This document shows positions 1-39,419 of a stretch of 39,419 bases of DNA, in pieces. The notes below the pieces were generated by a model that saw nothing but the letters and a program-made list of their open reading frames with translations, ran no database searches and was not told the DNA's origin. How positions within the stretch are numbered: position 1 is the first letter of the stretch; every line of letters begins with the position of its first letter. Origin of the DNA: an uncultured Verrucomicrobiota bacterium (GTDB taxonomy: Bacteria > Verrucomicrobiota > Kiritimatiellia > Kiritimatiellales > Tichowtungiaceae); assembly GCA_903826865.1 (NCBI GenBank), contig CAIKGD010000088.1:1-39419 (forward strand), read 5' to 3'. The translations under genes were made by a program, and so were the position numbers.

Positions 1-1
1 G

Positions 2-709
2 GTCTCCGGTGTAGTCATTAAGCCTGACCCACCCCGGCCTTCGGCCACCCCTCCCGAGGGGGGATCAGAAAAAGAATTTCTTCCGCCTTCAGAGTCCCCT
101 CCTTTGGAGGGGTGGCCGAAGGCCGGGGTGGGTTGCGCTCTCCTCGGCAAGCACAACACGGAAAACATGCGTAATGCTCTACGGCTCTGCAAAGCGCTCG
201 GCCTCGACATGGATAAATGCAAAGCCGCCGTCGCGACCTTCAAAGGTATTGAACGACGGCTTGAACGGGTCGGCCCGAAGGTGATCGACGACTTCGCACA
301 CAGCCCGGTCAAAATCGCCGCCGCGCTCGAAGCAGTCTCGGGAGAATTTCCGGCGTTCTCCGCCTACTGGCGTCCGCACGGCTACACCCCGCTTTTCCAG
401 CTGGCCGACGGTTTGATTGACGTTTTTTGCAACCATTGGAAAGGTAGGGACGGATCGCCGAGCCGTCCGGAAGACAAACTGTTCATCCTGCCGGTCTATT
501 TCGCAGGCGGAACGGTGAACATCAAAGTCACCTCGGAGCAGTTTGTCGAACGGCTGAAAACGGCGGGTGTTCCGGCGGAGTTTGTTCCGGATTACGCCGC
601 ACTGGAAAAACGGCTTCTGGAAGAAGGACTGCCCGTTCTCGGCATGGGTGCCCGCGATCCGGAATTACCGCTCTTTGCTAAACGACTGGCGACATCGTTC
701 TGCAGGTAG
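2..709 (+). CDS. Mur ligase family protein, C-terminal part (5' end outside window)
   Basis: The reading frame is open from base 2, so the gene begins left of the window. The GKHNTENM segment, the GIERRLERVG stretch and IDDFAHSPVKI are the hallmarks of the end of the central domain and the C-terminal domain of Mur ligases of the MurC/Mpl type, which join amino acids or peptides to UDP-MurNAc in cell-wall synthesis or recycling. RPHGYTPLFQLAD and LPVYFAGGT continue the C-terminal domain. The N-terminal UDP-binding domain and the P-loop are not in view, so the exact substrate cannot be assigned. The gene is unusual: a 107-bp palindromic repeat lies in frame just before GKHN, a 27-bp hairpin adds exactly nine residues (GRDGSPSRP) after NHWK, and a third repeat supplies the TAG stop. 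Activity is uncertain because of these insertions. Confidence 0.85.
   Translation, partial: VSGVVIKPDPPRPSATPPEGGSEKEFLPPSESPPLEGWPKAGVGCALLGKHNTENMRNALRLCKALGLDMDKCKAAVATFKGIERRLERVGPKVIDDFAHSPVKIAAALEAVSGEFPAFSAYWRPHGYTPLFQLADGLIDVFCNHWKGRDGSPSRPEDKLFILPVYFAGGTVNIKVTSEQFVERLKTAGVPAEFVPDYAALEKRLLEEGLPVLGMGARDPELPLFAKRLATSFCR
27..133. repeat. 107-bp palindromic repeat, GC-rich family, copy 1 (inside Mur ligase gene)
   Basis: Bases 27-54 and 106-133 are a perfect 28-nt inverted repeat. Each arm itself contains a small hairpin (GGCC-TTC-GGCC on the left, GGCC-GAA-GGCC on the right) and is flanked internally by further C-rich/G-rich stems. The element is read through in frame as a Pro-rich insert. 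A related copy lies at 2825-2935. No transposase is seen in the element, so it would have to be mobilised in trans if mobile. Confidence 0.9.
443..469. repeat. 27-bp hairpin half-element inserted in frame in Mur ligase gene
   Basis: Stem GGACGG (448-453) and CCGTCC (463-468) enclose the nonamer ATCGCCGAG (454-462). The unit begins with GGTAGGG and is identical over 27 nt to the left part of the repeat at 705-781. It starts and ends on codon boundaries and encodes GRDGSPSRP between NHWK and EDKLFILP, where family members normally have a short linker. Confidence 0.85.
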
Positions 710-781
710 GGACGGATCGCCGAGCCGTCCGCCCTTCGACCAACTCAGGACAGGCGGCGCTCTCGGCGATAGCGCCCTACC
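705..781. repeat. 77-bp REPIN-like element (two inverted hairpins) at the Mur ligase stop codon
   Basis: The ends GGTAGGG and CCCTACC are inverted. The left hairpin is GGACGG-ATCGCCGAG-CCGTCC (710-730). The right hairpin is GGCGCT-CTCGGCGAT-AGCGCC (756-776), whose loop is the exact reverse complement of the left loop although its stem differs. The upstream gene's TAG stop (707-709) lies inside the first bases of the element. The middle holds CCTTCGACCAACTCAGGAC-like sequence. Confidence 0.85.
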
Positions 782-808
782 ATTTTACCCATCGAATCGC
801 GGCAGTTA

Positions 809-882
809 TTGGTTAATAGTTATTTGTTATTGGTGAAGTTTTTTCTACTATCTCCTGCCAAGACCCAATAACGAATAACCAA
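809..882. repeat. AT-rich imperfect inverted repeat upstream of cysS
   Basis: The left arm 809-833 (TTGGTTA...TTGTTATTGG) pairs with the right arm 865-882 (CCAATAACGAATAACCAA), separated by about 30 nt. It fills the space directly before the cysS start. No Shine-Dalgarno sequence is seen between it and the ATG. Confidence 0.6.
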
Positions 883-891
883 CAACCGATC

Positions 892-2283
892 ATGAGCTTC
901 AAAATCTACAACACGATGTCCCGCTCACCGGAAGAGCTGGTTCCGCTGAAAGACAACCACGTCCGCATGTACACCTGCGGCCCGACGGTTTACAATTACG
1001 CCCACATCGGCAACTACCGCGCCTACATGTTCGAAGACCTGCTGCGCCGCTGGCTGAAGTATAAAGGCTTCAAGGTCACGCAGGTGCAGAACCTGACGGA
1101 CGTGGACGACAAGACCATCCGCGGTTCACGCGAAAGCGGCCTGCCGCTGCGCGACTACACGCAGAAATACAAAGACGCCTTTTTCGAAGACCTCAAGACG
1201 CTTAATATTGAGCCGGCCGAGTTCTACCCCGCCGCGACCGACTGCATCCCCGAAATGATCGCCATTATCGAAAAGCTTTTCACCAAAGGCCGCGCCTATA
1301 AATCCGACGACGGCTCGGTCTATTTCCCGATTGATAAGTTTCCGGAGTACGGAAAGCTGGCCCGCCTCGACCGCGAAGGCATGCGCTCCGGCGCGCGCGT
1401 CGCGCAGGACGAATACGACAAGGAAAACGCTGCCGACTTTGCCCTCTGGAAAGGCTACGACGAAGCCGACGGCGACGTTGTCTGGGATTCACCTTGGGGC
1501 AAAGGCCGCCCCGGCTGGCATATCGAGTGCTCCGCCATGAGCATGAAATATCTCGGCGAAACCTTCGATCTGCACACCGGCGGCGTGGACAACATTTTCC
1601 CGCACCATGAGGACGAAATCGCCCAGAGCGAAGGCGCCAACGGCTGCCTGTATTCCAAATACTGGATGCACTGCGCGCACCTGCAAGTGGACGGAAAGAA
1701 AATGTCCAAGTCGCTCGGCAATTTCTACACGCTGCGCGAGATTCTGGAAAAAGGCTTCACCGGCCGTGAAATCCGCTACGAACTGATCGGTACGCACTAC
1801 CGTCAGTCGCTCAATTTCACATTCGCCTCTCTCAACGCTAACCGCGCCGCCCTCGCCCGCCTCGACGAATTCTACGCCAAGGTCAAAGACGCCGCCGGAA
1901 ACGAGACGTCTGCCGGCGAACTGCCGAGCTGGGCCGGCGAACTCGAAAAGCGGTTCGCCGAAGCGCTCGACGACGACCTCAACATTGCCGGCGGACTCGG
2001 AGCCCTCTTCGACGGTGTCCACGAAGGTAATAAGGCTTTCCCGATGAATTCAAAAACCGCGCTGGCGGTTTCCAACCTCTGGAAAAAACTGGACAGCGTT
2101 CTCGGCTTCCTCATGCCGCCCGCCGCCGAAGTTCCCGCCGAACTCATTCAGATGGCCGAAGCGCGCGTCGCCGCCAAAAAGGCCAAAAACTTCGCTGAAG
2201 CCGATCGCCTGCGCGATGCCATCACCGCCGCCGGCTGGACCGTTCAGGACACTCCGACCGGCCCAAAGCTGAAAAAAGTGTAA
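892..2283 (+). CDS. cysS: Cysteine--tRNA ligase
   Basis: A class I aminoacyl-tRNA synthetase that charges tRNA-Cys with cysteine using ATP in the cytoplasm. The 463-residue length is normal. TCGPTVYNYAHIGNYRAY near the N-terminus holds the first zinc-ligand cysteine and the HIGH-type signature (HIGN). WHIECSAM and HTGGVDNIFPHHEDEIAQSE hold the remaining zinc ligands and cysteine-binding residues. KMSKSLGNF is the second ATP signature. The C-terminal helical region (ARVAAKKAKNFAEADRLRD) is typical of CysRS. The ATG at 892 fits the family's usual N-terminus (MSFKIYNTMSR); no clear Shine-Dalgarno precedes it, because an AT-rich palindrome occupies that space. It is probably transcribed independently of the interrupted Mur ligase gene. 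Confidence 0.98.
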   Translation: MSFKIYNTMSRSPEELVPLKDNHVRMYTCGPTVYNYAHIGNYRAYMFEDLLRRWLKYKGFKVTQVQNLTDVDDKTIRGSRESGLPLRDYTQKYKDAFFEDLKTLNIEPAEFYPAATDCIPEMIAIIEKLFTKGRAYKSDDGSVYFPIDKFPEYGKLARLDREGMRSGARVAQDEYDKENAADFALWKGYDEADGDVVWDSPWGKGRPGWHIECSAMSMKYLGETFDLHTGGVDNIFPHHEDEIAQSEGANGCLYSKYWMHCAHLQVDGKKMSKSLGNFYTLREILEKGFTGREIRYELIGTHYRQSLNFTFASLNANRAALARLDEFYAKVKDAAGNETSAGELPSWAGELEKRFAEALDDDLNIAGGLGALFDGVHEGNKAFPMNSKTALAVSNLWKKLDSVLGFLMPPAAEVPAELIQMAEARVAAKKAKNFAEADRLRDAITAAGWTVQDTPTGPKLKKV

Positions 2284-2295
2284 GGTTCAACCGCG

Positions 2296-2580
2296 ATGAA
2301 CATCAGGCAATTCAAAGATTTTATATTCACCGCGCTATTTATTGCCTTTTCATTTTTTAACCCGACATTGTTTTGGTTAGAAGGAAAAACACACTACTAT
2401 TTGTCACCGGAAATGTTTGAGGCTGTAAATTTACTCATCTGTTTTGTATGGGTATTATTATTTTGCCTTTACTACCTGCACATGAATAAAAATAAGTGGT
2501 GCTTTCTTTTGCTAATCTTCCTGCCGGTAGAATTCTGCTGGCTCTTATTTCTCGTAATGATGTATGCGACATGGACATAA
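2296..2580 (+). CDS. Small hypothetical membrane protein
   Basis: A 94-residue protein of unknown function, starting 12 nt after cysS. It is dominated by three hydrophobic stretches (about residues 9-28, 43-61 and 69-91) rich in Phe, Leu and Trp, so it is very likely an inner-membrane protein with three spans. Codon use is visibly AT-richer than in its neighbours, which suggests recent acquisition or weak selection. No family was recognised. The start ATG at 2296 is the first in frame after cysS; a recognisable Shine-Dalgarno is lacking, so expression could depend on coupling to cysS. Confidence 0.55.
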   Translation: MNIRQFKDFIFTALFIAFSFFNPTLFWLEGKTHYYLSPEMFEAVNLLICFVWVLLFCLYYLHMNKNKWCFLLLIFLPVEFCWLLFLVMMYATWT

Positions 2581-2599
2581 CCATACTGTTAGATACCGA

Positions 2600-2717
2600 C
2601 TCATCCCCAAAATCGGAGACCAATCGTAGATGCGAGGTCCTCGTCGCATCCTCAACGAGAAAAAAACGCAACGAGGGCATCGCGTCTACACTAACGGTCT
2701 GTATCTCCGATGAGCCG
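2600..2717. repeat. Nested imperfect palindrome between the small membrane protein and the PLD lipoprotein gene
   Basis: The inner arms are 2626-2644 (GTAGATGCGAGGTCCTCGT) and 2671-2689 (ACGAGGGCATCGCGTCTAC), imperfect reverse complements. Outer arms around 2600-2619 and 2703-2717 match as CGACTCAT...CGGAGA against TCTCCGATGAGCC. This resembles the other small palindromic repeats in the window in size but not in sequence. Confidence 0.6.
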
Positions 2718-2720
2718 CAG

Positions 2721-2748
2721 TTGGCAAATCGTCAAGACCTGCTATTCT
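2721..2748 (+). promoter_or_regulatory. Possible sigma70-type promoter for the PLD lipoprotein gene
   Basis: TTGGCA (2721-2726), a 16-nt spacer, then TATTCT (2743-2748) preceded by TGC, which gives an extended -10 look. It lies just after the nested palindrome and a few bases before the first possible GTG start at 2756. Pattern match only. Confidence 0.3.
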
Positions 2749-2755
2749 GCCGGAC

Positions 2756-4318
2756 GTGAAAGTTATTCTTCAAGATGTGCCGGAGCATTTCGCGGGTGAA
2801 CTGCCTTTACTTAAAAGCAATACAACCCACCCCGCCGTTCCGGCACCCCTCCAAAGGAGAGGATTTCATTGCCGACGGATTCAGGGTTCTGTCCAATCCC
2901 CTCCACGGGAGGGGTGGCCGCAGGCCGGGGTGGGTTCTTCGGCCGCTCGACCGTTTACTTTTCTTGCCGTCTGCGTTCTTCTGTTTTGCGCGGGCTGTTC
3001 CACCGTTGGACGTGAACTGGCTTATGACAACACTGTGCAGGTAGCCAAACGACCGTTCAGCGAAACAGCCGAACTCGGCTGGCGCGTCAAAACCTTCTGG
3101 ACCGAAGAAACGTCTTCCATCTGGCGGCGGTATATCAGCTTTCCGCTGCTTAGCCTGCGCGACATTCCCGAAGTGGATGAGACTCCGGTTCCCATGAAGC
3201 GCAGTGTGATGTCGAAATGGCTCCGTCGTAAAACCGGTCCGCCCGCGCAGGGCAGCGCCAGTCTGATGCTCAACGGCGAAAACTTTTTCCCGCAGTTTGA
3301 GGAATCCATCCGCACCGCCACGAACCGCATTGATCTGAAAACCTATATTTTCGATAACGACGACGTCTCCAAAGAAATCGCCGACCTGCTCAAAACCCGC
3401 AGCCGTGAAATCGATATCCGGATTCTCTATGACTCGCTCGGAACCCGCCTTGCCTGGGGAACCGATGCATCCTCGCTTCCGACAAATTATGTTTATGAAG
3501 TGGACGACATGATCCGGTATCTGGAGAAAGATTCCGGCATTGAACTGCGCCGTGCCTGTCACACGCTGTTCACTTCCGAGCACTCCAAATACATTCTCAT
3601 TGACCGCCGGATCGCCTATTTCGGCGGCATGAACATCGGCCGCGAATACCGTTATGACTGGCGCGATGCCATGTTCGAACTCTCCGGCCCGGTTATTGAC
3701 GCGCTAGGAATCCGCTTCGAGACAGCCTGGACACTCGCCAGCGGCGATGCATTTACCTGGTTTAAACTGCCGGAGCCGCACCGGTCGAAATACCGCGGCA
3801 AAAACGAGCTTTATCTGACGCCGACCACACCGATGAAGCCTTACATCTACAAAGGCCAGTTGCGCGCTATCGAACACGCGAAACAGTGCATTTACCTCGA
3901 AAATCCCTACCTGTGGAACTCGTCCATCGTTTACCAGCTCTGCGCGGCGCGCAAACGCGGCGTTGATGTACGCGTCACCATTCCCCGCGACATCAATCAC
4001 AACATCGGGATTGCCGCCAGCAAACAGACCGTCAAACGCCTGCTCGACCACGGCGTACGCGTTTTTGTTTATCCGGGCATGACGCACGTCAAAGCCGCTG
4101 TTTATGATCAGTGGACCTGCTTCGGCTCAGCCAATTTTGACGACTTGAGTCTGCACAAAAACTACGAACTGAATATTTTCACCGACAACCCGGAAATTGT
4201 CCGCGAAATCAAAGAAGATTTACTCGAAAGCGGACAGAGACTTTCAACAGAAATTCACGAGGCCGGCGAAATCAGCTGGATGGATATCTTCACCGCCAGT
4301 CTTTCCCAGTATCTCTAG
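2756..4318 (+). CDS. Phospholipase D / cardiolipin synthase-like lipoprotein
   Basis: Two HxKxxxxD motifs, HSKYILID followed by GGMNIGREYRYDWRD and THVKAAVYD followed by GSANFDD, identify a two-HKD phospholipase D superfamily enzyme, as in cardiolipin synthases and related phosphatidyltransferases. RPFTFLAVCVLLFCAGC is a hydrophobic signal segment ending in a lipobox-like CAGC, so the protein is probably a membrane-anchored lipoprotein. The start is uncertain. The longest frame begins with GTG at 2756 and would place about 60 residues, mostly encoded by a palindromic repeat (2825-2935), before the signal peptide. GTG at 2930, the last bases of the repeat, gives a much more normal signal peptide of about 25 residues. 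In either case the repeat has shaped the 5' end of the gene. Reaction and substrate are inferred from the family only. Confidence 0.85.
   Translation: MKVILQDVPEHFAGELPLLKSNTTHPAVPAPLQRRGFHCRRIQGSVQSPPREGWPQAGVGSSAARPFTFLAVCVLLFCAGCSTVGRELAYDNTVQVAKRPFSETAELGWRVKTFWTEETSSIWRRYISFPLLSLRDIPEVDETPVPMKRSVMSKWLRRKTGPPAQGSASLMLNGENFFPQFEESIRTATNRIDLKTYIFDNDDVSKEIADLLKTRSREIDIRILYDSLGTRLAWGTDASSLPTNYVYEVDDMIRYLEKDSGIELRRACHTLFTSEHSKYILIDRRIAYFGGMNIGREYRYDWRDAMFELSGPVIDALGIRFETAWTLASGDAFTWFKLPEPHRSKYRGKNELYLTPTTPMKPYIYKGQLRAIEHAKQCIYLENPYLWNSSIVYQLCAARKRGVDVRVTIPRDINHNIGIAASKQTVKRLLDHGVRVFVYPGMTHVKAAVYDQWTCFGSANFDDLSLHKNYELNIFTDNPEIVREIKEDLLESGQRLSTEIHEAGEISWMDIFTASLSQYL
2825..2935. repeat. 111-bp palindromic repeat, GC-rich family, copy 2 (5' end of PLD lipoprotein gene)
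   Basis: Arms 2825-2852 and 2908-2935 share their outer and inner ends with copy 1 at 27-133. The central hairpins differ between the arms: GCCG-TTC-CGGC on the left and GGCC-GCA-GGCC on the right. Pairing inside each hairpin is kept while the sequence changes. It is read through in the frame of the downstream gene. Confidence 0.85.
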
Positions 4319-4357
4319 CGCATTAACCGTTGTGATGCCGTCATACTGATTCGGAGG

Positions 4358-4375
4358 GCGCGGATTCACCCGCGC
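4358..4375. terminator. Hairpin between convergent genes (possible bidirectional terminator)
   Basis: GCGCGG (4358-4363), loop ATTCAC, CCGCGC (4370-4375). It lies between the stop of the PLD gene (+) and the stop of rho (-). No T-tract follows on either side, so factor-independent termination is doubtful. Confidence 0.4.
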
Positions 4376-4385
4376 TGCTCTTAGT

Positions 4386-6095
4386 TCAGCTCTGCAACGC
4401 CATTAGAAATTCGGCGTTGCTCTTGGTTTTCTTCAACCGGTTAATGAGCAGTTCCATCGCCTCAACCGGCGGAACATCCTTGAGCGCCTTGCGCAGCGTC
4501 CATATCCGGGCCAGTTCATCTTTATGCAGCAGCAGTTCTTCCTTGCGCGTACCGCTCTTCTCAATATTGATCGCCGGAAAGATGCGCTTGCCGACCAGAT
4601 CGCGGTCGAGCGCCAGCTCCATGTTGCCGGTGCCCTTGAATTCTTCAAAGATTACCTCATCCATGCGGCTGCCGGTATCAACCAGTGCCGTCGAAATAAT
4701 CGTCAGACTGCCGCCGTTTTCAATATTGCGGGCCGCACCGAAAAAGCGTTTCGGCTTATGCAGTGCATTGGCGTCCACACCGCCGGAAAGAATCTTTCCG
4801 CTGTGCGGCTGAATGGTATTATAAGCGCGCGCCAGACGGGTGATACTGTCGAGCAGAATGATGACGTCTTCGCCGTTTTCAACGCGGCGCTTGGCCATTT
4901 CAATAACGATCTCGGCAACCTGCACATGGCGCTCCGGATGCTCGTCGAAGGTCGAAGAAAGCACTTCAGCCTTTGTGGTGCGCTGCATATCCGTCACCTC
5001 TTCCGGACGCTCGTCAATCAGCAGAATGATCAGCTTGGAGTCCGGACTGTTCGTCGAAATGCTGTTGGCGATTTTCTGCAGAAGCACCGTCTTGCCGGTG
5101 CGCGGCGGCGCGACAATCAGCCCGCGCTGTCCTTTGCCGATCGGCGTTGCCAGATCCATCACGCGCATCGAAATTTCGTCGGCCGTGGTTTCGAGACCGA
5201 GGCGCTCATCCGGAAAAAGCGGTGTAAGATTTTCGAACGGAATGCGGTTCAGGTTTTTTTCCGGCGCATCGTTATTCACTTTATCCACCGACAGCAGCGC
5301 AAAGAAGCGCTCCTTCGGCCGCGGCGAGCGGATCGGTCCTTCAATCAGGTCGCCGGTGCGCAGACCGAAACGGCGGATCTGCGGCGGAGAAACATAAATA
5401 TCTTCCGGGTTCGGCAGATAATTATTTTCCGACGAGCGCAGGAAACCGAATTTATCCGGCAGCACCTCAAGGATGCCGCGGCAGTTTGCTTCATTACCCC
5501 AGCGGATCTGGGTTTTAAGGATTTCAAAAATCAGCTCATGCTTGCGCAGACCGGCCGGATCCTCAATCGAATAGCTTTCTGCCAGCTTCTTGAGTTCAGG
5601 GATTTCCGTCACCTGCAGTTCAAACAGATTGAGTTTCGGCATTTTCTTGGCCGGCGTTTCAGGCAATCTCTCCTGTTCGTCGCCGTTGCCGCCGCCATTC
5701 CCGTTCCCGCCGCGATTTCCGTTTCCGTCATTCATGTTCCGCCCGTGATGACGGGAATTGCGGTTGTTGTTCGGACGCCGGTTATTGTCCTGCCTTTGGT
5801 TATTATTATGCCGCTGGCCGCGATCATCCTGCCTTTGGTTATTATTATGCCGCTGATTGCGATCATCCTGCCGGGGACCATTGTCGTACTGCGGTCCGCG
5901 GTCATCCTGCCGCTGCCCGCGATCATCCTGCTGCGGCTGATCGTCCATACTTTCTGTCTGCGGTGCAGATCTTTCGACCGACGTCGCCGGTTCCACGGCA
6001 ACCACTTCTTCCGGTTTCGGTACTGCTGACTTTACGGCCCGCGGCGCCCGGGGCGCCTTTGCCGGCTTCGCGACATTTTCCTGTTCTTCACTCAT
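4386..6095 (-). CDS. rho: Transcription termination factor Rho
   Basis: An RNA-dependent ATPase hexamer that ends transcription. The core is complete: the N-terminal Rho domain ([21 protein letters not shown]), the cold-shock-type RNA-binding fold ([33 protein letters not shown]), Walker A APPRTGKT, Walker B VIILLDS followed by ITRLARAYN, and the C-terminal [21 protein letters not shown]. The ATG at 6095 (MSEEQENV) is preferred over an upstream ATG at 6131 because GAGG precedes it by 7 nt and it overlaps the coaE stop by 8 nt (ATGAGTGA). Ahead of the core is an insertion of roughly 100 residues rich in Arg, Asn, Gln, Asp and Gly, including a 13-residue tandem repeat, presumably disordered. 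Asn/Arg-rich N-terminal extensions of Rho are known in several bacterial groups. Confidence 0.97.
5789..5866. repeat. Two 39-bp tandem repeats inside rho
   Basis: The 39-bp unit occurs at 5789-5827 and 5828-5866, differing in only a few bases. It encodes 13 residues on the minus strand (of the type [13 protein letters not shown]). The unit is a multiple of three, so copy number can change without breaking the frame. It lies in the low-complexity N-terminal insertion of Rho. Confidence 0.85.
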
Positions 6096-6711
6096 AACTT
6101 TTCCTCTTCTCACACCTGATCGTTTCAACACAATCCATTATCCGGCTGCGCAACGCGTCCGGCGTTCCGCCGTTTTCGATCACAAAGTCCGCTTTGGCGG
6201 CTTTTTCCATCAGCGGCATCTGCGCCGCGATCCTTTTGCGCGTCTCTGCTTTCGACAATCCGCGTCTTTCCAGTCTTTGGTAAATCTGTTCATCCGGAGC
6301 CGTTATGCAAATCACGGCATCCCATCCTTTTGTCCAGTCTGCTTCAAACAGAAGCGGCACCAGCACCGCGGCATCCTCCTGCGCCGTGCGGCAGTCTTTA
6401 ATCCATACCTGCGCGGCTTTAATCACCGCCGGATGCACCAGACAGTTCAATGCTTCCCGCGCCTGCGGGTCGGTAAAAATCTTCTTTCCGAGCTTCGCAC
6501 GGTCAATCGATCCGTCGTCCGCCAGTATTCCCGCACCGAAATACCCGACCACTTTTTCATACACGGGACGGCCTTTATCCATCAGTTCGTGCGCCAGAAA
6601 ATCACTGTCCAGCACCTTGAACCCTTCTGCGGATAAAATACGGCCCGTCTCTGTTTTGCCGCAGGCTATACCACCGGTGATGCCTAGAATAATCGCTTGC
6701 GCTGAATTCAT
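6088..6711 (-). CDS. coaE: Dephospho-CoA kinase
   Basis: Catalyses the last step of coenzyme A synthesis, phosphorylating the 3'-hydroxyl of dephospho-CoA with ATP. The N-terminal [16 protein letters not shown] is the P-loop, [11 protein letters not shown] is the conserved substrate-binding segment, and the lid/base region [20 protein letters not shown] matches the family. The 207-residue length is usual. The stop overlaps the rho start by 8 nt, so coaE and rho are probably co-translated. The ATG at 6711 is the first start before the P-loop, with no strong Shine-Dalgarno. A TTGACA hexamer about 110 nt upstream could be part of its promoter. Confidence 0.95.
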
Positions 6712-6797
6712 AAGTTAAGACGAACAGATTGAAAACCGGCTGATGAAAACGTTCGGTGGAAAACTAACAACGGGGGGGATGCCGGAATGTGCAAGGA

Positions 6798-6825
6798 TAG
6801 TTACCGCATACCCTTAGATTGTCAA
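6798..6825 (-). promoter_or_regulatory. Possible promoter upstream of coaE-rho
   Basis: On the minus strand TTGACA (6825-6820), a 16-nt spacer, then TAACTA (6803-6798). The -35 is a perfect hexamer but the -10 is poor. It lies in the 120-nt gap between ruvX and coaE. Suggestion only. Confidence 0.25.
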
Positions 6826-6831
6826 CCCTGT

Positions 6832-7239
6832 TTATGGCTGTGCATCGAGATAATTCTGCAGAATGATTTGCGCGGCCACCTTATCCACCACGCCTTTACG
6901 CTTCTTTCCATTGAGCCCAGCCTCACGCAGTGCATTATGCGCGCTGACGGTGCTCAGCCGTTCGTCCCACTCAAAAACCGGCACCGCCGTCAGAGCCTTC
7001 AGTTTTTCAATAAAACTCCGGACCTTCTCCGTCGCCGGACCGTAGGAGCCGTCCATATTTCGCGGCAGACCGATAACAATTTTTTCAACCTGATGTTCGG
7101 CGATCAGAGCAACGAGCTGACCAAGCCCGGCGTTCGTACTGTCAAGAACACAGAGCGGCGACGCCAGAAAAGCCGTAGGATCGCTCAGCGCGATCCCTAT
7201 CCGCACATCGCCGTGGTCAATGCCCAGCACGCGCCCCAT
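6832..7239 (-). CDS. ruvX: Putative pre-16S rRNA nuclease / Holliday junction resolvase-like YqgF
   Basis: A 135-residue RNase H-fold protein of the YqgF/RuvX family. Seen in the sequence: VLGIDHGDVRIGIALSD (first acidic residue and glycine-rich strand), KIVIGLPRNMDGSYGPAT, FEWDERLSTVSAHNAL (DERLST signature) and the final DKVAAQIILQNYLD carrying the last acidic residue. The family is linked to 5' maturation of 16S rRNA in E. coli. The start ATG overlaps the stop of the upstream membrane protein gene by 1 nt (TAATG), indicating translational coupling. Confidence 0.95.
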   Translation of the reverse strand: MGRVLGIDHGDVRIGIALSDPTAFLASPLCVLDSTNAGLGQLVALIAEHQVEKIVIGLPRNMDGSYGPATEKVRSFIEKLKALTAVPVFEWDERLSTVSAHNALREAGLNGKKRKGVVDKVAAQIILQNYLDAQP

Positions 7240-7727
7240 TACTTGAATTGCTCCGTTTCGAAACGGTGACTTTCAAGCTTCATGCCGTTTTTGACGGCTT
7301 TTTCAAAGCCCTGCTCAAACGTGCGCATCACAATCGGCTCCATCGTCAAAATCACCCCGACAACCAGCAGGGTGACCGTCCAGGCAATCAGCGCCGTGAC
7401 ATATCCGCCTTTTTGAAAAAATACCGTCAGCGGCACCACCAGCACCAGAATCGCCGCCGCCGGCAAAGCCAGCGGTATCCACCACATTTCAAGTCCGAGA
7501 AACGGCAGGAGCGCCAGCGATGCAACGATAATCGCCAAACCGGCGGACGTCATCAGGACTCCGGTGGTATAAAAGGCTCCTATAGCACCCAGACCGGTAC
7601 TGACACGGCTCAGCGCCAGCGCACCCAGCAACACGCAGAGCCCGACTATCGTGTAGGTTTCCGTCGGAGTCGCCCGCCCGAAAAAATACAGAAACAGCCC
7701 GTGAAACTCTCTCAGCCATACATCCAT
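7239..7727 (-). CDS. Hypothetical membrane protein
   Basis: A 162-residue protein with at least four hydrophobic spans (about residues 25-42, 46-71, 79-106 and 112-129), followed by a hydrophilic C-terminal tail (MRTFEQGFEKAVKNGMKLESHRFETEQFK) likely to be cytoplasmic or periplasmic. No family was recognised. It sits between manC (18 nt upstream) and ruvX (1-nt overlap), so it is probably expressed with both. Confidence 0.75.
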   Translation of the reverse strand: MDVWLREFHGLFLYFFGRATPTETYTIVGLCVLLGALALSRVSTGLGAIGAFYTTGVLMTSAGLAIIVASLALLPFLGLEMWWIPLALPAAAILVLVVPLTVFFQKGGYVTALIAWTVTLLVVGVILTMEPIVMRTFEQGFEKAVKNGMKLESHRFETEQFK

Positions 7728-7744
7728 GATGCACCCCCTTTTTT

Positions 7745-8827
7745 TTACAGCAGACGATCATAGGAACCCTGCTCCCGCAACCGGGAGAGCATCTTCTTGA
7801 TCTCCTGCGCTTTTTCCCTCGGACAGACCAGAGTCACACCTTCCGCCTGTACAACGATAAGATTCTCCGCGCCGATCACCGCCGTCAGCCGGTCTTTGGA
7901 ATAGATAATGTTGTTCTTCGCATCAATCTGCTGACAATCCCCGATCAGCGTATTACCGGCCGCGTCCTGTGCAAAATGACTTTCCAGTGCGGGCCATGAA
8001 CCGACATCGTCCCACGCAAACGTGCCGCAGGCCATCACAATGTTGTCCGCTTTCTCCATCAGCGCGTAGTCCACCGATATTTTCCCAAGCGCCGGATAGG
8101 TTTTTTCCAGCCCCTGGGAAATTGCGCCGCGCGCGGCATAACCGGTCAGCGTATCCATCAGCTTCTTCATCTCCGGGCAGTGCGCCGCAAAGGCGCTGGA
8201 AAGGGTCGGCACCGACCAGATAAACATACCGGCGTTCCAGAAAAACTTTCCGCCCGCCAGATACTCCTGCGCCCGCTTCAGTTCCGGCTTTTCGACAAAC
8301 CGCACCGCCTTCTTGAACTGAACGCCTTCGGCCTTCGCGAAATCCGCGCCGGACTCGATGTAGCCGAAACCGGTGCTGGGAAAGGTCGGCGTAATGCCGA
8401 TCGTCACCAGAATTTCATTTTTCTCCGCGAGATTCATCCCGCCGCGCAAAGTCGCTTTGAACACATCAAGGTCGCCCATCACCTGATCGGCTGTCAGCAC
8501 GGCGAAAACAGCCTTTGGATCGCGCGCGCCGACCAGCGCGCCGCCGCAGGCAACCGCCGCGGCCGTATCGCGACCGATCGGCTCGCCGACGATATTTTCC
8601 GGCGGAATCACCGGTACCGCCGCCCGCGTCGCTTCAACCAGATCGGCATTCGTCACCACAAAAACATTTTCCGGCGGAATCAAACCGTCGAGCCTCTCGA
8701 CCGCCTGCGCAATCAGAGTCTTATCGCCGACCAGTGCCAAAAGTTGCTTCGGATGCTTCGACGTACTCAGCGGCCAGAACCGTTCGCCCTTCCCTCCCGC
8801 CATAATCACTGCATAACGTCCTGACAT
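7745..8827 (-). CDS. manC: Mannose-1-phosphate guanylyltransferase
   Basis: A nucleotidyltransferase that makes GDP-mannose from GTP and mannose-1-phosphate for glycan synthesis. YAVIMAGGKGERFWPLSTSKHPKQLL is the N-terminal nucleotide-binding signature with the GMP-type FWPLS/PKQ residues, followed by VVTNADL, ENIVGEPIGRDTAAAVA and RFVEKPELKRAQEYL, all typical of the monofunctional family. Its 360 residues lack the C-terminal isomerase domain of bifunctional ManC/AlgA proteins. It is the first gene of the manC-membrane protein-ruvX run. The ATG at 8827 lies immediately before the signature. Confidence 0.93.
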   Translation of the reverse strand: MSGRYAVIMAGGKGERFWPLSTSKHPKQLLALVGDKTLIAQAVERLDGLIPPENVFVVTNADLVEATRAAVPVIPPENIVGEPIGRDTAAAVACGGALVGARDPKAVFAVLTADQVMGDLDVFKATLRGGMNLAEKNEILVTIGITPTFPSTGFGYIESGADFAKAEGVQFKKAVRFVEKPELKRAQEYLAGGKFFWNAGMFIWSVPTLSSAFAAHCPEMKKLMDTLTGYAARGAISQGLEKTYPALGKISVDYALMEKADNIVMACGTFAWDDVGSWPALESHFAQDAAGNTLIGDCQQIDAKNNIIYSKDRLTAVIGAENLIVVQAEGVTLVCPREKAQEIKKMLSRLREQGSYDRLL

Positions 8828-8848
8828 TTTAAGTCTCCATTTTAGTTT

Positions 8849-9517
8849 TTACTGGTTCTGCACTTCGGCCAGTCGAATCAACTGACTTATAAGCTGACAG
8901 CTGGCATCTGGACGATTTAACCAGTAGTTCACATTGCAAATCATAATCAACTCTTTCTTCGCCCTGCTCAATGCTGTGTTTAAAAGTTTATCAGCGTCAG
9001 CCTGACTATTTAAAAAGTCAGTGAACCAAGGTTCACGGCCTGGCTTCCCATCATCTACCACGCTAAAAATAACCGTGTCCCATTCCCGGCCCTGTGCTTT
9101 ATGAACAGTAAAAAGCTGTTCTTTTTGCCGATGAGGCAGGTTGCCTTTTATTGTCCGAACCTGATTCAAGTATGGTGTTATTATTGCGGCCGAAGATATC
9201 CGGATAGTTGTTGTCCCTAAATTGTGCGCCTCCAAGCGTCTGTAATACTCGTCCGCCGAATTGATGATCAGCTGTTGCAAGGGTACATACGGACGCGGCT
9301 CCTGACATGCGGAGCAGGCAAGATTTTCCAGCTCGTTTTCTAGATTGCAACGCGGACAATCCCACATCATAAGCCTGTCATTCTTTCCATTTGATTTCCA
9401 AGGTTTGAAACGCACACGGTAATTCTTCCAAACATTGGAGCCTGTGTCGTAAAAACTTTGCAGGTCACGGAGGTTTCTACTGTTTTCTTCCAAACATTGG
9501 AAGCGCTGGCACGACAT
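8849..9517 (-). CDS. Superfamily 1 helicase C-terminal fragment with RanBP2-type zinc finger
   Basis: Only the tail of a helicase is present. SSAAIITPYLNQVRTIKG, the motif V-like TVHKAQGREWDTVIFSVVDDG and the motif VI-like LLNTALSRAKKELIMI resemble the C-terminal RecA domain of SF1 helicases of the DNA2/NAM7 type. No Walker A or B is present upstream, so this is a truncated gene. Just before it, WDCPRCNLENELENLACSAC fits the W-x-C-x2-C-x3-N-x6-C-x2-C pattern of RanBP2 zinc fingers. The first 49 residues of the frame cover three TTCCAA/TTGGAA dyads and look like spacer DNA read as protein. The true remnant probably starts near the ATG pair at 9370/9367. It begins directly after a frameshifted nuclease gene; both look like decaying parts of one module. 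Confidence 0.7.
   Translation of the reverse strand: MSCQRFQCLEENSRNLRDLQSFYDTGSNVWKNYRVRFKPWKSNGKNDRLMMWDCPRCNLENELENLACSACQEPRPYVPLQQLIINSADEYYRRLEAHNLGTTTIRISSAAIITPYLNQVRTIKGNLPHRQKEQLFTVHKAQGREWDTVIFSVVDDGKPGREPWFTDFLNSQADADKLLNTALSRAKKELIMICNVNYWLNRPDASCQLISQLIRLAEVQNQ
9395..9503. repeat. Cluster of three TTCCAA-TTGGAA dyads
   Basis: Dyads lie at 9395-9410 (TTTCCAAGGTTTGAAA), 9425-9439 and 9487-9503 (CTTCCAAACATTGGAAG). The last two share the identical 17-mer TTCTTCCAAACATTGGA, at 9423-9439 and 9485-9501. They fall in the doubtful 5' part of the helicase fragment. Similar dyads occur at 18580-18596, 26632-26650 and 34231-34245. Confidence 0.75.
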
Positions 9518-9519
9518 TA

Positions 9520-10465
9520 TTAACGACTGATTTCGCGTCGCCGATGCTTTACAGCTTCGTTATATTTAAACTTTGCCAATTTGCCGAGTAGAATATCGCA
9601 CAAGTGCGGTTTGTCGTCCGGATAAAGCGAGATAAGTTTCTTGCCCTGCTGCTGGTAGAGCTGCTGTTTTTTGAGCATGCCGATTTTATAGTCGGCGGTA
9701 TCCATGCCCCAGTATTCGACATAGACATCAAATTCCGGCAGATAAAAGTCGGGCCGGATAGCGTGTCCGCTGAGAATGCGGAACCGTTCGTCATAGCGGT
9801 ATTGGATTCCTTCTGCCGACAGTACTTCACAAATCATCCGTTCGCCGTCCGACTGCACGACGGTCCCGTCTTTGGCGCAGATGGTTTTCTGCAATTCCAC
9901 CTTGGTTTCAAAGTTGCGCCGATCGAGGAACACCTCGTCGAAACAGTGGTCACAGAAAGGACGCTGAAAAGCCTTCTGTGAACGGGCGTATTCATCCGCC
10001 GCCAGCTTTACACCGCAACGGCGGCAGCAATGAACGGCCTGTTCCTCGGCAATCCGTACTGCTTCACGGATCGTTTTCCCGGCGGCCAGCACACTGCGCG
10101 TGACGTAATCTTTTTCTACCGGACTTTTGCAGAGGTCGCGCAAGTCCGGCAAAACGTCTTTGGCGTGTGTTCCAAAAGCACCGAGCGCCTTGGCGGAATA
10201 TTGGCGCACTTGAGGGGTGAGTATCGGAAAGCAACGGTTGAAGTGTTTTCACAGCAGGTGCGGCTTCTACAATTCCCGCCAGCTTGCCAAGTGCAGAGGC
10301 CGCCAATCGCCGTACCAAGGGCGATTCAGAGCGCGTCAGCGACGCCAGTTCATCGAATGAAGCCGGGTTGGCGCTTTCGCCCAGCTCTTTGGCACGCGCG
10401 GCCAGCTTTCTTTCGTTACTTAAGTTCATCTTTTCAAATGACTTGTTCAGCATCTTTCGATGCAT
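9520..10465 (-). pseudogene. HEAT-repeat / zinc / PD-(D/E)XK-type nuclease gene with a frameshift
   Basis: Two adjoining frames read as one protein. The 5' frame (from 10465) contains HEAT-like helices (SPLVRRLAASALGKLAG, then VKTLQPLLSDTHPS). The 3' frame continues the same pattern as VRQYSAKALGAFGTHAKDVLP from a GTG at 10209. Removing one base near 10209-10214 (CCCCTCAAGTG on the minus strand) joins THPS to VRQYSAKALG smoothly. After the HEAT part come CRRCG and CDHC pairs, likely a zinc site, then GERMICEVL, RPDFYLPEFDVYVEYWG and a Lys-rich helix, resembling Vsr/DUF559-like restriction-fold nucleases. The frameshift may be real decay, programmed shifting or a sequencing error. The 5' start is uncertain (10465, 10453 or 10429). 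Confidence 0.7.
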
Positions 10466-10491
10466 CAGTGCGTCCGCAGTAAGTTAAAACG

Positions 10492-11310
10492 CTACAAAGG
10501 ACTGTTTACGGCCTTAACTGCTTTGACCATTTCGGCGACGAAGGCGGCGGCATCGGCACGGCCTTCCGGCGTGTGCGGGTTGTTGTGGAATTTATTGACG
10601 ATGGCGCTGCCGACGACGACGGCGTCGGCGAACGAAGCGGCTTCGGCGGCCTGCGGCGGCGTCCCGATGCCGAAGCCGAGCGCGACGGGCAGTCTGGTGT
10701 GTCCTTTAATTTTTCCGACCAGTCCGCGCGCGCCCTCGGCAATCGAGTCGCGCACGCCGGTGACACCTTCGCGGGAAACGCAGTAGACAAAGCCGCTGGC
10801 GTCTTTGACGATCTGTTTCATCCGTTCTTCGGGCGTGGTCGGCGTGATCAGCACAATGCTGTTGAGGCTGGCGGCGGAAATAAATTTGCGGTACGGCCCG
10901 GATTCTTCGCGCGGCATGTCGAGAATCAGAAAGCCGTCAATACCCGCCGCGGCGGCTTCGTTCATGGCTTTTTCAAATCCGCGGGCATAGAGCGTGTTCA
11001 GGTAGGCGTAGAAAATCAGCGGGATCTGCGAGCGTTCGCGGATTTTGGCAACGCAGTTCATGACGCCGTCGAACGTCGCTCCGGCTTCCAGCGCACGGGC
11101 GGCGGCGTCCTGATTGACACGTCCGTCGGCCAGTGGATCGGAAAACGGCAGGCCGAGTTCGACGAGGTCAACACCGGCCTCTTCGAGGCGCAGAACGATA
11201 TCCACAGTATCGTCGAGCGACGGGTCGCCCGCGCCGATGTATGCAATAAATCCTTTTTTGCCCTGCTTTTTGAGGGCGGCGAATTTCTGATCCACACGCG
11301 TCTTTTTCAT
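10492..11310 (-). CDS. trpA: Tryptophan synthase alpha subunit
   Basis: Cleaves indole-3-glycerol phosphate to indole and glyceraldehyde-3-phosphate, passing indole to TrpB. The TIM barrel is complete: KKGFIAYIGAGDPSLDDT with VDLVELGLPFSDPLADG (catalytic Glu and Asp segment), FYAYLNTLYARGFEKAM, GFLILDMPREE, GFVYCVSREGVTGVRD and LPVALGFGIGTPPQAAE for the phosphate site. The 272 residues are normal. It follows mcsB with a 4-nt ATGA overlap. No other trp gene is in the window, so trpB lies elsewhere. Confidence 0.96.
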   Translation of the reverse strand: MKKTRVDQKFAALKKQGKKGFIAYIGAGDPSLDDTVDIVLRLEEAGVDLVELGLPFSDPLADGRVNQDAAARALEAGATFDGVMNCVAKIRERSQIPLIFYAYLNTLYARGFEKAMNEAAAAGIDGFLILDMPREESGPYRKFISAASLNSIVLITPTTPEERMKQIVKDASGFVYCVSREGVTGVRDSIAEGARGLVGKIKGHTRLPVALGFGIGTPPQAAEAASFADAVVVGSAIVNKFHNNPHTPEGRADAAAFVAEMVKAVKAVNSPL

Positions 11311-12356
11311 TTGTTTTCCAGAAACTTTCGGATGAGCTGCGAGCGCTTGATGTCGCGCTCTTCAGGACTTAACGCCACGCCCGCCTCTTTCTGCAGGTGC
11401 GCCGGATGAATCCGGATAAACAGCCGGTCGATTTCACGCCGGGGAATTTTCGGCAGCAATCCGAGATCGGCACCCATTCGCAGTGCCGAAAGCAGGTCGA
11501 GCCCTTCGCCGGTGGTCATCAGCGCGGCATTGGCCAGAATGCCGTAGGCGCGGCCGACGTGGTCGTGCACACGGATTTCCTGAGTGCTCATCAGCCGCAA
11601 CCGCGCGTTTTTTTCATGCTCAATCACTTCGAGCACGATCTGATCGAGATGGGCAATAATCTCGGCTTCCGGACGGCCCAGCGTGACCTGATTTGAAATC
11701 TGGAACATGTGGCCCGAAGCCTCGGAACCTTCGCCCCACAGTCCGCGCACAGCGAGGCCGATTTTTGAAACCGCATTGATGACTGGTTTGATTTCTTCGG
11801 TCAGCACCAGCCCCGGCAAATGGAGCATGACGCTGGCGCGCAGGCCGGTACCGACGTTAGAGGGACAGGCGGTGAGGTAGCCGAGTTTGCTGGAAAATGC
11901 ATAGGAAAGGCCCTGCTCGAGCGCATTATCCAGTTCATCGGCCGCTTCCCACGCCTTCTGGAGATTCATTCCCGGCTGGAGCGACTGCAGGCGGATGTGG
12001 TCTTCTTCATTCACCATCACGGCGCGGCATTCGTCTTCGTTGACAAATACACCGCTTCCCGTCTGGCGCTCCGCCAGTTCGCGGCTGATCAAGTGGCGCT
12101 CAAAAAGCAGTTCGCGGTCGAGCGCCGACAGCTCATCCATCCGCCAGCGCAGGAAACCCTTGCTGCCGGGGACGCCGTCAAACGCCAGTACCACTTCGTT
12201 CCAGACGCGGTTGCGGACTTCTTTAGAGGCCCAGCCGGGGAAGGTCGTTTCGCGCAGATTGCGCGCAAGGCGGACGCGACTGCTGATAACCGGTCCTTCT
12301 TCCGGACCGGCCTCAAGCCAGCCGCCGTGACGTTCTAAAAATCCGTCCAGGGTCAT
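11307..12356 (-). CDS. mcsB: Protein-arginine kinase McsB
   Basis: A phosphagen-kinase-fold enzyme that phosphorylates arginines in proteins, which in Bacillus marks them for ClpCP degradation. ISSRVRLARNLRETTFPGW is the N-terminal nucleotide-binding arginine segment, LISRELAERQTGSGVFVNEDE and VMVNEEDHIRLQSL carry conserved catalytic/substrate loops, and LTACPSNVGTGLRASVMLHLP is the cysteine-containing family signature. Near the C-terminus RDIKRS matches the regulatory RDxxRA phospho-arginine-sensing motif with Ser in place of Ala. The 349 residues are normal. It overlaps both mcsA (upstream) and trpA (downstream) by 4 nt. No ctsR or clpC is adjacent, unlike in Firmicutes. Confidence 0.95.
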   Translation of the reverse strand: MTLDGFLERHGGWLEAGPEEGPVISSRVRLARNLRETTFPGWASKEVRNRVWNEVVLAFDGVPGSKGFLRWRMDELSALDRELLFERHLISRELAERQTGSGVFVNEDECRAVMVNEEDHIRLQSLQPGMNLQKAWEAADELDNALEQGLSYAFSSKLGYLTACPSNVGTGLRASVMLHLPGLVLTEEIKPVINAVSKIGLAVRGLWGEGSEASGHMFQISNQVTLGRPEAEIIAHLDQIVLEVIEHEKNARLRLMSTQEIRVHDHVGRAYGILANAALMTTGEGLDLLSALRMGADLGLLPKIPRREIDRLFIRIHPAHLQKEAGVALSPEERDIKRSQLIRKFLENK

Positions 12357-12859
12357 TTCTTACCCCCGTCATCCTGCGTGCCATCATCGCGGCATTTTTT
12401 AATCTGGTCGCGCAGTTTGGCCGCCTTTTCAAAATCTTCGCGGGCAACCGCCGCTTCGAGTTCTTTCTGCAGGCGGGCGATTTTCGATTTCATCCGCGTC
12501 TGCACGCCTTCACGCGCCGGGATCTTTCCGAGATGCTGGCCGCTGTGGTGCATGGCTTTAATCGCCATGGTCAGCTCGGCCATGAAAGTTTTGTAGCATT
12601 CCGGGCAGCCGAGGCGTCCGGTTTTGCGGAATTCTTCACGCGCCATGCCGCAGCGCGGACAGGCGAGGCTCAGTTCGCTGGCGATATTTTTCTGCGGCCC
12701 GTTGAGTCCCATCAGAATATCCGTGATGGAAATCGGACTGTTGAGGTCAATGCCCTGCGCTTTGGCGTGCTCCTCGCAAAAATGCACCTCTTTTGTCTGG
12801 CCGTTGACCACCTGCGTCAGGTGTACGACGGCTTCTTTATCGCAAAGATCGCACTTCAC
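12353..12859 (-). CDS. mcsA: McsA-like zinc protein with UVR motif
   Basis: The usual activator partner of McsB. It shows two zinc-binding halves, CDLC...HFCEEHA at residues 3-30 and CPRCG...GCPECYK at about residues 66-88, and a C-terminal UVR motif (LQKELEAAVAREDFEKAAKLRDQI), the combination that defines McsA-type proteins. Its 168 residues are close to family length. It starts 11 nt after ilvE and overlaps mcsB by 4 nt, supporting a functional McsA-McsB pair. Confidence 0.93.
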   Translation of the reverse strand: MKCDLCDKEAVVHLTQVVNGQTKEVHFCEEHAKAQGIDLNSPISITDILMGLNGPQKNIASELSLACPRCGMAREEFRKTGRLGCPECYKTFMAELTMAIKAMHHSGQHLGKIPAREGVQTRMKSKIARLQKELEAAVAREDFEKAAKLRDQIKKCRDDGTQDDGGKK

Positions 12860-12870
12860 AGCATGCCTCC

Positions 12871-13740
12871 TTACTCAATCGGCGTGCCGTTATTATTGAC
12901 GAAATCACGGTAGGCTTTAATCAGCTTCTTCGCGGCCGGGCCGGGCTTACCGGTACCGATCGGACGCCGGTCGATTTCGACAACCGCAATAACTTCCGCC
13001 GCCGTTCCGGTCAGGAACACTTCGTCGGCCGTCCAGAGTTCGTAGCGTGTCATGACGGTTTCCGAAACTTCCATGCCCAGTTCGCGGGCCAGCTGCATAA
13101 CTTTGTCACGCGTGACCCCTTCCAGCGCGCCGCACCAGGTGGGCGGAGTCATCAGCTTATTGCCTTTGATGGCGAACACATTGTCGCCGGAGGCTTCCGC
13201 GATAAAGCCCTGCGCGTTGAGCATGAGACACTCCATCACGCCGGCATTGATCGCTTCGATCTTGGCCATGATGTTGTTGAGATAGTTCAGGCTTTTAACG
13301 CGCGGATTGACCGCTTCGGCCATGTTCCGGATGGTGCCGGCCGTGATGATCTTCATGCCGGTTTCGTACAGCTCGGCCGGATAAAGCTGGATGTCCGCCG
13401 CGATGATGATGACCTGCGCTTTTTTACACTGATAGGGATTAAGCCCCAGTGTGCCGACGCCGCGCGTAACGACGTGGCGCAGATACCCGTTTTTGATGCC
13501 GTTGGCTTTACAGGTTTCAACAGTCGCCTTTTTCAGTTCTTCTTTGGTCATGCCGACATTCAGATTAATAACTTTGGCTGAATCGAGCAGACGCTCCATG
13601 TGTTCGTCAAGAAATGCGACGCGTCCGTTATAAACGCGGGTACCTTCAAAAACGCCATCGCCGTACAGCAGGCCGTGGTCAAAGACCGAAACAACCGCAT
13701 CTTTTTCATCAACCAGTTTGCCGTTCAAAAAAATCTTCAT
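12871..13740 (-). CDS. ilvE: Branched-chain amino acid aminotransferase
   Basis: A fold-type IV PLP transaminase. FDHGLLYGDGVFEGTRVYNGRV is the N-terminal signature, NPRVKSLNYLNNIMAKIEA contains the PLP-binding lysine, and EASGDNVFAIKG and PPTWCGALEGVTRDKV are the conserved cofactor and phosphate-binding segments. Its 289 residues fit the short bacterial IlvE class. D-amino acid aminotransferases share the fold, so substrate choice is inferred. It heads the ilvE-mcsA-mcsB-trpA run. Confidence 0.88.
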   Translation of the reverse strand: MKIFLNGKLVDEKDAVVSVFDHGLLYGDGVFEGTRVYNGRVAFLDEHMERLLDSAKVINLNVGMTKEELKKATVETCKANGIKNGYLRHVVTRGVGTLGLNPYQCKKAQVIIIAADIQLYPAELYETGMKIITAGTIRNMAEAVNPRVKSLNYLNNIMAKIEAINAGVMECLMLNAQGFIAEASGDNVFAIKGNKLMTPPTWCGALEGVTRDKVMQLARELGMEVSETVMTRYELWTADEVFLTGTAAEVIAVVEIDRRPIGTGKPGPAAKKLIKAYRDFVNNNGTPIE

Positions 13741-13749
13741 AGCCTCTCC

Positions 13750-14424
<675 letters not shown>

Positions 14425-14434
14425 CCAACCCTGC

Positions 14435-15781
14435 TTATTTGTTTCTTTTTTTCTGTTTCAGCGTTTTGCGTGCTTCTTCGCCGTTCCAGCGGCGATCCTC
14501 CCAGCGCGGCGGCTGCATGGTTGCATTCCATTGATTCCAGCGGCTCTGCAAGTCCGACATTTTTTCGGGATATTGCGCCGAAAGATCGGTCTGTTCGCCG
14601 GGATCCTTGGCCAGATTGACCAGCATCGGCGGCATGTCAAGCGCCGCTTTGACAATCTTCCAGTCGCCCTGACGCAAAGCATACTGCACTCCGAACCGCC
14701 AGTAGAGCGTGCGCGGTTCGAGCTTCTCCACCTTGCCTTCAAGCAGCGGAAGAATGTTCACCCCGTCGAGATTCCATTCAGGTTTTACTTCAGTTCCGGC
14801 AGCAGCAAGTACGGTGGGCAGCACATCGAGCTGAATCACCGGTTCGTCCAGCACCCGTCCGCCGGGAATATGCCCTTCCCACGCAGCAATCCACGCTACG
14901 CGAATGCCGCCTTCCCAAACCAGCCATTTATGTCCGCGCAAACCGCCCATTTCAGCCAGCGGCGATGCCCCTCCGTTATCCGTGATCAGAAAAACCAAGG
15001 TGTTTTCTTCCAGTTTCAGTTCGCGCAGTTTATCCAGAACACTGCCGACAGCGTCATCGGCCTCAGCTATCATCGCCGCATAGGCCTGTGCATGTTTTTC
15101 CAAATCGGCAAACCGCTTCAAATACGGCTGGCTGGCAACAATGGGCGCATGCACCGAATTCAAAGGAAGATATAAAAACCATGAATTCGTCTGATTCGCT
15201 TCAATAAATTTGATCGCCTCATCGCGATAAATCGGAGCCGTCACCGGTGCGCCGGGCGGATCGCCGATCAATTCCATTCCGCGATAAAAACGGGTTCCAT
15301 CCTTCCCTTCGCCGACATTGCTGAGCGAGCCGAAGGAATAATCAAAACCGCGGACCGCCGGCAGGTATTCCGGCCCGCCGCCCAGATGCCATTTCCCGAC
15401 AATACCGGTGACATACCCGGCCGCCTTCATTCGCTGGGCGAAAATCACTTCATGCACATCCAGTTCGGTTCCGGGCCGCACGGTCGTATTGGCATCATGA
15501 CCGGTATGCTGCTGATAGCGGCCGGTCATCAGGCCGACCCGGCTGGGAGCGCAAACAGGCGCTGAAACATACCCGTTCGTAAAACGCACACCGCTTTTTG
15601 CCAGCGCGTCAATGCGAGGTGTCGGCGCCAGCTTTCCTTCATAACATCCAAGCTGTCCCCAGCCCATGTCGTCCAGATAAATCACCAGCACATTGGGTTT
15701 CTCAGCGGTCGCCGAAGCAAAAACGCTGACCGGGCCAAGCAGTGCAACCGGCAATACCTGTGTCTGACATCTCATTTTCAT
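14435..15781 (-). CDS. Secreted sulfatase, formylglycine type
   Basis: The 448-residue protein begins with a signal peptide (cleavage likely near ASATA-EKP). NVLVIYLDDMGWG gives the metal-binding Asp pair (37-38), and CAPSRVGLMTGRY (Cys77) is the C-x-P-S-R motif converted to the catalytic formylglycine. GKWHLGGG, VHAPI, LITDNGG and GHKWLVWEGGIRV complete the alkaline-phosphatase-fold active site. It resembles sulfatases that act on sulfated polysaccharides, but the substrate cannot be told. One nucleotide separates it from the upstream sulfatase and 10 nt from lolD downstream, so it appears to be part of the lol operon. No anaerobic maturase is in the window. Confidence 0.93.
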   Translation of the reverse strand: MKMRCQTQVLPVALLGPVSVFASATAEKPNVLVIYLDDMGWGQLGCYEGKLAPTPRIDALAKSGVRFTNGYVSAPVCAPSRVGLMTGRYQQHTGHDANTTVRPGTELDVHEVIFAQRMKAAGYVTGIVGKWHLGGGPEYLPAVRGFDYSFGSLSNVGEGKDGTRFYRGMELIGDPPGAPVTAPIYRDEAIKFIEANQTNSWFLYLPLNSVHAPIVASQPYLKRFADLEKHAQAYAAMIAEADDAVGSVLDKLRELKLEENTLVFLITDNGGASPLAEMGGLRGHKWLVWEGGIRVAWIAAWEGHIPGGRVLDEPVIQLDVLPTVLAAAGTEVKPEWNLDGVNILPLLEGKVEKLEPRTLYWRFGVQYALRQGDWKIVKAALDMPPMLVNLAKDPGEQTDLSAQYPEKMSDLQSRWNQWNATMQPPRWEDRRWNGEEARKTLKQKKRNK

Positions 15782-15782
15782 A

Positions 15783-17312
15783 CTATTGACAATCTGCTGG
15801 TTCCATTGCTGGAGAACTGCCTCTCCTTGTTCTTTTTATTTTTTTGCCTTTGCCGGCATCGTCAGGAGTCCACCGCTTGTTGTTGCCATGGGTTCCCTTT
15901 GACATCGGATCAGGCATCGAGTCAAGCCAGACATCAAACGCCTTACGCAAATCCGCCAGTTTTTCGGGATACTTCAGCGCCAAATCGTTTTTTTCGGAAG
16001 GATCCTCTGCCAGGTTAAAGAGTTTTACATCGTCTCTGTTGCCAAGCATTTTCCAATTTCCGATCCGCGCCGACCACCAGCCCCCTTCGGATCCATCCGT
16101 CCAGAACAGCCGGTCGTGCAGGGTTGCAACCTTGCCGTCGATCAGCGGCAGAAGACTTTTACCGTCCAGCGGCTTGTCGGCAGGCATTGGCAGATTGAGC
16201 ACATCCAGCAGTGTCGGCAGAATATCCATCGAGATTACCGGTACATCAATGACTTGTCCGGCTTTGAAACGTCCGGGCCAGGAAACGAAAAAGGGCGTGC
16301 GTACGCCTCCCTCCCAGTTCTGGTGCTTGTTGCCATGCAGGGGTTGATTGAATTGTCCGGGATCAAAAGGACCGCCGTTATCGGTCAGAAAAAAGATCAG
16401 GGTGTTATCAGCAATGCCTTCTTTTTGCAGGGTGTCCAGCACCCGTCCCACTCCGCGATCCAGATGTTCAAGCATCGCCAGATACGTGCGAATCGGTCCT
16501 TTAACGTCATCCTGATACTTGGGATCAAAAGCTTTTGCGTTTTTATATTTCCGGGAAGTCTCCTCCGGCGCTTCGATGGGCGCATGGACGGCATTGTAGG
16601 CTAGGTAACAGAAAAAAGGTTCCGTTTTATGCTTCCGGATAAAAGCAACGGCTTCGTCGGTCAGGATATCTGTCAGATACCCTTTTTCATTTTGAAGCGC
16701 CTCCAGACCGCGATAAATGGATCCGCCAAATTTTTCACCGGAATCGGGATCAAAATTAAAATAATCGTGTCCACCCCGTCCCAGAAAACCGTAAAATTCG
16801 TCAAACCCGCGTTTTAAAGGGCTTTTTTCGATTTCGGTTCCCAAATGCCATTTCCCGAAAGCTCCGGACACATATCCGGCCGGTTTCAGGAAGAAAGGGA
16901 TGATGTGGTTGTCCAGCGACATACCGGTTCCGCCTTCTCCGGCGGTGTACACCTGTGCGCGCTGAGGATAGCGTCCGGTCAGCAGGGCGGCACGAGAAGG
17001 CGAACAGACGTTCGCGGCGATATAGGCTTGGCGGAAGTCAATGCCGTTTCTGGCGATCGAGTCGATGTTCGGAGTCGATACGGCTGACGGATGAAACGGG
17101 TTGAGGCTGACAGCCGCATAACCCTGATCATCCGTGAGAATGATCAGAATGTTCGGCTTACCAACCGGAACAGCGTTTGCACATAGAGCCGCAGAACCGG
17201 CTTGCGCCATCAAAACCGTAAGCGAAAAACCGCCGGATCTATGACGTTTTTTCATTTTGTCAGCACTGTGTCTCAGTCGTAACAATACAGTTGCACCGCA
17301 ATTTTTCATCAT
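15783..17312 (-). CDS. Secreted sulfatase, formylglycine type
   Basis: A second sulfatase, 509 residues. NILIILTDDQGYA supplies the metal-binding Asp pair (61-62), CSPSRAALLTGRYPQR contains the C-x-P-S-R motif (Cys103), and FGKWHLGTE, NAVHAPIEAP, FLTDNGGPFD and GNKHQNWEGGVRTPF follow. A basic n-region and hydrophobic core end near LCANA. If the ATG at 17312 is used the n-region is unusually long, so ATG 17255 (MKKRHRSGG) is a credible alternative. The 17312 start overlaps the lolC stop by 4 nt (ATGA). The C-terminal end is lysine/arginine rich. It differs clearly from its neighbour, so the pair is not a recent duplication. Confidence 0.92.
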   Translation of the reverse strand: MMKNCGATVLLRLRHSADKMKKRHRSGGFSLTVLMAQAGSAALCANAVPVGKPNILIILTDDQGYAAVSLNPFHPSAVSTPNIDSIARNGIDFRQAYIAANVCSPSRAALLTGRYPQRAQVYTAGEGGTGMSLDNHIIPFFLKPAGYVSGAFGKWHLGTEIEKSPLKRGFDEFYGFLGRGGHDYFNFDPDSGEKFGGSIYRGLEALQNEKGYLTDILTDEAVAFIRKHKTEPFFCYLAYNAVHAPIEAPEETSRKYKNAKAFDPKYQDDVKGPIRTYLAMLEHLDRGVGRVLDTLQKEGIADNTLIFFLTDNGGPFDPGQFNQPLHGNKHQNWEGGVRTPFFVSWPGRFKAGQVIDVPVISMDILPTLLDVLNLPMPADKPLDGKSLLPLIDGKVATLHDRLFWTDGSEGGWWSARIGNWKMLGNRDDVKLFNLAEDPSEKNDLALKYPEKLADLRKAFDVWLDSMPDPMSKGTHGNNKRWTPDDAGKGKKIKRTRRGSSPAMEPADCQ

Positions 17313-18538
17313 TCATTTCTTAATGCTTCGACGGGTTCGAGATGGGCGGCGCGCCAGGCGGGAATAAGGCCGGCGAGTGTGCAGATGACCAAAACAGTGG
17401 CGCAGACGGTGACGACATCACTGGTGGTGGTGTGCGACGGAATCTGACTGAGCTGGTAAAGCTCCTTCGGGAGCAGATCTACGCGGAACTGCGAGGAGAT
17501 GAAGTTGAGCAGTTCATTGCGGTATTTCAGCGCCAGCAGACCAAGGCCCAACCCCATTCCGGTGCCGATCACGCCCTGCACCGCGCCGATCCAGAGAAAA
17601 ATACCCATGATGCGGCGGCTGGAAAAACCGAGCGCTTTTAAAAGTCCGATTTCATGCGTCTTCTGCACCGTCAGTGTAATCAGCGTATTGGTGATCCCGA
17701 ACGCTGCAACGATGGTGATGAAGATCAGCAGAAAAAACATCATGTTCTTTTCGGTCTGCAGCGCCGTGAAAAGCTGGCGGTTCAGATCGATCCATGTGCG
17801 CGCCTCAAAAAACTGTCCGAGCGCGGCCTGAATATCCCGGGCGACGCGCGGTGCGGACATCGGATCGGCGGTCATCACCTGAATACTGTGAACGCCCTGC
17901 TCCACGTTATAAATGGAACGCGCGGTTTCGAGCGAGGTCAGCACATAGCCCGCATCAATTTCATACATGCCGACTTCAAAAATGCCGCTGACGGTCAGCT
18001 CTTCAGGCAGGCGCAGTTCGTCCTGCGAAACAAAGTTCTGCGGCGAATAGACCACCAGCTTATCGCCCAGTTGCAACCCCATACGCAGTGCCAGATCGCG
18101 GCCGACCACAATCTGTCCGTAGCCGACCGAAAACTGTCCTTCGACCATGTGATGCGGCAGCTGACTGACCGTTTCTTCCAGTCCGGGATCAATACCCCGC
18201 AATTGGGCGGGCTGCGCATTGCCGCCCACCTGAATAAAAACCATCCCTTCTAAATTGGGTGCCGCGCCGGTAATGCCGTCCACTTTTTTGAGCGCGGCCA
18301 GCAGCTTCTCGGGCTGGCGCACAATACCGCCGTATTCGCTCACTTTGACATGCGCGTTAAAACTGAGAATCCGTTCGCGCCATGTTTCGTCAAAACCGGT
18401 CATGACCGAAAGGACGACAATAAGCACGGCCACGCCGAGGGTAACACCCAGAAGCGAAAGCAGCGTGACGACCGAAAGAAACGACCGCTTGGGCTTCAGA
18501 TACTTAAATGCCAGAAATAACGAAAAGGACTGTTTCAT
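17309..18538 (-). CDS. lolC: Lipoprotein-releasing ABC transporter permease, LolC/LolE type
   Basis: A 409-residue inner-membrane permease with the LolC/E layout: N-terminal FLAFKYLKPKRSFLSVVTLLSLLGVTLGVAVLIVVLSVMTGFD (first span with the conserved early segment), a large periplasmic MacB-PCD-like domain (about residues 45-260), and three C-terminal spans of the FtsX domain (NMMFFLLIFITIVAAFGITNTLITLT, then KTHEIGLLKALGFSSRRIMGIFLWIGAVQGVIGTG, and a final span near VVTVCATVLVICTLAG). It ends with PAWRAAHLEPVEALRNE, typical of the family. LolC and LolE cannot be separated here. A TTTCCA/TGGAAA dyad lies upstream. Confidence 0.93.
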   Translation of the reverse strand: MKQSFSLFLAFKYLKPKRSFLSVVTLLSLLGVTLGVAVLIVVLSVMTGFDETWRERILSFNAHVKVSEYGGIVRQPEKLLAALKKVDGITGAAPNLEGMVFIQVGGNAQPAQLRGIDPGLEETVSQLPHHMVEGQFSVGYGQIVVGRDLALRMGLQLGDKLVVYSPQNFVSQDELRLPEELTVSGIFEVGMYEIDAGYVLTSLETARSIYNVEQGVHSIQVMTADPMSAPRVARDIQAALGQFFEARTWIDLNRQLFTALQTEKNMMFFLLIFITIVAAFGITNTLITLTVQKTHEIGLLKALGFSSRRIMGIFLWIGAVQGVIGTGMGLGLGLLALKYRNELLNFISSQFRVDLLPKELYQLSQIPSHTTTSDVVTVCATVLVICTLAGLIPAWRAAHLEPVEALRNE

Positions 18539-18579
18539 GAATGGGGCGCATCATACGCAGGTGAACGCTGAAAGCAAAG

Positions 18580-18596
18580 TTTCCAATGGCTGGAAA
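18580..18596. repeat. TTTCCA-TGGAAA dyad upstream of lolC
   Basis: TTTCCAATGGCTGGAAA, related to the dyads at 9395-9503, 26632-26650 and 34231-34245. It lies about 40 nt before the lolC start and after the tRNA gene in transcription order. Confidence 0.6.
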
Positions 18597-18653
18597 ATGC
18601 GGCTCGAAAAACAGCGAAGAGCCCCCGTCTTTGAGGAAGAGCCGAATTTTAGA

Positions 18654-18730
18654 TGGTGCACCCGACAAGAGTCGAACTTGTAACCCTCAGATTCGTAGTC
18701 TGATGCTCTATCCAATTGAGCTACGGGTGC
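18654..18730 (-). tRNA. tRNA-Arg, anticodon ACG
   Basis: On the minus strand the acceptor arms GCACCCG (18730-18724) and CGGGTGC pair perfectly. The D arm begins TAGCTCAATTGGATAGAGC, the anticodon stem TCAGA/TCTGA encloses CTACGAA (anticodon ACG, read as ICG), and the T arm contains GTTCGACTC. The discriminator A and an encoded CCA (18656-18654) follow. It lies between metK and lolC and is transcribed in the same direction. Confidence 0.97.
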
Positions 18731-18788
18731 AACAAAGAGGCGCAGAATGTACTGTCTGGTCTCCGGCGAATCAACCGCAAAAACCAAA

Positions 18789-19973
18789 CTATTTCGCAGC
18801 GGCTTTGAGCGCCTCGATTTTGTCCGTTTTTTCCCATGGGAACTGCGGGCGGCCGAAATGTCCGTAGGCGGCGGTATCGCGATAACACCAGCCTTTTGGA
18901 CTGAGTAGACTCAGCTCTTTGATGAGCGAGGCCGGACGGAAGTCGAAAATTTTTCCGGCGGAAACAATCGCTTCGAGCCGGTTGTCTTCCAGTTTTCCGG
19001 TGCCGTAGGTGTCAACATTGATGCTGAGCGGCTTGGCGACGCCGATGGCATAGGCCACCTGCACTTCGCACTTTCTGGCGAGTCCGGCAGCGACGATATT
19101 TTTGGCAACGTAACGCGCATAATAGGCCGCCGAACGGTCTACTTTGGACGGATCCTTGCCGGAAAACGCTCCGCCGCCATGACTGCCGACGCCGCCGTAG
19201 GTGTCAACGATGATCTTGCGTCCGGTGAGACCGGCATCGCCGTGAGGGCCGCCAATAACGAATTTGCCGGTCGGGTTGACAAAGTATTCGACATCGCCTT
19301 TGAGCAGGCCGGTCGGACTCAGCACCTGCTGCACAACTTCAACCAGATCTTTACGGATTTTTTCGAGCGGAACATCAGCCGTCTGATGGGAGATAACCAC
19401 GGATGTGATGCTGTGCGGCTGGCCTTTCACATATTTGATCGACACCTGGGATTTGGCGTCGGGCCGCAGATACGGAATAGTACCGCTTTTCCGGATTTTC
19501 TGCAGTTCGTCGAGCAGCAAGTGGCTGTAGTAAACCGGGGCCGGCATCAGTGCTTTGGTTTCGTCGGAGGCATAGCCGAACATCATGCCCTGGTCGCCGG
19601 CACCCTGCTCCAGAAAGAGTCCGCGGCCTTCGTCCACACCCTGTGCGATGTCGGGAGACTGTCCGTGCAGACGGCAGATATATTCGAAAGTATCAGCGCA
19701 GAACTCGAGCTCGGCACGGTCGTAACCGATTTCACGAACCACTTTGCGGGCAATCGCTTCCGGCTTTATTTTATCCCAGCCGGAACAGGTTATTTCGCCG
19801 GCATTGACGACTAGATTGGTGCTGACCAGTGTCTCGCAGGCGACGCGGCTCCGGGCGTCCTGCGCAAGGCAGGCGTCAAGAATGGCATCGGAAATCTGAT
19901 CGCACACTTTATCGGGATGGCCTTCGGAGACCGATTCGGAAGTGAAAACATGATCGACATTGATTTTGCTCAT
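18789..19973 (-). CDS. metK: S-adenosylmethionine synthase
   Basis: Makes SAM from methionine and [29 protein letters not shown] is the N-terminal catalytic signature, [12 protein letters not shown] the hexapeptide motif and [19 protein letters not shown] the phosphate-binding motif. The 394 residues are normal. GAGGAA precedes the ATG by a short spacer on the minus strand. Downstream lies the tRNA-Arg gene, and 65 nt upstream ends ptsI. No SAM riboswitch is apparent in the 65-nt gap, which contains only a small CAATTC/GAATTG hairpin. Confidence 0.98.
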
Positions 19974-20038
19974 AGCGCGGGTTCCTCTCTATCAATTCGT
20001 TTATCCGGATTGATGAATTGCGATCTAATTTACCCGCT

Positions 20039-21820
20039 TCAGCTGATCAACTCAAGAATTTCCGGCGACGTTTTTGCCAGTAATTCACGGCACCGGACAA
20101 GGATGTCTTCAGCGGTACGGATTCCCATTGCACGTTCAGCCAGCTCCTTGCACTCCGAATAGTGCAGATTGCGAATAACTTCTTTAATCATGGGTGCGGA
20201 TGGCGGGCTGATGCTGAGCTCATCCACGCCCAGCCCGATGAGCAGCGGAACCAGTTCCGGCGTGGCGGCCATCTGTCCGCAAACCGCGACGGGAATACGG
20301 CGGGCGTGCCCCGCCAGCACGACCTGCCGGATGAGTTTAAGAATCGAAATATGGGTCGGTTTGTACAGGTGATTCACATTTTCATTCACCCGGTCCACCG
20401 CCAGTGTGTACTGGATCAGATCGTTGGTGCCGATACTGAAAAAATCGACATGCGGCGCAATGAGCTCGGCCGTGAGCGCGGCAGAAGGTATTTCGATCAT
20501 GACGCCGACGGGCAGTTTTTCCGCGCAGGGCAGTCCCTCTTTTTTCAGTTCCTGCCGGCATTCTTCAAGAATCTGATTGGCTTCAAGCACTTCGCTCAGA
20601 CAGCTGATCATCGGGTACATCATTGAAATGTTGCGGCCGGCGGCGGCGCGCAAAACGGCGCGCAGCTGCACTTTAAAAAATCCGGGATTGGCCAGGCAGA
20701 AACGGATAGCGCGCAGGCCGAGAAACGGATTGATCTCCGGTGCCATTTTCACAGCGGATGAAAATTTATCCCCGCCGAGATCGAGGGTGCGGATCACCAC
20801 GTTGTCAGGCGCACACCGGTCGGCCGCTTCGCTGTAGACACGGGTCTGCTCCTCTTCGTCAGGCAGGGTCGCATCATCCAGAAAGAGAAACTCGGTTCGT
20901 AAAAGGCCGATTCCTTTAGCGCCGTATTTTCCGATGCCTGGAATTTCAGCAGGCAGTTCGATGTTCGCTGCGATCGGCACATAATAACCGTCTTTGGTTT
21001 CGGGCGGCTTGTCCTTCAGGGTTTCAAGTTCGCAGAGGAATGTTTTCTGGTTTTCGGCCTTTTGCGCATAGACCAGGAGACGCTCGGACGCGGGGCGAAT
21101 CACAACCAGCCCTTTGCCGCCGTCAACCAGCACGGTCTCGCCGGAGTTGACCCGTGCGCTGATGTCGTGCAGTCCGACCACCGCGGGCACTTCGAGCGCA
21201 CGGGCCATAATCGCCGTGTGCGAGGTGGCACTTCCGATATCCGCAATCAGCGCCTGCACAATCCGGCGGTCCACCCCGGCGGTATCGGAAGGGGAAAAGT
21301 CGTGCGCAACAGCAATGCAGGGGCGCTCAAGCTGATCCATACGATCCATCCGTTCGCCGGCAAGGTTTTTGACGATGCGGCGGGTGACATCGCGCACATC
21401 GGCGGCACGTTCACGCAGATAGTCGTCTTCGACCCGGCTGAGCATTTCGATGTAACGCCCGGCAACCTCGTTAAGAACAACTTCCACATTCTGTTTTTTT
21501 TCGCGCAGGTTGCGGATTACTTCTTCGACAAAATAGCGATCATCCACGACGAGCAGGTGGGCATCAAAAATACTGGCATGGGCTTCACCAAGCGCATCGG
21601 CGACCTTGCGCTGGATTCCCGAGATCTGGTGCCGGGTTTTGATGAGCGCTTCTTCGAAGCGGGCGATTTCCAGCGGCACATCCCGGTCACTGATAACACG
21701 TGCAGAAACCGCCGCACCCTCCTGCACGAACACCACGGCGTCGCCCACCGCCACACCGGGCGACACCCCGATTCCCTGCAATACCAGTTCGCCGGCGGGG
21801 TCTGTGGTTATGGAAGACAC
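20039..21820 (-). CDS. ptsI: Phosphoenolpyruvate-protein phosphotransferase (PTS Enzyme I)
   Basis: Transfers phosphate from PEP to HPr. The 593 residues include LQGIGVSPGVAVGDAVV at the N-terminus, the phospho-histidine loop DIGSATSHTAIMARA (His201), KGIGLLRTEFLFLD, the PEP-site DFFSIGTNDLIQYTLAVDR and VCGQMAATPELVPLLIG with the conserved Cys near the C-terminus. ptsH ends 2 nt before its start. No EIIA/B/C component is in the window, so this EI may serve a regulatory rather than a sugar-transport PTS. Confidence 0.96.
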   Translation of the reverse strand: MSSITTDPAGELVLQGIGVSPGVAVGDAVVFVQEGAAVSARVISDRDVPLEIARFEEALIKTRHQISGIQRKVADALGEAHASIFDAHLLVVDDRYFVEEVIRNLREKKQNVEVVLNEVAGRYIEMLSRVEDDYLRERAADVRDVTRRIVKNLAGERMDRMDQLERPCIAVAHDFSPSDTAGVDRRIVQALIADIGSATSHTAIMARALEVPAVVGLHDISARVNSGETVLVDGGKGLVVIRPASERLLVYAQKAENQKTFLCELETLKDKPPETKDGYYVPIAANIELPAEIPGIGKYGAKGIGLLRTEFLFLDDATLPDEEEQTRVYSEAADRCAPDNVVIRTLDLGGDKFSSAVKMAPEINPFLGLRAIRFCLANPGFFKVQLRAVLRAAAGRNISMMYPMISCLSEVLEANQILEECRQELKKEGLPCAEKLPVGVMIEIPSAALTAELIAPHVDFFSIGTNDLIQYTLAVDRVNENVNHLYKPTHISILKLIRQVVLAGHARRIPVAVCGQMAATPELVPLLIGLGVDELSISPPSAPMIKEVIRNLHYSECKELAERAMGIRTAEDILVRCRELLAKTSPEILELIS

Positions 21821-21822
21821 AG

Positions 21823-22107
21823 TTACTCCTCGAAGAATTTGTTTTCAAAGAGTGCGGAAATTTCGAGCAGCGCCGCTTCGGCATCCTCACCGACCGCGCG
21901 CACCACCAGCCGGGATCCCTGATGCCCTTCAATCGTGAGAAGTCCCATGATGCTCTTGGCGGAAACCTCGGCCCCTTTCCGCCCGATAAAAATATCGCAG
22001 GAGAATCTGCCGGCCGCTTTGACCAGCAACGCGGCGGGCCGCGCATGAATGCCGTATTTGTTCAGCACCTCAAACTCACGCACGATATTCCGTTTTTCAG
22101 TCATCAT
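21823..22107 (-). CDS. ptsH: Phosphocarrier protein HPr
   Basis: The 94-residue phosphocarrier has both regulatory sites. KYGIHARPAALLV contains the EI-phosphorylated histidine (His21), and AKSIMGLLTIEG contains the HprK-target serine (Ser52), with the same spacing as His15 and Ser46 of classical HPr. The stop is 2 nt from ptsI and the start overlaps hprK by 4 nt. Retention of the serine next to a kinase gene argues that the HPr(Ser) switch is functional. Confidence 0.95.
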   Translation of the reverse strand: MMTEKRNIVREFEVLNKYGIHARPAALLVKAAGRFSCDIFIGRKGAEVSAKSIMGLLTIEGHQGSRLVVRAVGEDAEAALLEISALFENKFFEE

Positions 22108-23039
22108 TTACCCGCCTTACGAAGAAAGGTTCCGATCACTTTTTCGTCCAGTTCTTTGGCCGCATCGTGGCCAAGCAGTTTGAGTTTATAGTTTAGTGCG
22201 GCCGCTTCAACAATATTTGCCATGTCGCGGCCGGGACTGACCGGCAGTTCATAGTATGGAAATTTAACTCCCAGTATTTCAATCGTACCGGGCTGAATGC
22301 CGGTGCGCTCTTCATCAGCATCGTTTTTGTAAGGATGCAGATTAATCACCAGATCGAGCGTGGCATCACGCCGGATGGCCGATACACCGAAAAGACTGGG
22401 TACGTGAACGATACCGACACCGCGAATCTCCATGTGATAGCGCGTCAGTTCGTGGGCAAAGGCCGTTACGCGTCCGCCGGTCCGCACCATCTCAGTTACA
22501 TCATCAGCCACCAGACTGTAACCCCGGCCGATCAGCGAAAGTGCGGTTTCGCTTTTGCCGATCCCCGCCTGTCCCTGCAGCAGCACGCCAATGCCCATAA
22601 TTTCGAGCATCGTGCCCTGAACGCGTTCGTGCGGTGCCGTCAGTTCTTCCAGGATCAAGGTGCACTCATTGATGAAATGACAGGTGATCATCGTGGTGCG
22701 GAACAGCGGTGTTTTATACTCTTCAGCCAGCGCCCGGATTTCCGGCAGCGGATTGCGGTTCCGGGAAATGATTACACCCGGAACATTTTTCTCGAACATC
22801 TCGCGCAGACGGGCCGCGCGATCTTCAGAGCTCAGGCTTTTAAGATAGGTAAATTCCGCCAGTCCGAATACCTGCAGACGCCGCTGGGCGAAATACTGAA
22901 AGAAACCGGTCAGGGCAAGCCCGGGCCGGTTGAGCGCTTTTTCCTCAATTTCCCGGTTCAGATGACCTTCGCCCCACAGCAGTTCGAGCGACAGGCGTTC
23001 CGCCCCGGTCTCCAGCAGATCTTTCAGTGTGATCGCCAC
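22104..23039 (-). CDS. hprK: HPr kinase/phosphorylase
   Basis: A 311-residue bifunctional kinase/phosphorylase of HPr Ser. The N-terminal domain (about 1-130) is followed by the catalytic domain, with Walker A GQAGIGKSETALSL at residues 155-168, VADDVTEMVR, and the HprK signature MEIRGVGIVHVPSLFGV. It is coupled to ptsH (4-nt ATGA overlap) and starts 4 nt after hpf. In Gram-negative bacteria HprK often accompanies regulatory PTS genes controlling envelope or carbon functions. The adjoining lptB and hpf give a context like the lptB-rpoN-hpf-pts clusters of proteobacteria, but without rpoN. Confidence 0.96.
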   Translation of the reverse strand: MAITLKDLLETGAERLSLELLWGEGHLNREIEEKALNRPGLALTGFFQYFAQRRLQVFGLAEFTYLKSLSSEDRAARLREMFEKNVPGVIISRNRNPLPEIRALAEEYKTPLFRTTMITCHFINECTLILEELTAPHERVQGTMLEIMGIGVLLQGQAGIGKSETALSLIGRGYSLVADDVTEMVRTGGRVTAFAHELTRYHMEIRGVGIVHVPSLFGVSAIRRDATLDLVINLHPYKNDADEERTGIQPGTIEILGVKFPYYELPVSPGRDMANIVEAAALNYKLKLLGHDAAKELDEKVIGTFLRKAGK

Positions 23040-23043
23040 AGCA

Positions 23044-23361
23044 TCAGATTCCTTTTAAGTGATCCGGGTGATGATGCTGATCCTGCACCTTCTGGCGCAG
23101 CTTGCGCAGCTGCCGCTCGGCTTTTTCAAGGGCTTCGTCAATGGAGGTGTACATGTTTTCAGAAGACGACTTGCCTTCCACATGAATATTTTTTCCCTGC
23201 ACCAGCACTTCAACGGTATGCAGAAGTTTCTGCAATTCCAGCACGATACGCACGTCTTCGACGCGCGGAAAATCAATCAGTGTCCGCTCCACTTTACCGT
23301 AGATATGCTCCCGGATTGAATCGGTTATCTCTACATGCCGTCCTGTGATGTGTACTTGCAT
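23044..23361 (-). CDS. hpf: Ribosome hibernation-promoting factor (short HPF/RaiA family)
   Basis: A 105-residue protein with the single RaiA/HPF domain: MQVHITGRHVEITDSIREHIYGKVERTL at the N-terminus, VEVLVQGKNIHVEGKSSSENMYTSIDEALEKAERQLRKLRQKV in the second half. It binds the 30S decoding region in resting cells. It lacks the C-terminal dimerisation domain of long HPF. It stands between lptB (18 nt upstream) and hprK (4 nt downstream). Confidence 0.94.
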   Translation of the reverse strand: MQVHITGRHVEITDSIREHIYGKVERTLIDFPRVEDVRIVLELQKLLHTVEVLVQGKNIHVEGKSSSENMYTSIDEALEKAERQLRKLRQKVQDQHHHPDHLKGI

Positions 23362-23379
23362 GAGCTATTCTCCTTTCGC

Positions 23380-24111
23380 TTACATACTGAACCGCGGACC
23401 CAGATAGAGTTCACGGCTCATTTCGTCGTTAACCAGAAATGAACTGGCTCCTTCACGAAGCACTTTGCCTTCGCACATCAGATAGGCGCGATCCACCACC
23501 GCCAGCGTTTCGCGCACATTGTGGTCGGTAACCAGCACGCCAAGCCCCTTCGCACGCAGATCTTTAATGATTTCCTGCACTTCATAAACCGCCAGCGGAT
23601 CGACGCCGCTGAACGGCTCATCAAGCAGGATCAGCGACGGATTCGTCACCAGAGCGCGGGTGATTTCCAGCCGGCGGCGCTCGCCGCCGGAAAGTGTGTA
23701 GGCCCGCTGTTTCGCCAGATGAGCAATCTTGAGTTCGTTCAGCAGAAATTCGAGCCGTTCGCGGCGTTCGCGGCCTGAAATCGGCATTGTTTCGAGAATG
23801 GCCATCACATTTTCCTGCACCGTGAGCTTACGGAAAATCGAAGGCTCCTGCGAAAGATAGCCCAGTCCCATGCGGGCCCGCTTGTACATCGGCACGCTGG
23901 AAACATTGCTGTCTTTGAAATAAACCGCACCTTCCGTCGGATGGATCAGGCCGACCACCATATAAAAAGTGGTGGTCTTGCCTGCGCCGTTCGGGCCGAG
24001 CAGGCCGACAATTTCACCCGGGCGCACATTAATATCCACCCCGTTGACCACTTTTTTACCGCGGTAGCTCTTGACCAGTTTTTCCGTCCGCATCAAATAG
24101 GTTTCGTCCAT
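23380..24111 (-). CDS. lptB: LPS export ABC transporter ATP-binding protein
   Basis: The 243-residue ATPase drives LPS extraction with LptFG. GLLGPNGAGKTTTFYMVVGL is Walker A, LGYLSQEPSIFRKLTVQENVMAILE the LptB-type Q-loop region, YTLSGGERRRLEITRAL the signature, LILLDEPFSGVDPLAVYEVQ Walker B, and LVTDHNVRETL the H-loop. LptB-specific features (YLSQEPSIFRKL, TDHNVRETL) are exact. It begins 1 nt after the end of the LptC/LptA-like gene. Confidence 0.97.
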   Translation of the reverse strand: MDETYLMRTEKLVKSYRGKKVVNGVDINVRPGEIVGLLGPNGAGKTTTFYMVVGLIHPTEGAVYFKDSNVSSVPMYKRARMGLGYLSQEPSIFRKLTVQENVMAILETMPISGRERRERLEFLLNELKIAHLAKQRAYTLSGGERRRLEITRALVTNPSLILLDEPFSGVDPLAVYEVQEIIKDLRAKGLGVLVTDHNVRETLAVVDRAYLMCEGKVLREGASSFLVNDEMSRELYLGPRFSM

Positions 24112-24112
24112 A

Positions 24113-25051
24113 TTATTTCCCGAAAAGGTCTGTTTTCATATCTTTGCCGGCATAGATCACCAGGCGGGCCCGCGGCTCGCACACCATACGTCCGCTGGAA
24201 CGCCAATAACGCACCTTGTCGCCGAACAGTGTATTTTTTCCGTCCTTGAAACTCGGGTTGTCTTCCAGCACAAACTCATCGGTCGTAACGTCATAAACGG
24301 CTTTCCCGGCATTTGCTTCCCGGCCTTCGCTCAGAATTTTAACGTTGGTCAGCGCCTCAATCCAGTTAATTTCATTATTTTCCCCGAACCGCACCTCCAG
24401 CGAACCGCTGTCCAGCACCATTTTCGGATCCTGAACATGCACATTCTGTTCGAACCGCACGGTTTTGGCTTTGTATTGAAAGAAAAGTTCTTTGGAGGTG
24501 ATAACCGTCACCGCGTTTGTTCCGCGATCGCCTTTCGGCAGCAGATCACCTTTCAGCAGCCCGCCGCTTTTCACTTTCGGCAGATTGTTTGTTTCGCGAC
24601 CGTCTTTCAGCGGCGCATCACTTTTCGCCTGCTGTATAATATTTTCAAGAGTCACATGGCTGTTGTTTAAAATCCGCACGTTACTTTCGCCCGGCTTCAG
24701 CAGAAACCCCTGCCCGCGCACATGCACCCGGTCCATATCGGCAGTCATCGGCGCATCCGAATGGGTCACGCGTGTTTTCTGATCATAAAAACAGTACGGC
24801 GAAGTGACCTCCATGGCTGTTTTACCGTCCTTATAAAACTCGACGCGCAGTCCGGTAATTTTAACTTCGTCGCCCTCGGCCCCTTCGGCACGCTCGCCAA
24901 ACAGCTGAGAAGTCATCACACCCTGAGCATCATATTCCGGCACACGGAACGCCGAAATTTCCAGCCCTTTCATCTGCGCCTGCGCAACGGAGGCCAGCAG
25001 AACCAGCAGTATACGGGCTGCATTTTCCCGGTTTTTTCGGTTTATTTTCAT
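24113..25051 (-). CDS. LptC/LptA (OstA)-like protein, larger copy
   Basis: A 312-residue exported protein with an N-terminal signal segment (ARILLVLLASVAQAQ). Residues about 28-130 (GLEISAFRVPEYDAQGVMTSQLFGERAE... VEFYKDGKTAMEVTSPYCFYDQKTR) look like an LptC-type beta-jellyroll that describes LPS transport to the outer membrane. Residues about 185-310 (TSKELFFQYKAKTVRFEQNVHVQDPKM... NAGKAVYDVTTDEFVLEDNPSFKDGKNTLFGDKVRYW) resemble LptA/OstA. It may therefore combine both periplasmic bridge roles. It sits directly upstream of lptB and downstream of a shorter paralogue, in the expected Lpt operon position. Confidence 0.8.
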   Translation of the reverse strand: MKINRKNRENAARILLVLLASVAQAQMKGLEISAFRVPEYDAQGVMTSQLFGERAEGAEGDEVKITGLRVEFYKDGKTAMEVTSPYCFYDQKTRVTHSDAPMTADMDRVHVRGQGFLLKPGESNVRILNNSHVTLENIIQQAKSDAPLKDGRETNNLPKVKSGGLLKGDLLPKGDRGTNAVTVITSKELFFQYKAKTVRFEQNVHVQDPKMVLDSGSLEVRFGENNEINWIEALTNVKILSEGREANAGKAVYDVTTDEFVLEDNPSFKDGKNTLFGDKVRYWRSSGRMVCEPRARLVIYAGKDMKTDLFGK

Positions 25052-25055
25052 AAAA

Positions 25056-25718
25056 TTACTCCGTAACAGTTCCCGCCTTTACCGGCCGCGCCAGAAACCC
25101 GGCTGCGCGGCCTTCGCCCAGCGGCACTTTCAGTTTTTCGCAGCGCATTTCCGTCCCGCCGTTCTGCACACATACGTTCTGTTCAAACTGCACGGTTTTT
25201 TCGGTGTAATCAAGAAACAGTTCCTTTGAAGTTATGGTGACAACTCCTCCGGTTGATGCCTCTCCGACTGAAAAAAGAACATTGGTCAACCCGTCTGAAC
25301 TCTCCAGCACCACATGGACATCATTAAAAATCCGTATGAAGTGCAAGGCCGGCTTCCACTCGAATCCGCGCCCCGTTAATTCGATTTTTTCTGCAACCGC
25401 AGAAACCTCTGCGTCGGAATGCGCCTCCCGGGTTTGCGAATTATAAAAACAGAACGGCGATTCAACGGTCGCAAACTTCGCCCCGTCCTTATAAAATTCA
25501 AGGTGCAGCTTATCAATTTTCACTTCACCGGAATCGCAGACCTCGGCATGCCGGCCGAAAAGCTGCGCCGTCATGTTTCCCTGTTTGTCATATTCCGGCA
25601 CACGGAACCCGGACATTTCCATGCCCTTTTCCTGAGCCGAAGAACAGACCGCCAGCAGCAGCAGAAATCCCAACGCTATCCCGAATCTCACATCCCGCAT
25701 CCCGTATTCCGCCTTCAT
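25056..25718 (-). CDS. LptC-like protein, shorter copy
   Basis: A 220-residue exported protein paralogous to the next gene downstream. FRVPEYDKQGNMTAQLFGRHAE and LEFYKDGAKFATVESPFCFYNSQTREAHSDAEV parallel the larger copy, and ITSKELFLDYTEKTVQFEQNVCVQ matches its middle part. It stops where the larger protein continues into the OstA-like repeat, so it lacks most of the LptA-like half. The signal segment is FGIALGFLLLLAVCSSAQ. It overlaps kdsA by 4 nt and ends 4 nt before its paralogue. Tandem duplication with later divergence of the 3' half is the simplest reading. Confidence 0.78.
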   Translation of the reverse strand: MKAEYGMRDVRFGIALGFLLLLAVCSSAQEKGMEMSGFRVPEYDKQGNMTAQLFGRHAEVCDSGEVKIDKLHLEFYKDGAKFATVESPFCFYNSQTREAHSDAEVSAVAEKIELTGRGFEWKPALHFIRIFNDVHVVLESSDGLTNVLFSVGEASTGGVVTITSKELFLDYTEKTVQFEQNVCVQNGGTEMRCEKLKVPLGEGRAAGFLARPVKAGTVTE

Positions 25719-26530
25719 TTCACCTCATTAATCGCGTTCAGTTTCTTCCAGAGTTTCGGGACTTCAGCAAACGGCATCGCGTTGGCCTTGTCCGAAAGCG
25801 CCTTGGACGGATCCACATTCGTCTCAAGAAAAATTCCATCTACGCCGACCGCCACCGCGGCCTTCGCCAGATACGGCGCAAACCGGCCGTCGCCGCCCGA
25901 CGAGTCGCCCTGCCCGCCCGGCGACTGCACACTGTGCGTCGCGTCGAAAATCACCGGATAGCCCAGCTCGCGCATAATCAGCAGACTGCGCATATCCGCC
26001 ACCAGCGTGTTGTAGCCGAACGAAACGCCGCGCTCGGTCAGCAGAATTTTCGTATTGCCGGTCTCTTCCAGCTTTTTGATCACGTTCTTCATGTCCCACG
26101 GCGCGAGGAACTGGCCCTTCTTCACATTGACAGCCTTGCCGCTTTCGCCCGCCGCCACCACGATATCGGTCTGACGGCAAAGGAACGCCGGAATCTGAAG
26201 TATATCCACCACCTGCGCGGCCAGCTGAATATCCTGCTCACTGTGAATGTCGGTCAGAATCGGCACGTTATACTTTGCCTTGATCTCCGCCAGAATTTCC
26301 AGCCCCTTGGCAATGCCCGGCCCGCGGTACGAATTGATCGACGTCCGGTTCGCCTTGTCGTACGACGCCTTGAAAATCAGCGGCACATTCATTTTCTTCG
26401 ACATGGCTACCAGCCGTTTCGCCATATCCATGCACAGCTCGCGGCTCTCAATCACACACGGCCCTGCAATCAGCGCCAGCGGATTATTCCCGCCGAATTT
26501 TACTCCGCACACATTCACCACTTTAGTCAT
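25715..26530 (-). CDS. kdsA: 3-deoxy-8-phosphooctulonate synthase (Kdo-8-P synthase)
   Basis: Condenses PEP and arabinose-5-phosphate to Kdo-8-P for LPS. LALIAGPCVIESREL, PLIFKASYDKANRTSINSYRGPG, VPILTDIHSEQDI, DILQIPAFLCRQTDIVVAAG and FDATHSVQSPGG are all diagnostic. The 271 residues are normal. AAAGGAG lies 8 nt before the ATG. A 4-nt overlap couples it to the LptC-like gene, linking Kdo synthesis with LPS transport. About 80-120 nt upstream lies a dyad/leader repeat. Confidence 0.97.
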   Translation of the reverse strand: MTKVVNVCGVKFGGNNPLALIAGPCVIESRELCMDMAKRLVAMSKKMNVPLIFKASYDKANRTSINSYRGPGIAKGLEILAEIKAKYNVPILTDIHSEQDIQLAAQVVDILQIPAFLCRQTDIVVAAGESGKAVNVKKGQFLAPWDMKNVIKKLEETGNTKILLTERGVSFGYNTLVADMRSLLIMRELGYPVIFDATHSVQSPGGQGDSSGGDGRFAPYLAKAAVAVGVDGIFLETNVDPSKALSDKANAMPFAEVPKLWKKLNAINEVK

Positions 26531-26600
26531 CCGTCTTCTCCTTTAAAAGTTCGTCACGTATTCTACAGTTCCACTGCGAAAAGAACTTGTTTATTCAGCG

Positions 26601-26650
26601 GCTTCCCCAATGTCTGAAAGATTCCACCCCGTTTCCCCAATCCTTGGAAA
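26601..26650. repeat. TTCCAA/TTGGAA-type dyad pair upstream of kdsA
   Basis: TTTCCCCAATCCTTGGAAA (26632-26650) is preceded by a related half-copy CTTCCCCAATGTCTGAAAG (26602-26620). Bases 26613-26634 also share TCTGAAAGATTC...ACC...GTTT with 31017-31036 upstream of the dCMP deaminase gene. Confidence 0.6.
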
Positions 26651-26659
26651 TCAAAATTT

Positions 26660-27058
26660 TCAGATTACGGAACCGACTCCTTTACTGGTAACTCTCCACA
26701 TCAGAATGGTTAGCAACAAGAATAAAGTCGCACCAGTCAGAGCAGGAACTGGCGAGTGTGTTCCACAAACCATCTGTCGAACAGCTAACCCTGCCAACAA
26801 GAGCATAGTGCCGCCCCATAAAGCGGCCAAGGCATAACGTGGCCATGAAAGCCTCCGCCAGGAAAGGTACAACAGTCCACAATCAATGACCGTTCGACCG
26901 ACCCAAGCCATAATAATGCTCAGCCAGTACTCTCGGCGCAAATAACCATCCATTGCAACAACAACGCAAAGAGCCTGCACAAGTATACCGAGAATTAAGT
27001 AACCTGCTGTCCTCGGCCGTTGCAGTGAAGCATTCAATATTTCCGTTTTGGTTATCAA
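26660..27058 (-). CDS. Hypothetical membrane protein
   Basis: A 132-residue protein with four likely membrane spans (about residues 18-37, 45-65, 74-92 and 103-123) and positively charged loops. The family was not recognised. The TTG at 27058 is preferred as start because GGAG lies 5 nt before it and no ATG precedes the first span. It follows kdsB by 20 nt. Codon use is less GC-rich than in kdsB. Confidence 0.65.
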   Translation of the reverse strand: MITKTEILNASLQRPRTAGYLILGILVQALCVVVAMDGYLRREYWLSIIMAWVGRTVIDCGLLYLSWRRLSWPRYALAALWGGTMLLLAGLAVRQMVCGTHSPVPALTGATLFLLLTILMWRVTSKGVGSVI

Positions 27059-27078
27059 TGTTGCTCCAAGGCAAAAAA

Positions 27079-27834
27079 CTATAATTTAACATTTTTTGAA
27101 GCGAGGATGGCTTCGACTTTCAAAATATCTTCCGGCGTGTCGACGCCGATGCCGACATCCTCGACCTGTAAAACATTCATCCGGCAGCCGATGTAGAGCG
27201 CGCGGAGTTGTTCGAGCTTTTCCAGATTTTCCAGCCGGCACGGCGGCTCCGCCACCAGTTTCAAAAGATAGTCGCGGCGGTAGGCATAAATGCCGATGTG
27301 CCGCCAATGCGCGCCGGTTGCATCGGTTCCGGCGTCGCGGACGTGCGGAATGACGGAACGGGAAAAATAGAGCGCCTGTCCGTCGCGGGCGAAAACCGCT
27401 TTCACAATCGCCGGATTTTTCAAGTCGGCTTCATTTTTGATCGGCGCGGCGGCGGTGGCCATATCCCAGTCGCCGGAAGTCATTACAACCGCCAGCCGGT
27501 CGATCAGTTCCGGTTCCATCAGCGGTTCGTCGCCCTGAATATTAATCAGCACGTCGCAATCTTCACCGGCAACGGCTTCGGCGATCCGGTCGGTACCCGA
27601 CGGATGGTCGGCGCGCGTCATCACCGCTTTCACGCCGGGAATTTTAAAGGAGGCCACCGCATCCATAATGCGCTGGTCGTCGGTGGCGACTAATACGGCG
27701 GCGAGCGATTTGGCTTTGATCACCTGTTCGGCTACGCGCTGAATCATCGGTTTACCCGCGATCATCGCCAGCGGTTTGCCCGGCAGGCGCGTGGAAGCCC
27801 AGCGCGCCGGTATCACTCCGATCACCCGACTCAT
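27079..27834 (-). CDS. kdsB: 3-deoxy-manno-octulosonate cytidylyltransferase (CMP-Kdo synthetase)
   Basis: Activates Kdo as CMP-Kdo. VIGVIPARWASTRLPGKPLAMIAGKPMIQRV is the N-terminal CTP-binding signature, ADHPSGTDRIAEAV and INIQGDEPLMEPELID the substrate/metal region, and YFSRSVIPHVRD, HIGIYAYRRDYLLK complete the family pattern. The 251 residues are normal. It overlaps the heptose kinase gene by 4 nt. Confidence 0.97.
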   Translation of the reverse strand: MSRVIGVIPARWASTRLPGKPLAMIAGKPMIQRVAEQVIKAKSLAAVLVATDDQRIMDAVASFKIPGVKAVMTRADHPSGTDRIAEAVAGEDCDVLINIQGDEPLMEPELIDRLAVVMTSGDWDMATAAAPIKNEADLKNPAIVKAVFARDGQALYFSRSVIPHVRDAGTDATGAHWRHIGIYAYRRDYLLKLVAEPPCRLENLEKLEQLRALYIGCRMNVLQVEDVGIGVDTPEDILKVEAILASKNVKL

Positions 27835-28856
27835 GCCGCGCTCCCGGAGGTGAAGGTGCTCATGTAGGCCAGCAGTTCTTTCTGCGTACAGCAGGCCGTA
27901 CCGAGTTTGCCGACCACCACGCCCGCCGCGAAGTTGGCCAGTTCGGCTGCTTCGAGGAAGCTGGCTCCGGCGGCCAGCGCCAGCATGTAGGCGGCGATCA
28001 CGGTGTCGCCCGCGCCGCTGACATCGAACACTTCGCGCGCGCGGGTCGGAATATGCTGCGGTGCGGCGCCCTGCTCCAGCAATAACATGCCGTGCTCGCT
28101 CAGCGTCACCAGCAGGACTTCGGCACCCCAGCGTTCCTGCAGAATGCGGCCCGCTTCGATCAGCGGTTTGTCTTCCAGCGGATTGGCCGCCGGGCGGACA
28201 TACGGAAGCCCGGCAACGGCAAAGGTTTCGCGGCGATTCGGACTGGCAAAGGTGATTCCGCCGACATGGAGCGGATGATTGTCTTTCGGATCATAACCGA
28301 CCGGAATGCCCGCTTCGTGCGCGGCGCTTACAATGCGGTCGATAACGTCCTGCTCCAGCGTGCCTTTGCCGTAATCTTCAATGATTACTGCGGTCGAGCT
28401 TTTAACCGCGTCCCGCAGTCCGGCAGCAAATTTTTCTTTATCGGCACCGGTCCATTCCGGATAGCGCTCGCGATCCACGCGCACCACCTGCTGACGCTCG
28501 GCGATCACGCGGGTTTTCACCGTCGTCTGCGCGCCGTCCAGTTCATAGACCGCGCCGCAGTCGATGCCCATACCGGCGAACACCCGTTTAAGCTCAGCGC
28601 CGTGCGTGTCCCGGCCGAGAATTCCGGCCGCCAGACACCGGCCGCCGAGCGCGGCGACATTGGCGCAGACGTTGCCCGCGCCGCCGGGCATATATTTTTC
28701 ACCGGTCACTTCCACAATCGGAATCGGTGCTTCAGGCGAAACCCGCGAGACCGTGCCGTAGATAAAACGGTCGAGAATCAGATCGCCCGCCACCAGAATC
28801 CGCTGGCCGGCTGTTTTCGCAAAGATTTCCTTAACGCGTTCCGTTGTTATCTTCAT
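27831..28856 (-). CDS. rfaE1: D-glycero-beta-D-manno-heptose-7-phosphate kinase (RfaE1/HldE N-domain type)
   Basis: A ribokinase/PfkB-family kinase. ILVAGDLILDRFIYGTVSRVSPEAPIPIVEV is the exact HldE/RfaE1 N-terminal signature, MPGGAGNVCANVAALGG follows, IIEDYGKGTLEQDVI and the C-terminal DVSGAGDTVIAAYMLALAAG contain the catalytic Asp and anion hole. The 341 residues cover the kinase domain only; the adenylyltransferase half (RfaE2) is absent and would be elsewhere. It overlaps kdsB by 4 nt and the DUF3108 gene by 26 nt. Confidence 0.94.
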   Translation of the reverse strand: MKITTERVKEIFAKTAGQRILVAGDLILDRFIYGTVSRVSPEAPIPIVEVTGEKYMPGGAGNVCANVAALGGRCLAAGILGRDTHGAELKRVFAGMGIDCGAVYELDGAQTTVKTRVIAERQQVVRVDRERYPEWTGADKEKFAAGLRDAVKSSTAVIIEDYGKGTLEQDVIDRIVSAAHEAGIPVGYDPKDNHPLHVGGITFASPNRRETFAVAGLPYVRPAANPLEDKPLIEAGRILQERWGAEVLLVTLSEHGMLLLEQGAAPQHIPTRAREVFDVSGAGDTVIAAYMLALAAGASFLEAAELANFAAGVVVGKLGTACCTQKELLAYMSTFTSGSAA

Positions 28857-29682
28857 CGTTGTCCTTTTTCTCTGTAATCCAGAAATCGTCTCCCGGTCCG
28901 CTCACTCCCTGAAGCGTCAGACTGACCCGCCCGAACGGGGTGCTTACCCGGGCAAAGGTCAGCAGATGCCGGGGGTCGCGAGAGACCCATACCGTAGCCT
29001 TTCCTTTTCGCACAAACAAGCCGTCAAACATCGCTTCCGGCTTGACCGTCAGACATGGGATTTTCCGGTCATAGTGCGGCAGATCAACCGGTTCGATTTT
29101 GAATGCCTTGATAAACAGGTCGTAGATTTTCTCGTCCGACATAACCCGGTAAGGGGTTTCGCGATCCTCTTCCAGCAGCACCGAGCGCATAAAATACATG
29201 AAGCTCAGAATGTCACGGCTGTCCGGCTCGATCTTGTAGGTTCTGGTCTTGCCGTTCAGCAGGTGGACATAGTGCGCTTTACGCGCCTGATAATCAAAGG
29301 TGGTGATCTCGTGGCGGCGATAGTTCCGCTGCTTCAGATTCTGCTCAAACCGAACCGGCAGAAACGTCTCCGGGTCAATCAGACCTTCATAATAATCGTC
29401 CACTTTGCAAACGGGATCAAAAAACGAAAAGGTGTTGACGGTGATGCGCATGGCAAGCACCTCGCGCCCCTCGAACGGTTTTATTTCCGTAACGGCCTTT
29501 GCCCGGGCAATCGGAATGCCGTTCCAGGTGATGGTATACGTCAGCTGTTCGCCGATCGGGAACGGCAGATTGCCGGCCGGCGCGGAGGCGCACAGCATAA
29601 AGACCGCCCCGAGCATCACCCCGCAACGGCGGCGCAAAACGAAACGGAACCGGCTGGAGAAAAAATATTTCACAGGCTTCAA
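28831..29682 (-). CDS. DUF3108-family exported protein, copy 1
   Basis: A 283-residue protein with an N-terminal hydrophobic/signal segment (VMLGAVFMLCASAPAG). LPFPIGEQLTYTITWNGIPIARAKAVTEI, DYYEGLIDPETFLPVRFEQNLKQRNYRRHEITTFDYQ and RDILSFMYFMRSVLLEE match the DUF3108 pattern of periplasmic beta-rich proteins of unknown role. It overlaps the heptose kinase gene by 26 nt and follows a paralogue by 37 nt, so it is carried in an LPS operon. No enzymatic motif is visible. Confidence 0.82.
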   Translation of the reverse strand: MKPVKYFFSSRFRFVLRRRCGVMLGAVFMLCASAPAGNLPFPIGEQLTYTITWNGIPIARAKAVTEIKPFEGREVLAMRITVNTFSFFDPVCKVDDYYEGLIDPETFLPVRFEQNLKQRNYRRHEITTFDYQARKAHYVHLLNGKTRTYKIEPDSRDILSFMYFMRSVLLEEDRETPYRVMSDEKIYDLFIKAFKIEPVDLPHYDRKIPCLTVKPEAMFDGLFVRKGKATVWVSRDPRHLLTFARVSTPFGRVSLTLQGVSGPGDDFWITEKKDNDEDNNGTR

Positions 29683-29719
29683 TCTTGTTTAAAATGACTG
29701 ACCGGCGGCACCGGTGGAA

Positions 29720-30508
29720 TTAATTTTCGTCACGGCCGCCCTCTTTTTCTCTGATCCAGAAATCATCGCCTGCACCGGAAACATCATACAGCTTCGCCGT
29801 AACCCGGCCGAACGGAACCCTGGCCTTCAGACAGGTCATGAGCCGTCGTAAATCCCGTGAAACCCAGAGCGAAGCCTTTCCGTCCCGGACAAACAGTCCG
29901 TTAAAGGCGGCTTCGGGTTCGATGCGCAGGCTCGGCACGTCCGGATACTTCGACAGTCCGATATTCTCGATTTCTTGCGCATGAACCAGCACTTCATAAA
30001 CCTTCTCATCCGCCAGCACATGATGCGTTGTGGTCGTTCCCGGCGACAGTTCCCGGCTGCGCATGAAATACATAAAACTCAGGTAGTCGCGGGTATCCGC
30101 ACTGATCGGCACATTCGTCACGGTGCCCGCCTCCAGATTCTCGAAACGGGCCGTGCCGGCGGTATAATCGAAGGTGGTGACATCGTGATAGTGCGACCGC
30201 CCTTCCCTCATGTTTTTTGTGAACCGGACCGGACGAAGTGTTTCCGGATCCAGCAGACATTCGTGCAGGTCATTCACTTTATAGAAAACATCAAAGACCG
30301 GATAGGTCTGTGTCTCCACCCGCACCGTCACATAATTCGTGCCGTTCTCTTCAACCATTCCGGTCGTCGCAACCGACCAGGCCACGAGGATTCCGTTCCA
30401 GGAAATGCGGTAGTCCAGCCGCTCATTCAGCGGAAAAGGGAGCGAGGCGGCATGCGCCGCTGCACACCATCCCGACAACACTCCAAGGATGACAAAAAAT
30501 ATTTTCAT
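29720..30508 (-). CDS. DUF3108-family exported protein, copy 2
   Basis: A 262-residue paralogue of the next gene downstream, with signal peptide FFVILGVLSGWCAAAHA. LPFPLNERLDYRISWNGILVAWSVATTG, DLHECLLDPETLRPVRFTKNMREGRSHYHDVTTFDY, DYLSFMYFMRSRELSPG and KASLWVSRDLRRLMTCLKARVPFGRV align along the whole length with copy 1, including the ends (DVSGAGDDFWIREKE against GVSGPGDDFWITEKK). This is an old tandem duplication. The function is unknown. Confidence 0.82.
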   Translation of the reverse strand: MKIFFVILGVLSGWCAAAHAASLPFPLNERLDYRISWNGILVAWSVATTGMVEENGTNYVTVRVETQTYPVFDVFYKVNDLHECLLDPETLRPVRFTKNMREGRSHYHDVTTFDYTAGTARFENLEAGTVTNVPISADTRDYLSFMYFMRSRELSPGTTTTHHVLADEKVYEVLVHAQEIENIGLSKYPDVPSLRIEPEAAFNGLFVRDGKASLWVSRDLRRLMTCLKARVPFGRVTAKLYDVSGAGDDFWIREKEGGRDEN

Positions 30509-30529
30509 TGTGCTCCAGCCTGACCCGCA

Positions 30530-31003
30530 TCACGCATCCCGCACAAACTGCCGGCACTTCACGCCCGCCTCTTTAAAAAGCGCGCGCGCCTGCTCATTGA
30601 AGTGATACTCCTGCTCATAGACCACTTCGGCCAGCCCCGCATTGATAATCATTTTCGTGCACATCAGGCACGGGCTGATCGTGCAGTAGAGAATCCCGTC
30701 CTTTACCGGTATCCCGTGATAAGCCGCCTGAACAATCGCGTTCTCCTCCGCGTGACAGCAGATGCAGTCGCCCAGCGAATGGCCCGACGGCGTGTCCGAA
30801 TTACAGCGTGCGCAGCCGCCCTCATCGCAGTTGGCGATGCCGCGCGGCGTACCGTTATAGCCCGTCGAAATAATCCGCCGGTCACGCACAATCACCGCCG
30901 CCACCTGCCGCCGGCAGCAGTTGCCCCGCCGTGAAACCACATGGGCGATATCCATAAAATATTCATCCCAACCGGGACGCTGATGTTTACTCATGCGCCG
31001 CAT
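30530..31003 (-). CDS. dCMP deaminase family protein (ComEB-like)
   Basis: A zinc-dependent deaminase of 157 residues, expected to convert dCMP to dUMP. RPGWDEYFMDIAHVVSRRGNC is the N-terminal family segment, CCHAEENAIVQAA contains the zinc histidine and catalytic glutamate, and PCLMCTKMIINAGLAEVVY the two zinc cysteines. Additional cysteines (CDEGGCARCN) match the second zinc site seen in dCMP deaminases. Its stop lies 21 nt upstream of the DUF3108 copy 2 start. A leader motif shared with kdsA lies just upstream. Confidence 0.94.
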   Translation of the reverse strand: MRRMSKHQRPGWDEYFMDIAHVVSRRGNCCRRQVAAVIVRDRRIISTGYNGTPRGIANCDEGGCARCNSDTPSGHSLGDCICCHAEENAIVQAAYHGIPVKDGILYCTISPCLMCTKMIINAGLAEVVYEQEYHFNEQARALFKEAGVKCRQFVRDA

Positions 31004-31495
31004 CCTATTTTATACTTCTGAAAGATTCAACCGTTTCAGATACGGATACCGGATTTGATTTCCCGGCGGACGCGGATGCAGAATACCCGCGCCTTTAAAC
31101 GGTAATGAACACTTCCCCAATAAGGTCAATCATCCGGATACCGCACTGCCGTTGGTGAAGTTACCGGTTAAACTCCCGGTATCTGTCAGAGCTGCAGCCA
31201 CTGTAACATATTAGGAAATGTTGCCGCCGTTATCGTAGACGAGGTTTCCCTAACTTGCTCTAAAATAATCCGTTACATTTTAAACCTTTTTCATCATCAC
31301 AGTGTCCTGTCAAAACCGCCGCGATTTCACAGGTGGAACGTGATCGCCGAGCACGTTCTGAGGGTGCCCGGCGATCACGCTCCACCTATCGGAATACGGG
31401 GTTGGTTCTAACAGATCATCACTCGGCAGAAAAACGTTTTCCAGTGCACGAAAACTGTTGTCAACAGGACCGGCAGGCGGAGATTGTCTGGAATC
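31004..31495. other. Noncoding stretch with one repeat and possible decayed coding sequence
   Basis: This is the only gap above 300 nt. It holds the leader motif at 31017-31036, the repeat at 31331-31387, and between about 31132 and 31250 a minus-strand frame that reads like a low-complexity beta-rich passenger protein (NLVYDNGGNIS, stop, then TDTGSLTGNFTNGSAVSG, stop). I see no intact gene or RNA. The rest looks featureless. Confidence 0.5.
31331..31387. repeat. 57-bp REPIN-like element with ATCGCCGAG loop
   Basis: The outer arms are AGGTGGA (31331-31337) and TCCACCT (31381-31387). The left hairpin AACGTG-ATCGCCGAG-CACGTT spans 31337-31357. The right hairpin has the near-inverse loop CCCGGCGAT (31367-31375) between GTG and CAC. 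The architecture and loop are those of the element at 705-781, but the stems are different. Confidence 0.85.
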
Positions 31496-32194
31496 CTATT
31501 TTAGAAGCAGGCCACGAAAAGCTTCGCGCAGCGCCGGAACGGTAAAGGCTTCGGTTTCAATTTCAGTAAAGCGGCGGGCGATCTGGTCAGGATGATGGGA
31601 ATCGGAAAACCGGACGACCGGCCAGCGACTGGCGATTTCCGGATCAACAGCCCCTACCGCTTCGACCGCGTCATACGGCAGACCGGGCAGAAAACCGAGA
31701 TGTGAAATCGCACCGCACATGGCGCGGTCAATATGCGACGGAATGCAGAGTGCTCCGGCTTCGAGCGCCATCGGCACTAAATCGAAGAAGGAAATATCCG
31801 TTCCGTTGATGAGCAGTTTCCCGGCAAACCCGGTAACTTTTCCATCCACGGTGACGATGGGCTGTTCACCGAAAAGTTCAGGGTCGTTGGGCTGATCGGG
31901 CAGATGGCTGTAGATCATGTGTCCGAAATCAAGCGCGAGTTTCAGGTTGTCGAAGAGGCAGAGAACATGGACTTCTTCCGCCGTAGAAGCTTCAAGTCCG
32001 TAGAGGCAGGCCATACCGGCCTCAGCACAGGCCTGCTGAAATGCCGGCAGATTTTCCACACAGCTGTGGTCGGTCAGCGCAATACAGTCGAGTCTGGCTG
32101 CTTTGGCGCGCGCAACGATGGTGCGCGGCGACATTTCGAGCGCGGCACACGGCGAGAGGCAGGAGTGAATGTGAAAATCAATGAAAGCATTCAT
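31496..32194 (-). CDS. PHP-domain phosphoesterase-like protein
   Basis: A 232-residue PHP-domain protein: FIDFHIHSCLSPCAALEMSP carries the first metal histidines, IALTDHSCVENL the next Asp-His pair, and HVLCLF, CIPSHIDR and VVRFSDSHHPDQIARR further predicted metal ligands. PHP proteins are metal-dependent phosphoesterases (polymerase-associated, histidinol phosphatase, or RNA/nucleotide hydrolases); the specific substrate is unknown. It is the last gene of the rex-DRTGG-CBS/HATPase-DRTGG run, after a 103-nt gap containing repeat-like sequence. Confidence 0.88.
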   Translation of the reverse strand: MNAFIDFHIHSCLSPCAALEMSPRTIVARAKAARLDCIALTDHSCVENLPAFQQACAEAGMACLYGLEASTAEEVHVLCLFDNLKLALDFGHMIYSHLPDQPNDPELFGEQPIVTVDGKVTGFAGKLLINGTDISFFDLVPMALEAGALCIPSHIDRAMCGAISHLGFLPGLPYDAVEAVGAVDPEIASRWPVVRFSDSHHPDQIARRFTEIETEAFTVPALREAFRGLLLK

Positions 32195-32199
32195 TGATT

Positions 32200-32290
32200 A
32201 AATCCTAAATCCGAATTTCGAAATCCGAAACAATTCAGAATTTTAAATTTTCCAACTTTCAACATTGCTTCGCGCTTCCAACTTCGTGCT
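32200..32290. repeat. AT-rich repeat-like spacer between the DRTGG gene and the PHP gene
   Basis: The sequence contains AATCCGAATTTCGAAATCC, with a central TTTCGAAA palindrome, followed by further TTCCAACTT/TTCGTGCTTCG-like short repeats. It is clearly unlike the coding DNA around it and splits an otherwise tightly packed operon. Confidence 0.45.
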
Positions 32291-32297
32291 TCGAGTT

Positions 32298-32627
32298 TCA
32301 CGCGCCAAGGCACTTGGCGAGTGCGCAGGTGGTTTCATACTGACTGCCGGAAGATACAAAGACCGCAATGTTTTCTTTGGCCGCGGCGGCCAGCGTATCA
32401 GATGATGCGGTACGCCCATGGCAGAGGATGACGGCGGAAGCTCCGGTGAGCGAAGCAACAGCGATGGTGTTTTTGTGCGCCTGAATGGTGATAAGCGCGT
32501 CGCCTTCTTTGAGATGTGCCATGACGTCGCTGAGCAGGTCGGAGGTGTAGCCGCCGGTGATTTCGACATCGCCGGAAGCCGGCTGCACACATTCAAGTCC
32601 GGGAAATTTCAGTTCATTTATTTTCAT
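32298..32627 (-). CDS. DRTGG-domain protein, copy 2
   Basis: A 109-residue protein comprising a single DRTGG-like domain: VEITGGYTSDLLSDVMAHLKEGDALITIQAHKNTIAVASLTGASAVILCHGRTASSD. DRTGG domains occur next to CBS domains and phosphotransacetylases and are of unknown, probably ligand-sensing, function. It overlaps the CBS/HATPase gene by 14 nt and resembles the gene at 33558-33902 in the SDLLSD segment. Confidence 0.82.
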   Translation of the reverse strand: MKINELKFPGLECVQPASGDVEITGGYTSDLLSDVMAHLKEGDALITIQAHKNTIAVASLTGASAVILCHGRTASSDTLAAAAKENIAVFVSSGSQYETTCALAKCLGA

Positions 32628-33561
32628 CGGAAGGTTTCTCCTGCGGGTTCAGATAAACAACAGATTTGACCATAGTACCCATATCCACACCGGACTGGAT
32701 GACAAATTCATCGGACAGCCGTTTGGTGTTGGGAAGACCCATCCCTGCCCCGAAACCCTGCGAACGGATCCAGTCGCTGGCGGTGGAATAGCCTTCCGAC
32801 ATAGCCTGATCAATGTCCGGAATGCCGGGGCCGAAATCATTGGCGGTAATACGCACCCGGTCGCGATCAACATAGATCGTAAGTGTTCCGCCATACGAGT
32901 GCGCGATGATATTTATTTCGAGTTCGTAGCAGGCGACGGCCGCACGCCGGATGATTTTCGGGGCAACGCCGCGCGCCTGCAGCTGTTCACGGAGTTCTGC
33001 AGACGCTTTTCCGCCGGATTCAAAGTCGTAGCGCGCGATCCGGTATATCCGGTAAAAGATGCAGTTTTCCGAAGTAGCCGCCGGCGTAATACGCCCGCCT
33101 TCCGTTTCGATCACATTCAGCTGGCGGGAAAGCTCCTGAATCAGCGCCATGTTGATATTGCGCAACGTGATAATTCCGGTCAGTTCATTGTGGCGGTTCA
33201 CCACGGGAAAACGCCGGTAGGGAAATTTGCTGAAGGCGGACATGGCAAACGAGAGCGGCTGTTCTTCCGACAAGGTGTGAACGCCGGTGGTCATGTGCTT
33301 GGTCACTGGATCCTGCATCCATCCCTGCTCAAAGGCGTTCATGATGTCATGTACACTGATAAAGCCGATCAGGTATTTGTCGTCCATGACCGGTACGCCG
33401 TTGATGGCGTTGCTTTTCATGATGACCTGCACATCACGCATGGTGCAGGTTCTCGTGACCGCAAAAACTTTGCGGGTCATGACATCACGTATTTTCAGAT
33501 TGCCGGCCAGTTCCAGAATGCGCAGGGACGTATCTTCGGCCGGCTGCGGTGCGGAACTCAT
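32614..33561 (-). CDS. CBS-pair plus anti-sigma-like HATPase protein
   Basis: A 315-residue two-part protein. Residues about 20-150 form a CBS pair (IRDVMTRKVFAVTRTCTMRDVQVIMKSNAINGVPVMDDKYLIGFISVHDIMNA, then a second repeat ending RFPVVNRHNELTGIITLRNI), likely to bind adenosyl nucleotides. Residues about 195-305 are a GHKL ATPase of the RsbW/SpoIIAB type: N-box CYELEINIIAHSYGG, G1 DFGPGIPD, G2 GFGAGMGLPNTKR. No histidine-kinase dimerisation helix is present, so it is more like a serine kinase/anti-sigma factor than a sensor kinase. It is overlapped by both DRTGG genes. Confidence 0.87.
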   Translation of the reverse strand: MSSAPQPAEDTSLRILELAGNLKIRDVMTRKVFAVTRTCTMRDVQVIMKSNAINGVPVMDDKYLIGFISVHDIMNAFEQGWMQDPVTKHMTTGVHTLSEEQPLSFAMSAFSKFPYRRFPVVNRHNELTGIITLRNINMALIQELSRQLNVIETEGGRITPAATSENCIFYRIYRIARYDFESGGKASAELREQLQARGVAPKIIRRAAVACYELEINIIAHSYGGTLTIYVDRDRVRITANDFGPGIPDIDQAMSEGYSTASDWIRSQGFGAGMGLPNTKRLSDEFVIQSGVDMGTMVKSVVYLNPQEKPSDENK

Positions 33562-33902
33562 ACCGGCTCCATCAAGCGCCCGAGACAGACACAGGATTCA
33601 TATTTCGGAAGCGGAGTATGGAAAAGCGGTATGCCCTGTTTTGCAGCGGCTTTGCTAAGCGCGATCGGGACATGCTGACGGTTAACGAGCACCACCGCAG
33701 AGGCTCCGATCACTTCGGCGGTGCGCAGCACCTGATTGGAGAGCAGCGAGGTGAGCAAAAGGATGTCTTCACCGTCAGCGATCAGGATGTCGCTGATGAG
33801 ATCGGAGGCGAATATTCCTTTTATCTCGCGCTCATCCCATCCGTGCGGTGCATTCACGGGTTTGGCGGACAGTGCATCGATCAGCGGTTTAAGTTTTTTC
33901 AT
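33558..33902 (-). CDS. DRTGG-domain protein, copy 1
   Basis: A 114-residue single-domain protein: KGIFASDLISDILIADGEDILLLTSLLSNQVLRTAEVIGASAVVLVNRQHVP, the DRTGG fold pattern. It overlaps rex (upstream) and the CBS/HATPase gene (downstream) by 4 nt each. The two DRTGG genes flanking the HATPase gene probably act with it, for example as interacting sensors; this is inference. Confidence 0.82.
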   Translation of the reverse strand: MKKLKPLIDALSAKPVNAPHGWDEREIKGIFASDLISDILIADGEDILLLTSLLSNQVLRTAEVIGASAVVLVNRQHVPIALSKAAAKQGIPLFHTPLPKYESCVCLGRLMEPV

Positions 33903-34546
33903 TTGGATTCCTCACCGGACGAAGCCGCGCCATCCGCAAAATGTATCTGATAAAAAATGTTTTCAATCTCCTGCTCCACATTGATGTTTTGTATTATAAA
34001 ATTTTCCGAGCTTCGCAACGAAACCGGCGCAAAATTAATGACACCTTTGATACAGGTTTTTTTCAGGGAATCAATGATGGACTGCGCCGAGGGCTCGGGT
34101 ACGGTCAACACCGCCACCTGAATACCTTTTTCGGTAATGAAATCTTTTATTTTGCTGATGTGCAGAATCGGTATAGGCGCCGCTTCATCCAGAACAGCCG
34201 GGTCGCTGTCGAATCCGGCCGCCACACGGATTCCAACCCTTGGAAAACCGTTGTAATTGATCAGTGCACGGCCCATTTTTCCGCAGCCGATAATAATAAT
34301 TTTCTGCTTACGGTCCTTGCCGAGAATGATGTTCAGCTTCGCGATGAGTTCTTCCATCTGATAGCCGCCGCGCTTATTGCCGGTGAGGCCGAATATGGAA
34401 AAATCCTTGCGCACCAGTGACGGGGATACGCCAACAGCGTCGGCCAGATTATCTGAAAAAACCCTGACAAAGCCGAGGCCTTTCATCTTTTGCATAACAT
34501 CGCGATATTTGAGCAGACGTTCGATGACCGCCGATTGAGTTTTCAT
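33899..34546 (-). CDS. rex: Redox-sensing transcriptional repressor Rex
   Basis: A 215-residue homodimeric regulator that leaves DNA when NADH is high. The winged helix (LGFVRVFSDNLADAVGVSPSLVRKDFSIFGLTGNKRGGYQ) and the Rossmann domain (KIIIIGCGKMGRALINY) are diagnostic, as is VAVLTVPEPSAQSIID. It starts 13 nt below a near-consensus Rex operator that overlaps its own predicted start site, so autoregulation is expected. The divergent hydrogenase operon shares the intergenic region. Confidence 0.96.
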   Translation of the reverse strand: MKTQSAVIERLLKYRDVMQKMKGLGFVRVFSDNLADAVGVSPSLVRKDFSIFGLTGNKRGGYQMEELIAKLNIILGKDRKQKIIIIGCGKMGRALINYNGFPRVGIRVAAGFDSDPAVLDEAAPIPILHISKIKDFITEKGIQVAVLTVPEPSAQSIIDSLKKTCIKGVINFAPVSLRSSENFIIQNINVEQEIENIFYQIHFADGAASSGEESK

Positions 34547-34558
34547 TCACGCCCTTTT

Positions 34559-34576
34559 TTGTTATTAAAATAACAT
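34559..34576. promoter_or_regulatory. Predicted Rex operator
   Basis: TTGTTATTAAAATAACAT fits the clostridial-type Rex consensus TTGTTA-N6-TAACAA at 11 of 12 defined positions. It lies between the rex -10 box and the rex start codon. Confidence 0.8.
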
Positions 34577-34579
34577 ATT

Positions 34580-34607
34580 TTTATAAAATCAGCCGCATTA
34601 ATGTCAA
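34580..34607 (-). promoter_or_regulatory. Promoter of the rex operon
   Basis: On the minus strand TTGACA (34607-34602), a 16-nt spacer, TATAAA (34585-34580). The predicted start of transcription falls within the Rex operator. Confidence 0.7.
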
Positions 34608-34709
34608 TATTATTATCGGTATTGGATTTAAAATAGCTTTTATTTCACAATTTTAGTTGAACCGTTTCTATCAGAGAGTACGCTTCTGCCCTCAATTTTG
34701 GAGGTTCCC

Positions 34710-35180
34710 ATGTCTAAAAACAAACTGCCGGCTGAACTGATCAACTTTATTAATGAGTGGAAGGATAAGCAGGGCAACCTGATTATGGTACTGCATCAGG
34801 TGCAGGAACATTACGGTTACATTCCGCGCGAAATCGCTTTTGAAGTGGCCGAACTTTTGAACGTGCCGGTCGCCAAAATTTACGGAGTGATCACGTTCTA
34901 TCATCTCTTCAAACTCACCAAGCCCGGCCGGAACCGGATTGCGGTTTGCATGGGCACAGCCTGTTATCTTAAAGGCGGCGAAGATATTCTTCTCGATCTG
35001 GAACGGCAGCTCGGCGTCGGCCTAAATGCGGTTACGCCGGACGGCGAGTTCTCCATGGAAGCCGTCCGTTGTATCGGGTGCTGCGGCCTGGCTCCGGTGC
35101 TGACCGTCAACGGCGAAGTTTTCGGCAGCGTAAAAGTCGCGCAGCTCAAAAAAATTCTGGATCAGGCCCGGGGGAAATAG
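34710..35180 (+). CDS. hydC: NuoE-like [2Fe-2S] subunit of hydrogenase (HydC-type)
   Basis: The 156-residue thioredoxin-like ferredoxin subunit that links NADH and iron-sulfur centres. LIMVLHQVQEHYGYIPREIAFEVAELLNVPVAKIYGVITFYHLF is the standard N-terminal helical part, and the cluster ligands are in CMGTACYLKGG and CIGCCGLAP. TTTTGGAGG lies 6 nt before the ATG at 34710, which selects this start over an upstream TTG. It overlaps the next gene by 1 nt (TAGTG). Confidence 0.94.
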   Translation: MSKNKLPAELINFINEWKDKQGNLIMVLHQVQEHYGYIPREIAFEVAELLNVPVAKIYGVITFYHLFKLTKPGRNRIAVCMGTACYLKGGEDILLDLERQLGVGLNAVTPDGEFSMEAVRCIGCCGLAPVLTVNGEVFGSVKVAQLKKILDQARGK

Positions 35181-35728
35181 TGCATGCAACATTATGCGAT
35201 CTGATGATGGATGTGATTCAGAATTCCGTCGAAGCAGACGCCACGGTTATTGAACTGACGATCCGTGAAACAGAAGAACAGTTTGAGTTTGAAGTGAAAG
35301 ATAACGGCAAAGGAATGAACAGCGAAACACAGGCCAAAGCGGTTGACCCGTTTTACAGCGACGGACGCAAACACGCGCACCGCCGCGCAGGGCTCGGCCT
35401 GCCCTTCCTGTTTCAGACCGCTGAAGCCGCCGGTGGTGAAGCGTCGATTGAATCGCAGGAAGGCTGCGGAACCGTCATCCGTTTCTGCGCAAAAGCAAAG
35501 CACGTTGACCTGCCGCCGTTCGGTGATTTCGCCGGAGCGGCCGCGATGATGCTGACCCTTCTGCCGGAAGGTGAATTAACAATTGGAAAAACGCTGAACG
35601 GCGGGGGCTACACCCTTTCCCGCAGTGAACTGGGAGACGCGCTGGGCGGTCTGCACAGTGCTGGAAACCTGAAACTGCTCAAGGCGTATATCGCCGCGCA
35701 GGAAGAAGATTTAAGAAAGGCAGGATGA
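35180..35728 (+). CDS. Small HATPase (GHKL) protein in hydrogenase operon
   Basis: A 182-residue protein from GTG 35180, coupled to the NuoE-like gene through TAGTG and preceded by GGGGGAAA. Residues 1-100 form a GHKL ATPase: N-box DLMMDVIQNSVEADATVIEL, G1 VKDNGKGMN, G2 RRAGLGLPFLFQ. No dimerisation/His-phosphoacceptor helix is present. The last 80 residues (DLPPFGDFAGAAAMMLTLLPEGELTIGK...) are not recognised. Its constant place inside the structural genes suggests a role in hydrogenase control or assembly; unproven. Confidence 0.85.
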   Translation: MHATLCDLMMDVIQNSVEADATVIELTIRETEEQFEFEVKDNGKGMNSETQAKAVDPFYSDGRKHAHRRAGLGLPFLFQTAEAAGGEASIESQEGCGTVIRFCAKAKHVDLPPFGDFAGAAAMMLTLLPEGELTIGKTLNGGGYTLSRSELGDALGGLHSAGNLKLLKAYIAAQEEDLRKAG

Positions 35729-35731
35729 ACA

Positions 35732-36127
35732 ATGGCTAAGTTGACATTGGATGATTTGCGCAAATTGCGCGACGAAAAGAAAAAAACCTTGTCCCGCCGC
35801 AGCGCCGAAGGCAAGCGTGCGGAAGTGGTGATCGGCATGGGAACCTGCGGCATCGCCGCCGGCGCAAAAGCGGTGTTTGACGCCTTTCTTGACGAAATGA
35901 GCAAGGCGGGCATTGAGGATGTCACCATCAAGCAGACCGGCTGCATGGGACTCTGCTTCTCCGAACCGACCGTCGAGGTGCTCTGCGATGACATGCCTCA
36001 CGTGGTCTATGGGAATGTTGATGACAAAACCGCCCGCCGCATCGTGCGCGAACATCTGGCGGGCAAAGCACTGGTGAGCGATCATATTTTTGACAAACCC
36101 TCTACCGACATCATTAAACACAGGTAA
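35732..36127 (+). CDS. [2Fe-2S] thioredoxin-like ferredoxin domain protein
   Basis: A 131-residue protein whose C-terminal part holds GMGTCGIAAGA and QTGCMGLCFSEPTVEV, the cysteine pattern of thioredoxin-like [2Fe-2S] proteins that occur as HndB or as N-terminal domains of HydB. The N-terminal 30 residues are a charged helix. It begins 3 nt after the HATPase gene and ends 6 nt before the NuoF-like gene. Only three Cys of the usual four ligands are obvious (Cys at GTCG, GCMG and LCF), so cluster type is inferred. Confidence 0.85.
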   Translation: MAKLTLDDLRKLRDEKKKTLSRRSAEGKRAEVVIGMGTCGIAAGAKAVFDAFLDEMSKAGIEDVTIKQTGCMGLCFSEPTVEVLCDDMPHVVYGNVDDKTARRIVREHLAGKALVSDHIFDKPSTDIIKHR

Positions 36128-36133
36128 GTAATC

Positions 36134-37921
36134 ATGGCATACAAAAACTACATTCTGGTATGCGCGGGAACCGCGTGTGAATCAAACAAGGGCAAAGCTC
36201 TCTACGAGGCGCTTCAGAAAGAAATCGCGGCCGCCGGCGTAGAAGCGGAAGCCCAGCTGGTCAAAACCGGCTGCTTCGGTTTCTGCGAACAGGGTCCGAT
36301 CGTAAAAATTCTGCCCGACGAAAGTTTCTACGTCAAAGTCGGGCCCAAAGATGCGCACGAAATAATTGCGGAGCACATCGTTAAAGGCCGCAAAGTCGAA
36401 CGCCTGCTTTATAAAGAAGATAAACCGGAAAGCGATCCGCGTTCCAGCGACATCAGCTTCTACCGCAAACAGCTGCGCATTGTTCTGCGCAACTGCGCCG
36501 TCATCAACCCGGAAATCATTGACGAATATATCGCCCGCGACGGTTACGCCGCGCTCGAAAAAGCACTGTTTGAAATGACGCCCGATGAAGTGGTGAAAGA
36601 AGTGACTGATTCCGGACTGCGCGGCCGCGGCGGCGCGGGCTTCCCAACCGGCCGTAAGTGGCAGTTCACTAAAAACACGCCCGCTGACCAGAAATATATC
36701 GTTTGCAACGCCGACGAAGGCGATCCGGGCGCTTACATGGATCGCAGCGTGCTCGAAGGCGATCCGCACTCAGTGCTCGAAGCAATGACAATTGCCGGAT
36801 ACACCGTCGGCGCCAACTGCGGATTCATTTATATCCGTGCAGAGTATCCGCTGGCGATTGAACGGCTTAACACCGCCATGGCTCAGGCCCGCGACTACGG
36901 ACTGCTCGGCGATAAGATTCTCGGAACTGATTTCAGCTTCGACATAGAAATCCGTCTGGGTGCCGGCGCATTTGTTTGCGGCGAAGAAACCGCTCTGCTC
37001 GCCTCAATCGAAGGCAATCGCGGTATGCCGGTTCCGCGCCCCCCCTTCCCCGCCGTCAAAGGCTTGTGGGGCAAACCGACCGTTATCAACAACGTCGAAA
37101 CCTACGCCAATATTCCGGTCATTCTGCTCAAAGGCAGCAAATGGTTCAGCAGCATTGGCACCGAAACGTCCAAAGGCACCAAGGTGTTTGCGCTGACCGG
37201 AAAAATCAACAACTCCGGCCTCATTGAAGTACCGATGGGAACTACGTTGCGCGATATCATCTACGACATCGGCGGCGGCATCGCCGGCGGGAAAGAATTC
37301 AAGGCCGCGCAGACCGGCGGCCCGTCCGGCGGCTGTATTACCGCCGCATTTCTCGATACCCCGATTGATTACGAAAGCCTTCAGTCCATCGGTTCGATGA
37401 TGGGTTCGGGCGGGATGATCGTCATGGACGAAGACGATTGCATGATCGATGTCACGAAATTCTACCTTGAATTCACGGTGGACGAATCCTGCGGAAAATG
37501 CGCGCCCTGCCGCATTGGCGGACGCACCTGCTACAACATCCTCGACCGCATCAGCAAAGGCCAAGGGGTGCCGGAAGATCTTCAGAAACTCAAAGACATC
37601 GGCCACGCCATGCGTAAAGCCTCGCTTTGCGGACTCGGCCAGACCGCGCCCAACCCGTTCATGTCGACCATGAAATATTTCGAAGAGGAATACCGCGCGC
37701 ACATCGAAGACAAAAAGTGTCCGGCGGGCAAATGCAAGCAGATGCTCACCTACACCATTGATCCCGAGAAGTGCGTCGGCTGCACCGCCTGTGCGCGGCG
37801 CTGCCCGGTTTCCTGCATCAGCGGCGAAGTCAAAAAACTGCACGTCATTGACCAGTCGAAATGTATCAAGTGCGGCCAGTGCTATGCCGCCTGTAAGTTC
37901 GACGCCGTCAAAAAAGTTTAA
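36134..37921 (+). CDS. hydB: NuoF-like NADH-binding subunit with extra ferredoxin domains (HydB-type)
   Basis: A 595-residue flavin/NADH subunit. In order: thioredoxin-like [2Fe-2S] domain (VCAGTACESN and KTGCFGFCEQGP), NuoF core with GLRGRGGAGFPTGRKW (NADH) and CNADEGDPGAYMDR (FMN), GAGAFVCGEETALLAS, an SLBB domain (VFALTGKINNSGLIEVPMG), the cluster motif ESCGKCAPCRIGG, and a C-terminal pair of [4Fe-4S] motifs (CVGCTACARRCP and CIKCGQCYAACKFD). This arrangement is that of HydB/HndC in NADH-dependent, often electron-bifurcating [FeFe] hydrogenases. A Trx-like domain plus C-terminal ferredoxin separates it from respiratory NuoF. Confidence 0.95.
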   Translation: MAYKNYILVCAGTACESNKGKALYEALQKEIAAAGVEAEAQLVKTGCFGFCEQGPIVKILPDESFYVKVGPKDAHEIIAEHIVKGRKVERLLYKEDKPESDPRSSDISFYRKQLRIVLRNCAVINPEIIDEYIARDGYAALEKALFEMTPDEVVKEVTDSGLRGRGGAGFPTGRKWQFTKNTPADQKYIVCNADEGDPGAYMDRSVLEGDPHSVLEAMTIAGYTVGANCGFIYIRAEYPLAIERLNTAMAQARDYGLLGDKILGTDFSFDIEIRLGAGAFVCGEETALLASIEGNRGMPVPRPPFPAVKGLWGKPTVINNVETYANIPVILLKGSKWFSSIGTETSKGTKVFALTGKINNSGLIEVPMGTTLRDIIYDIGGGIAGGKEFKAAQTGGPSGGCITAAFLDTPIDYESLQSIGSMMGSGGMIVMDEDDCMIDVTKFYLEFTVDESCGKCAPCRIGGRTCYNILDRISKGQGVPEDLQKLKDIGHAMRKASLCGLGQTAPNPFMSTMKYFEEEYRAHIEDKKCPAGKCKQMLTYTIDPEKCVGCTACARRCPVSCISGEVKKLHVIDQSKCIKCGQCYAACKFDAVKKV

Positions 37922-37935
37922 TTTTGGAGAACCCC

Positions 37936-39419
37936 ATGAATATGATTGAACTCGAAATCAACGGAATTCCGGTGTCGGTAAAGCCGGGAACTTCTCTTAT
38001 CAATGCGGCCAAACTGGTCGGCGTAAAAATCCCGACACTCTGCTATCACAGTGACCTCGAGCCCTGGGCGGCCTGCGGTATTTGCGTCGTCAAAGTGGAA
38101 GGCTCGCCGAAAATGCTGCGCGCCTGCGCCACGCCGGCCGGTCCCGGTATGAAAGTGATCACCCACGATCCGGAAATCGTCAACGTGCGCCGGACGGTGC
38201 TCGAACTGATTCTTTCCACCCACCCCAATGACTGCCTGCAGTGCAGCCGCAACCGCAACTGCGAACTGCAGACGCTGGCGGAGGAATTCGGCATCCGTGA
38301 AGTGCCCTACGAAAAACGGCTGCGCGACCTGCCGGTCGATGACTCCACCAAATCGCTCGTGCTCAATCCTGAAAAATGTATCTCCTGCGGGCGTTGCGCC
38401 AAAGTCTGCCAGAACATGCAGGGCGTATGGGCACTGGAATTCATCGGACGCGGCGAAAAAACCCGTATTGCTCCGGCAGCCGACGTCACGTTGGAGGAAA
38501 GCCCGTGCATTAAATGCGGTCAATGCTCCGCCCACTGCCCGGTCGGTGCCATCTACGAAAAAGACCAGACGCGTGAAGTCTGGAATGCAATCGAAGAAAA
38601 AAAGAAGCATTGCGTTGTGCAGATTGCGCCGGCGGTGCGCGTCGCCATTGGCGAAGCTTTCGGCTACGAACCCGGCGAAGTGCTTACCGGACAGCTCTAT
38701 ACCGCGCTGCGCCGTCTCGGTTTTGACGCCGTTTTCGACACCAACTTTACCGCTGATCTCACCATTATGGAAGAAGGGTCGGAATTTGTGCGCCGCGTGA
38801 CCGAAGGCGGCGTACTGCCGCAGATCACCTCGTGCTGCCCGGCATGGACCGACTACATGGAAAAATTCGCGCCCGACTTCATTCCGAACTTCTCCTCGGC
38901 CAAGTCGCCGCAGCAGATGCTCGGCGCCATGGCCAAGACCTACTATGCCGAAAAGGCAGGCATTGATCCGAAAAACATGTATGTCGTTTCCGTGATGCCC
39001 TGCACCGCTAAAAAGTTTGAGGTTTCACGCTGCGAAACCATGACCTCTTCCGGTTTTCAGGATGTGGATGTCTCGATCACCACCCGCGAACTGGCGCGCC
39101 TGATCAAACAGGCCGGTATTGACTTCAGAAACCTGCCCGAAGAAGAACCGGACAGTCTGCTCGCCGAATATTCCGGAGCAGGCACCATCTTCGGCGTGAC
39201 CGGCGGAGTTATGGAGGCCGCGTTGCGCACGGCATATTTCCTGATCACCAAGGAAGATCTCAAGGATGTCCACTTCATGGATGTTCGCGGTCTCGAAGGT
39301 GTGAAGGCCGCCGAAGTGAACATCAAAGGCACCAAAATCCGCATCGCAGTCGCCCACCAGATGGGGAACGTCGCGGCGGTGCTCGATCAGGTGCGCGCGG
39401 CGAAGGAAAAAGGCGAGGA
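37936..39419 (+). CDS. hydA: [FeFe] hydrogenase catalytic subunit (HydA-type), cut at window end
   Basis: The frame is open to the last base, so the 3' end is outside. In order: [2Fe-2S] domain with Cys36, 47, 50 and 64; the His-Cys-ligated [4Fe-4S] site (His96, Cys100, 103, 109); two [4Fe-4S] motifs CISCGRCAKVC (148-158) and CIKCGQCSAHC (191-201); then the H-cluster domain with TSCCPAW (298-304) and MPCTAKKFE around Cys356, and the start of the third motif (GVTGGVMEAALRT). The final H-cluster motif lies beyond the window. This is the modular form of trimeric HydABC. GGAGA precedes the ATG at 37936 by 6 nt. Maturases HydE/F/G are not in the window. Confidence 0.96.
   Translation, partial: MNMIELEINGIPVSVKPGTSLINAAKLVGVKIPTLCYHSDLEPWAACGICVVKVEGSPKMLRACATPAGPGMKVITHDPEIVNVRRTVLELILSTHPNDCLQCSRNRNCELQTLAEEFGIREVPYEKRLRDLPVDDSTKSLVLNPEKCISCGRCAKVCQNMQGVWALEFIGRGEKTRIAPAADVTLEESPCIKCGQCSAHCPVGAIYEKDQTREVWNAIEEKKKHCVVQIAPAVRVAIGEAFGYEPGEVLTGQLYTALRRLGFDAVFDTNFTADLTIMEEGSEFVRRVTEGGVLPQITSCCPAWTDYMEKFAPDFIPNFSSAKSPQQMLGAMAKTYYAEKAGIDPKNMYVVSVMPCTAKKFEVSRCETMTSSGFQDVDVSITTRELARLIKQAGIDFRNLPEEEPDSLLAEYSGAGTIFGVTGGVMEAALRTAYFLITKEDLKDVHFMDVRGLEGVKAAEVNIKGTKIRIAVAHQMGNVAAVLDQVRAAKEKGE

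Follow-up and report, generated by a model that had tools for sequence, protein, structure and literature searches.

Several hairpins in a stretch of DNA from an uncultured member of the Kiritimatiellae share the nine-base sequence ATCGCCGAG and differ in the stems that enclose it, which raises the question of what preserves their pairing while their sequence changes. The stretch, referred to as the window, comprises 39,419 nt of contig CAIKGD010000088.1 (GCA_903826865.1), which belongs to a draft assembly of a 2.64-Mb genome in 88 contigs. An earlier note described the hairpins as a REPIN-like family with a fixed loop, recognised by a RAYT-type transposase or an RNA-binding protein. It placed ATCGCCGAG correctly at 454-462, 716-724, and 31343-31351 on the forward strand and at 762-770 on the reverse strand, and the stems GGACGG/CCGTCC (twice), GGCGCT/AGCGCC, and AACGTG/CACGTT are also as it gave them; the arm at 31367-31375 indeed differs from ATCGCCGAG by one base and reads ATCGCCGGG. 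The window contains six copies of ATCGCCGAG compared with 0.71 expected from shuffles, and none of 100 shuffles reaches six. Four copies lie in hairpins, and the copies at 28497 and 36905 fail to score as REP hairpins. The covariance model identifies exactly five REP arms in the window (Table 1).

The REP unit has a length of 25 nt and can be divided into an unpaired GTRG foot, a stem of approximately 9 bp, and a triloop of GCC or sometimes TCC. A single arm folds as DNA into ....((((((.((...)).)))))), in which six pairs follow the 4-nt unpaired foot and two further pairs, separated from these by an A.G mismatch, enclose the loop GCC. According to this folding, the nine bases previously regarded as a fixed loop are mostly stem, TC pairing with GA, and the true loop has 3 nt. 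The nine-base loop was also abandoned on account of the other apices in the same family, since CTCGCCGAG, TTCGCCGAA, ACCGCCGGG, and CCGTCCCGG vary with compensation. The genome-wide counts are 26 for ATCGCCGAG, 11 for ACCGCCGGG, 10 each for CTCGCCGAG and TTCGCCGAA, and 7 for CCGTCCCGG, in addition to others. The loop had seemed fixed because the search was keyed to a single apex, which hid the rest. The key feature missing from the earlier note is the unpaired GTAG or GTGG that begins every arm in the window. The feet of 81 arms are GTAG (51), GTGG (20), GCAG (6), and others (4), and GTRG stays unpaired in the DNA folds of single arms. The base before the foot is G in 81 of 85 arms, mostly with A or G ahead of it, and identity between copies ends at the foot and this one preceding G.

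Table 1. REP arms and associated features in the window.
Feature	Coordinates	Strand	Basis
Solo REP arm GTAG GGACGG ATC GCC GAG CCGTCC	444..468	+	model match, 38 bits
REP arm alpha (GTAG + GGACGG stem), half of a head-to-head REPIN	706..730	+	covariance model and fold
REPIN spacer, 25 bp	731..755	.	sequence, model matches, spacer lengths
REP arm beta (GTAG + GGCGCT stem), inverted partner of 706..730	756..780	-	model match, 39.7 bits
TAG within the GTAG foot, stop codon of ORF 104-709	707..709	+	sequence and ORF
Mur-ligase-like protein, C-terminal part; one REP in frame, end in the next REP	104..709	+	weak Pfam Mur_ligase_C, below cut-off
GTGG-family REP arm (AACGTG/CACGTT stem)	31333..31357	+	model match, 37.6 bits
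GTGG-family inverted partner (AGCGTG..CACCCT, one unpaired outer-stem position)	31361..31385	-	model match, 32.1 bits

As the earlier note had proposed, the hairpins were collected genome-wide and their stems tested for covariation. Exact matches to GTRGN6ATCGCCGAG number 26 across the 2.64 Mb of the genome, compared with none for a reversed control pattern. All 26 arms form six of six Watson-Crick pairs in the outer stem, with eight distinct stems, and the 3' half was not used in selecting them. The covariance model yields 85 matches in the genome, about 84 of them convincing, at 52 places on many contigs. In alignment A1, which contains 22 distinct arms, two-sided changes occur at all nine pairs. 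The two-sided cells number 47 compared with 12.3 in shuffles, and the covariation score is 0.71, compared with 0.24 after shuffling and at most 0.22 with slid partners. At least eight of the nine pairs are Watson-Crick in 74 of 81 arms; the percentage paired is inflated in alignment A1 because a few arms were gathered by a pairing criterion, and the 26/26 figure is cleaner because its selection was free of that criterion. Pairing is kept while the stem sequence changes, as had been claimed from the window.

Neighbouring arms are positioned head-to-head, with GTRG pointing outward, in 32 of 33 pairs, forming REPINs, inverted dimers with a short spacer. Each of the 32 head-to-head pairs is a heterodimer of two different stems, and 21 of them join GGAC with GGCG. 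The spacers are 1-26 bp long, with clusters at 2, 15-16, and 25-26 bp. The arms belong to two subfamilies, GTAGGG, composed of arm alpha (GGACGG and variants) and arm beta (GGCGCG or GGCGCT), and GTGGA[AG]CG. Nine REPINs (L136, L144, L148, L156, L165, L166, L173, L174, and L177) are located midway in a longer MITE-like repeat of approximately 150 bp, the ends of which are ATACCAGTTCCGTAT...TTTGGTAT (ATACCA...TGGTAT).

The solo arm is inserted in frame in the ORF of the Mur-ligase-like protein, homologues of which are present in 42 of 45 genomes, and adds the peptide GRDGSPS. The congener L282 provides the empty site, with CCATTGGAAAAAACGTCCGCAAGAC there versus CCATTGGAAAGGTAGGGACGGATCGCCGAGCCGTCCGGAAGAC in the window, which corresponds to a net gain of 18 nt. 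The one insertion observed with an empty site is that of a solo arm. Two other congeners (L283 and L284) contain different repeat-like inserts in the same loop of the protein. The same ORF owes its stop codon to the TAG of the GTAG foot of the first REPIN, and the second REPIN has a cytidine/deoxycytidylate-deaminase-like gene on one side and a PHP-domain gene on the other.

Relatives of the host encode RAYTs of approximately 150 residues that have REPs of the window's model within 200 bp. Such REPs are present on both sides of the gene in nine of the 14 best-scoring loci (L245, L247, L249-L254, and L256), and 54 of the 63 model matches in the RAYT loci of relatives lie within 200 bp of the RAYT. 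The loci L250 and L252 contain arms identical to arms of the window's genome (e.g. GTAGGGCGCGACCGCCGGGCGCGCC); L252 belongs to a congener of the window's organism, in whose genome the model finds 106 matches. Arms with the GTGG foot flank the RAYT on both sides at L247 and L254. Residues H69-L-H71, which form the HUH motif, and tyrosine Y122 are invariant in the short RAYTs. When compared with the NCBIfam model of REP-associated tyrosine transposases (NF047646, cut-off 80 bits), the L252 RAYT passes with 88.5 bits, and the L254 RAYT, with 75.9 bits, falls just under. In the RAYT tree, several forks of which are weakly supported, lineages with G-first loops (GCC and GAC/GAT) form one group, TCC is adjacent to it, and CGA is placed elsewhere. 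Judged by these sequences, the REP loop follows the RAYT lineage. Among 58 genomes, the median number of REPs is 14.5 with a strong match to this RAYT lineage versus 3 without one (one-sided Mann-Whitney p 4e-4, uncorrected for kinship).

It is unlikely that the hairpins are instead kept as RNA elements, such as terminators, mRNA stabilisers, or protein-binding hairpins, with the covariation resulting from selection on RNA. The stems also pair as RNA, the copy at 706 is located at a gene end and supplies its stop codon, and Di Nocera et al. (PMC3733652) suggest that REPs may act as RNA. However, an RNA role does not fit the inverted heterodimers with outward GTRG, the copies inserted in frame within coding sequence, or the REPs on both sides of RAYT genes, and a purely RNA role leaves the unpaired foot unexplained. 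A search against Rfam produced no match to the REPs, its sole match being a tRNA at 18657-18730.

The earlier note expected a single RAYT gene for the family, which was not borne out in the host's own assembly. A profile search of the 88-contig draft found no RAYT of the cognate lineage, intact or broken. The RAYT-like genes of this genome, four detected by Pfam and a fifth on contig C41, are all of other lineages. Genome G013 has 53 REPs and likewise only a RAYT of another lineage, which is embedded in PriA. The gene on C41 (L164:404-1003) has a RAYT reading frame that is open and contains, in frame, an insert originating in a different palindromic repeat, GTGGAACGCGACCCTCCAGTTGGAGGGACGGCTTCCACGCCGTCC; similar repeats adjoin the gene. 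In genome G005, a RAYT ORF (L248) runs in frame into the downstream gene, with repeat-derived peptides in between; that gene presumably encodes a protein resembling 5-formyl-THF cyclo-ligase. A RAYT of the window's genome (L030) is positioned directly upstream of a gene similar to the one joined to the L248 RAYT.

The 305-residue RAYT on contig C7 (L029) could be proposed to mobilise the families of the window's genome, as a GTGG REP begins directly after its stop codon. We consider this improbable, because same-model REPs lie within 200 bp at only one (L050) of the 33 homologous loci searched, and the GTGG family flanks another RAYT lineage on both sides at L247 and L254. L029-type RAYTs were rejected as the driver, since most homologues have no flanking REPs. 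A de novo search for hairpins with a GTRG foot around L029-type RAYTs showed no enrichment relative to control feet. RAYTs of the long class (L027 type) were also rejected, having no same-model REP close by in the loci searched, the nearest being approximately 670 bp away at L205. That the similarity reflects nothing but the duplication of longer DNA, with no selection on the hairpins, agrees with the nine REPINs inside the longer repeat but is contradicted by the compensated changes at all nine stem pairs, by flanks that differ in the copies examined outside those nine, and by identity that ends at the GTRG foot and its preceding G, and we regard it as extremely improbable.

The hairpins are very probably REPs of the GTAG superfamily, mostly arranged as head-to-head heterodimeric REPINs, which are non-autonomous elements spread by an HUH RAYT/TnpA-REP. 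The observations behind this reading are the structure of the arms, their covariation, the dimer geometry, the in-frame insertion with its empty site, and the RAYTs of relatives flanked by same-model REPs; together with the loops that follow the RAYT lineage, they favour the transposase side of the earlier proposal. From these we infer recognition by a cognate RAYT, cleavage, and transposition. When a strand becomes single, for example during replication, the arm would fold, the RAYT would recognise the folded arm by its GTRG foot and small loop, cut beside the REP, and rejoin the REPIN at another place. The stem sequence would be nearly free provided that it pairs, so that foot and apex would remain fixed while the stems compensate. 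Cleavage by a group 3 TnpA-REP requires GTAG and the first base of the loop, and the enzyme tolerates most stem substitutions but is impaired by stem mismatches (PMC8266576). Recognition of this type would leave the pattern seen here, in which foot and loop stay constant and the stems compensate. The counterpoint is that the host's assembly has no cognate RAYT, yet its REP copies are many and similar. The cognate RAYT appears to have been lost or not assembled, and the copies may therefore now be immobile.

In relatives, another RAYT lineage is found in frame within PriA (L308-L311, L314, and L317), the large subunit of exonuclease VII (XseA; L237 and L241), the CCA-adding enzyme (L235), and a B12-binding radical SAM protein (L229); in a Fic protein (L236) it is located at the end. 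These assignments are from Pfam, except that the transposase domain in the L237 exonuclease was recognised by its sequence and not by Pfam with the threshold used. Similar REP palindromes border the cassette on both sides in most cases, and the flanks of L230 are less clear. PriA is single-copy in all ten genomes examined, six of which have the cassette at one shared site with the frame open. The PriA gene of the window's genome (L313, contig C12) contains a lone in-frame REP palindrome, GTGGAAGCGGCAGGGATGCCGCTTCCACC, at the site of the congeners' cassette, which is possibly the scar of a lost cassette. On contig C42 of this genome (L028:787-2820(-), L168:6790-7510), a RAYT domain with GTGG REPs (GTGGCGCAGACGCCCTCGTCTGCG) on both sides is in frame within a CCA-adding-enzyme-like gene of 677 codons, the frame of which is open; the genome has two PolyA_pol-domain genes, one with the cassette. 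It is reasonably likely that REPIN-RAYT-REPIN cassettes of Kiritimatiellales entered conserved housekeeping genes in frame, are translated within the host protein with the frame open through both repeats and the transposase, and can be lost, leaving an in-frame REP scar. If so, the transposase would persist much as an intein does, as a passenger domain that may not be spliced out. A limited literature search found no description of in-frame REPIN-RAYT cassettes.

The RAYT/REP pairs of this little-studied lineage vary independently in foot, loop, and stem, and the choice of REPs by TnpA-REP is therefore directly testable with them. The GCC, TCC, GAC/GAT, and CGA loops are each tied to a RAYT lineage, and the natural covariation indicates that stem pairing is kept and not stem sequence.

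The REPs resemble the GTAG-tagged superfamily of Di Nocera et al. 2013 (PMC3733652), which has 24 consensus families and likewise shows an unpaired GTAG/GTGG end, a stem of 6-9 bp, a loop of 2-3 nt, stem variants that compensate, head-to-head dimers (some of them heterodimers), stop codons provided by GTAG, copies inside ORFs, and flanked RAYT genes. That paper reports GTAG REPs in Verrucomicrobia (Opitutus terrae) and notes an unexplained preference for heterodimers, on which the 32/32 rule bears; no mention of Kiritimatiellae was found in the parts consulted. REPINs (Bertels and Rainey 2011, PMC3116915) are also composed of two inverse REPs and a spacer, dispersed in one genome, and RAYT-linked; unlike them, all 32 dimers here join different stems, and the host assembly has no cognate RAYT. 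The group 3 TnpA-REP/REP system of Stenotrophomonas maltophilia (PMC8266576) shares the near-perfect stem of 8-9 bp, the G-first 3-nt loop, and the GTAG foot, and its REP is tolerant of stem sequence in vitro, whereas an A.G mismatch is retained beneath the apex in most of the arms described here. The BIMEs of E. coli (Y/Z REPs), which are associated with group 2 TnpA-REP, similarly contain heterodimeric inverted REPs with a stem mismatch, but the REPs described here have a shorter hairpin, a triloop, and a different RAYT sequence. Because close relatives carry matching transposase genes within the same repeats, the hairpins of the window represent a new REP family from a further lineage of the PVC group; the parasite-like element to which the family belongs is of an already described kind, and its structure is not of a new type.
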